Assembly: GCA_015345905.1 (NCBI GenBank)
Contig: JADDTR010000019.1
Span: forward strand, 434,001 to 498,000
Length of the DNA: 64,000 bases
Direction of reading: 5' to 3'
From: Aotearoamyces nothofagi
Lineage: Eukaryota; Ascomycota; Leotiomycetes; Leotiales; Tympanidaceae
Shown piece after piece: positions 1 through 64,000 of this stretch (its first letter is position 1; every line of letters starts with the position of its first letter). The notes under the pieces are model-generated. The model worked only from the letters and a program-made list of their open reading frames with translations. It did no database searches and was not told the origin of the DNA. The translations under genes and the position numbers were made by a program.

Positions 1-705
1 ATCGCTGCTCTCAAGCGAATGGGCATCAAAACCGCCATCGTAACCGGTGACCAAGCCTCCACCGCCCTAGCAGTCGCCCGCATCGTGGGTATCCCTCGTG
101 AAAACGTCCACGCCGGTGTCTCGCCAGACCAGAAACAAGATCTGATCCGCAAGTACCAATCCCAAGGCGAATGTGTGGCCATGGTCGGCGATGGTATCAA
201 CGACTCTCCCGCTCTCGCCACTGCAGACGTCGGCATCGCCATGGCATCGGGCACAGACGTCGCCATGGAAGCCGCCGATATCGTCCTCATGCGCCCCAAC
301 GACCTAATGGACATCCCAGCCTCCATCCACCTTGCCAAGTCCATCTTCGGCCGCATAAAGCTCAACCTCGCATGGGCTTGCGGCTACAACCTCATCGGTC
401 TCCCCTTCGCCATGGGCGTCTTCTTGCCATTCGGAATGCACCTGCACCCCATGGCCGCCGGCGCCGCCATGGCAGCTAGCAGCGTGAGCGTCGTGGGCAG
501 CAGCTTGCTGTTGAAGTTCTGGAAGAGACCGCGCTGGATGGACGATGCCTTACTGGCTGACAAGGGCGGGCTGAAGAAGAGGGGCAAGGGATGGGCATTG
601 GGTGGCCTAGTTGGTAGAATCCAGGACGTCGTAGGCGCTGTTACGGGGAACAAGGGAAAGGAGGAACATGGCTATGTGCAATTAAGGAACTTGGACGCTG
701 TTTAG
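1..705 (+). CDS. Copper-transporting P1B-type ATPase, C-terminal part
   Basis: The gene begins before the window; the frame is open from base 1 and stops at 703-705, giving the last 234 residues. The visible part holds the end of the phosphorylation domain (TGDQ, then the hinge motif GDGINDSPAL) followed by the last two membrane helices. The helix motifs YNLIGLP and MAASSVSVV resemble the Cu(I)-binding signatures of helices 7 and 8 in copper P1B ATPases. The protein should use ATP to move Cu(I) into the Golgi lumen for cuproenzymes (CCC2/ATP7 type) or out of the cell (CRP1 type). Without the N-terminal metal-binding domains and the CPC helix the two cannot be told apart. A basic tail of about 50 residues follows the last helix. 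Confidence 0.93.
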   Translation: MAALKRMGIKTAIVTGDQASTALAVARIVGIPRENVHAGVSPDQKQDLIRKYQSQGECVAMVGDGINDSPALATADVGIAMASGTDVAMEAADIVLMRPNDLMDIPASIHLAKSIFGRIKLNLAWACGYNLIGLPFAMGVFLPFGMHLHPMAAGAAMAASSVSVVGSSLLLKFWKRPRWMDDALLADKGGLKKRGKGWALGGLVGRIQDVVGAVTGNKGKEEHGYVQLRNLDAV

Positions 706-1267
706 ATGGATACATCTTGGTCTTTAGCAGCGGAGTTACCTGGCGTTTAGAACAGCAGATGAAAACGTAACCCTAGTATATCACGGCATAGTAACTTTTC
801 TATTGCGTCTTAAGACAGAAAGTAAATACGACGTCATTTACATTTACATGCTTTATGAGGATTAACTTCTAGCCTACGTAGACTGCAGGATTAATTACTA
901 TAACCAGATCTCATAATTGTATGTCACGTCAGATCGAATTAATTATAGAAAAAGCCAATAGGCTTTATGCCAGAGCTATGGACCCTAGTATTCTGCATAT
1001 TAATTAACAAAGCTATATGCAAGTTGGAGTTTTCACGAAGCTAAGCACGAATACGAGCGAGTATGCGTACTACACCATGTTGATGATCCACAGATCATAA
1101 AACTCATCAATATACTTAGACAATTTGCTGCCATTGACGAAGCATCACTGCTAAAAGGCCAGAACGCCTGCTTAACCCATTAATTATCCAGACTCCTTCG
1201 GACAATTAATCATTTATAAACGCCTGGTATCTTGAAACCCGAATATGATACCTTCTAAACGTGGTGT
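706..1267. other. Convergent 3' intergenic region
   Basis: AT-rich 562 bp between the stop codons of the Cu-ATPase and RAX1, presumably holding both 3' UTRs. Several ATTAATTA-like stretches are present. I see no gene, RNA or repeat array here. Confidence 0.6.
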
Positions 1268-2531
1268 TTATAATCGCTTGCCTGGGACAAAGATGAAGAG
1301 TACACAAAGAGCAGCGTCGACGAAGATTGTGACTCCCAAGACCATCAATGCACGCTTGTTGATAAGTCTGCGGATATATGGTTCTCGGATCTTCGAGAAG
1401 TGCATGAAGGTGTATTCGCTGAGACCAGCTAGCCCTATTATTGGATCGAGGGCGTACTGGTGGGACGCTAGAGCGTACACGCCAACAGTGAAGGGTAGAA
1501 TGAGCTACACACAAATGTCAGTAAGAATGCGTATGTATAGACTGGTGTCACAATTAAACATACCCAACAGCGAGTGGCACGAGACTCATCGAGGAAGATA
1601 AGAATGAATGCTGCCCAGAAGCCGCCAAACAAAGAAAGAAGGCCAATGATGAGACGCATCATGGAAGAGGGCGGAACAAGGTTACCAAGAGCTTTCATCC
1701 GTAGGAAGCCTGGGAAAGCATCCCGCTCCATAGCCTGAAAGACATAGTCCTTTGCTGCATCGAAGACCTCGGGATCGTCTCGACCTCGCTCCTCGATAGA
1801 GACTGTAATGTCATTGGTAATAGAGTGGGGAAGAATGATCTCACGTTCGGCACCTGGAAGCAGAAAAGTGTAGAGGATCTTCTCTGCTGATTGACGAATG
1901 TCCGTCCGGGCAACAGTGTGGGCTGGGGAGTTTGAGTCTGATGTCAAGTCCAAAGGGCTACTCATGAAGCTTGGTCTAGGTCGTTCATTTGAGGAAGTCT
2001 GACGCAAGCCTCCTGCTGATTGCTGAGATCCCACACTTCCGTGAGGAGAGTGTCCGTTGGCCCCATTTCCAGCTTCTTCGCGTAGAAATGCTGACATCTG
2101 AGCATCTTGATTCTTCTCTCTTTCACCAGAATATATTGATGGCCCTGCAGCTGAATGGCTCATGTCTCCCAATCCTTCCAGAATTGCCGAGGAACGCTTC
2201 GATCCTTCTTTCTCGGGGTCGGGAGTGCCAACCAGCACGGAACGTCGAAGCTCGCGGACATAGTGCCGACAAAGGGACATGTGTTGAGCAACATCGAGCC
2301 TGTTCAGGGTGTGAGCAAGATGTCTTTGTCAAGTAGGACTGCCAATAGGTTCACTATGAGTGCTTACCAGAAGTCCAGATAGTCTACTGATCTTTGCTGA
2401 TCTCTCATATAAATGTAGAAAGAGAAGAGATCAACCGGAGGTAAGGTTCTGCGACTGAGAACCTCAAATAGCGTCGGTAACCGATTCCTGTTCAGGTCTG
2501 GCTGGGGCGAGGGGGTAGAGTTGTCTACCAT
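1268..2531 (-). CDS. rax1: RAX1-like RGS-domain membrane protein
   Basis: Three exons: 2531-2368, 2299-1564 and 1504-1268, with GT-AG introns of 68 and 59 nt; the frame is kept and gives 378 aa. The N-terminal half is an RGS-like domain beginning LPTLFEVLSRRTLPPVDLFS. A low-complexity Ser/Gly/Asn insert splits it. Three hydrophobic segments follow near the C-terminus (starting MMRLIIGLLSLFGG, WLILPFTVGVYALA and ALMVLGVTIFVDAA), the architecture of yeast Rax1. In yeast, Rax1 with Rax2 marks sites for bipolar budding; in hyphae a role in polarity is inferred. The frame runs further upstream to 2585 but without an ATG, so the ATG at 2531 is chosen. It is divergent from eL31. Confidence 0.88.
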
Positions 2532-3126
2532 ATTGACGGCGACTGTCGAGGAAGCGAAGGGTGGTTGATAGTCTAAGCTCTCCACAGCCGCGGCAAGGGA
2601 GAAATAGTGAGGCTCTTGATGATCTCACTTGTGTCGACCCAGCGACGCCACGAATGTAATGTATTGGAAAGTCGGACGCGATGATTCTTTTGTTGCCGAT
2701 AGCAGTCGTCGACAACTGCTCGACTGGCTGAGCAGGATGGCAGTAGTACCACGGCCTCTTCGAGGCGGCGCTGCACAACACTGTGATTGTTATCGTACTA
2801 AACAGTCATGGAACCTTGGGGGAGGAAGGTTGGCTAGGAAGGAGCCAGCGCGTGTATGTGTCGGGAACGCTAGTGGGTTAGTGTAGGACCTTAGCGAGAG
2901 ATTTGAGTGCTCACAGTACCTCGCCGTGTTATGGTATAAGGCAATTAGTGTCGTCCTGTAACAAAGTCCTAGCGAGAACAAGTCTATTCGTGATATTTCG
3001 CTATATCATGGTCTAATGCCTTCCCAACGGTAACTGGTGAGAAAATTCAAGCCTGAGTTTTCTCTGAAACTATCAGATGCTCGTCTCTCTCCCCTCCTTT
3101 TTTTTACCCTCATCAATAACTAGACA

Positions 3127-3252
3127 ACAGCTTTAACGATTCAACAGATTTAGCAGTTGTAACAATTTAGCAATTTAACAGTTTAACAGTTTAAGCATTT
3201 AATAGTCTTGACGGTTTGACTGCTTTACCGGTTTAAGAGTTTTAACAGTTCT
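3127..3252. repeat. Irregular TTTAACAG-type repeat in eL31 promoter
   Basis: A series of loosely spaced words such as TTTAGCAG, TTTAACAG, TTTAAGCA and TTTAAGAG covers about 125 bp, two of them in exact tandem (CAGTTTAACAGTTTAA). It lies 200-300 bp upstream of the eL31 5' UTR intron. This may be a degenerate minisatellite or a cluster of factor sites; the sequence alone does not decide. Confidence 0.5.
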
Positions 3253-3305
3253 ATAATCGGATTTCTGTTGTCGTTGCACGACACAATTAACAAAGGGGGT
3301 ACGGT

Positions 3306-3332
3306 ACATAAGGCCATAAGGCCATAAGGCCA
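3306..3332. repeat. Triplicated ATAAGGCC 9-mer
   Basis: The word CATAAGGC recurs three times with exact 9-bp spacing, about 125 bp upstream of the putative eL31 5' UTR intron. Position and exactness suggest either a young duplication or a tandem regulatory site for the ribosomal protein promoter. Confidence 0.6.
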
Positions 3333-3457
3333 CAACTACCTTGCCGAAAACGAAAAGTCGCTAAACTTCTTGGCGCCCACAATCACATCTTTCCGAAATT
3401 TGTCGCCTCGGAATCTACATCTCGAATTTTAACGACAAACTCGCGACCATAAAGCCA

Positions 3458-3525
3458 GTAAGTACAATACATTGGAAGCTTGAAAAGCAAGCAGGATTGG
3501 TCTAGGATCTAACAAATACTTCTAG
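3458..3525 (+). other. Probable 5' UTR intron of eL31
   Basis: GTAAGT at 3458 and TTCTAG ending at 3525, with a CTAAC branch-like word between them (GGATCTAACAA), define a 68 nt intron ending two bases before the ATG. Introns close to the start codon are common in fungal ribosomal protein genes. Inferred only from splice signals. Confidence 0.55.
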
Positions 3526-3527
3526 AA

Positions 3528-4063
3528 ATGTCGACGACTACCAAGAAGCCTACGGGCAAGACCACTCGGTCTGCCATTGCCGATGTCGTTGCGCGCGAGT
3601 ATACGATCCACCTACATAAGAGAGTACGTTCGACCCAGTCGAAGGAGGAATGATGGTAGTTTGAGATTAGAGCAGAGGTGCTGACAGTTTCACTACAGCT
3701 CCATGGCGTTTCTTTCAAGAAGCGGGCACCAAGAGCCATCAAGGAAATCAAGTCGTTCGCAACAAAGTCAATGGTACGATCTATCTATATTCCGAGTTCG
3801 CCTTCAGTGGGGATTCGATATATAGGATGTTATGACTAACATGTATCAATCTACAGGGCACAACCGATGTTCGTCTAGACCCCCAATTGAACAAGAAGGT
3901 CTGGGAAGCAGGTATCAAGGGATGCCCATTCAGACTCCGTGTCCGTATCTCGAGAAAGCGTAACGACGAGGAGGGAGCAAAGGAGAAGTTGTACAGCTAC
4001 GTTCAAGCTGTCAATGTCAAGAATGCGAAGGGTCTGCAAACCGCACTTGTTGAGGACGCTTAG
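3528..4063 (+). CDS. rpl31: 60S ribosomal protein eL31
   Basis: Exons 3528-3623, 3699-3773 and 3857-4063, with introns of 75 and 83 nt, give 125 aa, the usual length for eL31. Family landmarks are RSAIADVVAREYTIHLHKR, then HGVSFKKRAPRAIKEI, then RVRISRKRNDEEGAKEKLY. eL31 is a 60S surface protein at the rim of the polypeptide exit tunnel. Both introns fall between codons. The promoter carries short repeats and a probable 5' UTR intron. The gene converges on UBC11. Confidence 0.95.
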
Positions 4064-4650
4064 ATATTTTGACTGTCACGGCATGGGATATGGAGTTGCT
4101 TTTCTGCTACGGTAGCGATGAATAAAATCTTCCACCATTCAGGTCCCCCGTTTTCTTGATCCCTGCTACTATTGTGATATTGCTGTGATAGCCGTGTGGT
4201 GACCGTTATCAACTCGGAGAAACTTGTATATCCACTTCGAAACTGTCGTCATCCGAATAACGAATATTTGACGTCTCGCTCATGTGGTAGTAATATCCAC
4301 CTTTTGAGTACTGTCTACAAGGTTAAAGAACGGAAAGGGCTGGTTAAATCGGATTAAAAGTAACAGTGACGACTTTATCCAACCTACAGGATGGTAAAAT
4401 ATACAAGATTCGTTGACAAGATGAAAATCACATAAATTGGCACAGGTAATATATTTCTTTCGGGGTTGACCAAGTGTGCTGTGTCTGCATTGAATCCAAA
4501 TGTACTCCCCAATCGCTACCTTGCCCATGCATTGCAAGAAGGACGTGACCATTCAAAGCTATGATCGGTTTCCAATAATGCTCCCCTTATGGCTATGCCT
4601 ATGTGCCCCATCTCCGATCATCATCTCGTGGTATCTCAAAAGCAAAACGC
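4064..4650. other. Convergent 3' region of eL31 and UBC11
   Basis: 587 bp between two stop codons; must contain both 3' UTRs. No further coding pattern, RNA gene or repeat array recognised. Confidence 0.55.
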
Positions 4651-5302
4651 TTATTCGTCATCAATATCTCTGTGACGGGCCGTCACCTTCTTCTGGAACT
4701 CTGCTGCATCCTTGTCCCATAGTTCCGCAGCTTCTCCATTGAGGGGTGATGCACTGTTTCACGATTAATATGGTACCGATGGAGTGGCTTGACAAGCTTA
4801 CTTGTTTGGCTCTCCAAGCAAGCTTTGTAAGCTTAGCAATACGGTCTGGATATTATATGCCGCCGTCCACTTGTCCTTCAGGATATCAAGACATATTCTC
4901 CCGGAAAAGTCGACATTGGGGTGGTAGATAGGTGTCTTGAATAGGACCGTAGGTGGCGCGTAAGGATAATTTGAGGGGAAGGCAAAGGACAACTTGAAGC
5001 TCAGCTTTGCATATGGAGTCTCATCGGGCCCTTCAATTGTGGCTGTCCATGATAGGAGGTTACCATCGGCGGAGGGAAATGCTGAAATGCCTGGAGCCGA
5101 AGAGGTCATGAGCTGCATGAGCTCTGTTTGTAATCTGCCTCGAGTTAGGCAAGTCCGTGTGTCGACTATTTTTGACTCGAACTCACCTTTTCGTGGTACT
5201 TATTGCATCTGGGCTTTTTCGAGAAGCCCCAAGCTTTGCAGCTTGCGCATTGGGGAGCATGCCAGGTGCGGAGTTCTGGGAATCTTCCATGGTGTAGTCC
5301 AT
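4651..5302 (-). CDS. ubc11: APC/C-specific ubiquitin-conjugating enzyme E2 (UBE2C/Ubc11)
   Basis: Exons 5302-5187, 5134-4802 and 4753-4651, with introns of 52 and 48 nt, give 183 aa (human UBE2C has 179). The UBC fold shows the HPN triad at about 110-112 and the catalytic Cys at about 120 in RICLDILKDKW, followed by the family block LLSLQSLLGEPN and an ELWDKDAAEF C-terminus. The N-terminal extension of about 40 residues is typical of the UBE2C branch. With the anaphase-promoting complex this E2 starts ubiquitin chains on cyclin B and securin. A second in-frame ATG lies four codons in (MEDSQ). It is divergent from CHK1, 463 bp apart. Confidence 0.93.
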
Positions 5303-5765
5303 ATCCTGTCCTTCGGGCAGTCTTGGGAATGAGCAAATGATGCAGCAAGGGATATGAACAAACGCGACGGAACAAAAATGCACAATGCAAATGCTGAGTA
5401 TCGTAGTATTGAATTGTTGTAATGAAGCGAACAAAGGATTCTTAGGAAATGGAACCACGATGCTCTAAATGTCGGATTCACGATGTTTACGCAACCGGTT
5501 GCCTCTGCAACGAAACGGCCGGATCAGGCTAGTCTAAGTACTTTTGGGGCGACTCGACAATCATCACCTGCTTTCGCGAATCATTACGCGCCGAAGAGCG
5601 CATCACGAAACTTGGACGCGACAATAACAAAAAGCATTGGATACGACATCTTTTCGCTTTTTATTGAAACTCTAGCTGCTGGATATGGTGAGACTATTGG
5701 ATTATATATTGCCCTCATGGACATTGCCTTGATCATCAGATACAATAGCTGACAGCGCAAACGTG
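5303..5765. promoter_or_regulatory. Divergent UBC11/CHK1 intergenic region
   Basis: 463 bp between two divergent start codons; it must hold both core promoters and 5' UTRs. No obvious TATA box or repeat stands out. Co-regulation of a mitotic E2 and a checkpoint kinase is possible but inferred from position only. Confidence 0.5.
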
Positions 5766-7462
5766 ATGCAGTCTCAACTTGATCCACTACCGAACGATCT
5801 GCCATTCCGCATCATATCAAAGACCATTGGAAGAGGAGCTTATGCATCGTAAGTTTTCAATCATACCTATGCCTCCTGAATTACTAACGATGCATCAGAA
5901 TAAAGAAAGCCATTCCACCAACAGATACAACACCCATCTTCGCAGTCAAGTTCATTCATAAGGCTTATGCTGTTAAACATGGACGGATATCAGCAAAGCA
6001 GATTGCCATGGAGGTATCTCTCCATTCACACATCGGGCAACACCCAAATATCATAGAATGGTTTGCGACGGGGGAAGATGCTATTTGGAAATGGATCGCA
6101 ATGGAATATGCCGAGGGTGGCGACCTGTTCGACAAGATTGAGGCAGATGTTGGAGTTAGTGAAGACATTGCGCACTTCTACTTTACCCAATTGATCGGTG
6201 GTGTCAGCTATATGCACTCGAAGGGTGTTGGACATCGAGATATTAAACCGGAGAACATTCTGCTATCCGACAGCGGCAACTTGAAAATCGCAGACTTCGG
6301 TCTTGCTACACTTTTTGAGTACAATGGTAGACGGAAGCTCAGCACAACAACATGTGGCAGTCCACCCTACATTGCGCCAGAGGTTATTACTTGCTCGAGG
6401 AATACAGAATCACGAGGTGCGAGAGGTAGCGGGTACGCAGCAGATATGGTCGACATTTGGTCCTGCGGCGTGGTTTTGTTCGTTTTACTTGTTGGAAACA
6501 CACCTTGGGATGAGCCTACAGCACAGAGTTGGGAGTTCGAGGAGTATGCGCGAATGAATGGCCAGAGCGAGGATGCTTTGTGGCGAAAGCTTCCCAATAC
6601 AGTGCTGTCCTTGTTACGAGGCATGATGTGTATTGACCCCAAGAAGCGTTTCAACTTTGAAAAGATTCGACGACATCCGTGGTATACGAGAGCGAATCCT
6701 CTGCTTACATCTGATGGCAAGATGTCAGATCCTCTTCACTTGGCGACACAGATGCTCGAGAGTCTCCGCATCGATTTTACTCAGCAACCATCTGCTTCCC
6801 AACGGCCAATCAGGCATGAGCACGATGCTATGGATATTGACGTTGGAGACTGGGGTGTCAAATTCTCTACTACCCAGCCAGATGCCCCTATCAACGATGT
6901 TATGTTTGACCGGGAACGACCACCACGTATCAGCGCGCACAATAACTACAGTGCCAGCCAGCCTGTTTATACTCGTGATGGAGGCATTGCCACCATGACC
7001 AACGGCTTCGGTGCACATGCTTTCGAAAGCGCTCTCGCCGATGAGCCAAGCATGAGCCAATTCACATCCGATCCTCATGTGCCTCTAAGTCTAACCCAGC
7101 ACGCCCAACGATTCCGAGATATCGTGCCAAGCTATTCACTGACCCGATTCTTCTCTCACCTGCCCCCTGCTCTGCTGGTGCAGATGCTAGGTGATGCGTT
7201 GCACAAGCTAAACGTGCCGGTCCCCGCAGTTCCCGTGCAACAGGGTCGAGACTCGGTGGCATGGATCAAGGTCCGGACCCTGGACGACAGACAGTGTGGC
7301 CTGAGTGGGGATATCGTGGTGGACAAATACGTGACCGGCGAGAACGAGCTGCTCGAGGTACGCTTCGTGAAGGTGAAGGGAGATCCTCTCGAGTGGCGAA
7401 GGTTCTTCAAGAAGATCGTCGTCCTATGCAAGGTCGGTGTTTATGTTCCTGGCGGCCAGTGA
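5766..7462 (+). CDS. chk1: DNA-damage checkpoint kinase CHK1
   Basis: Exon 1 5766-5848, a 50 nt intron with a perfect TACTAAC branch site, and exon 2 5899-7462 give 548 aa. The kinase domain starts within 20 residues of the N-terminus: glycine loop IGRGAYAS, VAIK-like lysine in FAVKF, HRDIKPEN with catalytic Asp near 142, DFG near 160-162, APE in PPYIAPE. The central region is low in conserved sequence. The C-terminal 150 residues match the KA1-like autoinhibitory region (starting SYSLTRFFSHLPP, with later FVKVKGDPLEWRRFF). Chk1 is activated by the Mec1/ATR pathway and delays mitosis by restraining Cdc25. Confidence 0.95.
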
Positions 7463-7793
7463 TGCTCATGGCGCGATGCCGCTCGCCAGATTTTCGTATC
7501 GGTTCGTATTTGGGAGTTTTCTTTGGGGGGGTTTGGGAAGGGTGGCTGGACTGGACTGGAAATTGTCAGCGCAGGCCAGGTCGTACCGCTGCTGCCTAAT
7601 GTATATGCGCGCGACGTATGAGATACCCCCCTCATGAATAGATGAACGGAAGAATGATCGCATCCATCTATGCCAGATCACACGTGATCCGGATGACCTG
7701 TTGCCCCCAGGATTAGAGTAATCCTCTGCCTTGGTGTACGTGTACATCTTCGCCGGTGGTAAAGGACTCGTTTTTTAATAGAGGCGAGAAGAA

Positions 7794-7803
7794 GGGGGGG
7801 GGG
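7794..7803. repeat. Poly-G run
   Basis: Ten consecutive G in a purine-rich stretch about 330 bp after the CHK1 stop codon. It could be a slippage site. Confidence 0.7.
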
Positions 7804-7920
7804 CAGGAGGATGCCAGAGCACTCCAATCTATCCTCCTCGTCCCAGACTACAATCCGGGCTGGGCAACGCCACGACGGGTAGAGGTAGAGTATGGAATGC
7901 TCCAAGACCCTGTGCTGCAG

Positions 7921-8046
7921 CTGTATCATATCAGCTGTATTAGTGGAACTGTATCATATCAGCTGTATTAGTGGAACTGTATCATACCAACTGTATCATA
8001 CCAACTGTATCATATCAGCTGTATCAGCGCAGCTGTATCATAGCAA
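7921..8046. repeat. 14-bp minisatellite, nine units
   Basis: Nine head-to-tail 14-mers, each starting CTGTAT. Three variant endings alternate (CATATCAG, TAGTGGAA, CATACCAA), and two units end in sequence variants of them (CAGCGCAG, CATAGCAA). The order shows two-unit blocks copied as a pair. The unit length is constant with no indels. It begins about 460 bp after the CHK1 stop. Confidence 0.9.
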
Positions 8047-8207
8047 CTACTACACCAACCGAACCAAGTCAGAAAAGCAACCAGCTCTCCAATCCCATCG
8101 ACCCGTCACCGAATACTGCAGCTTCATCCCTGTAGATACACTTTACTTTCTACTTGGCTATACCTGCTCCGTCCATGCAAGCCCTGCTCAAACTCCATCT
8201 ACCGCAA

Positions 8208-8228
8208 CAGCAGCAGCAGCAGCAGCAG
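8208..8228. repeat. (CAG)7 microsatellite
   Basis: Seven perfect CAG units outside any recognisable gene, followed about 30 bp later by a short (AT)n/(GT)n stretch (8258-8276). Confidence 0.85.
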
Positions 8229-8968
8229 GGAGAGTTCGTTTCTAGATGCGCACAGAGTATATATATATATGTGTGTGCGAGGCCGAGAGATGGGATAGAA
8301 GCTCGGCAGCAGGGTGCAGGAATGGGATCAGCATAGCATTGCAAGGTGGGTGGGTAGGCGGGTGCAAGGTTGGGGAGGGAAAGGTGGCTGGCTTAGGTAA
8401 GCACGGGAGCCCAGGCTAGTCAGCCAGCTCGTAGTGGACCTCCTCGTGCTCCGCTGCGCAGCGGAGGCTACGTTGCGTTGCGTGTGAGCCGTTTGTACTG
8501 TCCGGTGTGTTACTGTACTGAGTACGGTATACCGCAACCACTCTCTTCGAGGGCGTCATCGCAGGCCCATCCACCGCCCCTCTTCCTATCTGCAGCATCT
8601 ATCTACGAGGCAGCACATCCACATCCACGTCTCGTTTCGTTTCGTTCTTTCTTCCTTCTTCTAATGCCGTATCACTTGTTCGTAGTCTTGTTTCCCCAAG
8701 GCCTCGAGAGTCTACAGTAAAGATGAAGAAGAAGAAGAAGAGGGAGGAAAGAGGAGGCCGTTGGGGTCTCGGTCCCCCTTATATGTATCCCCCTATACTA
8801 GAACCAGGTAGAAGTAAACCAAATCAAATCCCAACGTTCCTGAGATACGCCTCCATCTGATGTGCTGGGCTGTAGTAGAATGGAGGGAAAAGAAGCGTGA
8901 CTGACCGACCGACTGGCTGGCTGATGGATTGGCTAGGGTAGGCTGGACCTCCTTCCTGCAAGGGACCA

Positions 8969-8996
8969 TCGCACATCGCACATCGCACATCGCACT
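8969..8996. repeat. (ATCGCAC)4 repeat
   Basis: Four perfect 7-bp units in the gene-free tract. Confidence 0.75.
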
Positions 8997-10032
8997 ACGT
9001 AAAGTGCCGACGCGAGGACTTGACTTGGCTACACGAAGGCAATACCGAGCGAGGCCAACGAGGGACTGACTACAGAGTCTACAGTAGAGTACAAGTACAA
9101 CATGCCATACATGCATACGAAAGATGCTCGTGCTCGTGCTCATGCGCCTACCAACTCCCCGCATTTATGTTGGTCTGCGAGTCTGTCTGTCCGTCTGGAG
9201 GATATAGTGGGCTGTGTTCTGTTGTGCTCGAGTCCCGAGTTTGATATCATACCACGTCGCTACGAGAGGGGCGCGCAGCAGGTGTCTATACTGCCAGACA
9301 AGACAGGACAAGACAGGCCATGCCAGGTCAGTAAGCAAGGTGGGTAGGTAGGCAAGGTAGTCTCGGTCACCATCTTCAGAAGCAGTAGGCAGACTGTACT
9401 GTACTGCACTGCACTGGGCTGTACTGCACTTCCGCACCTCCCCGTCCAACGCGAAGTGCCGTGCGAGGGAAAAGAGAGCCCCGCATCGCACTGCACGGCG
9501 ATGCTAGGTTGGTGGAGAGGTGAGGTACTGCACCGTATGCACAGGACAGGACAGCAGCTAACGCATGCCCAGTCTGAGATCGAGTCGGATCAGGGCCGGT
9601 GCGAGAGTAGTAGAAGTGGTGGCAGCAGTAGTAGCAAGAGCAAGAGCAAGAGCTGTGGGGAGTAGGACTTCTGCTCAGTCCTGTCCTCTCGTGTCCTGTA
9701 CAGGGACAGGTGCACGCCCAGGTCCGACGGTTGGTTTCCCAACGGATTTGTATATATCTCGTCAGAGCAGATTGTGTTGTGCTGTGTTGTGCTGTGCCAG
9801 ACTGAAACGACGCTGCTAGGTAAGGTCGCTAATACCGTAGAGGCAGCTAGAGGTAGGTGCCTTAGGCCGGGCAGTTGTTGGCTGGCTGGCTACTGTATCC
9901 AGGCTGGATAGCGGGCTCGAGCTACTGTAAAAAGCCTGCGAGCGAGGGAAAACAGCAATAAACAACAATAAACATTACACCGCAAGGTCGCTGACCTCCC
10001 TACCCGACGAGCCACCTCCCTGACTGCCTCGA

Positions 10033-10086
10033 GGTGCGGCACAGTACATTACTGTACAGTACAGTACATTACTGTATCTACACAGT
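10033..10086. repeat. GTAC/TACTGTA palindromic cluster
   Basis: Self-complementary words (TACTGTACAGTACAGTA and flanking copies) overlap here. Similar GTAC clusters recur near 8515, 9065, 9400, 12115, 13370-13420, 15230 and 15340-15400. Confidence 0.6.
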
Positions 10087-10546
10087 AGCCAACCTGCCTT
10101 AAACTGCTGTAGCTGTGTAGCCATCGATGGTAGCTCTGCCGGCTGGCTGCCTTCTCTCTTCCCTCTCCTGGGGCTTACTGTATGCCCAAGGCGCAGATTT
10201 GTAGATCTGCTCACGGAGGGCAAGGCCTCTCGAGGAGACAGAATAGAACAGCCAGACGGATAGATACCGTAGATGGCTTCTCTCCCTCCCCGACCACGAA
10301 GCCCTCGCACTGCTCTGCTCTGCTCTGCACCGCGGGCAAGACGAAACGCAAAACGCAAACCAGCCCAGCCCAGCCCCCCGACCCCTGCCACCACCCCCCC
10401 TGTCACCTGCCCCACCCCGCCTGCACAGTTTCCTGTGCGCTCGCTAGCGGGCCTTGGTGCCGGGGACATGGATCGTGCGGCCCGAGAGGCAGGGGCGGGG
10501 GCCACGGGATCCGGCGGGGGGAGAGGGAGAGGTGCACGGTAGGTAT

Positions 10547-10611
10547 TGTATGTATGTATGTATGTATGTATTGTATGTATATATGTGTATATATATACAT
10601 ATACATATATA
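10547..10611. repeat. (TGTA)n and (AT)n microsatellite
   Basis: (TGTA)6 at 10547-10570, a second short TGTA block, then alternating TA/TG up to about 10611. It is a likely Z-DNA or unwinding-prone stretch. Confidence 0.85.
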
Positions 10612-10860
10612 CCTCATAGGCAGGTATCTCTTGCTGGAGGGGTTGAGGTGGAGGAGGAGGTGGAGGAGGGATGGCATGGATGGTGTGGGTGTGGTATGGT
10701 ACGGTATGGATGCGGCTGCGGATGCGCGATACAGTACTGTTACAGACTGTAGAATACAGGAATACACAATACAGGAAAATACACTTCCATTACGTGAGAA
10801 GCCCGGCGTCAACTCTGCACATCTACAGTGGGTAGTCAGTAAGATTTTCGCAGCTCAGCC

Positions 10861-11130
10861 TGCCCTGCCCTGCCCTGCCCGCACGAGCGCCGAGCGCCTG
10901 CTGCTGCACGTCCCGCCAGCCAGCCAGCCAGCCAGCCAGCCCGTAACGTTCCATCCATCCATCCATCAATCCATCCAGACGCCCCCTCGCCCCAGATTGC
11001 CATTCCCATTTCCCACTTCCCACTTCCCACTTCTCACTTCCCATACTTCCCATCAAAAAAGCCAGCTCACCTCGCCATATGCAACTCGGCTTGCCTTGTC
11101 AGCACACCGCGATGCGATGCGATGCGATGC
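10861..11130. repeat. Cluster of four unrelated tandem repeats
   Basis: Within 270 bp: (TGCCC)4 at 10861-10880, (CCAG)6 at 10916-10939, (CCAT)4 at 10951-10966, a CCCACTT series near 11008-11048, and (GATGC)4 at 11111-11130. The units share no common ancestor, so this is a local tendency to form repeats and not one expanded family. Confidence 0.85.
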
Positions 11131-11740
11131 TTTGCGATACTGTGCAGCCTCGCCCAGCCCTGTCTACACACAGCCGCGCAGCATACTTCACGGAAATGCC
11201 TCGATGCGAGTCAGGCGGCAAAAAATAAAACCCCCCCAAGCCCAAGTCGCGAGCATGCTATACCTTGGCTACAGTATTCTGCTGCGAACTCCGTGTAGGC
11301 AAGGCTAGGCAGGCAGGCAGGTACGTCGGGTAGGTTTTTCTATCTTTTTCTTTCCTTTGCGCCCCAAGATCATTGTGAGGCGGCGAGGAGATCCGTGGAT
11401 TTGCTTTACGGGTGCTGGGTGGAATTCAAGTGAGGAAGGACTAGGGCTAGATATAGAGATAGATCTTGGGATGGGTATATGAGATGAGCCTAGGGGTATG
11501 GGATATGTATAGGTAGGTATACAGTAGGTACACACAGTGCACAGCACGCCTTGCCAGGACGTCAAATACAAATGCAAATACGGACACAATCATATTCACA
11601 TCCAGGGACAGTACAGTCCCACAGCAGAACAGAACGCTCGGTACTTGTCCTCGTCCGCGTCGCCAACACGGCCAGCTCGTCCGGCTGGTGCGTGCCGCCC
11701 GAAGCAATCGATCGGCGCTCTAGCAACTCCGGGAGCCATG

Positions 11741-11760
11741 TGGCTGGCTGGCTGGCTGGC
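11741..11760. repeat. (TGGC)5 repeat
   Basis: Five perfect units, followed by GCGGGCTGC duplications and by TTGC units near 11837. Confidence 0.8.
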
Positions 11761-13042
11761 TGTGCGGGCTGCGCGGGCTGCGCTGCCTGCTGGACGATCC
11801 GATCAGCGCCAATCGCCCGCCCTGCCCTGCCCAGGCTTGCTTGCTTGCTTGACGCGGTCGCGAATGCTACTGTTGTTTGTACCTTACCTGGCATTAAAAG
11901 CTCCATTGCTTTTTTCGCCACTGCTGGATATTATAGATTTCCCGAGAGGCGTGATGTGATGTTCACGTGACTTCTGAAAGGTATCCTCTGCTCTGCTGAG
12001 ATGGAGGCGAGTAATTGATCAATAATGGCCCGAATACCCGTTAATCTTCTCTGTTGCATGATGACGGACTCCACGGACGCCAGCAGATCCGGGGACCAGA
12101 GCTGGGAAGTCTTACTGTACGGTACGGGTATAAAAAGCGTGCGAGATTGGAGGCGATTAGATACGGGGAATTGCTCCGGAACCGGATTCGTCTTGGTTTC
12201 GAGTAGTCTACGTCTACCGCAGCAAATTGATCATCAAGAGATGAAAGGGACCTGAGACAAGAGGCTATTTTCGGCAGTCCCAGACATCGGATGGTTTCGC
12301 TTCTCTGGAACGCACTGCGGAACCTGATACAATGCAGTGGATAGTCGCTTCTATAATAATAGAGGGCTGGAGTAGAGTTCCGCTTCCTGGGAGGCAGGAC
12401 CGTCCTTTTTTGCGGCAAACTTGTAGGGTGTCACGGGAGCATCCATAGCTACTGTGGTGGATGTGCGAGTAGGCCGGACATGATCCGCCGCACGCCATCT
12501 TTTTCTCTAGCCACGACGGTCCCGTACGGTACCAAGCTCTTCGGCGCTCTCGTGCTGGGCCTGCAACAGGATGCGCGGAGTCGTTTAATCCATACTCGAG
12601 GATATTGCAGAGCAGAGCAGTACAGGCTCTGAGAGTGCTGCACTGTACAAAACAGATACTGGCAAGCAGTAAAAGGAACGCTGCCACGCCATGCCATGCC
12701 CTGCAGCAGCAGTGAATCACTAGATCTCCAGCTCGTGCAATCATGGTCCAATACCCAAGAGAACATCAGATCCAGCAACACCCGCCACAGGCCTTTGATG
12801 GAGTCCTGTCCATCTTGCCTCGTGCCTCGTGCCTCTGTCTCCCAGATGAGGTGATGGCCCGTATGCTGTGTCGAGGCATGACCTGTTCTGCTGCTGGACG
12901 AGTGGGACTACGACGCGGCAGGTACCGAGAAAGAGTCACCCGTCTCACCGAGAAACAGCGGGAAAGCCTCGGGCGGTGTTGGGACGGATGGGGGGGGATC
13001 TCGACTGAGGCACGCACCGTGCGGTGAGTCTCCGATGCAGTG

Positions 13043-13054
13043 TTTTTTTTTTTT
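13043..13054. repeat. Poly-T run
   Basis: Twelve consecutive T in the gene-free tract. Confidence 0.7.
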
Positions 13055-14640
13055 GCCTCCCTCAACTGACTGATTGATGCGAGAAGAACGGTGGGTAGGC
13101 GTGGGATGCCACGGATGGATGACGGACGAGAGATGCTGCAAGGCTCTGACGGACGCCGCTCGGCTGCGGCCTAGCAAATGCTGTAGCATGTGCCCGGTTC
13201 TATGACGGAGCAGTTAATCATCAAGGGATCAAGGGTCTACACAGTCCTCCGTGCGGTATCTTGAGTGACGGCCGCTCCAAGCCTCCGAGAGGTTGAGAGT
13301 GGAGTTGGCTAAGCAGACGTGGACTCTGTGTCGTGTATGCATATAATGGGTATTGAGCTTGTCCAGGACATTGAATACGTACATGTACTGTACGTACAGA
13401 CAGACGGTGTACAGTTGTATACAGTGGACACCTCCGTTAGACTCCAGTAGTCAGCTCGGCCCCTCGACTCACTAAGTACTGCCTATGTATGCTGCCTATG
13501 TAACTGCCAATGCACTGGACAGTACAAACATACAAATAGAGCCGGCTCTTATTTGCCAGCTGCAAGCAAGCCTCTCGCCTGGCAAAGAAAAACCCGCTCT
13601 ACATTCCAGTCAGCCAGCCTATGCGTTATGGTTCAGCGTAAGCTCGTGGCCCGGCCCTCACAAGAGTAGTAGGGCAACGCTGCTATCAGGCTGCTGCACA
13701 CTCTTCTGTATTAGAAACCCAGAACACCGGGGCGTGGCGCACAACGTGTAGACTCGTGAGACTGCATCTGTGTGCGTACGTACCTGGAATAGATACTACT
13801 GTATGGCACGGCGTACGGTGTATAGTGAGCTGATCCCTAATCTATATTTCCGGATTTCTGCCATATGGCTGGCTTGGCTACCTCCTCCACCCCTCCATTC
13901 TCGGATCCAAGAAGGCGAAGTTTGGGGGGGGGAGTAGGGCGCCAAGCGGGACAAACACGCCAGCCATCCCTGAGGATATGCCCGTCTTTTAGGTATTTTA
14001 AGTCCCTTTTAGGTCTTTTAGGTCTTTTGGACAAGCCAGACGAGCTTTCTACGGTAGGAATCGACCATTGGCCCATGCAGTCTGGCGTGTCTGGCGCGGG
14101 ACAGTGCTGGGCTGAATGAAGCCCTGTTGCTGGAAGCTGGAAGCTGGCCAGGTAAGGCGCCCGGATAAGTCGACAGCCTCTGACCACGCGCTGGCTGCGG
14201 AGGGGAGAGAGAGGGCCCTTGGAGTGACACCCAAGATAGCCTGCTTGATGGGTTCTCTCGCTGTGGCTTTTCTCCGTGCGTGTATCGGCGTTACTCGCTA
14301 CGTCGTGCCCGGGGAGGAGTCATGCTGCCGATACAGGGTTCTACAGAGTCCCTCCCAGCGAGGTCTTTGTCTGCTCGTACGCCAGCCAAGGGCCGCCATC
14401 AAAGCCTCTCTGCTCGAGCCCTGCGGCTGACTTGCGTGCAGCAGACAAAGCGGACCTCGCTGGCGGTGCGGTGCTGCGGTGTGCTGTGCTGTGCTGTGCT
14501 GTAGTGACCTGAATCGAGCACAGAGGCAGGCCCCGTGCAGCCCAGAGCAGCGCAGTGCAGAGCAGCCCAGGCCAGTCCCCGAGTCCGCGTACCGAGATAA
14601 ATGCGCATGGCTGCCCTCTCCGCCCTCTCCCACAGGCCAT

Positions 14641-14710
14641 GGCCCTCTCCGGCCCTCTCTGGCCCTCTCCGGCCCTCTCTGGCCCTCTCTGGCCCTCTCT
14701 GGCCGTCTCT
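14641..14710. repeat. 10-bp minisatellite, seven units
   Basis: Seven exact-length 10-mers of the form GGCCCTCTCY; the last unit has one extra substitution. The period is uninterrupted. The reverse strand would read as an ERAREG-like protein repeat, which explains a long spurious frame there. Confidence 0.9.
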
Positions 14711-15107
14711 GGCCGCCGTCTACGCTGCTCCCGCGCTCTTTGTACGGCCTTTTGTGCTGCGCCAAACCCGCCTCGCCTGACGCTGCCAGGCCGCCCTAGC
14801 CCGGAGTAGCCTGGGCCCCCAAGCCCTGGGCCGAGGCCGGGTTGGCGGAGCCAGTCACAGCGCACGGTGCCGCACGCTTGGCCGGGGGCTGGAACTTCGG
14901 GGACTGGGCGAGTGGATCGTGCTGCTGCTGGCTGCCGCTGGGCTGCCGGAGGGCTGCCAGAGGGCCACAGGGCCAGCAAAGAGGGGCTGCCAGAGGCCAC
15001 AGGGCCAGCAAAGAGCAAAGAGGGGACAGCCAGCAGCCCAGCAGCAGCCCAGCAGCAGCCCAGCACAACTGGCTGGCTCACTGGCCAAGCTTGTTGGGGG
15101 GAGGGCG

Positions 15108-15157
15108 TGTGCTGGTGTGCTGGTGTGCTGGATGCCCTGGATGCCCTGGATGCCCTG
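15108..15157. repeat. 8-bp and 9-bp tandem repeats
   Basis: (TGTGCTGG)3 at 15108-15131 runs directly into (ATGCCCTGG)3 at 15132-15157, the last unit one base short. Confidence 0.85.
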
Positions 15158-15323
15158 TGCTGTATGTAGCATGCAAGGTAGCCGGTAGCCTGTAGCCCAC
15201 AGCCCACAGCCCAGAGCCTGTAGCCGGTACGTAGCATGAACTGTATACAGCCGGTAGCTTGCGCTGTACTTGCTGCTGCTGCGCTGTGCTATGCTGTGCT
15301 GTACAGTAAAAGCTACCTGTGCC

Positions 15324-15353
15324 ATGCTATGCTATGCGATGCTATGCTATGCC
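15324..15353. repeat. (ATGCT)6 repeat
   Basis: Six 5-bp units, two of them with a change in the last base. Confidence 0.8.
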
Positions 15354-15400
15354 AGGTACCTATGTACCCACGTACCGCCCGGTACAGTATGTATTGTATG

Positions 15401-15460
15401 CTCTGCCTCGCTATGCCTCGCTATGCCTCGCTTTGCCTCACCGAGCCTCACCGTGCCTCA
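15401..15460. repeat. 10-bp minisatellite, six units
   Basis: Six 10-mers of the form CTATGCCTCG/CCGTGCCTCA; the variants are ordered so that the first and second halves differ by a TCG to TCA change. A four-unit AACTCGC repeat follows near 15501-15528. Confidence 0.85.
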
Positions 15461-15722
15461 CCGTGCGATGCTGCCTGCGTGCTGCTGAGTGCGGTACAGG
15501 AACTCGCAACTCGCAACTCGCACCTCGCAAGTGCCGGTACGTACCTGCTGCCAAAGAAGGTTCCCAAGAAGGTTCCCAACGTGCAGTACGGAGTACAGTA
15601 AGCAGGTCCTGCTACGTCGCTTTCCTGTCTGAGGCATTTGCGGTACTTGCGGTGCCTGCGGTACTTGCGGTGCTTTATGGTCCGGTCCCTACCTGCTCCG
15701 CCTGGCGCCCGGGGCCCTGTGG

Positions 15723-15790
15723 CCAGCGTCCAGCGTCCAGCGTCCGTCCAGCGTCCAGCGTCCAGCGCCCAGCGCCCCAGCGCCCCAGCG
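15723..15790. repeat. CCAGCGT 7-8 bp minisatellite
   Basis: About nine units of CCAGCGT drifting to CCAGCGCC, with one partial unit in the middle. Confidence 0.85.
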
Positions 15791-16060
15791 TGCTTGATTC
15801 GCTTTGTTCCTAGCCCGCTCGCCCACGCAGCCCAGCGCGCCCGGCGAGCCCAGCGTGCCCAGAGACGGTCCGCCCTCTTTCTTCTCTTCCTGGCTCCCTC
15901 AGGCCAGCCGTGCCAGCCCATCTGGCAGGCTAATGCTCCTACTAATGCTGCAGTAGTCGTTCCTAGTAGCATTATCGAATACACGCCGCCTCCGCCTCCA
16001 GCACCCAACCCGACCCTTCACTCCGAGCGAGATTACCTTGCCTTTGCTTTGACTGCTGTG

Positions 16061-16168
16061 AATACTCTCCTCCTCACCTCACCCTACCTCACCTCACTTC
16101 TCTCCACTGCACTCACTTCACTCACTTCACTTCACCTCCCTCCACTTCACACTCACTTCTCCTCACAT
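16061..16168. repeat. Almost G-free CTCACTT-rich tract before ELL
   Basis: 108 bases contain a single G on the plus strand (at 16109) and consist of CTCACCTCAC and CTCACTTCACTT motifs. It lies 200-300 bp upstream of the ELL start codon. Pyrimidine-rich leaders are common near fungal transcription starts, so it may mark the ELL promoter/5' UTR. Confidence 0.6.
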
Positions 16169-16376
16169 GCGTCTCCAGCACGCCCAAACTTCATAGCCAC
16201 TTTGTGCCACTCAAGCAATTCACTCGCTGTTTGATAGTGCATGGATTGTGTTTATACGGTTCCTGATGTATGTGAAATAGTGGCACCTGAGCTGAACGTC
16301 ACCCGCTTGGCCCAGCGAGAGAAGGAAGTCCGGACATCAACTCCAACCCTCTGCCACTACGAATACAAAACTCGAA

Positions 16377-18695
16377 ATGCCTTCCCTCATCATTCCAGAG
16401 TCTGGCCTGTCGCTGGAGGGCTCGCAGGACCCCTCCAAGTCAGGCTCTCCCCAGAGCAACATCGTCAGCTTGACGCTCGCGGACAGCGTGATTGAGGACA
16501 TGATTAAATGCGTCCGCACTGGGAAATCAATACAATTAGCCCTTGGCCCGAACCCAGTGAGTTTGTGCAATTTCTATGATATTCTGTGCGAATTGGACTA
16601 TTGTTGTGTTGCTATTGTAATTCCTATTGTCGGGTACCGACAATAGGAATGGCCTCGTCGAATAGAACTCCAATGCGAGGCAGCAGAACCCGAACTGACT
16701 ATTTAACTCTTTAGAAAATTCTGTACGGATCAAAGGCTCAACGACTTTCTTCTTCCAACGATTCTTTCACACACGAAATATATAGATCCCCATTCTCTAC
16801 AGATCTTCCTCAGATTTCCACCACTTCTCCAAATTCAAATACCAGCGCCAATATGTCACGCAGAGAAACTCACATTAAGCCCAACCCCAGCAGAGGGCTC
16901 TGGTGGATGGGAGGCGCTGCTGCAAGGCTCAGACCAACAGAACCCAAGGTTGCAGGCTCAACTACCAGTGCTGTCACCACGGCCGCCTCCGAATTCCCAG
17001 ATAATGCTCTGGCTCAACTTCAGAACTCCCTGGCTTTGGCAGATGCGAAGAAGTTTGAGAATAGGTGAGTGCTACAATTTGCTCGTCCCAAGACAATTGA
17101 CTGACCCTGTCTCTAGTACTCAAAAGATCAAGAACTCCTCGAAGCTACCCCCAGCTGTTCAGCAGCGTGGTGCAGCCAAGCCAACCAACAAGAACCGATT
17201 CTTGTCCCAGCACAACAAGTCACTTAGTACCGGTATGACTCGCTCTATGCCAACGAGCCCGGCCCTCAGTGGAGTCGGCTCCCCATCCCTCGCACCTACA
17301 TCGGTCCCCTTGTCACAGCAGCAAGCCGAGAAGGCGAAGGCTACCCGCAGCCCAATCATCCACAGACTTGCAATTTCACCAGCATTTGAAAGCTCCTTGC
17401 TCAATTACAAGCTCTCCGGCGCTACTGAGCAGGAATTCAAAAATGCACTTGAGAAAGTTGCTGACAAAGAGAGTGATGGTAAATGGATGCTGAAGAACAA
17501 GGCATTCAGGGAGCTCGACGTGTGGAAGCACAAATACCCAACGCGGGAAGATCGTCAGAAAGCTGTCGAAAATGCTGTCCGCATCTATGACAAGATGCGC
17601 CTCAACCCTTCCGAGCCCGAATGGGAGAGACTTTTGCCGCATGAGGAGCGGGGCACGGGCAAGTGTCTGAGCAAACTTCAGGCCAAGATTGCTCTCACTG
17701 GCAATCAACCAGCCAAGCCTAGAAAGCGTGCAGATGACTCTGGTCGTGACACCGCTGCTGAGGAAGATGACGATGATCTCTTTGGAGAAAAGGGCGAGAG
17801 CATGTCTCGATCCTACTCTCAACCACCATCGTCGAAGCCGAAGAAGGTTAGCGAGAAAGAGGCCCAAGCCAAGCGTCTGTTAGCCAAGCCTGGCAAGGTA
17901 GTTAAGCCAGCTGTCACCAAGAAGGCACCCGAGAAGAAGTTGTCACAGAAGGATTCAAGCAAGGTCAAGTCCTCTAAGTTCGTGAGTGAGTCGGACGAAG
18001 AAGACGATTATCCTATCTCTTTTACTCGGTCCCCGCTGGCCAAACAGAAGACGGCCGAGGCCGTCTCCAAACCTGCAGCAAAGCGTCCTCGTGACGAGAT
18101 CGACGCTGGCGGTGCTGGCACACCAGCGATCAAGAAGACAAAGAGGGAGAGCAGTTCTACTGCGTCCCCAGCCTCTAAGCATCGCATCTCAGATGCCAGC
18201 GCAACCTCTCACACCACCGCATCCTCTTCTACCTCACTCAGCTCTGGGGCTCGTACCGCTAAAGGTACTACCTCACCTCAAAAGTCGTCACCTCTCGCCA
18301 CCTCTCCACCAACCAATGCAACAGACATTGAGGACTCTTATCGGACCTCGTCCTCCACCTCTCCATACACAGCCGCACACAACAACATCACCAATGGTCT
18401 CAAGCGTAACGCTAGCCACCAATCAGGCCGTGATGAGCTGGTAAAGCGTCACCAGAAGACTTTGTCTAGCAGCACCACTTCATCTACATCAAGCATGAGC
18501 TGGGACCGTGAGCCAACGCAGGCTATCCGTGAGCAGGCAGCCAAGTTCAAACTCTACTATGCCAAGTATGCTCAGCTGCACAAGGAGCTTGCACGCGATG
18601 AGAACAGGAGACGGAAGGAGATGGGCGACCTGTGGGATATGCATCAACGTTTGGAGAAAATGAAGACGGATATCATAAAGGGTGCAGCCGCGTGA
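16377..18695 (+). CDS. ell1: RNA polymerase II elongation factor ELL
   Basis: Exons 16377-16556, 16715-17064 and 17117-18695, with introns of 158 and 52 nt, keep the frame and give 702 aa. The N-terminal region has the ELL pattern SLTLADSVIEDMIKCVRTGK, LALGPNP, then KILYGSKAQRL. A winged-helix-like part follows (starting IIHRLAISPAFESSLLNYKL, with later EFKNALEKVADKESDGKW). A long Ser/Thr/Lys-rich linker leads to a C-terminal helix (YYAKYAQLHKELARDENRR) resembling the occludin/ELL domain. In S. pombe Ell1 with Eaf1 stimulates Pol II elongation. Intron 1 is unusually long and contains a perfect hairpin. The gene borders the satellite-rich tract. Confidence 0.87.
16620..16650. repeat. Perfect 14-bp inverted repeat in ELL intron 1
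   Basis: ATTCCTATTGTCGG and its exact reverse complement are separated by three bases (GTA), inside the 158 nt first intron. It would form a 14-bp stem in the pre-mRNA. It may be a mobile-element footprint or a splicing-relevant hairpin. Confidence 0.85.
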
Positions 18696-19566
18696 TGGAG
18701 TCTGGAAGATTGTCTTCTCGGGCATTGGCTTTCGAGCACTTTTAAGTCCTTTAGCATGCATGTATTGGAGAGTTAGGATACTGCTGCTTTACGCATTGGG
18801 CGGTTCGCGTATCTGTGCATTTGAAATGGAATGGGACTTCTCATGAGAGTACCAGAAGCGAAACACTGCGCCTTGCAGATATTAGCTCAATGTAGCTTGA
18901 TTATACTTTACTCTTTGACCTTTTAACTGTTGCTTTGTGGTATACTGTTCTAGTGATTAATAGCCTATGCATCTAGGGCTTCAAACTTCTACGCTCTAGA
19001 GATCTCGAGTCATGTGGGGTTTCAGCATATTAGGCGTAAGACGGTAACTACGTAGGTTGGCCATCAAGCTGGCATTCCGTAAAACTTCCGATACGCATCT
19101 ACATAGTCATGAGTTCGATCTTTCGCTTGAGGCAGTCGCTGATATGTCTACTCTAGCACTTCCACGAATCCTTTCTTGAGGTAAGGTATTGTGCACACGT
19201 GTAATCAGGGAAGGGGGGGGGGTTGTAATTTAAGATTTTGAGGCATCCGATAAATAAAGTGTGCCTCCTCGCTTTACTGCTCACGCTTCAAACGAAAATC
19301 CACATGTAATATAGGATAAAAAAATATGCCAGGGGGTGTAGAGGTCATGAAACCGTCGGAATTTTCATTGCTTTGTCTTTTAAGCTCAGCCAATCGTAGC
19401 GTGTACAGAGAATCTCCACACTACATTCACACCTTAACCACAAGACGTCACAAAACTCCTTTGTCTCATATTATGCATACTGATAGCCTTCTTCTGTTGT
19501 CACGCACTCGTATTTATCGATGGAATTCCGCCGCTGTGTTTCTGTAAGAGTTGGAGGACTGGAAAA
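18696..19566. other. Convergent 3' region of ELL and LC8
   Basis: 871 bp between two stop codons, including a run of ten G (19213-19222). No other gene recognised. Confidence 0.55.
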
Positions 19567-20295
19567 TTATTGCGTTTTGAAGAGAAGGATGGCGCAGTGG
19601 CCGAGGTAAAAATAGATGAAATGTTTGGTTTCTGGGACGAATGGTTAATGAAGGGATTTTAGGGGTGGATGAGGATTGGTCTGGGAGAGGAGGGGGTTAC
19701 CATGTGTGACGAAGCTGCCGAAATTTCTGCCAACGATGCAATGCCAAGTTGGGCCTTTTCGGTCATCAAACTGGGAGCTGTATTAGTGATGTTCTCTGCT
19801 GCGAGATTCATGGGCGAGGGAGCTGTACAGTCTTCTTAATGAATTGTGCGATGTCCTATTATGGATACGTAAGCCCGACTTCGCTTTATGATTCAAGGGT
19901 ATTGGAGGTAGGCACCTTCTCGATGTTGAACTTTGACATTCCTTCCTGTGCTGTGGGTAAATTCTACGTCAGCTTTTGCGTTATGCCAACGGAATGATAG
20001 AGCTTTAGGAGTGTAGGATGAAGTGAAGCTTGTGTGACGTACCAACGTCTATCGCCTCCTGTTGCATATCCTCTGTCTGGGCACGTGTCAGTCGCATAGT
20101 CAAGACTTCTTGTGATCAGCGCATAAGCTCACCATGTCTGCAGACTTTATCTGAGCTGCAAAATAATAGTCAGTAAATGATTGCATGAGCCTGGGGAGAT
20201 CAAGAAGTAGTGTCTTATTCTCTACCTTGTAGGACGGTACCTTCGAGTTTCTCCTTAGCCCCCCCAACCTTCTCGCTGGCTACAGCGTTCGACAT
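19567..20295 (-). CDS. Dynein light chain LC8 (seven exons)
   Basis: Seven exons: 20295-20226, 20155-20133, 20076-20043, 19950-19916, 19855-19829, 19770-19701 and 19631-19567. All introns are GT-AG and the 324 nt frame gives 107 aa. The product reads through all LC8 landmarks: [58 protein letters not shown] and [17 protein letters not shown] at the C-terminus. LC8 is a homodimeric hub that binds linear motifs; in fungi it supports dynein, nuclear migration and nuclear pores. Exons of 23, 34, 35 and 27 nt are remarkably small. Divergent from MRD1. Confidence 0.93.
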
Positions 20296-20825
20296 GTTGT
20301 ATATATATGATGGTTTGCTACGCTTTGTGCTTGGGTTTCACTGTGGAGAGTGCGACTCTCTAGTAGTCAAGATTGGTCTGGCGATCAGTCGTCAAGAAGG
20401 GTCGGCGGGGTATTTGGAAGGCAACACGGCGGTGACTCGTAGATAAGGGATGGGATAGATGAGGTGACAATTATCGGACTTGGCAGAGCTTGGGGGGTCG
20501 CAATTTTCTTGGATAAAGGGCCTGGATTGGCGGTATAGAGAATCGTTTACGGAGCTCTCGTCACTTATTATCTTTTCCAAGACGCCTCAATGTTGTTAAA
20601 CGCTCGGATCAAGGAACTTTCTCCAATGAACATTAGCGCCAAGCTAGGTGTGGAGGGCCCGGCGATATCCGTGGTGGATTAAGTCTGTGATTTTGCGTCA
20701 AAAAGAATTTAGAAATTTGATATTCGAATTTCTCCATCACGCGCTGTCCATTTCTTGGCCGTGAACAAACCATCATGACTTATTGATACCACGACCTCAT
20801 GCCTCATTTTGTTGATAGCGAGAAG
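20296..20825. promoter_or_regulatory. Divergent LC8/MRD1 intergenic region
   Basis: 530 bp between two divergent start codons, so it holds both promoters. The MRD1 frame is open upstream to another ATG at 20799, but the conserved protein starts at 20826. No repeat or further gene seen. Confidence 0.5.
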
Positions 20826-23733
20826 ATGGCTTCTTCGCGTATTTTCGTGAAGGGTTTACCCCCTACGATCTCAGAGGCCGAATTCAAGAGCCATTTTTCT
20901 GCGAGGCAGGCCATCACAGATGCAAAATTAATTCCTCACAGGAGGATTGGCTATGTCGGATACAAGACCCCTCAAGATGCTGAGGATGCAGTCAAGTACT
21001 TCAACAAGTCGTTTATACGCATGTCAAGGGTTGGAGTGGAAATTGCTAGACCGGTATGTTTATATTTTTATTCCGTGCTCCAGTTGAAATGATGAACAAC
21101 ATGACGTTATACCCAGCTCACTCAGATGCACAAGTTGCAAATGCTGCGAACACGTATCTACTTTCTGATCACTAAACATCCACTACACAGTGTTATGCAC
21201 AAATAAATAGCCGATACTGATTGTTTATAGATTTCTGACTCGACGTTACCGCCGTCAAGGAAAGAACAGAGAGAGCATGCAAAGGATGTACAAAGATCAA
21301 AGGAGGCTGCGAAAGCTGTGAAGGATGCGAGCATCACTAGCAATCCAGCCTTGAAGAGAAAACACAATGAAGTGGATGAAACCGACCCCAAACTGCAAGA
21401 ATTTCTCGAAATAATGCAGCCATCTTCGAAGTCAAAGACCTGGGGAGCACAGGATCAGAGTATGGATGAGCCACCAACCAAGATGCAAGCTATCGAACTA
21501 CCGGAGGCTGAGAGTGATGGTGAATACGAAGCCGTGCCCAAGAAAGCCCGAAAGGAACATACTTCGCTGAAGCCAGTTTCAATGCCATCTGCTCCACCTG
21601 TTGCTGCTGCCATACCAGAATTAATCGAGGCTACTGATGAGCACGAGCCGATAGAGGTAAACACTACTACAGTTGTGCCTGTACTTGGCCCAGATGCTAC
21701 AGATGATGACTGGCTCCGATCCCGCACAAATAGGTTGCTTGACTTGGTCGTCCCGCGCGAGGTCCCTGACATCGTAGCTCCTCAATTGACAGTGACGAAT
21801 GAGCGACCTGAGGTCCAAGAGGAGGACACAGCGGTCGACAAAGGCATCCAAACAGAGGTCGAGCCTGCACAGGAAGATAACTTAGAAGATAAAGACCTGC
21901 TAGAAGTGACTGATGCAACTATGGATGCTATTCGGTCTAATGGGCGACTGTTTGTCCGAAACCTCCCGTACACCGCATCTGAAGACGAGCTACGACAGCA
22001 TTTTCAGCCATATGGTTCTCTAGAAGAGGTCAGTTTCTTCTCTTTTTCTTTCTCTTTGCTTTTATGATGAATATCCAGATAGGGACAGCTTATGCTCTCA
22101 GAGCATGTGATGTGAACTGGACGAGAATTTTAGTAGATGCTTCGTATTTTCTGAAAGCCTTTTGTCAGCAATTGTTAATTTGGACAACTTTTCTTATATC
22201 CACTAACAATATCCGCTCATACAGGTTCACCTGCCACTCGATGCGTCAGGAACAAGTAAGGGATTCTTACTGGTGCAGTTCGAAGACCCAAACGCAGCCG
22301 TGGAGGCCTTTCATAATCTTGATGGTGAACCATTTCAAGGTCGATTACTGCACATCTTGCCAGCTGCCGCTAAGAGACAGAACAAGCTTGATGAATTTGA
22401 GATTGCAAAACTACCACTCAAAAAGCAGAAACAAATTAAGAAAAAAGCCGAAGCTGCAACAACAACTTTCAACTGGAACTCCCTATACATGAACCAAGAC
22501 GCTGTCAACTCGTCCATTGCAGAACGCCTTGGTATGTCAAAGTCCGAGCTTCTAGACCCGACTTCAGCAGATGCCGGTGTGAAACAAGCGATAGCGGAGA
22601 CATCCATTATACAGGAAACTAAAGCCTACTTTTCAAATAACGGTGTCGACTTAAACGCATTTAAAAGAAAGGAGCGAGGTGATACCGCTATTCTTGTTAA
22701 GAACTTCCCTTACGGTATGGCGATAGAGGAGCTCAGAAGACTGTTCGAAGAGTTTGGACAAGTCCTTCGAGTTCTGATGCCGCCGACCGGAACAATAGCC
22801 ATTGTAGAATTCGCACAAGCTCCGCAGGCTAGAGCCGCCTTTGCAAGCTTGGCTTATCGGCGGATGAAAGACTCAATACTCTTCCTTGAAAAGGCACCTA
22901 AGGACATATTTACGCATGCTAGCATCAATGATGTCACAGAGGTTTCAACCGGCCCATCTGCCGGTCAGCAGCCATCTGTCGATGCGAAGCCATCAGCTGC
23001 TGATCTTCTTGAGAGAGAAAGTGGCGAGAGAAGCGTGGATACGAGTACTCTATTCGTCCGAAATCTCAGCTTCAACACCACTAATGAGCGACTCACTGAA
23101 GTGTTCAAGCCACTGGATGGTTTCATGTCAGCCAGAGTCAACACTAAGACTGATCCAAAGAAGCCTGGTCAAGTCTTGAGCATGGGCTTTGGCTTCTTGG
23201 AGTTCAGAAGCAAGGCCCAAGCTCAAGCGGCCCTTTCCGCCATGGATGGATATAGTCTAGATGGTCATAAGCTGGTCATCAAGGCGTCACACAAAGGTCT
23301 TGATGCAGCAGAGGAACGTAGGAAGGAGGATAGGGCCAAGAAGTTGGCCGGAAAGCGTACGAAGATTATTATTAAAAATTTGCCTTTCGAGGCATCTAAG
23401 AAGGATGTACGCGCACTCTTCGGGACATATGGACAGCTCCGTTCGGTAAGAGTCCCAAAGAAGTTCGATAATTCTGCTCGAGGGTTTGCCTTTGCAGAGT
23501 TCGTAACGGCCCGTGAGGCGGAGAATGCACTAGAGGCTTTGAAGGACACCCATTTACTAGGACGTCGTCTTGTGATTGAATTTGCAAGCGAGGATCCTTT
23601 GGATGCAGAGCAAGAAATCGAGAAGATGCAGAAGAAGGTTGGAAAGCAGGTCAGCAAGGTTGCCTTACAAAAGTTGACTGGAGGAGGCCGCAAGAAATTT
23701 AATATCGAGGGTAATGATAATGAGGAAGATTAG
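20826..23733 (+). CDS. mrd1: Multiple RNA-binding domain protein MRD1 (RBM19 family)
   Basis: Exons 20826-21053, 21231-22028 and 22225-23733, with introns of 177 and 196 nt, give 844 aa. Five RRM domains are visible: RRM1 from residue 4 (RIFVKGLPPTISEAEF), RRM2 (RLFVRNLPYTASEDEL), RRM3 (AILVKNFPYGMAIEEL), RRM4 (TLFVRNLSFNTTNERL) and RRM5 (IIIKNLPFEASKKDV). The acidic Glu/Asp-rich linker between RRM1 and RRM2 is typical. In yeast, Mrd1 binds 35S pre-rRNA and is needed for early 18S cleavages. Both introns are two to three times longer than most in the window and carry box C/D snoRNA-like structures. RRM2 is split by intron 2. Confidence 0.95.
21082..21173 (+). ncRNA. Candidate box C/D snoRNA in MRD1 intron 1
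   Basis: Within the 177 nt intron: perfect C box ATGATGA (21089-21095), perfect D box CTGA (21165-21168), and a 5-bp terminal stem with one bulge pairing 21082-21087 with 21169-21173. A D'-like CTCA (21117-21120) follows the stretch TTATACCCAG. That stretch can pair (eight Watson-Crick plus two wobble pairs) with UUGGGUAUAG, which I recall from the conserved 25S segment UUUGGGUAUAGGGGCGAAAG. The fifth-base rule points to the third G of GGG, matching the G I recall as yeast Gm805 (guided by snR39b). The rRNA sequence and the yeast assignment are from memory. The C' box is weak. Confidence 0.55.
22058..22158 (+). ncRNA. Candidate box C/D snoRNA in MRD1 intron 2
   Basis: Within the 196 nt intron: perfect C box ATGATGA (22064-22070), perfect D box CTGA (22151-22154), and a 4-bp terminal stem GCTT/AAGC (22058-22061 with 22155-22158). 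A C'-like GTGATGT (22107-22113) is present, and a self-complementary TGCTCT-c-AGAGCA hairpin lies between D' and C'. The 12-mer AGATAGGGACAG (22077-22088), followed by a degenerate D' (CTTA), is fully complementary to CUGUCCCUAUCU. I recall that sequence from 25S rRNA (context CCCACUGUCCCUAUCUACUAUCUAGCG), which holds two uridines methylated in yeast (guides snR66 and snR78). Recollection, not a search. Confidence 0.6.
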
Positions 23734-24843
23734 TTGAAGGGGGTTTAAGCCTGGCCACTAAACTGCCGGAGTTTACTCTACAATACCTAGATAAATATTC
23801 AAATTTCAGCTGGCATGCGCGAGAGGGTGGCAAAGTTCTTGCCCCACCCCTTGCTCCAGCATTCGGCAAACGATACGATTATCTATCCCTACACAGATAT
23901 GAGCCTCAAAGAATATCATCACCATAAATCATAATCGAAAACAATATCTTTGATAAAGTCGCAAGTGAATCTGATTGAATTGTGTCACTTGACTTCGATG
24001 GGTTTAATATCCTTCGTGCATTGCCCCGCATTGTCGGAACGCTGAGAGCTCACCCCACCTCCGCCAAAGGGATGCTTATTGAAGGAGGGAGGCAGCCCCC
24101 TTGGGCTAAATATATCAAGGACAAACAATAAGCCAGATCTACTCGTAAGGAATTCTGATTTAAGGAACATTCCCATGCTTATTATAGCACGTGGTGGATC
24201 CAAGGAGGCTCGATCTTGTGCGGATCTGGACACAGCAAATTACTGCATGCCCAAGGCAGATGATACATTCTTCCAGAAAGTCATTGGTAGGTCGTTCCTC
24301 CATTTACAATAGCTTTCCTTGCTTCAATCACTCGCCATCGCACCACTTGATGGGCAAGAAAGTAAGCCGTTTGTCTCTCCCAGAGTGGTGTTCGCTATCG
24401 ATGTGAAGTCCAGTCGGAGAAACAGTGCAAGGTCTGGGCATATTGAGGGTGTATGCCTTGATCCGACCAATCCCATCACGGACGCCCTGCGTCCTGCTTG
24501 GTCCAAGGTATACAGATACGTGATGCTATGTACGCTTGGTGAACTTAGAAGACGATATGGGCTGAGCCTTATAAGTTCTGGCTACTCCTCTTTTCTCTTC
24601 TCATTCCCAGCTTGTTGACATTCCCTCCTTTAAAGCCAACTTGTGTTTTTCCTTTTGCAAAGCTCGACGCTGCCATTCCTTCAAACATTTCTTCCAACAA
24701 TCCTTAGCTCTTGGCTGGAGATTCATTCCTTTACCTCCAAACACAGCAAGTGTGAAGTTTTCAAAAGCATTCTCTTGAGCCGACGGTTCTTAGGAACGTA
24801 TAGTACAGAGCTGTGAAGCATTCTTGCCCCTAAAGTCTGACCG
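23734..24843. promoter_or_regulatory. ABAA upstream region
   Basis: 1.1 kb between the MRD1 stop and the ABAA start. The last 675 bp carry eight CATTCY words, all on the plus strand. Two BrlA-like words also fit MRAGGGR: AAAGGGA at 24066 and the reverse form CCCCTTG at 24097. No gene seen. Confidence 0.55.
24602..24824 (+). promoter_or_regulatory. Cluster of six AbaA-type response elements
   Basis: CATTCY, the published Aspergillus AbaA site, occurs at 24602, 24619, 24674, 24724, 24768 and 24819, all within 245 bp of the ABAA ATG and all in the same orientation. Two more lie at 24168 and 24266. By base frequencies about one site per 1 kb (both strands) would be expected. AbaA is known to regulate its own gene in Aspergillus, so autoregulation is the natural reading. 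Some may simply lie in the pyrimidine-rich 5' UTR. Confidence 0.55.
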
Positions 24844-27032
24844 ATGGCACATGATCGGCATATACTGCCCTCCAACTACCCTCCTCCACAGCATATGACG
24901 TTGGAGTCATCCAGACCAAGGCAACCTCTTACAGACTCTGCTGGTAACGCCCAATATAACACGCTGGCGTCGACGGGTATATACAATGATAATAAAGGCC
25001 TACAACCTCGTGTTGAGCATGCTCCACCAAGGTTCTCACTGCCAACTCTTCCTTCGCAGCCAGCTCAACCTCATCTAGCTACAGCATTAGAGCTTCGAAG
25101 GAACACCACAAGAAATCAACGATCACGACGGAGCCGTAACCCCATCGTTGAGTCTACTCACTATCAAGCATACCGTGCTCGACAGGTCAAGGATTCCGAG
25201 GGAGACCAAAAATGGCCCGCCGAACTCGAAGACTCGTTCTTGGATGGTATATAGCTTCCATCCCTTGTTGCTCTTTATCATGATGTTGATATTCTTTAGC
25301 TCTCCTAGATATTCCAAAGATGGGAAGACGGAAGTTCTCTCTCAATGGCAAACCCCACGGGCGGAATGAGTTGATCTCATTATACTTATGGATTGCCTAT
25401 TGCGAGTCCCTTCCTCCCGGAGTGCAACCTGACCACACAAAGCAAAGGTCAAGAAAACAAGTATCAAGTCACATCCAGGTGCTAAAGGGTTTCATGCGTG
25501 GTCACCCAGCATGTAAGTGCCACTCACTCCAGACTCTGCGTTCGACGTACTGATGTAGAATAGATGACCGTCTCTTCCCGTCGAGGGATGCACCAAAGAA
25601 TGGCTTCGAAGACTCATTCAAGAACGATCCCTGCCTTCGAGCACTCGCTCAGCATCGTTTACCACACAAGCGTTCGAATCAATATGACTTCGTCCCAACA
25701 ATGGCGGCTCAAGCACCGCGACACCCAATAAGGCCCAGCTATTTTGATATGTACATGACAGTACTCAAGCCAGGGGTAGAGTTCAGTGATATGAAGCCTG
25801 GAGACAATGACGGAGAGGGGAAATTTACCAACAGGGTACACAACTACTCAGAGTCACCACTTAGGTGTCTTGGTCGAGAGAACTTGGAAGCATTGCCCAA
25901 CTGGCGATCAAGATTTCCTCTCCTCGCACAAGCGCAAGCTGTCGGCGACCTAAAGTGTGATATCATTCACATGGAGACATCACTTGCTCTCCGAAACGGC
26001 AAGTCACCCGAGAAAGCTGAGCTCTGGGGACGTTTCGAGATCGTTATCCCAGGCAGCGACGATCTCCGCTCCAGTTGGAGATGCACACAAAGCCTACACA
26101 AGCCGTCCGACCTCTACGGGCCTCCAGAACGCGACGCACGCTTCGAAAACGTCAGCGTCATGCTAAGTGTGGATCGATACGAACCCGGCGTAGGCTCCTT
26201 TATGCGCGTCAACTTCCCCGCGAACTCCTGGGCATACGCACTCGGCAAGCTCTCAGACCTCCAGGAAGAGTTCGAAGACGCTGTGCGTGATGGCGCACCA
26301 TGTCCCACTCAAATGTCCGCGCGTCAATATATCGACCAGATCTCCATGTACCAAGAGCTCTTCTGCTCTGCCGGCCCCGGACAGCCCTGGAAGCGTAAAG
26401 CTATCATTGCATGGACATTCCGCAAAGCCAAGCCTGGAGAGAAAGGAGAGACGTCATGGAGATATCTCGAGCCCGCGCCGCCGCGCCGCGCCGTGTTCTC
26501 TCCACACCCTGGTCCCAGTCACGTGGTATCCGCTGCCATGGCCGAAAACTTCAACAATGTGTGGGCCGACCCGCCCAATCTACACCAGCTACAGCCACCG
26601 CCGCCTTACGACCCCCTAAACCTTAATGGCCTTACAACGCCGCCCCAGACAGCCGTGCTGCAGAGCCCGTACTCACAGTATGGGTACCCTAGTCAGGGAC
26701 AACATGATCTCGCTGGAGAGAATCTCAGCTTTATTTCTCATGACACCCAGGATAGCGAGTCGACACTCGTCGAACAGCAAAATAATAATCAGATGAACCA
26801 CTTCCTTGGCGGTGGGAATGTCGATCTTAATGATCCATATACCAACCACAACCAGAACCTGTGGGCGGCCCCGCCGGTTGAGAGCTTCGATAATGACCCA
26901 GCTTTCCTCGCCAACTATGGCAATGTGCCGCCGAACGGAGGGCCACCAGTCTGGGATGGAGGCGATGTTAAAAGCCATCAGGGATGGGTTGATAACGATC
27001 CCAACTATGTTCCCTATCAGACACGGGCTTAA
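24844..27032 (+). CDS. abaA: TEA/ATTS-domain conidiation regulator AbaA
   Basis: Exons 24844-25246, 25300-25512 and 25564-27032, with introns of 53 and 51 nt, give 694 aa. The TEA DNA-binding domain spans about residues 124-200: KWPAELEDSFLDALLDIPKM, then HGRNELISLYLWIAYC, then RKQVSSHIQVLKGF. The first junction lies inside the domain; the second directly follows it. The long C-terminal part resembles AbaA/Tec1 proteins (with SSWRCTQSLHKPSDLYGPPE and PANSWAYALGKLSDLQEEFE) and ends in a Pro/Asn/Gln-rich tail. AbaA acts between BrlA and WetA in conidium formation, controlling phialide development. The promoter bears clustered AbaA sites. Confidence 0.92.
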
Positions 27033-28268
27033 TGAGCTAGTCGATGTACCTAATTAGCTGGGGATGCCAACGGCCTGGAGTAATTGCTTGCTTGCTTAAT
27101 TAATGATCCAAAAAAGAAAAAAAGATTTCGATTCTTTCGAGGGATAGGATGGTCAGACTAGATTTAATGGTGTTGGAGTTGGCTTGTGCTTTTCTTATAT
27201 CACGATCGCTATGATTGTTGTTGGCGTCGCTTGGACGCGTATTCTCACGATGACGATGTATATGATATGATAACTCGGCTTCTATTTCTAATAAAGCCTT
27301 CATTGTGTTATAGTTTACATGTATGCTTTGGAAGTGCTCGTAACTAACTAGTGATAATACTGCTTGCCGTTCTCCTGCCAGATCTTTGATGGAAGGTGTG
27401 GGGAACTCCATCAGGCGATATTCTAGCACTGTAACGCTTAATCCATCCACAGAAATGATACCATGTGGTCGCCATTGGAACAAAAAGTGTCTCGACTTCA
27501 AAAAGCACCGTCCAGTATAAGATTCATTACTACCCAGGTGCTTTGAAAGAAATCAATAAATCAACAGAACTTATAATAATCATTATTCATTTATTGATTT
27601 GATTTTTTCGTTTTGATTCGCATATAAAAAATTCCGATTCAGCTTTCAAAATAAATTTAAACCAAACCATTTATCACCGATTCACCCTGTAGTATATCTT
27701 CCTGACAAGACGGTGTTAAGACCTTTGAAAGGCTACAAGATTAAACAACACGAGGAGTACAGCCAGAAGAAGCTCGATAAGGCGAAATACGAAGTACTGT
27801 GATATGCTGGCTGGGAATTAAAAGGTGCCGATAAAAAGGCCCCGTGATACTCGGGGGACGAGGCTGCAATTGAATAGAAACATATCACCAATAGACTATA
27901 GTTGATAGGGGATTTTATTATTTCTATAGTTTATCTGGTAGGATAGTACCTACACTCTATGTCTTATCTGCATAGAATCTTACTCCACCTATATTATACA
28001 TACAATAGAGAGCTTTATATACAAGCGACTCTCTGTTCGCCTGATGTGCTGAATTCTGTTGACGAGAGTTCAACCCATCCATCGAAATCGTAGATATCAT
28101 TTCGCGTTCTGCACTGAGACTGGATTCTTATGCCGTCAAATACTCAGACCTCTCGAAACTGCCAGTCTATGCAAAAACCCTTCCCTTTTAAGACGCCAAT
28201 GTACTCAAATTGATGGCCCCACTGTCTAGCGTACGTCTATAAATCTGTTGCTGTCATAATCTATCGGT
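27033..28268. other. Intergenic region with a possible coding relic
   Basis: 1.24 kb between ABAA and the phosphotransferase stop. 27540-28060 is AT-rich. About 27640-27890 contains a protein-like broken stretch, described separately. A frame on the minus strand at 27100-27501 lacks an ATG at its start and shows no known domain. Confidence 0.5.
27640..27890 (+). pseudogene. Short broken protein-like remnant, family unknown
   Basis: About 250 bp read in one frame as charged, protein-like sequence (for example YLPDKTVLRPLKGYKIKQ and YAGWELKGADKKAP), interrupted by a few breaks and surrounded by AT-rich DNA. No family is recognised. It could be a host gene fragment or the end of an old transposable element. 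No terminal repeats or second domain were found. Confidence 0.25.
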
Positions 28269-29772
28269 TTAGTCTACTCTTTTCCCCCTTGAGCTCCCAC
28301 CTAGTGTATCGGTGGCTTTCCCATTGGCGAGATTGACCTGGCCATTTGCGTTTGCTTTTGCAAGTCTGTTCTCTTGTTGCTTTTCGTAGGGAATTGTCAG
28401 GCAATTAATCCCCAGGTATTTACAGATGCTATCAACAACCAAGAATGCCCATCGGAAGTACACCACACACGCAAAGACAAAGTATGCTCTTAGGTACCAG
28501 AGTTCAACCTCGGGGCTCACGGCTATGAGACCTAGCAATGGAAGGTTGCCAATCACAGCTCCGCCAACGAGGGGCCATAGCATGACGGTCCAGTACGGGA
28601 ATGGTTGTCGCGTCAGATGCGCTAGGATAATTTTCGTTGTCATTCGGCCGAAGACGAAGGACATTGTGATGCCGAAGAGAACGAGGTGATTTTCCCTCAT
28701 TAAAGTCGAGTATGGGGAGAAAAGCCAGGCTGAAATCGAGAGAGTATAAACTAACATTGGTGTCCATTCAAGGAAGACAGGAAGGAGAGGAAGGTTGTCC
28801 CGCCGGCGTGCATTTATAACATTTAGTACGCAAAACGGTACATGGGCAACAAACATGGCGATGACAATAATGCTAACCCAGAGCTGGCGGAAAGTGTAAG
28901 AGCCTATGATTTCAAACGGACCGATGAAGTATTGTGCTCCCAGGTCGGATAGGGGTCGCGCGAAAATACCCGGTCCGTGGTAGCCAGCTATTATCATGAC
29001 AATACAGGCGATTATGAGGCCCTCCGTCGGTCCGTTAACGATACCTAAATAGAGGGTATGCGTGTGATAGGTCTCCCAGGTTGAAAAAAACATAGCAAGG
29101 CAGGGTATAAAGACGGTGAAGACTCCGGCGTGTGAGGTTCCGAGACCCATAGCAGCTGTCTCGCAGAGACTGGCCAAGGTACAATTGAGCGAATCGATAC
29201 CGTGGTCAAAGAGTTCACCAAGTCCACTCGATGTGCCTGTTCTTCGTGCTTGCTTGCCATCTACGTTGTCCAGTGTCGAGTACATCCATAACCCAAAGGC
29301 GAAGCTGTAGTAAACCCATGAAGGATCCTGTAGCAGGCAAGACCAGTCAGCGACCGGCAATACAAATTATTGACTCAAATACCGGGGGAACTGGCGCACC
29401 TGTCCATCCATGGTTGGCACACATATGACTAGGAGTAGCACATTGAATAATATGAAGAAGAACCCAAGCAGCGTTACCATATTTGGTGCGAGCCATAAGG
29501 GAAGGATGTTTACGAAGGCATTCCACTACGCCGCAGTCTTAGTATGGCTACTCTACCCGGCCAGAAGTTCGAACATACGTAGTGTTTAAGGATGTAATTT
29601 GAGACGAAGGATTTGTCGACGCTCGAGTATTTGTAAGACTTGAGATGGACCAGTGCCTCGTCGGAAATGCACTCCGCCACAGCGGTCTCTAAAATTACAG
29701 GAAACATTAGCCCACTGATTGTCCGAATGCTCAGGAACCTGAAGGTTGCAACGTACTCTTGCTTGGAGTCAT
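28269..29772 (-). CDS. Choline/ethanolamine phosphotransferase (CPT1/EPT1 family)
   Basis: Core exons are 29525-29400 and 29327-28269, joined to a first exon ending at 29579. The CDP-alcohol phosphotransferase signature is complete (DG..AR....G..D...D, beginning DGKQARRTGTSSG), followed by about seven more hydrophobic helices. The enzyme joins CDP-choline or CDP-ethanolamine to diacylglycerol in the ER/Golgi, the last step of the Kennedy pathway. The 5' end is uncertain. Splicing 29772-29757 to 29688 gives a start MTPSKKTAVAE; an unspliced alternative starts at the ATG at 29707 (MFPVILETAVAE). Both then read EALVHLKSYKYSSVDKSF. Length is about 437 aa. Confidence 0.9.
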
Positions 29773-30995
29773 TGCACACGTCGACGTGGTCAAAAGGGAT
29801 GCGGCTCGGAATGACGGTTCAGCTCTCCCACGATATTCGATATTGGATTCGCGAGTCGAATAAACGCGCGTGGTGGAAGGAAGGCTTAAAAGGCTAGGCT
29901 AGCAAATCCCGGCTTCGCCAATACCAGTGGAACGACGGGGACATCCCAGTGGGACGATGAGGGCTGTGCTGAACGGGAGCTGCTACTGAGGCATAGTTAT
30001 CCGTCGCGTTGAACGAACACTTGGCAAAGGACTCGGAAAAGGAGCCCTCCAGCGGGAAGTCGAGTCTAATGTTCTTGAATAAGGCAAGGTAATGAATGAG
30101 CTGGGCCCTCGGCCATGAAACATTTCGCTTTTCCCGCGGTTTCAAAAACTCGTCAGGAACACAATTTGGACCCTTGTTTTTCACGTCATATCTTCGACAC
30201 GTGAGCCGCTCGAATGGTGATGTCCTTTCGTGCATCGCGAGCGACGTCCAGCATACATCTCGTGTTAAATATCCTCATCCTCCAGCCTGGCCAGTCAACC
30301 AGTGCTCTTCCTCGCTTGTACGTACTAATTGCCGGCGTAGAAAGTGTCGGCACCAACACTAGGATTGAAGATTGGACAGAAGGGGCGTAGGCAAAAGCGA
30401 CAGGACACTTGGTTGAACTGCAACTGCAGTAAATGAATAAAATCCTCTTAGTCCGATATTGGTAAGAGCTTTTACATAAACTACACTCCCTCTTACAATG
30501 AGCTGTGAAAAGCATGAATTCTTCCTATAAGTACTGGTGACAGGTTCCTAATTCAATTAGAGCCTGTCACTGAGAGCGTCGTGCTGCTTTTGTCTATCCC
30601 TACGGACAAGAGGCCTCTGATAGTAACTGATGAGAGCCTCTTGTGCAGTTGTTAGCTTTGGACATCGCTCCTTAGTCTACGGCATATATCAAGTGCTTGT
30701 CTGTGAGTGCCGTCACGATCTAGCGGCGTGTTGGCGCTTTCAAATTATTGCTATGCTTACTCAGTGCATCCTCATGCTACACACTGTGCTATCTTCATAT
30801 TACTACTTCCTAGCAAACCCTTGTGACCTGCTCGAAAAGGACCTGAATAGACTTTGAAATAAACATATATTTCCTTCAAACGCCGTCGCTCAGAAAGGAG
30901 TATGCACCGCTAGAACGATAAGCAACTTGAATGCCAATGGAACGACGAGGGCCATGCAGACAAACCACATCCGATAAGATGCGTGTCTCTAAAGC
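29773..30995. other. Intergenic region, no gene recognised
   Basis: 1.22 kb between the phosphotransferase start and the stop of the GPI protein. An ATG-initiated minus-strand frame of 113 codons (30235-29894) has no recognisable domain or splice support. No repeats or RNA genes seen. Confidence 0.45.
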
Positions 30996-31705
30996 CTACA
31001 TCACCAAGGCAAAACCGGTGAACAGGCCAACGAAGACCACAGCAAGGCCGTAGCTTTGTCCAAGGTCTAGTGCGGCCTGAGCACTGCTGTCATTGTTAGA
31101 TGACCCCGCTGCAGTCGTTGCAGCCGAGCCGCCTAAGCCGGTATATATCACACCCGCAGATGTACTGCTGCCGCCTGTTGCGGTGGCAGCTGTGGTCGAG
31201 CTCGTGGTGGTATTAACTCTGATGGGGTTCTGTGCTCCGCAAGGATGGTCCTGGACACAAGAACTCGAACACGTATTATTGCCGCTACAACCGCCAACGC
31301 ATTGTTGAACCCATTCGGAGCAGATATAATATGGGAGGGTTTGGGAATATTGAGAAGCATTTGGCGAAAAGCCATTGCCGCAGACGCATGAGTAAGTCAG
31401 AGTGTCCTGTTTAGTCGTGAGTAGAATCCCATGTCCAAAACCCAAAGGTGCTTACAGGATCACAACTATTCTCAGCGGTTGTTCCTGATGATCCCGAAAG
31501 TTGGAGGCAAAGCAGAGGACAGGATGCAGTTTGAGATGTACACCAATTATCTATTGAAGGTCAGAACTCTTGACTTTAATCTAGCTAGCTTTGGTAGCAT
31601 CATACCTCGAGTGCCAATCGCCACTGAGCTTGGGTCAATAGTATAATCAGCACGGGCACTGATGAGCATGAGTGCGGCAGCAGCGGCGGCCTTTTTGAAC
31701 GGCAT
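30996..31705 (-). CDS. GPI-anchored Cys-rich surface protein (DUF7707-like)
   Basis: Exons 31705-31606, 31550-31456 and 31406-30996, with introns of 55 and 48 nt, give 201 aa. It has a signal peptide (MPFKKAAAAAALMLISARA). A compact Cys-rich domain of about 100 residues follows, with CTSQTASCPLLC, SCVCGNGFSPNASQYSQT and CVGGCSGNNTCSSSC. Then comes a Ser/Thr/Ala linker and a hydrophobic C-terminus (LAVVFVGLFTGFALVM) typical of a GPI signal. The Cys-rich pattern matches what I know of the fungal DUF7707 family, whose function is unknown. It should sit on the plasma membrane or cell wall. Divergent from YPT35. Confidence 0.83.
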
Positions 31706-32907
31706 TTTGTGACTGGTTTGCAGTTTCGAGACGATAAATGGTATTCTAGGGGATCTGGTTTTGAGGTATAAATTAGCTTTTGTTTCTTGCACTGAAATCA
31801 TGCATGCAATCTGTTGTACAAGTACACGTAGAAAGTAGAGAGCAGGAGATCCACAGGCATGCCGGACTGGAAAAGGCTCCGGTGTATGCACCCATTGAGA
31901 ACCGATTGGCCAAACTTGCCTCGCAGCGGTAGAACTGAATTGACTCTGCAGATATTCAGCTGTGCTGGAAAAAAAAGAAAGTGACGGCACTAAAAAATTA
32001 ATACAGCGAAGTAGAGACCGAGTGTTTGAAGAAAGAGAAGATGCGGACGCAATGTAATATAGATTCGGGCTTGGAAGGTATCCAGGCGAAGTAGACCGCC
32101 CTCTTCATATCTCCTATGGCAAGACAGGTGAATCCTCTCTTGGAGTATACGCCGACGTCCCCTACACTGCTACTCTCCCCCAAGGCCGCAGACCCATGCC
32201 ACTGCAGTAAACGAGCCGACTTCAATAAGAGAGATATTCCGATATTCGCTCATTAACCCAATCGGAGGATTGGAGCTTAGATCGTTTAAGCATAATCCTT
32301 GAGCCGATATACTATGTGCTCTGTTCGGACTCTACAGATGGGCAGCGGTCTCACTTTGAACGGTCTGAGAGCAACCTCACGGCTGGAGCATGTTATTATT
32401 AGTATAGTATATTCGTATTCGACTGCAGACATCGTGGATCTACCATTGCCTGCAGAGTACTGTACATAGGCAATGCTCGTTGAGCAGAAAGTAGTTTACG
32501 GCTGGCCACCTTGCATGGCGAACATGACAAAGAGCGGCGAGAAAGATCAAGGTTTTTTGGCAGCTGGATCTTGCCCGTACTGTGTCCGAAATGGCACGGA
32601 TGGATGCACGAGCTTCACGAACTTAACGAGGCTTGCGATTGTTCGTATGCTTGCTGCCGCGTTGCCTAATCTAGTTTAGATCTGTTCCAATTCAAGACAT
32701 CTCTCCACATCTTCAATAACCAGCTCTACCCAGGACACCTTATTGTCCCCAGCGAGATTATCAGACTTCCAGTCAGCTGATCCCATCGGCACTCGAGAGC
32801 TCCCGGCGGCCCTGAGGCTGTCGCTGCTCAACTGCTTAGAATATAGCTCTAAGACACGCGGTATCCAACTCCAGCCATACAGCAGCCACCTGGCTCCATG
32901 TCAATGG
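31706..32907. other. Divergent intergenic region of GPI protein and YPT35
   Basis: 1.2 kb between two divergent start codons. The YPT35 frame is open upstream to about 32743 but has no ATG there. A 68-codon ATG frame (32473-32679) shows no family. No repeats recognised. Confidence 0.45.
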
Positions 32908-33632
32908 ATGGAGTCTGTGCCAGACAACCATCACACCTATGGCCGCAGTGACAGCCGCCTTGCTGAAACTATTGGGAATGGGAATACACGACCAACGCCC
33001 ACATCGAATCCCCCTCATGGGCATTTATCTGCCGACAATTCTCCTGTAACTTCCCCGCCGTACTGGGTACAGTCCCATGCGCGATCTGTATCCAACATCT
33101 CTGTTGAGTCAATTCCCGATGGTGCAATCACCCTGCAAGACAACACCGACGGCACCAGCGATAAAAACGAGGCTTGCTGGGCGAAGAGTGTTTATATTGA
33201 CGATTACGTCGTCATAAATGGCAGCAGAACAGGCATAGGTGCATTCGTGGTATGGAATATTACAGTAGAGACACTAAGTGTAAGCCTATCCATGGGACTG
33301 TTTATATTCCACGTCAACTGCTAACATCTTGAAAGGGAGGCTCTATACGTGTACGGAAGAGATATTCGGAATTCAGCGATCTTAGAGGCAAGCTCCTACA
33401 GACCTTTCCTCTCTCCGAGGCTGCGATGCCACCACTACCTCCTAAGAGCGTAATATCTAAGTTTCGACCTAAGTTTTTAGAAAATAGGAGGGTTGGATTA
33501 TCCTACTTTTTGAAGTGAGTATACATCCATGCCCGTATTAATACTATCGTTACTAAACATGTCAATAGTTGCATTTTACTTAATCCAGAGTTTTCGAGTT
33601 CGCCAGTGCTCAAAGAGTTTTTATTTTCTTGA
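32908..33632 (+). CDS. ypt35: YPT35-like PX-domain endosomal protein
   Basis: Exons 32908-33279, 33336-33514 and 33569-33632, with introns of 56 and 54 nt, give 204 aa. After a disordered N-terminus of about 70 residues, the PX domain runs to the C-terminus: SVYIDDYVVINGSRTGIGAF, RVRKRYSEFSDLRGKLLQTF, the PPLPPKSVISKFRPKFLE loop and CILLNPEFSSSPVLKEFLF at the end. The RYSEF arginine is the phosphoinositide-binding residue in this family. Yeast Ypt35 binds PI3P on endosomes and the vacuole and recruits Vps13. The first ATG in frame is at 32908; a 5' exon cannot be excluded. Confidence 0.88.
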
Positions 33633-34386
33633 ACATACATTTTTGGCGTTGGCACAAGAAAGCATTGTATACATACATAGTACATGTATAGGTCTGAAAC
33701 TGTGAAGCATAGGTATCTGGCGCCTAGGATAATCGTGAAGGTACAAATAAAGACAGACACGACGAAGAGACACCACTCTTTCTAATAGACGAAAACCCCC
33801 GTTGTATATTTACAGAGTAATGATCAAAACTGGAAGTGCGACAGCGCCCACCTAATCTCCTGGACGTATCCAACTCGATGTTGATCTCGGATCATTGTTG
33901 CCAGCCTCGTGCTTCAACCTCAGTATGAGGCTATAAACCAGCCAAATCCGACGTCATAAGTCAGTGTCCCGGCCAGCCTGATATTTCTTACTAGAGCATT
34001 CACAGCTCTTGCGGTGTACTTGGACGGGAATGCAATACAATTTAATCACGAACAACTTTAATCCTGGCAGGAAAACTTGACAAATCTTGTTGGCTGCGCA
34101 CCCGCACCGCACCGTACCAGTTTCCACAGAAGGGAGTCAGCCACAGGTGTGTGACGTACTACCGCAGGCTGAGTATTCGCATACGATTTCGTACACTTTT
34201 TGGGATGTAGAGTTATACATTTTAAACCTGTTTCTAGTGAATTCCTATCACTTTCTCCATTTTAAATATTCCTTCGTGTCTTGAATATTTATTCGATGCA
34301 GAAAATTAGAAGCCAAAGACAGCGATAACTGCGCGCCACAACCTTAACCAACGACCTGGGTGGGATCTAAGCCTAGGCGCTGCACG
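33633..34386. other. Intergenic region
   Basis: 754 bp holding the YPT35 3' UTR and the promoter of the IQ-motif gene. No gene or repeat seen. Confidence 0.5.
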
Positions 34387-36294
34387 ATGCCAGCGCCCTG
34401 CAACGCTCCTACTCCTGACAAGCACTTTCACTCTCCAACACTGTTCTCATTAAAACGTCAAGATGTTGAGCATGACTCGAAGGTTTCTGTTAATACGGAT
34501 TCTTCGACTCGCTCAAAGAAATCGCACCGGGAATACTTAGATTCACTGATCCCTCCGAACCAGGAACAGCTTGAGCGCATTACAACCATACAAGAGCACA
34601 GGGAAGCCGACGACACTTTGAGAAGGTTCAGTATGGACAGCCATGATTTGAGCCATGCAGAGAGTGCCAAGGCAGCTGGGTTGATACAGAAGAATTATAG
34701 AGGATATAGAGAACGCAGACAGCTGGAAGGGTTTGGATTGGATCCAAGTAGTAGATGGGGCGAAGCTCTTAAGGAGGCTAGATATAGGCACTTGACGACG
34801 CCACAGGCAAGGGCAAGTTTTGAAGATAGTGGACGGACGTCAATAGAGAGCGGTGACGTCTCGAACACAGCGGAGAGTGTCAATGCGAGGAAGTCGTCTA
34901 TTGATAGGTGGAAAAAGGTCGGAATGATCGCAAGACGAGCGGTAGGAGATGAGGATTCAGATGTTGAAAATGATATTGGCGACGCTCCTGATGACAAGTT
35001 GGAAGAAAGGCGGAAGATTAGGGCGGAAGAAAAATTAAAACGACAGAAGGCGGCAAAAATCATGGATCTTCAATACTGGCTCGAGGCGATCGACCTGAAG
35101 CATCGGTACGGAAGTAATTTGAGGGTATATCATAGAGAATGGCAAAAGGCGGATACTAAAGAAAACTTTTTTTACTGGCTGGATTATGGAGAAGGCAAGG
35201 AACTTGAGGTACAAGGCTGTACACGCGAGCGACTGGACCGGGAAAGGGTGAGATATCTATCCAAGGAGGAACGCCGAGACTATCTGGTCAAAATCGACAA
35301 CAAAGGCCGTCTTTGCTGGGCAAAGAATGGTTCGAGAATCGATACGAGTACTAAATACAAGGACAGCATCCACGGCATTATACCGCTAGATGACCCAACT
35401 CCGGCATATACAGCACCAGCGGAGGAGGCAGCGCTACATCATGATCAAGAAGTTGACTTCGACACTTCTTCGTCTAGTGATCAAGAATACCATGAACTTG
35501 ATCGCCATGTCAATTCGGCAGATGTACGTGCAAACAAATATGCAAATACCGAGTTTGATAACGCGAAAGGCCTTAAGAAAGTGGGACATCTTTCCGCTGC
35601 TACAATTTTCAACAAAGTTTTACGGGGATCGGTCCAGAAGAATACCTGGATCTTTGTCGCGGATACCAGTTTTCGACTTTACGTTGGAATTAAGCAATCT
35701 GGCGCCTTCCAGCATTCATCATTCCTGCATGGTTCCAGGATCTCGGCTGCGGGGCTCATCAAAATCAAAGATGGCCAGCTAGACAAGCTCAGTCCACTCA
35801 GTGGGCATTATCGTCCGCCCGTCCAAAGTTTTAAGAATTTCGTCCACTCTATGAAAGAAGCAGGTGCGGATATGAGCCATGTATCGATAAGTCGGTCGTA
35901 CGCTGTTCTTGTAGGGTTAGAAGCGTACGTTAAGACACAGCAGAGAGGCAAGAAGATTATGCATGCAATGCTTCGTGGGCGGGATAAGATCCTATTACCT
36001 GAAGCACTTCAACAACGTAAGGAAGATGAAACAGATAAGAGCCAAAGTGCGGCCACAGAGCGAAGGTGCCTTGGAACGGACGAGGAAGCTCACAGAGACG
36101 AAAATAAGGCCAGTCTTCAGTTGATAAACAAACTACATATTGGACCTATAACGCCAAGGCATGGCACCGATGAAGCTACTGGTGAGCCGCCAGAACACAA
36201 AGGGCAACACGGAGAGGCTGGTGAAGTGGACAATGGTGTTCCATGTCGTGGCCCAGAGGACGCTGTCACCCCAGAAGGCACAAGAAACCTATGA
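34387..36294 (+). CDS. IQ-motif protein resembling plant IQM proteins
   Basis: A single uninterrupted exon of 635 aa; the frame is open a little further upstream but the first ATG is at 34387. An IQ-type calmodulin-binding motif lies near residue 98-112 (AAGLIQKNYRGYRERRQ). The central block has WLEAIDLKHRYGSNLRVYHR, FFYWLDYGEG and YLSKEERRDYLVKID. A second block has HLSAATIFNKVLRGSVQKNT, WIFVADTSFRLYVGIKQSG, FQHSSFLHGSRISAAGLIKI and RPPVQSFKNFVHSM. This layout is that of the IQM family, best known from plants; close relatives occur across filamentous fungi. A role in calcium/calmodulin signalling is inferred from the IQ motif only. Confidence 0.78.
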   Translation: MPAPCNAPTPDKHFHSPTLFSLKRQDVEHDSKVSVNTDSSTRSKKSHREYLDSLIPPNQEQLERITTIQEHREADDTLRRFSMDSHDLSHAESAKAAGLIQKNYRGYRERRQLEGFGLDPSSRWGEALKEARYRHLTTPQARASFEDSGRTSIESGDVSNTAESVNARKSSIDRWKKVGMIARRAVGDEDSDVENDIGDAPDDKLEERRKIRAEEKLKRQKAAKIMDLQYWLEAIDLKHRYGSNLRVYHREWQKADTKENFFYWLDYGEGKELEVQGCTRERLDRERVRYLSKEERRDYLVKIDNKGRLCWAKNGSRIDTSTKYKDSIHGIIPLDDPTPAYTAPAEEAALHHDQEVDFDTSSSSDQEYHELDRHVNSADVRANKYANTEFDNAKGLKKVGHLSAATIFNKVLRGSVQKNTWIFVADTSFRLYVGIKQSGAFQHSSFLHGSRISAAGLIKIKDGQLDKLSPLSGHYRPPVQSFKNFVHSMKEAGADMSHVSISRSYAVLVGLEAYVKTQQRGKKIMHAMLRGRDKILLPEALQQRKEDETDKSQSAATERRCLGTDEEAHRDENKASLQLINKLHIGPITPRHGTDEATGEPPEHKGQHGEAGEVDNGVPCRGPEDAVTPEGTRNL

Positions 36295-36852
36295 ATGATT
36301 CTGGAAGATACCTATCCTCACGTTGATTTGAAGCGTATACTTAGCATACTTATTGTAGCAATTTGCCCTTATAGATACCCATTTTGCACTGATTAAATAG
36401 AGAACAAATTCTACACCTTTGTGCATATCATTTGTCAAACTTTACTCCTTATACCACGGGGGCTCCAGGTGTGTTTGAGCAGTTAGTTCTAATACTAGCG
36501 ATGTCGAAGTTCGCCAGTGACAACACCATGGTTGGAGATCCCTAGGAACATGAATGTTTAATTTTCACGACCACATTTTCCCCACTACTAATATTGTCAG
36601 ATTGACAATTGCTTTTGTGAATGTATAGCTATTGTAATGATATCAAGCGACAGCGAAAACCCCTTGCGACGCAATTCAGTCACTAGCACCTTCCCTGCCT
36701 TGTCGTCCCGTAAACTCCTCCCCAGGCAGCATCGGTAATATTGTAGAGGTAACTACTTCATTACAAATTGCAGTGAAGTCGGCAAATAATTGACAACTTT
36801 TTCTCTATCAATACAAATGGCAGAATCATGAGCCACAGTATTCATATAGTCA
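36295..36852. other. Intergenic region
   Basis: 558 bp between two genes on the same strand; no gene or repeat recognised. Confidence 0.5.
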
Positions 36853-38388
36853 ATGGCGTCTCCTTCAAAGCGCTCACTTCGAAGAGCTGAAGGTCTCACA
36901 GCCAGATCTGAGCTTGCGACTCACCAAATCAATGCCCGCAACAGACCTAGCCAACCAAACATCAGTCGGCGAAAACGACCTAGAGACTCAACTGGCGACG
37001 ATGAAGATACAATCGAGGTCAAGAAAGCGCGCATCACAATTGATATTCATTCAAGACCGATCGCTCAATCCAAGAGGCGATCTGTCGTCGTTAACCAGAA
37101 CGCGACTTCGGATGTTTTCGCACAGCGGTCCACACAGCGGCCCACACAGAACCGCACCGCAACACAGAGCAACGCTGCAAAGGCGCGTCTGCCAACAAAA
37201 CACCAAAAGAAGGTCGTCAATGGCATTATCCACGAGTTAGATAGGCTTCAGCCCTCTGTGGCCGACAAAAAGATCGAGAAGAGGAAGTTGCGATCAGAGG
37301 AAGGCACAAGATTCAAAAGCGACTTGTCGGCATATTTCCCTGACTACGATGTCATAATTGGAAATGAGCCCGAAGAGACTCGTGAGAGCAGAACTTACAC
37401 AAGTCACAACAGAATTATCAGCTAACATCTTGTAGACTTTCTCAATATCGAGACGCCGATCATAATTATAGATAGCAACCTGTCGATACCGAAACCACAG
37501 CAACCCTCTTCACCGAACAAATCGCGACAAGCGAATGGCAAAATCATTAAGAACTCTACCAGATCTTTCAATGATGTGTTGTTCAACGACCTCTATCAAG
37601 CGCAAAGGGTTGACTTTACATTTTTAGACAGAAATACTAATGGTGGCTCACATGTCGACCCCCTTCCAGACTCATATTATGACTTTGCACACCGCCGTGC
37701 TGAGCGCCTTGAGCGATCAATTCGCAATTCTGAGAAGGGACGGGCTCAACACGAGAAGGACCAGGTGATCCGGCTTCTCGAGGGACTTAAAGGACATGAC
37801 TGGCTCAAGGTCATGGGTGTGACTGGTATCACGGAAGGCAAGAAGAAGGAATATGAGCCTGCACGGGACTACTTCATAAAAGGATGCCAGGGAATAATAG
37901 AAAAGTTTCGAACATGGAGAGAGGATGAAAAGCGTAGGAAGCTGGAGAAAGAGGAAAGGGAAAGGGCTTTAGCTGAAGCTGCGGAAGGGGGAAAGGAAGT
38001 TGAAGGGGACAGGGGGACAGAAAGTGACGGGGATCCCCCAGACTATAGCGATGTTGACCATGCTGCTGCAAGGCAACTTCACGAAGAAGCGATAGCCCGT
38101 TCTGCGCCTTCGGTCAAGTTATCTGCAAAGCGGGCTAAAACAGAGCCGATTGTTTCATCCGTCGAAGAGCTGGAAAAGGAGTTCAAATCATTTTATACTA
38201 AGCCTTATTTACGGCAAGCAGCAATCGGCAAGAGTCGACGCAGTGGAAGGAAGGCTTCTGCATGGGGTCAGCCACTTCCAGATGTGCCTGAAGTGGACTT
38301 TGACCTGCCAGAGGAATATAGAGAGAAGGAGACACTCGAAGCCAATGCGAGGAGAAAGCGGAGGGACAGGCGGGTGAGCAAGGAGTGA
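36853..38388 (+). CDS. sas4: SAS complex subunit SAS4-like protein
   Basis: Exons 36853-37381 and 37436-38388, with a 54 nt intron (CTAAC branch), give 493 aa. The N-terminal part is basic and disordered. A conserved segment, FPDYDVIIGNEPEETHFLNI then TPIIIIDSN, and VLFNDLYQAQRVDF lead to the SAS4-type domain: HDWLKVMGVTGITEG and the following DYFIKGCQGIIEKFRTWREDEKR. The C-terminus is basic. In yeast Sas4 bridges Sas2 and Sas5 in the histone H4 K16 acetyltransferase complex that limits spread of silencing. Family assignment rests on these motifs; complex membership is by homology. Confidence 0.8.
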
Positions 38389-39203
38389 TGCCAAATGGGT
38401 GCTTGAGCTAAATCGAAAGTGCTTCATTTGGCTGGCTGTGAAGAATATTGTGTGGGATGACTTGATTATCCGTGGGATGCATAGGCGTTGGTGGTATGTA
38501 AGTAAAGCCGGCGTGTTCAGATCCTGGATGACTCTTGCACGGACTGTAGAGTATTGTACTGTACATTGGAGTTCTACAATACCACAATAGCGTTCAATAG
38601 CGAAATTTATACTATTTGCTTTTTCATGGTACACATTGCACAGTGGATACACCTTTAAGTTATCAAGGCGTGTGAATAGTAGTTGAATTTCAACTAGAGC
38701 CTTACACCTAAAACGTAAGTCACGTGCCGTTCGCCGGTGGGGAGGCTAGCTCTGTGGTTCTGCCCAAAGCTTCCTTCTCAGGCGAGATTCATTCACATGC
38801 ATATTCAAGGCGCAAAGTTGCAGAAGCAATCTTGAGCAGCCACAAAGTCGAAACATATTTTTAGCAAGGCAATATTATATAGCTAGATGTTCTCCTAATA
38901 TGTTTGGATGTGGAGCCGGATGTCAAGCAGTCTTTGATTGCGGCCCACGAATTTTCAAATCGCATACGAGTTGTAACCTTTCAGAACAAGCCAGCCACGT
39001 CTAATTAGCACGTCTTAACTGTTATTGACAACCTTCCCGTGTGGAAACTTCAAGCTCGAACTACGCAGCCTATCGCAACCAAGATCGCGAGCTAGACACG
39101 TTCATGGTAACTACAACAAAGAGTGTCCGTCGAGCGCATGAGTGAGGTGGACTACAGCTATCGGGGCGCAGGGTGAAGCAGGGCCACGACTAAAACCGTC
39201 GCG
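38389..39203. other. Intergenic region
   Basis: 815 bp with the SAS4 3' UTR and the TAF2 promoter. No gene or repeat recognised. Confidence 0.5.
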
Positions 39204-42200
39204 ATGCCAGAATTGTTTGAGATGGAGCCTCCTCAACCCCCTCCAGCTTCCGAAGATTACGCTCCTAACTTCGTAGTCTCGCACCAGAAGCTTGAGCTCG
39301 AGATCGATTTCGTCCGTCAACGCTTCACCGGACGCACCGAGATTACAATCCTACCGCAGCAAAAGGACATCAAGGAGCTGAGGTTCAACGCGAAGCAATT
39401 GGAGGTCCCGTTTAATGGCGCGACGGTTAATGGGCGTGTGGCAGTGGTGCATTACGAGGATCCCTACAAGAAGGTTGATGTGCCAGAATATGTGATGTGG
39501 ACGGCTGAGCAGCATGACATGCAGAAGGAAAGGATCAAGCCATTGTTGCAAACAAAGGCCAGAATTGGGGAGCTGGTTATTGCAATGCCGAGGGGGCTCC
39601 GTATCGAGGATGTCAATCCCTTCTCAGAACAAGCGTCGAGTGCGGTCAGAGACCGAGCTTTGGGAGCTATTCGCACATCATCCGGTGCAGTCAACGGGGT
39701 TTCAGCCTCATCCTTGACTCTAATCACACCTAAAACTGGAGAGGACCAATCTTTACGCTTCTTGCCCCTCGTGGTCTCCATAGAATTCTCAGTCAAGAAT
39801 TTTAGGGACGGGATACACTGGGTAGGCGCTGAGGAAGGAGATGTCCGCTATTCGCATGTTTACACGAGACACTCTTTATTTCCTGGAGTTGCGAGCTGCA
39901 TATTTCCATGCATAGATGATCCAGCAATGCGGTGTACCTGGGAAATATCTATCAAGTGCCCTAGAACGTTGGGGGATGCATTCAAGCGGCCAAAACCTTT
40001 ACAAAAACCTAGCGGCCTACATGGAGGTAGAAAAGACCATATACATGACCTATCGAATGGTATTAACGGCCACTGTGTGGAAGACGAACTCGAACTCAAC
40101 GAAGAAGACAAGCTTCTTGAGATGAACGTAGTGTGCGCAGCCGAACTCACAGATGAAGTTCTGGATCCGGCGGATAGCTCGAAGAAAATCGTTTCCTTTT
40201 TATGTAGTACACAAGTTGGGCCTCAACATATCGGATTCGCTGTTGGACCTTTCGAGCAGGTCGATCTTTCTGAATTTCGTGAGGATGAAGGGAATGATAA
40301 GCTAGGCCAAAAAGCTGTCAAGGTATATGGCTATTGCCTTCCTGGTCGGTCTGAGGAACTTCGAAATACCTGCGAGACGATGGCTTTCGCAGTCGATTGG
40401 TTCTCCCTCAATTTCAGTTCCTATCCTTTCCCGGATTACAAGTTGTGCTTCGTGGACGACCAGGTCCTGGATACTGTGCCGCTTGCCTCTCTTACACTAT
40501 GCAGCACAAGAATCCTAATACCCGAGGATATTATTGACCCGGAGATTGAAGTTGCTCGTCAACTCATTCATGCGCTTGCGAGTCAATGGATTGGAGTTAG
40601 TATCACTGCCAATTCGCGTGCTGACACTTGGGTTGTGGTTGGTGTGTCACACTTCATCACCGAACTCTGCATGCAAAAGCTGTGTGGAAACAACGAATAC
40701 CGTTTCCGGCAAAAGACCCAAGCCGATAAACTGGTTGAATTGGACATCCAAAGACCCTCTCTATATTCATTAGGTGAAACACTACACTTAGGCCAATTTG
40801 AAATGGATTTTATGACCTTGAAGGCGCCACTCGTTCTATTTATCCTCGATCGTAGACTGACCAAGCTTTCTGGATCGACGGGCCTCGCCCGTATTGTTGG
40901 GAAGGTGATGTACAATGCTAGCATTGGAGAACAACTTTCCGACAAGGCTATATCCACTGAAGGGTTTCGCAGGATTTGTGAGAAGTTTGGACACTACAAG
41001 CTTGATAGTTTCTTTGCACAGTGGATCTTTGGATCTGGTTGTCCAAGATTTTCGGTTACTCAAAAGTTCAACAAGAAAAGACTCACTGTGGAGATGACTA
41101 TACGCCAAACACAAGATACCATGCCAACGCAACGCAACCTTGAGAAAGATGCCTTTTTGCGCGAGTTCAAAGAAGAGATACACACTGTATATGCTGGAGA
41201 GGTCCAGACCTTTTTCACAGGGCCCATGACGATTCGGATTCACGAAGCCGATGGCACACCCTACGAACATATCGTAGAGATTAGGGAGGGGGTTCAGAAG
41301 ATTGAAATTCCATATCATACGAAATACAAGCGCCTGAAGCGAAGCCGACGCGAGAAAGAGCGGGCAACTGCTGGAGCTGGAGCTGATATCAATGCGGACA
41401 ATCAAGACGACGTTCTGTTGTACTGCTTAGGGGATGTTTTACAATCGCGAGATGAGGTTAAAGAATGGGGACTTGTGGACTGGGACTCAGACCTTGAGCA
41501 AAAAATGGACCAAGAATCTTACGAGTGGATCCGAATGGATGCAGACTTTGAATGGATTTGTGAGCTCACAATGAACATGCCGCCATATATGTATCTATCA
41601 CAACTGCAACAAGACAGAGATGTTGTCGCTCAGCAAGATTCGATGCTCTTCCTTGGCAAGGCGGCGCCTCATCCCCTCGTCTCAACGATTTTGATCAGGA
41701 CTCTCATGGATCGACGTTACTTCCATGGCATCAGAGAAATGGCTGCCAGATCCCTTGCAGTGCATGCAACTGAGGGGTGCAATTGGATTGGCCGAATACA
41801 TCTGGAGAAAGCATTTCAGGAATTCTTCTGCTATCCGGGTTCCACAATGGCACGATCCAATGACTTCTCTGACAAGACAGCGTACCTCATCAAATGTGCT
41901 ATCCCCAAAGCTATGGCGCAGATTCGCGACAATAACGGGAAATGCCCTGTGGCAGCTCGACAGTTCATTCTCGATCAACTGAGGTTCAACGACAATGGCA
42001 ACAATGAGTTCTCAGATTACTATTATATCTGTACTTTGTTGAAGGCGCTCGCGGACTCACTAGTGCCAAAGCAATCCGATGATGCAGGTATAAGCTTCGG
42101 CTTTGAGGAGGAGGATGAAGAAGAATTACGGAACTTCCAGCAGATCGCCGTGGAGGAAATCGATCGTTACCGTCGTATGGACGAGTGGATGTCATCGTAC

Positions 42201-43299
42201 CACAACCTTTACACGGCTACGGCCATGACTTGCCAGCAAATCTTAATGAAAGCAAAGGTGATCCAGCCAAGTGCCATTGATTTCTTCAGATATACGCATG
42301 ATGGCACTTATGACCTTGTTCGCATTAAGGCATTCGATTCTCTTGTAGATCTTGGCTACTTATCCAACGAAGGGATCTTGACATATTTTCTTCATGTCGT
42401 CGGCACAGATTCTTCGCCTTTTGTTCGAGATAAATGTCGACAGACCTTGTTCTTGGGGCTTGGCGCAGCTGCACTAGGAGAAAACAAGCAGAAAGAGCCA
42501 ACTCCGCCACCCGAGGATGGCCTGATAGTTGAGAACGATATGTCAATGGATGCTAAGAAGGATCATATTGCACGAACGACAAGCATTGTGGGGGCATTGA
42601 CAGCAATGAAACTGGACCTGAAAGACAATATGGCACTAAAAGGAGGTATTTGGGGAGCAATATCTTCTCCTAACATCGGGGTTTGGGAACAAGCGGATTT
42701 ATTAGAGATATGCCATATTCTCTACGATGCCGTGGAGTCTATGGATATACGCCTAAAATACCCAAAGTACTGGAAGGTGCAAAATTGTGGCAAGGTAAAT
42801 GTTATCTTTCTGTCCTGTCCAACTACTAGCTAAAAACTACCAGGGTTTAATTCTATTTCAAAAGACCAACAAGGTTCGCACGAAGCTAATACCGAAGCTT
42901 GTGCCAAGCCCGATGAAGCCTCTATCACTTGCTCCAGCTCCAACACCAATCGTAAATATATCCAAGGGCGATCTGATGAGGCCTCCTAAGCGCCCCCTCC
43001 CTCCCGATAGACATGACAGCTTAAGTTCACAGCGTCCATCAAAGATCATCAAACTTAGTGTTGGTGATAGGTTGCGCAAATTTCCTCATGAAACACCGTC
43101 ACCCTCCATCATACGCCAGTCATCAGCAGCCTCTTCTTCATCTGTATCATCAACACCAGGGGCTTCTTCAGCTCCACGACGACCACTTCCGAGCTCCGCG
43201 CCAGCACGCGTTCCGCTTCCTGGCTCCGCACCATCACCAGCTCACCCACCGAAGAAGCCTCTAAAGCTCAAACTCAGCTTTGGGGCGAAGAAAACTTAG
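39204..43299 (+). CDS. taf2: TFIID subunit TAF2
   Basis: Exons 39204-42794 and 42844-43299, with a 49 nt intron, give 1348 aa. The N-terminal two thirds are an M1-aminopeptidase-like fold (FVVSHQKLELEIDFVRQRF, FPCIDDPAMRCTWEISIKCP). At the place of the zinc motif HExxHxW it reads HALASQW (first His near residue 456), so the catalytic site is lost, as known for TAF2. A HEAT-like region follows, and the end is a Pro/Ser-rich tail finishing in KLKLKLSFGAKK-type basic sequence. TAF2 contacts the Initiator element and TAF1/TAF8 within TFIID. The tail after the intron is conserved in composition, not sequence. Confidence 0.94.
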
Positions 43300-43929
43300 T
43301 TCTCGCCATCCATTCATTACACACTAAGTTGCCTCTCGCAACGTACATTGATTTTGTCCCCTCGGTATTTTAGCGATGGCACAAGGCGTAGGGAGGAAAT
43401 ATTATACGGTCAAAAACAATCATATGGTATGACAGCATTGGAGGCGTTTGATTGATCTCTACCTTAGATGTTTGTTTTTGTAGTTAAAGAACAGGAGCAA
43501 TCATAGATTAGCCCTCCATAGATGGTGGGCAACAATGGAAGATTAAAACTGTTATAACGACCCCCCTTTGACTGTTTATACTGTTTTGTCTAGCTGTGGC
43601 TTAAGTATTGAAGGGCGCTATCTAGGACGATCGATGTCCAGGACTTTCGCGGATAATGCTAGCCTCCGTAGCCTCTGAATCCAGCTTAACCCCTTCTTTC
43701 GCTTTCGCGAATGTTTGGATTCCACTATATTACACGAAGCCCTCTTCATGTTCTTTGCTAGAAGCCTTAGCAGAGATGCACCATGTGCGTGTGTCTTCGC
43801 ATTAACCAGAGCTAAACACGAGCTCACCGTTGAGCCTCTCCTGTTAGCTTCCTCAAGACAGCAATATAGAGCCTTCTATCAGGTGCCGCCCTCTCACAAG
43901 TTTCAACTGCATCCTTACATTCCAACCTC
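43300..43929. other. Convergent 3' region of TAF2 and CDC26
   Basis: 630 bp between two stop codons; presumably both 3' UTRs. Nothing else recognised. Confidence 0.5.
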
Positions 43930-44187
43930 TCAACTCCTGCCACCCATTCCAAGCCTCTCTTCTCTAGTCTTGACTCTGGGCCTGTCAGTCGGCAACGGCC
44001 TCAGCTCATCATTCGGATCCTTGTTTTGGTTGCTTTTGCTGATGATATTCATCTGTACGCGCGCCATGTTTTCTTGTGCGGCCGCTGCGGCTTCGGCTTG
44101 CAGGAGGGCCTCTCGAGCCTGCCGGTCTTCGTACGAGGCGAGGTCTTCGGAGGTGAGGGCGATGGCGGTGGGCTTGCGGCGCAGCAT
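43930..44187 (-). CDS. cdc26: Anaphase-promoting complex subunit CDC26
   Basis: A single exon of 85 aa. The start MLRRKPTAIALTSEDLASYE is the conserved CDC26 N-terminus, which is buried in the TPR superhelix of APC6/Cdc16; the frame upstream lacks an ATG, so this start is secure. A helix rich in Ala and Gln follows, and the tail LGMGGRS is as in other filamentous ascomycetes. CDC26 stabilises Cdc16 within the APC/C, the ligase served by the UBC11 E2 found earlier in the window. Divergent from the next gene by 259 bp. Confidence 0.85.
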   Translation of the reverse strand: MLRRKPTAIALTSEDLASYEDRQAREALLQAEAAAAAQENMARVQMNIISKSNQNKDPNDELRPLPTDRPRVKTREERLGMGGRS

Positions 44188-44446
44188 GGCTGTGGTGGGA
44201 TTTGTATTTGGAGGTCGAGGTGGATTCAAAAATCGAAATGCCTGGCCAGTAATCCTTCTGCTGCTGAGGGTGGGAGATTATTGAAGTAAACAGAAATTAG
44301 GTTGTACAATACGATCGGAGAGAGTCGTAGACGTTCGAGGTTTCCACAGCCTCGCCAACCTCACATACTAGGCATCAGCATCTACCGACCTTTGAACTTG
44401 TCTCAATTATTGAGACCTCCCTTTAAAGCATAATCACTACACCACA

Positions 44447-45555
44447 ATGTATAAGTGGCATACACATTCAGCCATTAGTCGTGGAAGGCCACTGGCGAAT
44501 GACTTTGCTAGAGCTGCAGACGGAATCGCTGCATCATTGAGGCAATTCCATGTCTCGGTATCAAGACCGGCTGATGAAGGTATTTGATTACCCAATTGCT
44601 TTTATGCAGACACATCAATTGCTTGATATATGGATTATTAATTTGTTATCTAGGTGAATCTCCTATAGTATCGCGCGCCGAACGCTCTGCAGCCGCAGCA
44701 GCCGAAATATCTTCTCTGTCACCCGCTCGTCGAGGCATCGACGCTCGTTCACTAGCCGCTTCCCCACCGAGGAGCTTTGTTATCCGGAGAGTCGAGGACT
44801 CGTCTGTGAGTCGAGGGGGGTTTAATAGAGGTCGAGGAGGTGGGTTCAGGGGCGGATTTAGAGGCCGGGGCGCCGGCGGGATGCGTGGTCGTGGAGGCAT
44901 GCGAGGCAGAGGAAGAGGCGGCATGCGTGGCCGGGGCGGCGCTCGAGGGAAGCGGAAGGCAAGAGGCAGGACGGATGCCGGTGCTTCAGAGATTCCAGAT
45001 GGTGGAGAACCTTTATCTCCGGAAGAACAGGAATATATCAACGGTGTTGAGATGGGTGTATACCAACCATACGCAGCTGCTCAGACGACTCGCAGTACAT
45101 TGGAGGGGGAGGTCCCAGCTCTAGCTACGAGTTCGGCACCAATTGCGGTTGTTGAGACAGTTAGGGATCATCTTCGGAAACTCACCGGACAGCATGGGAA
45201 TGAGTTCATCTCATCGAGAGAACATACCAAACAATATCTGCATGGTAACGGGACACTATTCCTGAACGCTGAGGATTATGATTATCAGACACATGCAGGA
45301 CGTGAATATGGGTCGAAGAAAAGCTATAATACGATAGATGAGGCGGAACGGAATGTGATACTGCAAGCATTGGCAGGTGGGAAATACCAGCCTCTGAAGA
45401 CGGCGGAGAAGCGAGATATTATTGGGTCCATCGAGTTGTATGCGAGACGCAACGAGACTTACCTGCCAGAGGACGGTGAGAGCTTGAAGGCAAAGGTGCA
45501 GGCGTTATTGCCGTCTCAAAAGCCAGCGGCACCACGTAAGACAGTTACTCCTTGA
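44447..45555 (+). CDS. RG-rich, probably mitochondrial protein of unknown function
   Basis: Exons 44447-44579 and 44654-45555, with a 74 nt intron, give 344 aa. The N-terminus (MYKWHTHSAISRGRPLAN, later SLRQFHVSVSRPA) looks like a cleavable mitochondrial presequence: basic, amphipathic, no acidic cluster. Residues about 98-150 are an RG/RGG array (GFRGGFRGRGAGGMRGRGGM). The C-terminal 190 residues are a conserved-looking domain (EEQEYINGVEMGVYQPYA, VVETVRDHLRKLTGQ, REYGSKKSYNTIDEAERNVI) that I cannot name. RNA binding in mitochondria, for example with the mitoribosome, is a guess from the RGG array and presequence. Its stop lies 67 bp from that of mitochondrial RRF. Confidence 0.75.
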
Positions 45556-45622
45556 TAACGTTGTCATGTATCATAAAGACTGCTCCAGAGCTATTGTACA
45601 AATATTGTGCTATCTATCCAAT

Positions 45623-46549
45623 TCATGATTGTTCCATTGTTTTCCGAGCAGCATCTACTGCCTTTTTTACATCTGCTACACCCTTTTCGACAACCTTCTC
45701 CATTTCTTTGTGAGCCTTCTTCAGATCATCCGGTCGTACAGTCTTTTTGAGTTCCATTGCTCTTAGTCGTTTCTGCATATGACCTCTCGCATTTCTTATA
45801 TGGACACCCGCAGCCTCCCCCGCCTTTGTTGCCGCAGCTAGAGCCAAATCTCGGGATTCTTTTGTTGGAGGAGGTATAGGAATGTTGAGTTGGGCGGCGT
45901 TGTGAGGGTCTGGTTGCGGCTGTAGATTCAAGTCTTTGGAGCCTTGAATAGCAGATATTATAGGCTTGACATGCTTTTGGATATCTAATCAGCAAATGGC
46001 ATCTCCGGAAACATGTGCCACACTTACGTCCTTCTCGCCAACTAAAACCATGACACTCCTGCCACCCTTCGGTAGCACCTGCGCCAGCTCCCCCAATCGT
46101 ATACTCGCCTTGCTGTCCTTCGACAAGTGCACCCTGACATTCTCCAGAATCTCAGGGTTAAACCTGCCACCTGTACGGAGCTTCGAGAGGTCATGACCAA
46201 GGTACTGGAGAGCCTTCGCTATCCCTGCTTCTAAGGTCGAAAAGTCATACGGATCGTCCACTCCAGAAGATTCTTCCACAGCCTCAGCACCGGCTTCTTT
46301 CTTGGCTGCTTTCTGGCCCTTCTTCAACAGCAGCGGAGTGGATGCAAAGTGTCTCCGCGCCGCAATGCATGCTAGCGGCCCTCGACGTATTTGTGGTCTG
46401 AGTTGGGATATAATCCGTCTGTACGGCAATTAGCAATTGAATCGCAACACAATGTGTAGTTCTCACAATTCTTGGGACCTGACGGCTGCAATAGACCGGT
46501 GCAGTTGTCGCGCAAGCGCATTTAAACGTAAGTCTATTCGAGCAGGCAT
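45623..46549 (-). CDS. rrf1: Mitochondrial ribosome recycling factor
   Basis: Exons 46549-46467, 46418-46028 and 45973-45623, with introns of 48 and 54 nt, give 274 aa. The N-terminal 50 residues are an arginine-rich mitochondrial presequence (ALARQLHRSI, ARRHFASTPLLL). The RRF domain follows: LRTGGRFNPEILENVRVHL, the central block with IPIPPPTKESRDLALAAATK, and the long helix HIRNARGHMQKRLRAMELKK, VRPDDLKKAHKEMEKVVEKG. RRF with EF-G2 splits post-termination mitoribosomes. The first exon was placed by splice signals; the frame of exon 2 has no ATG of its own upstream. Confidence 0.92.
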
Positions 46550-47106
46550 CTTGATGTGGTTTGTAGACGAGGCCGGAGCGGGCTCATACGTAAAGGGGAA
46601 TTTATTGAGGCCTCGGAACAACGTTTTGACGCTACAAGGCTGCGAATTCTAAACTCCTGGCAATTGCTTTACCTATTGGTGAGAGCTTTTGGATCAATTT
46701 CGTTTTACTAAATGAATTCTGAAACTTGGTTCCATTTCCCAGTGACTGGTGAAAGCTTGTTCTTTAATTACGAAGTATCGCGCCCTTTTTATCATCTCCC
46801 TTCATTCGTTGAAAACTTCAGTTTGAACTGTTCGCATGAGCTTCAGAACCTTTGGATTCAGCTGCGTGTTCTATAATATCATCTCCATTATGCGCACTTG
46901 GCGCTTGCCTTCCGAACTATATATTTATACATTGAATATGCGATCACCATGATCTTGTGCTCCATAGCACTTATTCTAATCCATGGCCATAATGGCCGAT
47001 GGCAAAAGTACCTCGGACCTGAGGATACTCTATATCGCTTCCAAGCGATTACCAAAACTTACCAAGCCTTACCAAAACGCCAATGGTGACTGACTTCATC
47101 AGAAAA
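46550..47106. other. Intergenic region
   Basis: 557 bp between the RRF start and the PAL1 stop; no gene or repeat recognised. Confidence 0.5.
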
Positions 47107-48421
47107 TCAGATGTCAGTGGTCTTCTTGCTCCTTCGGAGGCTTCCGAATCTCTTCTTCAATCCCTGGCTGACTCTACCCCCAGTCGTATGGCTTCGATGC
47201 ATATCAGATTCAAATTGTGAATATCTCATTGCGTTTCCCGAAGATTGGCTCCTAAGATCTGTCTCATCTACACTTCCGCTCCGGTGACGAGAAATAGCTG
47301 GTCTGAATGAAGACTGCATTTCATACGCAGAATCACCATCGGACAAGATGCGTCGGTGAGATTGGTTATTAATCTTGTGGTCCTTCAGCGCCTTCTCAAT
47401 CGAATATGACGGTTCTCCTTTGCCTTTGTAGTCTTGGGGGTGATATTTCTAATTAAAGTTCAGTATGCTCACGTACGATTAAGAAACGTCATATAGTAAC
47501 TTACGATGCCGTCCCATCTCTTATATGGACCGCCCTCAGCATTTTCGTCTCTCATAAGGTCTGTACCCTCCTCATATCTCATTTCTCGACCGGACAGATC
47601 TCTTTCTCCAGGTGGAATTATTGCAATTCCTTGTAGTGGAACATGCTTATCCAGTGAATCGCGAATCATCTCCCTAGGAGTCGCTCTCAGCGCCTCAGCA
47701 TTGCTACGTTTAACAGCCTCCAAAGGGCTGCTATCATAGCTTGTGTTCCTAGCTAAAAGAGTAGCATCATATGGACCTCCGTGATGATATGTCCCCATTG
47801 ATTGATCAAGAGTATCAACAATATCAGCACGCGGGATGTGTTTCTTCTTTAGATGCGGCGCTCTATTAGCAGCCTTGACCTCCTTGCGGATGATATCTAG
47901 CGGTCTGTTCGACATATCGCCCGGATATCGCTGGCCGAGCGAGCCACGTCTGTGTCTTTCCCTTCCTTCACCGACAGGCTCGTCGAGACTCCTCCGGGAG
48001 CTTTGTCTATCTTCGGCATAGCTACCAAAAGCTTGCTGACGGTGCGATGGCGAACTGGAGGAAGAATGAGAAGCGAATGGATTAGAGGGATGGAACTCCG
48101 ATTGAACAGGACTGGCAGAGCCTGGAGGAGTTGGATAGAAATTGGCGGGTGAATGCTTGGAGATGCTTGGGGTCCTCGAGGCCGACGGGCTTTGTTTTGG
48201 AACTGCGGATGTGAAATGGGTACCTGGACCTGTCTGCTGGCTGGGTTCCGGGGCCATGAGGGGATCAAGAAGATATTTGGAAGCCTACAAGTAAAGTCAA
48301 ATGGATGTTTTACAGTTTAGAGGATGAGCACAGTCCAATATCGCCCGAGGGACGCAGGATTGAGTATCGTACTCGATGGTTCAAGAAAGCTTACCCATTG
48401 CTTATCTTCTGAGGGCTCCAT
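47107..48421 (-). CDS. pal1: Cell morphology protein PAL1
   Basis: Exons 48421-48395, 48284-47505 and 47448-47107, with introns of 110 and 55 nt, give 382 aa. The first exon encodes only nine residues (MEPSEDKQW) and joins ASKYLLDPLMAPEPSQQTGP, the typical Pal1 N-terminus. After a Ser/Pro-rich stretch comes the Pal1 domain: RPLDIIRKEVKAANRAPHLK, then the PRADIVDTLDQS segment, TPREMIRDSLDKHVPLQGIA, EEGTDLMRDENAEGGPYKRW and YHPQDYKGKGEPSYSIEKAL. The C-terminus is basic. In fission yeast Pal1 sits at growth sites with Sla2 and keeps cells cylindrical; in budding yeast it is an early endocytic factor. Confidence 0.9.
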
Positions 48422-49558
48422 TGTTAGTTACTTCGGCACGTCCGGTCTCGACTCGTATGCTTGTTTTATAGAGCGGCTTAATCGATGAGTTGACTTGAAA
48501 GTGCAGTTTGTAGGAGGGTTACGAAGTTGAAGAGGGAGGACAATATCAGAAGGAATACGAACCTAGCCGTCTTCAAAGGGTGCCCGGAGCTGACTTGCTC
48601 TCGGATCGGTGGATGGTGTCGTACGCAACGTTCAGGGACTTAAATCGGTCGATAGCGCTTGGGAGGCCTCCGCATTCAGGCCTGTGTGCGTCATTTGTTC
48701 GTATCGCAGGCCCGGAATAGGCGGGCGATAGAGGAAAAGACCACTAAAACTGCATTTTACGAACCGGCGGCTGGAGACTGGCAGGGGCCGTGTCACTCCC
48801 GTCCAAGCTGTTTAGCGACCTGGGCACGCTGGATGAGGTACTATGGTACCACTGCACGGTAAGGACACAATGTGCTACTGTCTATATACAGAAGCAGCCC
48901 GTGGATGGCAGACGTGGCCGCAATCCATGATCTGCGGTACTGCATCTTGCTCTCTCTCTGTGCGGTTGACTGCGCGAAGGGCTGTCGTGTTCCGACCCAC
49001 AACTGACGTCCACACTGCCATCATTTGGCACTGATGGGGCGTGCACTACCTTACTGCTGGTGGGCTTACGTCGATACCGTACTCTCCTTCTTTCTACATG
49101 GCATATGATCCCTAGCTGTGTAGGTACATGTACAGAGATTCACTTTCGCGTTCATATTATTTAGAGGTTGGTATCGAGATCAATACTCGGGCTGTCGGCT
49201 GCAGACCTACAGTATACATACAGTCATACCTTGCACTCGGGAACGGGCAAGGAGAAGCTGCCGTCGTTGCCAAAGACTAGCAGGACGTAGTTCCGGCCTG
49301 TTTACGACCAAGTACTATAATAAAATGCCGTTGCTTCTGTAAGTGGCTCAGATAGATAGATACCTGAAGCTGCCTGTACTACTTGATGTAGGCATTATTG
49401 CACAAATCGGAAATATAGGTCAACGATTGCAGCCTAGCACAGTAGTGAATTTACTGATGCGCCCGAATAATGCTAAGCCTCGATACGCCGCGTCGGCTAT
49501 CCGTCATCAGCAGCTTCTGGAAAGCTTCATACGTCCGGATGATATCAGACGAGCCAAG
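48422..49558. other. Divergent intergenic region of PAL1 and USB1
   Basis: 1.14 kb between divergent start codons. The USB1 frame is open upstream to about 49343 but has no ATG there. No gene, RNA or tandem repeat recognised. Confidence 0.45.
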
Positions 49559-50648
49559 ATGACCATGGCTTTGGTCGATTATGCCTCGTCTGACGAAGAT
49601 GAGCAGACGATAGGCACTGCATCTACCGTCCAAAGTAAGCGCAAACGCATCTCAGTCTCTTCAGAGCTACCCCCCTTGCCCTCGAAGTTTCACGATTTAT
49701 ACGCGTCGACAGCGAGAGTTAGTACACGTGACGACCCTAGTCTGCATGGAGGACGAAAGAGGGCGACCCCCCATGTGGAGGGGAATTGGCCCACGCATCT
49801 GTACATCGAGTGTAAGTCTATGGTTCTACATTCGTCTTTCGGACTTGGCTAATTTGGTCGAGGGTATCCAATCACTGCAGAACATGAACTGTTGTCATCG
49901 CTCATTCATTCTATCCGAGACGCAGTACCGTCGTCTACGGGTGATGGTAGAAGCAAGATTGAGAGCTTCTTGACCAGTGATCTTGGTGCTCCCCTTCCTC
50001 TGCACATCAGTCTATCACGGCCAATTAGCTTTATGACGGAACAAAAGGAAGGTTTCGTCACGTCGTTACAGCGGAACATCACAAATTGTGGTGTTCGACC
50101 GTAAGCACCTCAGTCTACAGTCTAGTCACACGTGACTGATGTACCATAGATTCGAAATCTCCTTCATTGGCGTAGATTGGGTACCGAATTTCGAGCAAAC
50201 GAGATGGTTCTTAGTCTTGCGTCTCGGAAAGCCAACATGTGACGGCTTAAACAGGCTTTTGGGAGTGTGTAATGGCACAGTGCAAGAGTATGGCCAACCA
50301 CTGCTGTACAAGGACGCTGTCTCAAGAGAAGAGGCCCGTGGCTTGTCGCAAGAAGCAGTTCGGCCAGCAAAGAAAGTACGCGGTCGTTCTGTTAAGTCTC
50401 GTCCACGAGAGAAGGAAGAATTGCAGGATTTCTCCGATGCGTTCCACATCAGCATCGGATGGACTCTCCAGCCGCCAAGTACTGAAACAATCGAAGCGAC
50501 GAAGATAGTCGCCAGCGAGCTTGTGTTTGAACAAGTTAAAGTAAGTACGTTCCTTATCAGTGAGATGAAATGCAAAGTAGGAAATATCATCACAAGCATC
50601 AGGCTCCCATTAAAGGTTGTCGAGGGGAAAAGTCTCTTCGGTCTTTGA
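49559..50648 (+). CDS. usb1: U6 snRNA 3' phosphodiesterase USB1
   Basis: Exons 49559-49811, 49863-50100 and 50150-50648, with introns of 51 and 49 nt, give 329 aa. Both HxS motifs of the 2H phosphodiesterase fold are present: LHISLSRP in exon 2 and FHISIGW in exon 3. The family start of the domain ([20 protein letters not shown]) spans the first intron. USB1 trims the oligo-U tail of U6 snRNA, leaving a 2',3'-cyclic phosphate or 3' phosphate that favours Lsm2-8 binding. A second ATG two codons later ([13 protein letters not shown]) is the more usual family start. A GTAAGT at 50541 is read through, because no acceptor at a workable distance keeps the conserved end. Confidence 0.92.
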
Positions 50649-51147
50649 TACAAGATTTTACTGGCAATTTCAGTAATCGATGAATTTTGGACAAACTTCA
50701 TATCTCTGCTAGCTATCAATAAACAAAATGTGAATTCCTTTAATCGGTGGTATTCTCAGTTTGTGGTAAGAGCATTAGAGTTTTGAATCTTGAATTTTAA
50801 ATATTTAATGAATTGGCTGGAAATTTGCCTAAAATTGAATTGGAGTGTATTCAATTAAAGAGTGTGGCAAATACTTAAAGGAACCTTTTATTCGTCCATT
50901 TATAGCTTCTAATCTTTGGCTAAATATTCCTCACTTATGCCTACAAGGTATTCCACAATAGTAACTGAGGTACGGGGGCACGAATCGACACTAGAGCCCG
51001 GACCTCACACTGCTCTCAGCCTTGTACTTCTGCATGTTAAGCTTGAAAAGCCACCGTACCGAATTTACCATTTGACATAAAAGAAAGTCACATATATCAA
51101 ACATTCAAAGCAGTGCAAACATGGCATAGAATTTATCTTTTTGCGAA
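50649..51147. other. Intergenic region
   Basis: 499 bp, AT-rich, between USB1 and the DUF3807 gene on the same strand. No gene recognised. Confidence 0.5.
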
Positions 51148-51812
51148 ATGGCACAATATAGTGCCGATGGCACTTTTCATGCTCCTAAGATCTCCCAGGT
51201 AGGATTTCTGTAACTCTCTTCTGGAACGGATAAAACTAAGCATTATTATTGAGTTAGGCCGACCTCCAAACCTTCTACTCTTCACACTTCTCCGCGTCAT
51301 CTGTTGATCATTTTGCCGAGCACTTCCTAGGGCCGGTCGACGAGGAGATAGTAGATGGCGATGCCCTTGGGTATTACGAAGACGGAGTGAAGCGTACCCT
51401 CACAGATGAGCAGATTGCGATGTTCAGACACTCTGAGATTGAAGCAATTATGCGTGGACGACGACATGCTGAGGAGGATAAAGACTTTAACTCCCCTGAA
51501 CTAATACAGCAGAGCGCTGTCTTGGGTCATGCGGAAGAAGTCGTTGAGACGCTCACAGCAACAGCAGAAGCTACGCGACTACAACAAACCGCGAAGACAG
51601 ATTCACGAGGGAGGAATGACAAAAGCAAGAAGGGACAACAGATAAAGAAGGGATATAACAAGCAGAATGTGAAACCAGATCTGCGGAAAAGGACTTGGGA
51701 TAAGGTAGACACAGGGTTAGAAAGTCTGGATTACGGAGAGGAGAGCAGCGCGTCTACAACAATGCCAGGCGCTGCATCTCAAAGGAGAAAAATTTCATAT
51801 GAAGACGTATGA
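51148..51812 (+). CDS. DUF3807-family protein
   Basis: Exons 51148-51198 and 51258-51812, with a 59 nt intron, give 201 aa. The N-terminal part (ADLQTFYSSHFSASSVDHFA, FLGPVDEEIVDGDALGYYED, LTDEQIAMFRHSEIEAIMR) fits what I know of the fungal DUF3807 family, whose function is unknown. The C-terminal half is Lys/Gln-rich and disordered, ending in a short Ser-rich region. No signal peptide or membrane segment. The first exon codes for 17 residues only. Confidence 0.78.
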
Positions 51813-53434
51813 GAAGTTTTGGCTTCAGAAAGAATGGGACAGTCACACTTCTCGATTAATAAAAGTTCAATCTACAGGCAAGTAGGCTTGAACCGCTGGG
51901 TACGAACGCCCAGAGAGCCAACCCAACATGACGATGTGTTGTGATATCACAAGTAAGTTATGCAACCATTCTCCCATATTTCTTCCCACAGGTCAAAATG
52001 ATGAAAACCAATGTATCGTCATCCTTAGTCGGACTCATGCGGAAGAGACTTGCTTTTCATTTCGGTGGGATGCCTAGTCTCTTTACGACATGCTCATGTC
52101 GAAAAACATAATCTTCTCTCTGATATATAGCCTCCAAACTTCATTCAAGCAATCTGAAATTCTGAAATCGAATGCTACATTGACTAATCGACTTCTAGGA
52201 AACGAAAATCTGGCTATTGTGCGTGATCTACTTGATCTAAAGACTATGTTGTGTAACCTGCAGGAACTGGGGTAATTGACTAATGCCTACGAACGCGTGG
52301 GACAATGCTAATGCATCGCAAACGTTGTGCACAAGGTTAATGATAACATGAGCGTACATGGGAAGGCCTTCTCTCAATTTCTTTATCACGCATCATCAGC
52401 CATACCGACAACCATTCTGTAGAACCTTGGCAAGGAATGTATATGGAGTCGCCTTAGCAGTTAACGTGATATCTCTCAGATATGACTCCAGACTCTCTTT
52501 GTCCCTGCATGGCGCGTAAGAAAACAAAAATTTGGGGCTGCCAGTCGCATCTAGTACGGGATCTCCTGAAAGAAGTTTTTGAAACGTCCGATGCTCCAGC
52601 CTTTATAATATGCGAGCACACCTCCTCAAAGCCTGGTATCAAAAAAGATTTCAATCAAACCACTTTCAGATTATATTACTTCAAAAGTTGCTATCAGTGA
52701 TTGACGACCCTATCTCCTCCTTGTTCAAGCTATGCTCCCATTATCACCATACAGATCTTTGACTGTATTGCCAAAAAGTCTCAGCACCACGCCAGATTCA
52801 ACCAATTACTTAGAACTTTTCCGCAAAGCGCTCTCTCCTTCCCAATTTTTTGATCCTCGGAATAACCAGCATGTAGGATGTCGTATCCGCCGACGTTGTC
52901 AATAACCCGATGCCCTTAAGAGTCATCCTCCGAAACCGCTGTCACTATCCATTTCGACTTATTGTATATGCTCATTTCTTCCTGGCCATCCATTTCATGG
53001 GGTTGATGTGCAAGTTGAAGAAGACCATAGGTATGAAGGTACGGCTCCAGGTTTTCCATGAGAAACTATGTGTGCTGACTAAGATGTTGCCGGGACAAAT
53101 GATCAGGCCATAATGCGCCTCAATAGAGCAACGAAGAGTACTTGGAGTATCTCATTTTCCATGAAAGACGGCCTGCATACACGATGGAGCTCGACTCGAA
53201 GTCATGTTGAGACTTGGTAGGAGAAGGAGGAACAAGAGGTTGGAAGATGTTCATTGGATCCGCTTTAGTACAATACAATAGAGGGCTAGGTTGAGCCAGA
53301 AAAATGAACGCTGAGAGAGACATGAGACGTAAAGTCGTCGACGCATGCATGCACGATATGTGGTTTCTTACACTTTCTAGAAAGCCGCCCAAATCCATGA
53401 TCGTTTAGAGTCGCAAAGTTCTATAACAAACAAA
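51813..53434. other. Convergent intergenic region, 1.6 kb
   Basis: Unusually long for a region between two stop codons. Several ATG frames of 60-92 codons exist on both strands, but none shows a domain or splice pattern. Around 51890-51925 a CTGGG/CCCAG hairpin resembles part of a tRNA but fails on the T-arm. A small or lineage-specific gene may be missed here. Confidence 0.4.
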
Positions 53435-53978
53435 TTATTGACCTGGCGGTACGTAGTTGATCGGTCTCCTGCGACTGTAATCAGTATGTGCGTGCAGTTG
53501 CAGAGAATGGACATAGACATACTTAAAAAGAAGAATATGTGGCTCCGGCTCGTGTACTTCGTAATGTTCCCAACCTAGGCTCTGTAATATAGCTGTCAGC
53601 ATATTATACTTCGATGGAAAGGATTACTGGGTTGACAGACCTGTGTAATTCCTATCGCCCGCCATTCTTCCTCCCATAGCAGCTTCAACGTGCCCTTCGA
53701 CGGGTCATGGTACTCTTTGGGTATGGCTTTGAGCATAGCTTTTGGTAGCTGAACATGCCTGTATTCATACTCATTATCGGAATATCTATGTAGGCAGTTA
53801 GAACTTCACCACAAAATGCAGATACGGAACGTCCGGCTCGTGCTCGAAGGGGAATGCTTAGGTTGACGAACCTTGCGGAATAGTGGATGGAGTCAATAAA
53901 CTCGTCTAGTCGCTCTTTCTCTGCATCAGACAACGGCCTTGGCACCTTGTTCCGCCTGTTGTAGTCCATATCTGCCAT
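53435..53978 (-). CDS. cks1: Cyclin-dependent kinase regulatory subunit CKS1
   Basis: Exons 53978-53872, 53785-53641, 53581-53523 and 53468-53435, with introns of 85, 59 and 53 nt, give 114 aa. The whole Cks fold is visible: [40 protein letters not shown] (start codon of exon 3 at SLGWEHY), and [20 protein letters not shown] at the end, including the HxPEPH hinge. Cks1 docks Cdk1 onto phosphorylated Thr-Pro sites and promotes multisite phosphorylation. A second ATG three codons in (MDYNRRNKV) is an alternative start. The last exon encodes eleven residues. Confidence 0.94.
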
Positions 53979-54844
53979 ACTGGTCGGACTGGTATCTGCT
54001 TTTTACAGTCGTAGTTGAGGTGTAGGTATTTGGTAGTGGGGCAGCACATGCAAAGCTAGCGCGTCTGCAGCTCTCCGTTTGGAACAGCGGGATTTCACAG
54101 TATTGTGATTCGGGGGTGCCAAGGAAGTTTTCCTTCGAGCAGGTCGAGTCTCGAAAGGTTGGTTGTGGCTTCTGCGATTGCGGAGGGAACTTGGGTACGT
54201 TTGGGATCTTGCGCGTTGTAGAGTTCTCGTAGCTTCGATAGCAAATGGAAGGCGCTTTTGTTACAAAGCCAATGACTCGTATCGCCTTTGGTCGCGGCAG
54301 TCTGCAGAAGAACAGGGCCTATTCAGCGTGCAAAATGAGCGTGCAAGGTAGGATTGCGAATATGGAAGGCAAGAAGAGAAATACAGTTATTGTTTACATG
54401 AGTGGCAGGCGACCTTCACTCCACGGATGCCTCAGGCCACAACACGCTTTGTAGCCACGTGATGTTCTTGTAGGCGAATTGCGTGCGTTCCTGGAAGGAC
54501 AGAGCGAGTGCAGCATATCCAGGAACTCGATGTACAGAAGTGCCAACCAGATCATATTTATGCACCTCGTCTCGACCGTTTGACGCCGTGCAGCGCAAAT
54601 ACACGATCTGACAATTCGCATCTGGGCTCTTTCGGCAACCAACCCCTGCAAAGCACCTCCCCACGCTCGACAGTACTCAGACCTCGCGTCGGACACTCCA
54701 AATTCGCAGCGCGTCAACCACCAGCTTTGCGCGACTCAGCCCGAAGCAACCTGAGAGCCATTGAGGACCGCCGCGCACTCGCATAGCTTCACCACTGCAG
54801 CATTTTCCTCGCTATCCCCGCGCGACATAGATACTCGGGGCAGA
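53979..54844. promoter_or_regulatory. Divergent CKS1/RSC4 intergenic region
   Basis: 866 bp between divergent start codons; both promoters must lie here. No gene or repeat recognised. Confidence 0.5.
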
Positions 54845-57455
54845 ATGGAATCCAAGCGGAGGGCCAACGGAAACGCAGCAGCAGCAGAAGACTTGGAGGA
54901 TCGTGCGGCCAAGAGGAGAAAGATTTCTGTAAGTCTTGCAGGTTTCTACTGTCGTGCGCCTGTTGGGGATGTTATGCTGTGATGTTGTTGCGACAGCACT
55001 GCGACAGGGGATCGACTTACCAAATTCGCATACTGGGAACCACCGGGCGATGAGGAGCAGGCTGGACCTCGAGAAACCTCTAGTCGCCTCGTATTTCCCA
55101 GCATCCAAGCACCGAAACACAATAGGCTCTCAACTGTACTACATAGAGCTACCACTGACTGTGCTCACATTAGGAGATCGACCTAAGTCGAGGAGAGACG
55201 CCGGAGACAACTGCACAATATGGACTCACCTTCCTCGAACAAGTTAGGAGGACTGCGGACAAGAGGTATGCAAGCTCCTAAAACTCTCTTGTGCATTGGC
55301 TTTCACCACTGCGGACGTGCTGCAATATTTTTTCAGATAACGATGGGAAGCTGTGGTTCATTGCAGCTTAATCAGAGTTGCGTGAGCTCTTTGAACGGCA
55401 AGCCCTCTTGCAGAGATCTCCCTCAAACACCCCGGCCGAGTGTATAATGTTACTGACACTGTCATGCACAGTGGGCGACTCGTTGCGACAAACTTCCTCA
55501 CACTTCCGAACAAGAGAGATATTCCCGACTACTACACGATTATTAAGATGCCAATAGCTATAGATACTATCGAAGGGAAATTGACACGTAGAGAATTCCC
55601 GAGTCTTACAGCACTCGAAAGCTATTGCAAGCGCATGATCTCAAATGCAAAGGAATACAACCAGAAGGGAAGTGAGATTTATGATGATGCCGAGAGAATA
55701 CGAAAAGCGCTGAGTAACTTCATGACGAAGAACAACCCAGCATATAAGACCCCTGGTTATGTTGCGTTCCCCACCCCAATTCCGGAAAACCAAGTCAGTG
55801 CTCAAGGTAGTGATATAGATGCAGAAGGCGAGATTGATACGGAAGCTTCGTCCTTACCCAAGCGGAAGCCTGGACGTCCCCCAAAGACTCTAGCAGGGCA
55901 CCAAATGGCGCAACAGCAGCGACTCAGTGCTACTCCTGCTAGATCTGAATCCTATTCTGGGGTTAGATATGCTGGGCTTACCTTCCAGCAAGCACAAGAA
56001 AAAATAGTTGCAGATATGCTCAGGCACAGGGAGGATGATGAGTTGGTCACCACCCCTCTTTAAGTGTCCATATAGGTGACTGACCTTCTATAGCGATGAG
56101 TATCCTAGATTTGAACCCTTCGTCTCACTACCACCACGCACTCTCCGAGACTATTACCAAGTTATTCCCCATCCCGTGAGTCTCAAGGGCGTACAGAAGC
56201 TTGTACGGGGTGTTCATGGCAGGAATGATCCTACCGGGATTTCAGACTTCAAGACTTGGAAGGCACTTGAAGAGGAGGTTGCTTGCATCTGGCAAAATGC
56301 TTGGCACTACAACGAAGATGGAAGTGAAATCTCGCTACTAGCCAAAGAACTCGAGGTGCGTTGAAAAATATATTGTAGTGCTTTGGATCGTTTGACTAAT
56401 AATTACATTAGGAATTCTTCTACGAAAGTCTTGCAGAGGCTAAAAAGGCCGCTCCAGAGCCTGCTCCGCCGAAACTCAAGCTGAAGATGACAGCTGCTGA
56501 ACCGGCCCCGAAAATAACCTTGCGTATGGGTAGTAAATCAAGTCCTGCAAACTCTCCAGCTCCGACAGGTGGTCTGAATGGCAACACAGTTGCCGACTCT
56601 GGCGCTTCGGCACGAAGAAACCCTTTCGGCGGTGCGCAAATTTCTGGTATTTCAAGTCTTAGCCAGTCTGATAGAGCCAAGAGTATGTCAGGCTCTGCAG
56701 CCTCGCCTACTCCATCATCATCTGCTCTCGTCAAGAATGAAGATGGCTCCAAACAATCACCTTCACTACCTCCTGGAAGTACGAATATTGGACACAGCAG
56801 CAATTCTGGACTCCATCAGACATCTTCAAGTTCAAACTTGAATGGAAACGGAATGCTTCCCCCAACAACCAGCACCATAGGGATCACAAACAATAGCCCA
56901 TATTTGAATGGCTATAATCCACAACAATCATATCACGCCCCAAATCCTACCTTCGAGTCCAAATGGCGTCAGCCTGGCAAGGGTACGTTTCTAACTGTCT
57001 CGAGCTTATTTAGGTCTGTACTGACTAAACCAGATGAATCTGATGCAATGATCACGAACCTGAGCTTGGCGACACATCCAGGTCTCAACATCTCCCGTCA
57101 TTTTCGAATGGACCTCCCACCATCTCCCAGCATGGCCCAACAAAGTATCACGATAAACCTTCCACATACTCATTACTATTTACAGATTAAGCCAACAATC
57201 GCTGCACAATTACTTGAGCGCCAACACAAGCTCTTTGTTACATCTGGAACTCAACGTCTGCATGCTATGCCAACCATTCCTGGCCAAGCTATTGATCCCA
57301 GACATCCTTTATTTGAAGCTCGTCTCTTGCCAGGCGTCAACAGAATTGAGGTGGAATTAATTGCGGCATTGCCTAAAGGTGTTCCAAAGCCCGCCAACGG
57401 ACAGGATGTGGAGTTGGAGAAAGTTACTGTCTTTGCAAATCTTTTGAGGTCGTAG
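54845..57455 (+). CDS. rsc4: Tandem-bromodomain protein, RSC4-like
   Basis: Exons 54845-54928, 55174-55265, 55472-56041, 56094-56355, 56412-56982 and 57034-57455 give 666 aa; all junctions keep frame. Bromodomain 1 (from about residue 55) has LVATNFLTLPNKRDIPDYY, IIKMPIAID and MISNAKEYNQKGSEIYDDAE with the acetyl-lysine Asn in AKEYN. Bromodomain 2 is LRDYYQVIPHPVSLKGVQKL, then WQNAWHYNEDGSEI. A Ser/Asn linker leads to a conserved C-terminal domain (MITNLSLATHPGLNISRHFR, LFEARLLPGVNRIEVELIA). This matches Rsc4 of the RSC remodeler, which in yeast reads H3K14ac. Introns 1 and 2 are long (245 and 206 nt). Confidence 0.86.
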
Positions 57456-58097
57456 GTCAACGGCCGGAGGTCATAGACCTCATGAGATCATTTTGGGGTA
57501 TTTATCCGAAGGCGTTCTGCAAGACGGAGAACAGAAATTAGAAGACTTCGGTGGCTATGGCTATGGCGTTGTAAATTCAATGCTAACAGCACATTGTAAC
57601 TTGACGCTCCTACATAGGGTACGCGCAATTATGTAGAGCCAGAAAGCATAAATACCTATTTCAAAACGTGGTCTGTAAATAGTGACCTGACTTACCAAAG
57701 TTTCTCTTGCAGAAAATCCTGGCTGCCTTCATTCAAAGGTCCCTCTGAATTAATGTGTGAAGGAAATGGAATCGATGAAAAACCACCTTTTAATTTCTAC
57801 GAAGTCACTAATATAAGTTCTAACAGTTTTATCTATCCATGAAAGCTGGGTCGAATCAACTACAGCACCCGGCCGTTGCCCTATTGAAACGTGATGATAA
57901 TTCATGGCACCATAGCAGCCTCACTGAGAGTGCGATAAACGAGGCAGCAATCGCGCGCTAGGCGAAGAGTTGTTAGCGTTAGCTCCGCATGATTTTCCCA
58001 CATCGAACTTTTTCGAGGCCGATTATCGTCTGCCTTTTCTGGTAGTGAACTTTCACAACAAAAATTCTCTCCGTACTTAACAGAACTCACATCCAAT
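57456..58097. other. Intergenic region with SSB promoter
   Basis: 642 bp with the RSC4 3' UTR and the SSB promoter. I found no proper heat shock element (TTCnnGAA), as expected for SSB, which in yeast is regulated like ribosomal genes. Confidence 0.5.
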
Positions 58098-60251
58098 ATG
58101 GCTGACGAGGTCTACGATGGTGCGATCGGTATCGATCTTGGTACGTTTCCGGCCGCGAATCAATCAACCTGAAGCCTTTATAACAATTGTTTGCTGACTT
58201 TTGCCAATAGGAACCACATATTCTTGCGTTGCCAACTATGAGGGTACCAATGTCGAAATCAGTACGTCTTGCATTCTTTTCGAACTTTAGAGCATAAATG
58301 CCTTATAGGAGCCACCCGATAGCGGATACTGATAGTTTGCAGTTGCCAACGAGCAGGGTAGCTTCACCACCCCATCTTTCGTTTCCTTCACCGACAAGGA
58401 GCGTTTGATCGGTGAGTCGGCCAAGAACCAGGCTGCCATGAACCCAAGAAACACCATCTTCGATATCAAGTGAGTAGATCGGTTTTGCGCATCCTAATTA
58501 GGCTGTGCTGATACATTACAGGCGTTTGATCGGACGTCGTTTCGATGACCCTATCGTCAAGAAGGATATCGAGTCATGGCCATTCAAGGTCATTGACCAT
58601 GATGGAAGCCCCATGGTTGAAGTTGAGTACCTTGGAGAGAACAAAGTTTTCTCCCCACAGGAAATCTCAGCCATGGTCTTGACAAAGGTGCGTGCATGTA
58701 GATATTGATGAGTAGTTCATCACTAACAAAATCACTACAGATGAAGGAAGTTGCAGAAGTTAAGTTGGGCAAGAAGGTCGCCAAGGCCGTTATCACTGTC
58801 CCAGCCTACTTCACCGACAACCAGCGTCAAGCTACCAAGGATGCTGGTGCCATTGCTGGCCTCAATGTCCTCCGTATCATCAACGAGCCTACCGCCGCTG
58901 CTATTGCGTACGGTCTAGGAGCCGGAAAGTCCGCCAAGGAGAGAAACGTTCTCATTTACGATCTTGGTGGTGGAACTTTCGATGTTTCCCTCCTGAACAT
59001 CCAGGGTGGTGTTTTCACTGTCAAGGCTACTGCCGGTGATACCCACTTGGGAGGTCAAGATTTCGATACTAACCTCCTTGAGCACTTCAAGAAGGAATTC
59101 CAACGCAAGACCAAGAAGGACATGTCAGCAGACCCACGTGCTCTGAGACGTCTTCGTACAGCCTGTGAGCGTGCCAAGCGTACTCTCTCCAACGGTGCTC
59201 AAACCACGGTTGAAATCGATTCACTGTTCGATGGTGAGGACTTCAATGCTCAGATTACCCGTGCTCGTTTCGAGGACCTTAACTCAAAGGCCTTCAACGG
59301 TACCTTGGACCCTGTTGCCCAGGTCCTGAAGGATGCCAACATTGACAAGAGCAAGGTTGACGAGATCGTGCTTGTTGGTGGATCTACCCGTATCCCAAGG
59401 ATACAGAAGCTCCTCAGCGATTTCTTCGACGGAAAGAAGCTCGAGAAGAGCATCAACCCTGATGAGGCTGTTGCATATGGTGCCGCTGTTCAGGCCGGTA
59501 TTCTCTCTGGAAAGGCCACCTCTGCCGATACTGCCGACCTCCTCCTCTTGGATGTCGTTCCCCTTTCTCTCGGTGTCGCCATGGAGGGCAACATCTTTGC
59601 TCCTGTCGTTCCCCGTGGCCAGACCGTCCCAACCATCAAGAAGCGAACATTCACCACCGTTGCGGACAACCAGCAGACCGTCCAATTCCCTGTCTTCCAG
59701 GGTGAGCGTGTGAACTGTGAGGATAACACATCCCTCGGAGAGTTCACCCTTGCACCAATCCCTCCTATGAAGGCTGGTGATGCCGTTCTTGAGGTCGTCT
59801 TTGAAGTCGATGTCAACGGTATTCTGAAGGTCACTGCCACCGAGAAGACTTCTGGTCGCAGCGCAAACATCACCATTTCTAACTCTGTCGGAAAGCTCTC
59901 CTCAAGCGAGATTGAGAGCATGATCAACGGTTAGTTACTTCTACCAATAACATCATTACATGATATACTGACAAAATACTAGATGCCGAGAAATTCAAAA
60001 ACAGCGACGAGGCTTTCAGCAAGAAGTTCGAGGCTAGACAACAGCTCGAGTCATACATCTCAAGAGTCGAGGAGATCATCTCCGACCCAACGATGTCACT
60101 CAAGATCAAGCGTGGACAAAAGGACAAGATTGAGTCATCTCTCAGTGACGCCATGGCACAGCTCGAGGTTGAGGACTCCAGCTCTGATGATTTGAAGAAG
60201 AAGGAACTTGCACTCAAGCGTGCTGTCACAAAGGCTTTGTCCACCCGTTAA
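58098..60251 (+). CDS. ssb1: Ribosome-associated Hsp70 chaperone SSB
   Basis: Exons 58098-58140, 58211-58261, 58343-58469, 58522-58687, 58741-59929 and 59983-60251 give 614 aa, as in yeast Ssb1 (613). The nucleotide-binding domain has [20 protein letters not shown] and [14 protein letters not shown]. The substrate domain and helical lid follow. The N-terminus [20 protein letters not shown] and the missing EEVD tail place it in the SSB subfamily rather than SSA or BiP. SSB binds nascent chains on ribosomes together with RAC. Introns are concentrated in the first 650 bp. Confidence 0.96.
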
Positions 60252-61232
60252 ATGCTCAATCATTTGGTGTGCTGGAGAAGGAGATGGTTCGATACATGAT
60301 TTCGTGACATGGTTGGCTCTACTGGATTGGCTCTTTCGCTGGGTTCCTAAAAGTCAATTGCGTGTTTTCTGATCTAGCTGAGATCTGGTACAGGGATGTT
60401 TTCTACCATTCACTGGGCTTTCAGCGCGTTTGTAGAACAGAGGGAATGCGAAATAATTGATCACTTAATTCTGTTCCATGAGTGCATGTCGATCACCTTT
60501 TAACGTAAATTACCCTCTCAGTATCGGAATTGTAAAAAGTAAAAATCATTGTAACATGAGGGGCAAAAAAGGGACGAGACACTGAAATATGCTACGAGTA
60601 AATACAAATCTGTTGCGGAACTCACAGGTCGGGTCTTATTGATTTTCTTCGTTTATTGAAGGGACTGTAGGATGTTGTATCTGATTAATTTATTCCCCTA
60701 GGAGGGCATTCATCTGTTTATGAGGTATGTAGTTATGTATGATGTGTCCCATCTCCTCGCTGCTTGCGGAGAATGTAGCGCACTACAGGTCGAGGAATGG
60801 CTTGCCCGCCATACTCTGTACGCTGCTCCTGCGCCTGCGTTCCCTGCAATTCAGGCATAAGTAGCGCTATCGCGTTTTAGCGGGCAGGATCCGTAATCCA
60901 TAATCGAACGACAACTAGAATAAAGCGAGAGTTATGGACACGTAGAAAGAAAATCGATCGCTGACCAATCCGCCTGTAAATAATTCATTCCCTCTACGAT
61001 CTGGCATCTTGTATTCCATTGACAAACTCCTAATCGGCAACAGTTACTATATTATTCCTTAATAACAACTTCTGCTGAGGATTTTTTGAGCGAAATTTTG
61101 CCTGGACCGCCTTATCAACTACCCCTTGACAAAACTTATTATCACTTCACGCCCAGTATAAGTTTTGGTCCACTGTTTCTATCCATTGGAAAGTTTCCTT
61201 TCAGAGAACAGATATCGAGCATCTAAACCTGA
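60252..61232. other. Intergenic region with ERO1 promoter
   Basis: 981 bp with the SSB 3' UTR and the ERO1 promoter. I looked for an unfolded-protein-response element of the CAGCGTG type and did not find one. No gene or repeat recognised. Confidence 0.5.
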
Positions 61233-63190
61233 ATGATGAAGACTGCAGCGCATGTCTTTGTTGCCCTTTTTGCCCTCCTGGGTACATCCCATGCAGAGAG
61301 TGTAACAGCAACCCAATCTGAACCTTCGCCACCAGATGTCTGCGCAGTAAGTAATAGCCAATTCTATTTGCCTACTCATAGCTCATCAGTCCCGCAGTTT
61401 AATCCAAACGCCATCGTGTCCGACGCATGTGCCTCCTACTCGACACTCGATAGTATGAACGCCAAGTTAAAGCCTGCCCTCACAGCGCTCACTCATACCG
61501 ATTTCTTTGCCTACTATCGACTCAATCTATACCATAAAGAATGCCCTTTCTGGAGCGATGACAATCCTATGTGTGGCAATATTGCCTGTGCTGTGAATAC
61601 TCTGGATAATGAGGATGACATACCTCTTATATGGCGTGCAGATGAATTGGGCAAACTGCAGGGACCGAAAGCGGGCCATCCTGGCAAACAATTACAAGAA
61701 GAAAGAGGACCAGAACGGCCATTACAAGGCATGCTGGGTGAAGATGTTGGAGAGAGCTGTGTAGTGGATTATGATGATGAGTGTGACGAGCGCGATTACT
61801 GTGAACCGGAAGATGAGACTGCCACTGGAAAAGGAGATTATGTCAGTTTACTTGACAATCCGGAGAAGTACACGGGATATGCAGGAGAAGGTGCTCGCCA
61901 AATATGGGATGCCATCTATCGCGAGAATTGCTTTTCTAAAGCCTCGTTCCCACACTCCACTGCTCGGGACGCCTCTCCATTTGGTTCTTCTGGACCTGCA
62001 GCAAAAGATCTCAAGTCAGTCATAGAGGAAAATGGCCGGCAGAAAGCATTGGCTGAGCATCAGAAGAAGTTTCCGAATACTCCTTTTGTTGCAGAGACAG
62101 GCCTAGAGAACGAGGACGAATGCCTTGAAAAGCGTGTCTTCTACCGCGTCGTATCTGGCATGCATGCTTCCATAAGCACACATCTTTGTTGGGATTATCT
62201 CAACCAGACTACTGGTGAATGGAGTCCAAATCTTGCATGCTACAAATTTCGTCTCGACAATTTCCCTGATCGAATTGCAAATCTCTATTTTGACTACGCA
62301 CTCGTCCTACGCGCTGTCGCAAAGCTTGGACCATACCTCCAGTCCTACACATTCTGCTCGGGAGATCAAGCCCAGGACCTTGCTACCAAGCAAAAAGTCC
62401 AGGAACTCACTACTCAAGCTGCATCCGGACCACAGATTTTCGACGAAAGCTTGATGTTTGTAAACGGAGAAGGTCCAAGTCTCAAAGAAGACTTTAGGAA
62501 CCGCTTCAGAAACGTGAGCCGTGTTATGGACTGTGTTGGTTGCGACAAGTGCCGACTCTGGGGAAAGCTACAAACTGCTGGCTATGGTGCGGCGTTGAAA
62601 GTCCTTTTCGAGTTCGACAATTCCAAAGATGGTAGCGAGGCTCCAGCACTAAAACGCACTGAACTTGTTGCGCTCTTCAATACCCTTTCAAGGATTTCAA
62701 GTTCTTTATCCGCCATTGATGGCTTCCGGAAGATGATTAAGGAAGAAGAGCATAAAAATGAAGACTTGGAAGGCAGCCATTATCATAAGATGACAGATAG
62801 GGAACGACTTCCTCATAATGTTGTGTTTCCGCACAAGGACACGAAAACATCGGTGGAGGAAGATGGCCATGATGACGACGACTTTGAAGAATTTTTAGTG
62901 GAACAGGGAAGCAGGAAGAACCCAGCAAATCAAACAATCAAAGAAGCTTTCAATTCAGAGCTTCTTCTGGTATGGAATGCCTTCAAAATTGTCATCAATG
63001 GATGGATAAAATTCCCTGGTCTTGTGTAAGTATTTCCATATCTACCATGCATGGAGGTTGATGCTAATTCCTGGTGCGCAGATGGAGGATCTTTCTTATC
63101 GAGATGAATAGAGTCTGGAATCATTATATTGGCTTGCCCGTTCCGGAAAGGAAGTGGATCGTTAGAAGGCCAGCAGTTGATGAGTTGTAG
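61233..63190 (+). CDS. ero1: Endoplasmic reticulum oxidoreductin ERO1
   Basis: Exons 61233-63025 and 63082-63190, with a 56 nt intron, give 633 aa. Signal peptide MMKTAAHVFVALFALLGTSHA. The shuttle Cys pair lies at 114/119 (CGNIAC) and the active-site motif CVGCDKC at 434-440, next to the FAD domain (FYRVVSGMHASISTHLCWDY). The second exon restores the conserved ending VWRIFLIEMNRVWNHYIGLP. ERO1 uses FAD and O2 to oxidise PDI in the ER lumen. A Cys pair in DECDERDYC (near 184-190) may be regulatory, as in yeast Ero1. Confidence 0.95.
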
Positions 63191-63748
63191 AACTAGATGC
63201 ATGGAAGGAACAGTGTATTATGTGCAAGGGGCAAATGGAGTTTCGACTGGGATGATTATAGGATTGCATCAGCGAGCGGAGTTTACTATTCCATGATATA
63301 AATACTGAATTGACACAGCAAACCTCTTTAGCCAATAGAGCACCTTTATACCTCAAAATTGGTGATACCGACGAATCCGTACATGATAGTGTCTTAAGAC
63401 TTACTTCTTAGTATCGATCTCTGCTTCTGCTTTGGCCTTCGTTGCTGTAAGAGGTCGTTGGTAAGCGCTCTAGCGCTCCCTTGTGTTGAGATCGAATGTG
63501 AGGTTCCATGATATTGTCTGCTCGAGCAGCTAGCCGGGATATATTCTGTAGATTGTCACTTCTGCCTAATACTGGACTTGTTGGTTTCGAACGCATAGTG
63601 GGTATATCTTTGAATAGCGCCATCCTGGGTATTGTTCATGTTGATTTCTATATCGAATAACGCCTAGATTGCTACATTATATTAATCTTACTTCAATTTG
63701 GAACCGGAGGGCCTTTATATATATCCTAAACTATATCATTTTTCAAGA
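63191..63748. other. Convergent 3' region
   Basis: 558 bp between the ERO1 stop and the stop of the edge gene. Nothing else recognised. Confidence 0.5.
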
Positions 63749-64000
63749 TCAGAACTTCCTCTTCTTCTTTGCTGGCGCTTTCGCCTTCTCTTCCAACTGG
63801 CGCCTCAACTCTTGCCTCTTCCGATTAGCCCTCTCGACAGATGTTTCTCGTGGCTTCTCTTCCTCCTTTGACGCTGCTCGTCCTCTCTCGTCCTCGCCAC
63901 CTTTGGTAGTTGATTCGGTAACGAGAGGTTTGTGGCCGAGGTGACCAAGCTTCGGCTTTGCCTTTCGCCCTGACAAGGATCCGTCTTGCGATGAGGCTGC
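63749..64000 (-). CDS. C-terminus of a possibly XLF/Nej1-like protein (partial)
   Basis: The frame is open to the window end, so the gene starts outside; 83 C-terminal residues are visible. They are charged and disordered with a helix-forming stretch (ERANRKRQELRRQLEEKAKA) and end in PAKKKRKF. Fungal XLF/Nej1 proteins that I know end in a similar basic tail with a terminal Phe, where XLF binds Ku. That would make it a non-homologous end-joining factor. The resemblance is short and of low complexity, so other nuclear proteins are possible. Confidence 0.45.
   Translation of the reverse strand, partial: AASSQDGSLSGRKAKPKLGHLGHKPLVTESTTKGGEDERGRAASKEEEKPRETSVERANRKRQELRRQLEEKAKAPAKKKRKF

Follow-up and report, generated by a model that had tools for sequence, protein, structure and literature searches.

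What does the second intron of an MRD1-like gene in Aotearoamyces nothofagi encode, and which base of the ribosomal RNA would its product select? The locus lies in a 64,000-nt stretch of genomic DNA (the window), for which a first-pass annotation had proposed that the second intron of MRD1 holds a candidate box C/D snoRNA. The three exons of the host gene (Table 1) join into an open frame of 853 aa, and the protein contains five RRM_1 stretches. Against PDB, exon 3 matched 17 sequences, including the RBM19 domains 2cph and 2cpf, with poly(A)-binding protein and nucleolin scoring above these domains; exon 2 matched a single chain weakly, and the whole protein had no PDB match at 1e-30. Fungal Rbm19/Mrd1 proteins have in general five RNA-binding domains, according to the available part of PMC3440411. 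Since five RRM_1 stretches are present, five domains are typical, and RBM19 domains are among the exon 3 matches, the host gene is likely to be MRD1.

The snoRNA lies within intron 2 with its start 29 nt downstream of the 5' splice site and its end 66 nt upstream of the 3' one, and we take CACTAAC at 22201-22207 to be a branch-point-like motif. In Neurospora crassa, by contrast, the distance of snoRNAs from the 5' splice site is mainly 41-60 nt (PMC2780460, available part). The placement in the second intron is upheld for an MRD1-like gene by the 853-aa frame of the joined exons together with a match to the Rfam family RF01513. In the portion of the literature on Mrd1, introns and snoRNAs that was available, no report of MRD1 as a snoRNA host was met, though one may exist elsewhere.

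Table 1. Features of the MRD1-like gene and of the snoRNAs predicted in its introns (positions in the window). Pairing is given as matches/mismatches; L008 and L015 are eukaryotic LSU rRNA pieces.
Feature	Position	Strand	Sequence or basis
Host gene, MRD1/RBM19-like	20799-23733	+	Exons 20799-21053, 21231-22028, 22225-23733
Intron 1 of the MRD1-like gene	21054-21230	+	GTATGT..TATAG
Candidate box C/D snoRNA in intron 1, snR71/snR69-type, N. crassa CD27-like	21084-21172	+	
C box of the intron 1 candidate	21089-21095	+	
Guide of the intron 1 candidate	21111-21121	+	ACCCAGCTCAC, 11/0 to LSU piece L015
D box of the intron 1 candidate	21165-21168	+	
Intron 2 of the MRD1-like gene, phase 0	22029-22224	+	GTCAGT..ACAG (GT..AG); exon joining keeps the frame open
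Predicted box C/D snoRNA in intron 2, RF01513 (Afu_335), snR64/U74-type	22058-22158	+	Rfam match
Terminal stem, 4 bp	22058-22061 with 22155-22158	+	GCTT with AAGC
C box	22064-22070	+	AUGAUGA (ATGATGA), perfect RUGAUGA; sequence
D' guide	22077-22088	+	AGAUAGGGACAG (DNA AGATAGGGACAG), 12/0 to LSU L008:2702-2713
D' box	22089-22092	+	CUUA (CTTA), one mismatch to CTGA
Hairpin between D' and C'	22092-22106	+	ATGCTC-TCA-GAGCAT; sequence and minimum-energy fold
C' box	22107-22113	+	GUGAUGU (GTGATGT); sequence
Candidate accessory pairing	22131-22138	+	UAGUAGAU, 8/0 to L008:2710-2717
D box	22151-22154	+	CUGA (CTGA); sequence

The segment at 22058-22158 has the features of a box C/D snoRNA. RUGAUGA and CUGA boxes lie near its ends and a short stem closes it, and an rRNA-complementary guide within the usual 10-21 nt adjoins CTTA directly on its 5' side, judged against L008 as a proxy for the large subunit rRNA. 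The perfect C and D boxes, the terminal stem, the C' box and the hairpin between D' and C' that had been described in intron 2 are all present where the first-pass annotation had put them. The Rfam search that it had also asked for matched RF01513 (Afu_335) at 22060-22156 on the forward strand with 87.5 bits (gathering score 50). The alignment spans model positions 1-96 of 96, and RF01513 is the one family at gathering score in the 64-kb window. The segment shares with Afu_335, a box C/D snoRNA of A. fumigatus, the boxes, the guide and a conserved stretch towards the 3' end, but relative to the model it has gained 2 nt in the D'-C' loop, lost 1 nt and changed at scattered positions. Under permissive settings, snR64 (RF00509) also aligned to this span, with 31.4 bits where its gathering score is 38; outside the guide, the sequence has diverged from snR64. 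Five matches were listed at E up to 10, with three lower-scoring matches of the same clan left out, and the snoRNA families among them besides Afu_335 were snR64 and SNORD49. The folding energy was unremarkable (z -0.70; 47 of 200 shuffles were equal or better). On its boxes and its whole-model match, the segment is a member of an already catalogued snoRNA family. A literature search by name found no paper on Afu-335.

We searched the assembly for the 25S rRNA of the species itself. A first conserved LSU pattern had no exact occurrence and a single place with one mismatch, which had no Rfam match, and a second pattern was not found with up to two mismatches. The rDNA is thus probably absent from this assembly, and therefore a eukaryotic LSU contig, L008 (1-3101 of JABSRU010000113.1; RF02543, 1778.7 bits), was used as a stand-in. 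A second eukaryotic LSU piece, L015 (1480-2303; RF02543, 175.1 bits), comes from the same genome as L008. This genome is recorded as a gammaproteobacterial metagenome-assembled genome, and the eukaryotic LSU rRNA in it is presumably contamination.

The first-pass annotation had described the 12-mer as exactly complementary to conserved LSU rRNA, and it pairs with L008 over all 12 nt. This is the longest Watson-Crick run between the snoRNA and L008, followed by three runs of 8 nt, one of which (22131-22138) falls on the rRNA site of the guide itself. When G-U pairs were allowed, a run at 22104-22115 also reached 12 nt, elsewhere on the LSU, and ties with the guide. A run of at least 12 nt to L008 arose in 24 of 20,000 first-order Markov draws of the 18 nt between the C box and D', and in 59 of 5,000 draws of the whole 101 nt. 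We also scanned both strands of the window with a template consisting of a C box, a D box 55-135 nt on, and an LSU complement ending at or one base before a D'-like box. With runs of at least 11 nt, two distinct C/D' sites were found, namely the intron 2 snoRNA and a candidate in intron 1; 30 Markov-drawn windows averaged 0.07 such sites, and none had more than 1. At 10 nt or more there were three sites (control mean 0.4, maximum 2), and at 9 nt or more four sites (control mean 1.4, maximum 6); since the control maximum exceeds the count at the last setting, the template separates well at the strict setting only. Across the genome, the 12-mer has four exact sites, namely the snoRNA itself and three others, none of which had an Rfam match at gathering score; the reversed 12-mer occurs three times. 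In viral contigs, an LSU pattern was not found. A C-box-plus-guide pattern had six loci there, none of the six with an Rfam match at gathering score, and these were taken as chance occurrences.

The target base depends on the D' box, which the first-pass annotation had called degenerate, naming no exact base; CTTA at 22089 was the only one of 12 positions tried with one mismatch to CTGA. By the D'+5 rule with CTTA as D', G22084 pairs with C2706 of L008. This base corresponds to C2299 of N. crassa: all nine sites of Table 1 of PMC2780460 (in the part available) that lie within 140 nt fit the same L008 offset, and the next best of 220 offsets fits six of the nine. Of all 33 table sites falling on L008, 18 fit at the one offset that gives C2706 = C2299, and those that do not fit are distant from the target, in regions where insertions and deletions are to be expected. 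N. crassa 26S Cm2299 is the site of CD36, which is listed as homologous to snR64, snoR44 and U74 and is also intronic, like the snoRNA here (PMC2780460). Yeast snR64 has been tied to 25S C2337, as far as the available text of PMC2806949 goes. AtsnoR44, U74 and snR64 are grouped on one site in the accessible part of PMC3511168, where the snR64 site is printed as Cm2235, not C2337. The D' guide of intron 2 thus resembles those of yeast snR64, N. crassa CD36, plant snoR44 and human U74, with the same target C by numbering: its D'+5 base falls on the C2337 equivalent, which maps to N. crassa C2299. As the other entries of the table with Cm2235 run 2-3 below the usual yeast numbers, Cm2235 is probably a misprint of 2335. 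By the D'+5 rule with CTTA, the intron 2 guide would select the equivalent of yeast 25S C2337.

Intron 2 therefore almost certainly encodes a box C/D snoRNA of the Afu_335/snR64/U74 kind, predicted to guide methylation at the yeast C2337 equivalent. The two uridines near which the first-pass annotation had placed the guide are those of snR66 and snR78, whose homologues target N. crassa Um2379 and Um2383 (PMC2780460, Table 1, in the part available). These sites are in the same rRNA, but the 12-nt guide pairs upstream of them, with its site 80 and 84 nt away from the two uridines and at the snR64/U74 position, and neither family is among the five Rfam matches listed at E up to 10. That the snoRNA belongs with snR66 and snR78 and directs those uridines is thus scarcely credible, and these yeast counterparts have to be replaced. 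A decayed snoRNA, whose functional counterpart lies elsewhere or is absent from the assembly, is another explanation to be weighed, as the assembly is incomplete and the snoRNA is predicted from sequence. However, the boxes and the guide are intact, and a genome-wide search for RF01513, with 54 of 2754 candidates scored, gave at least one match over the family cut-off, the one in intron 2; we regard a pseudogene as very unlikely.

The stretch UAGUAGAU before the D box raises the further question of whether the snoRNA carries a second guide. Its rRNA site overlaps that of the D' guide by 4 nt, which counts against accessory pairing. UAGUAGA is conserved in the Rfam consensus sequences of Afu_335 and snR64 alike, and this would suit an independent methylation guide as well as an accessory element. 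However, 12 nt lie between the end of the stretch and the D box at 22151; the +5 base is thus outside it and the D+5 rule does not read it, and a second guide is therefore improbable. A run of at least 8 nt near the target was reached in 653 of 20,000 Markov draws, and a coincidence would thus not be very rare. Additional base pairing that enhances methylation, in some cases overlapping with the guide, has been described, with snR64 not named in the available part of the source (PMC5389607). On the rRNA, the stretch is likely to pair immediately 3' of the guide duplex, in an accessory role.

Taking the snoRNA as a guide of the snR64/U74 group, its action can be outlined from the class to which it belongs. 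Box C/D snoRNAs are stable RNAs bound by fibrillarin, Nop56, Nop58 and Snu13, and from this knowledge of the class we infer expression, processing, protein binding and methylation for the intron 2 snoRNA. Once freed from intron 2 of the MRD1-like pre-mRNA, it would be trimmed to a length of about 97-101 nt, and the core proteins would be bound at C/D and C'/D'. The D' guide would pair over 12 nt with 25S rRNA, for which the sequence CUGUCCCUAUCU is expected, and fibrillarin would methylate the 2'-OH of the bracketed C in CUGU(C)CCUAUCU, the yeast C2337 equivalent. Less surely, UAGUAGAU would add its accessory pairing next to the duplex.

Intron 1 contains the second site of the template scan. 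Two D'-like boxes, each with one mismatch to CTGA, were found among 12 positions tried: CTCA at 21121, which overlaps the last base of the guide, and CAGA at 21123. Under the +5 rule, CTCA selects the C and CAGA the A of GTGAGC, a motif that we take to hold yeast A2946 and C2948. The sites of N. crassa CD27, with snR71/snR69 and U29 as counterparts, are Am2904 and Cm2906 (PMC2780460, in the part available). In the intron 1 candidate, the A and the C selected by the D'-like boxes are separated by the same distance of two as the CD27 sites; its guide is 11 nt long compared with the 15/0 reported for CD27 in the same source. The A and C selected are probably the equivalents of Am2904 and Cm2906, but the numbering is not settled, since, of the six nearby sites besides the two targets, all but G2875 fit the offset, and a fit of five of six is also obtained at 2 of 613 other offsets. 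Over all table sites on the contig, 11 of 20 fit. An 11-nt match alone arose in 383 of 20,000 Markov draws. No Rfam family scored over its gathering score for the candidate, SNORD29 giving 22.8 bits against 48, and its folding was unremarkable (z 0.20). The limits of the candidate were taken from the SNORD29 match and the end of a BLAST alignment, the latter set after the similarity had been seen.

This similarity is to a copy on another contig of the same genome (contig C12, about 26751-26929; 1466-1644 of the extracted locus L018). The copy sits in an intron of a Kap123/importin-4-like gene, whose product has Pfam HEAT and importin repeats and matches Kap123 in PDB at 3.5e-49. The two sequences are identical at 87 of 89 positions over 21084-21172, whereas the 5' flanks agree at 22 of 29 aligned positions and the 3' flanks at 32 of 57. 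The conserved block extends only slightly beyond the D box, which is what a snoRNA would lead one to expect. A pattern of the intron 1 C box and guide core had seven matches, against none in the control; two are intron 1 and the copy, and three of the remaining five are one place. The intron 1 candidate is thus supported by its boxes, by the two D' positions and, most strongly, by the copy.

In N. crassa, CD27 and CD36 are on chromosomes VI and I, respectively (PMC2780460, available part), and thus have no common host gene there. Intronic snoRNAs have been reported to change hosts over time, according to the part of PMC3511168 at hand. A broader reading, which we hold to be evenly poised, is that the MRD1-like gene is a double snoRNA host. 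Its intron 1 would encode a snoRNA with one guide and two D' boxes that methylates two neighbouring bases (the snR71 and snR69 sites), and its intron 2 a guide of the snR64 type. The intron 1 snoRNA would have been copied between the MRD1-like and Kap123-like genes together with intron sequence back towards the 5' splice site, an instance of recent mobility of an intronic snoRNA between two genes involved in making ribosomes.

The result for intron 2 is a correct annotation with a corrected target, and the snoRNA of intron 1 with its copy is the fresher part. The known workings of such guides are unchanged. The intron 2 snoRNA indicates which base an Afu_335-type snoRNA targets and links RF01513, which is listed in Rfam without a clan, to the snR64/U74 group. 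Both introns of a ribosome-assembly gene seem to serve as guide-RNA cassettes, and the nearly identical sequence carried by a second host gene makes the intron 1 snoRNA a usable case for the movement of intronic snoRNAs.
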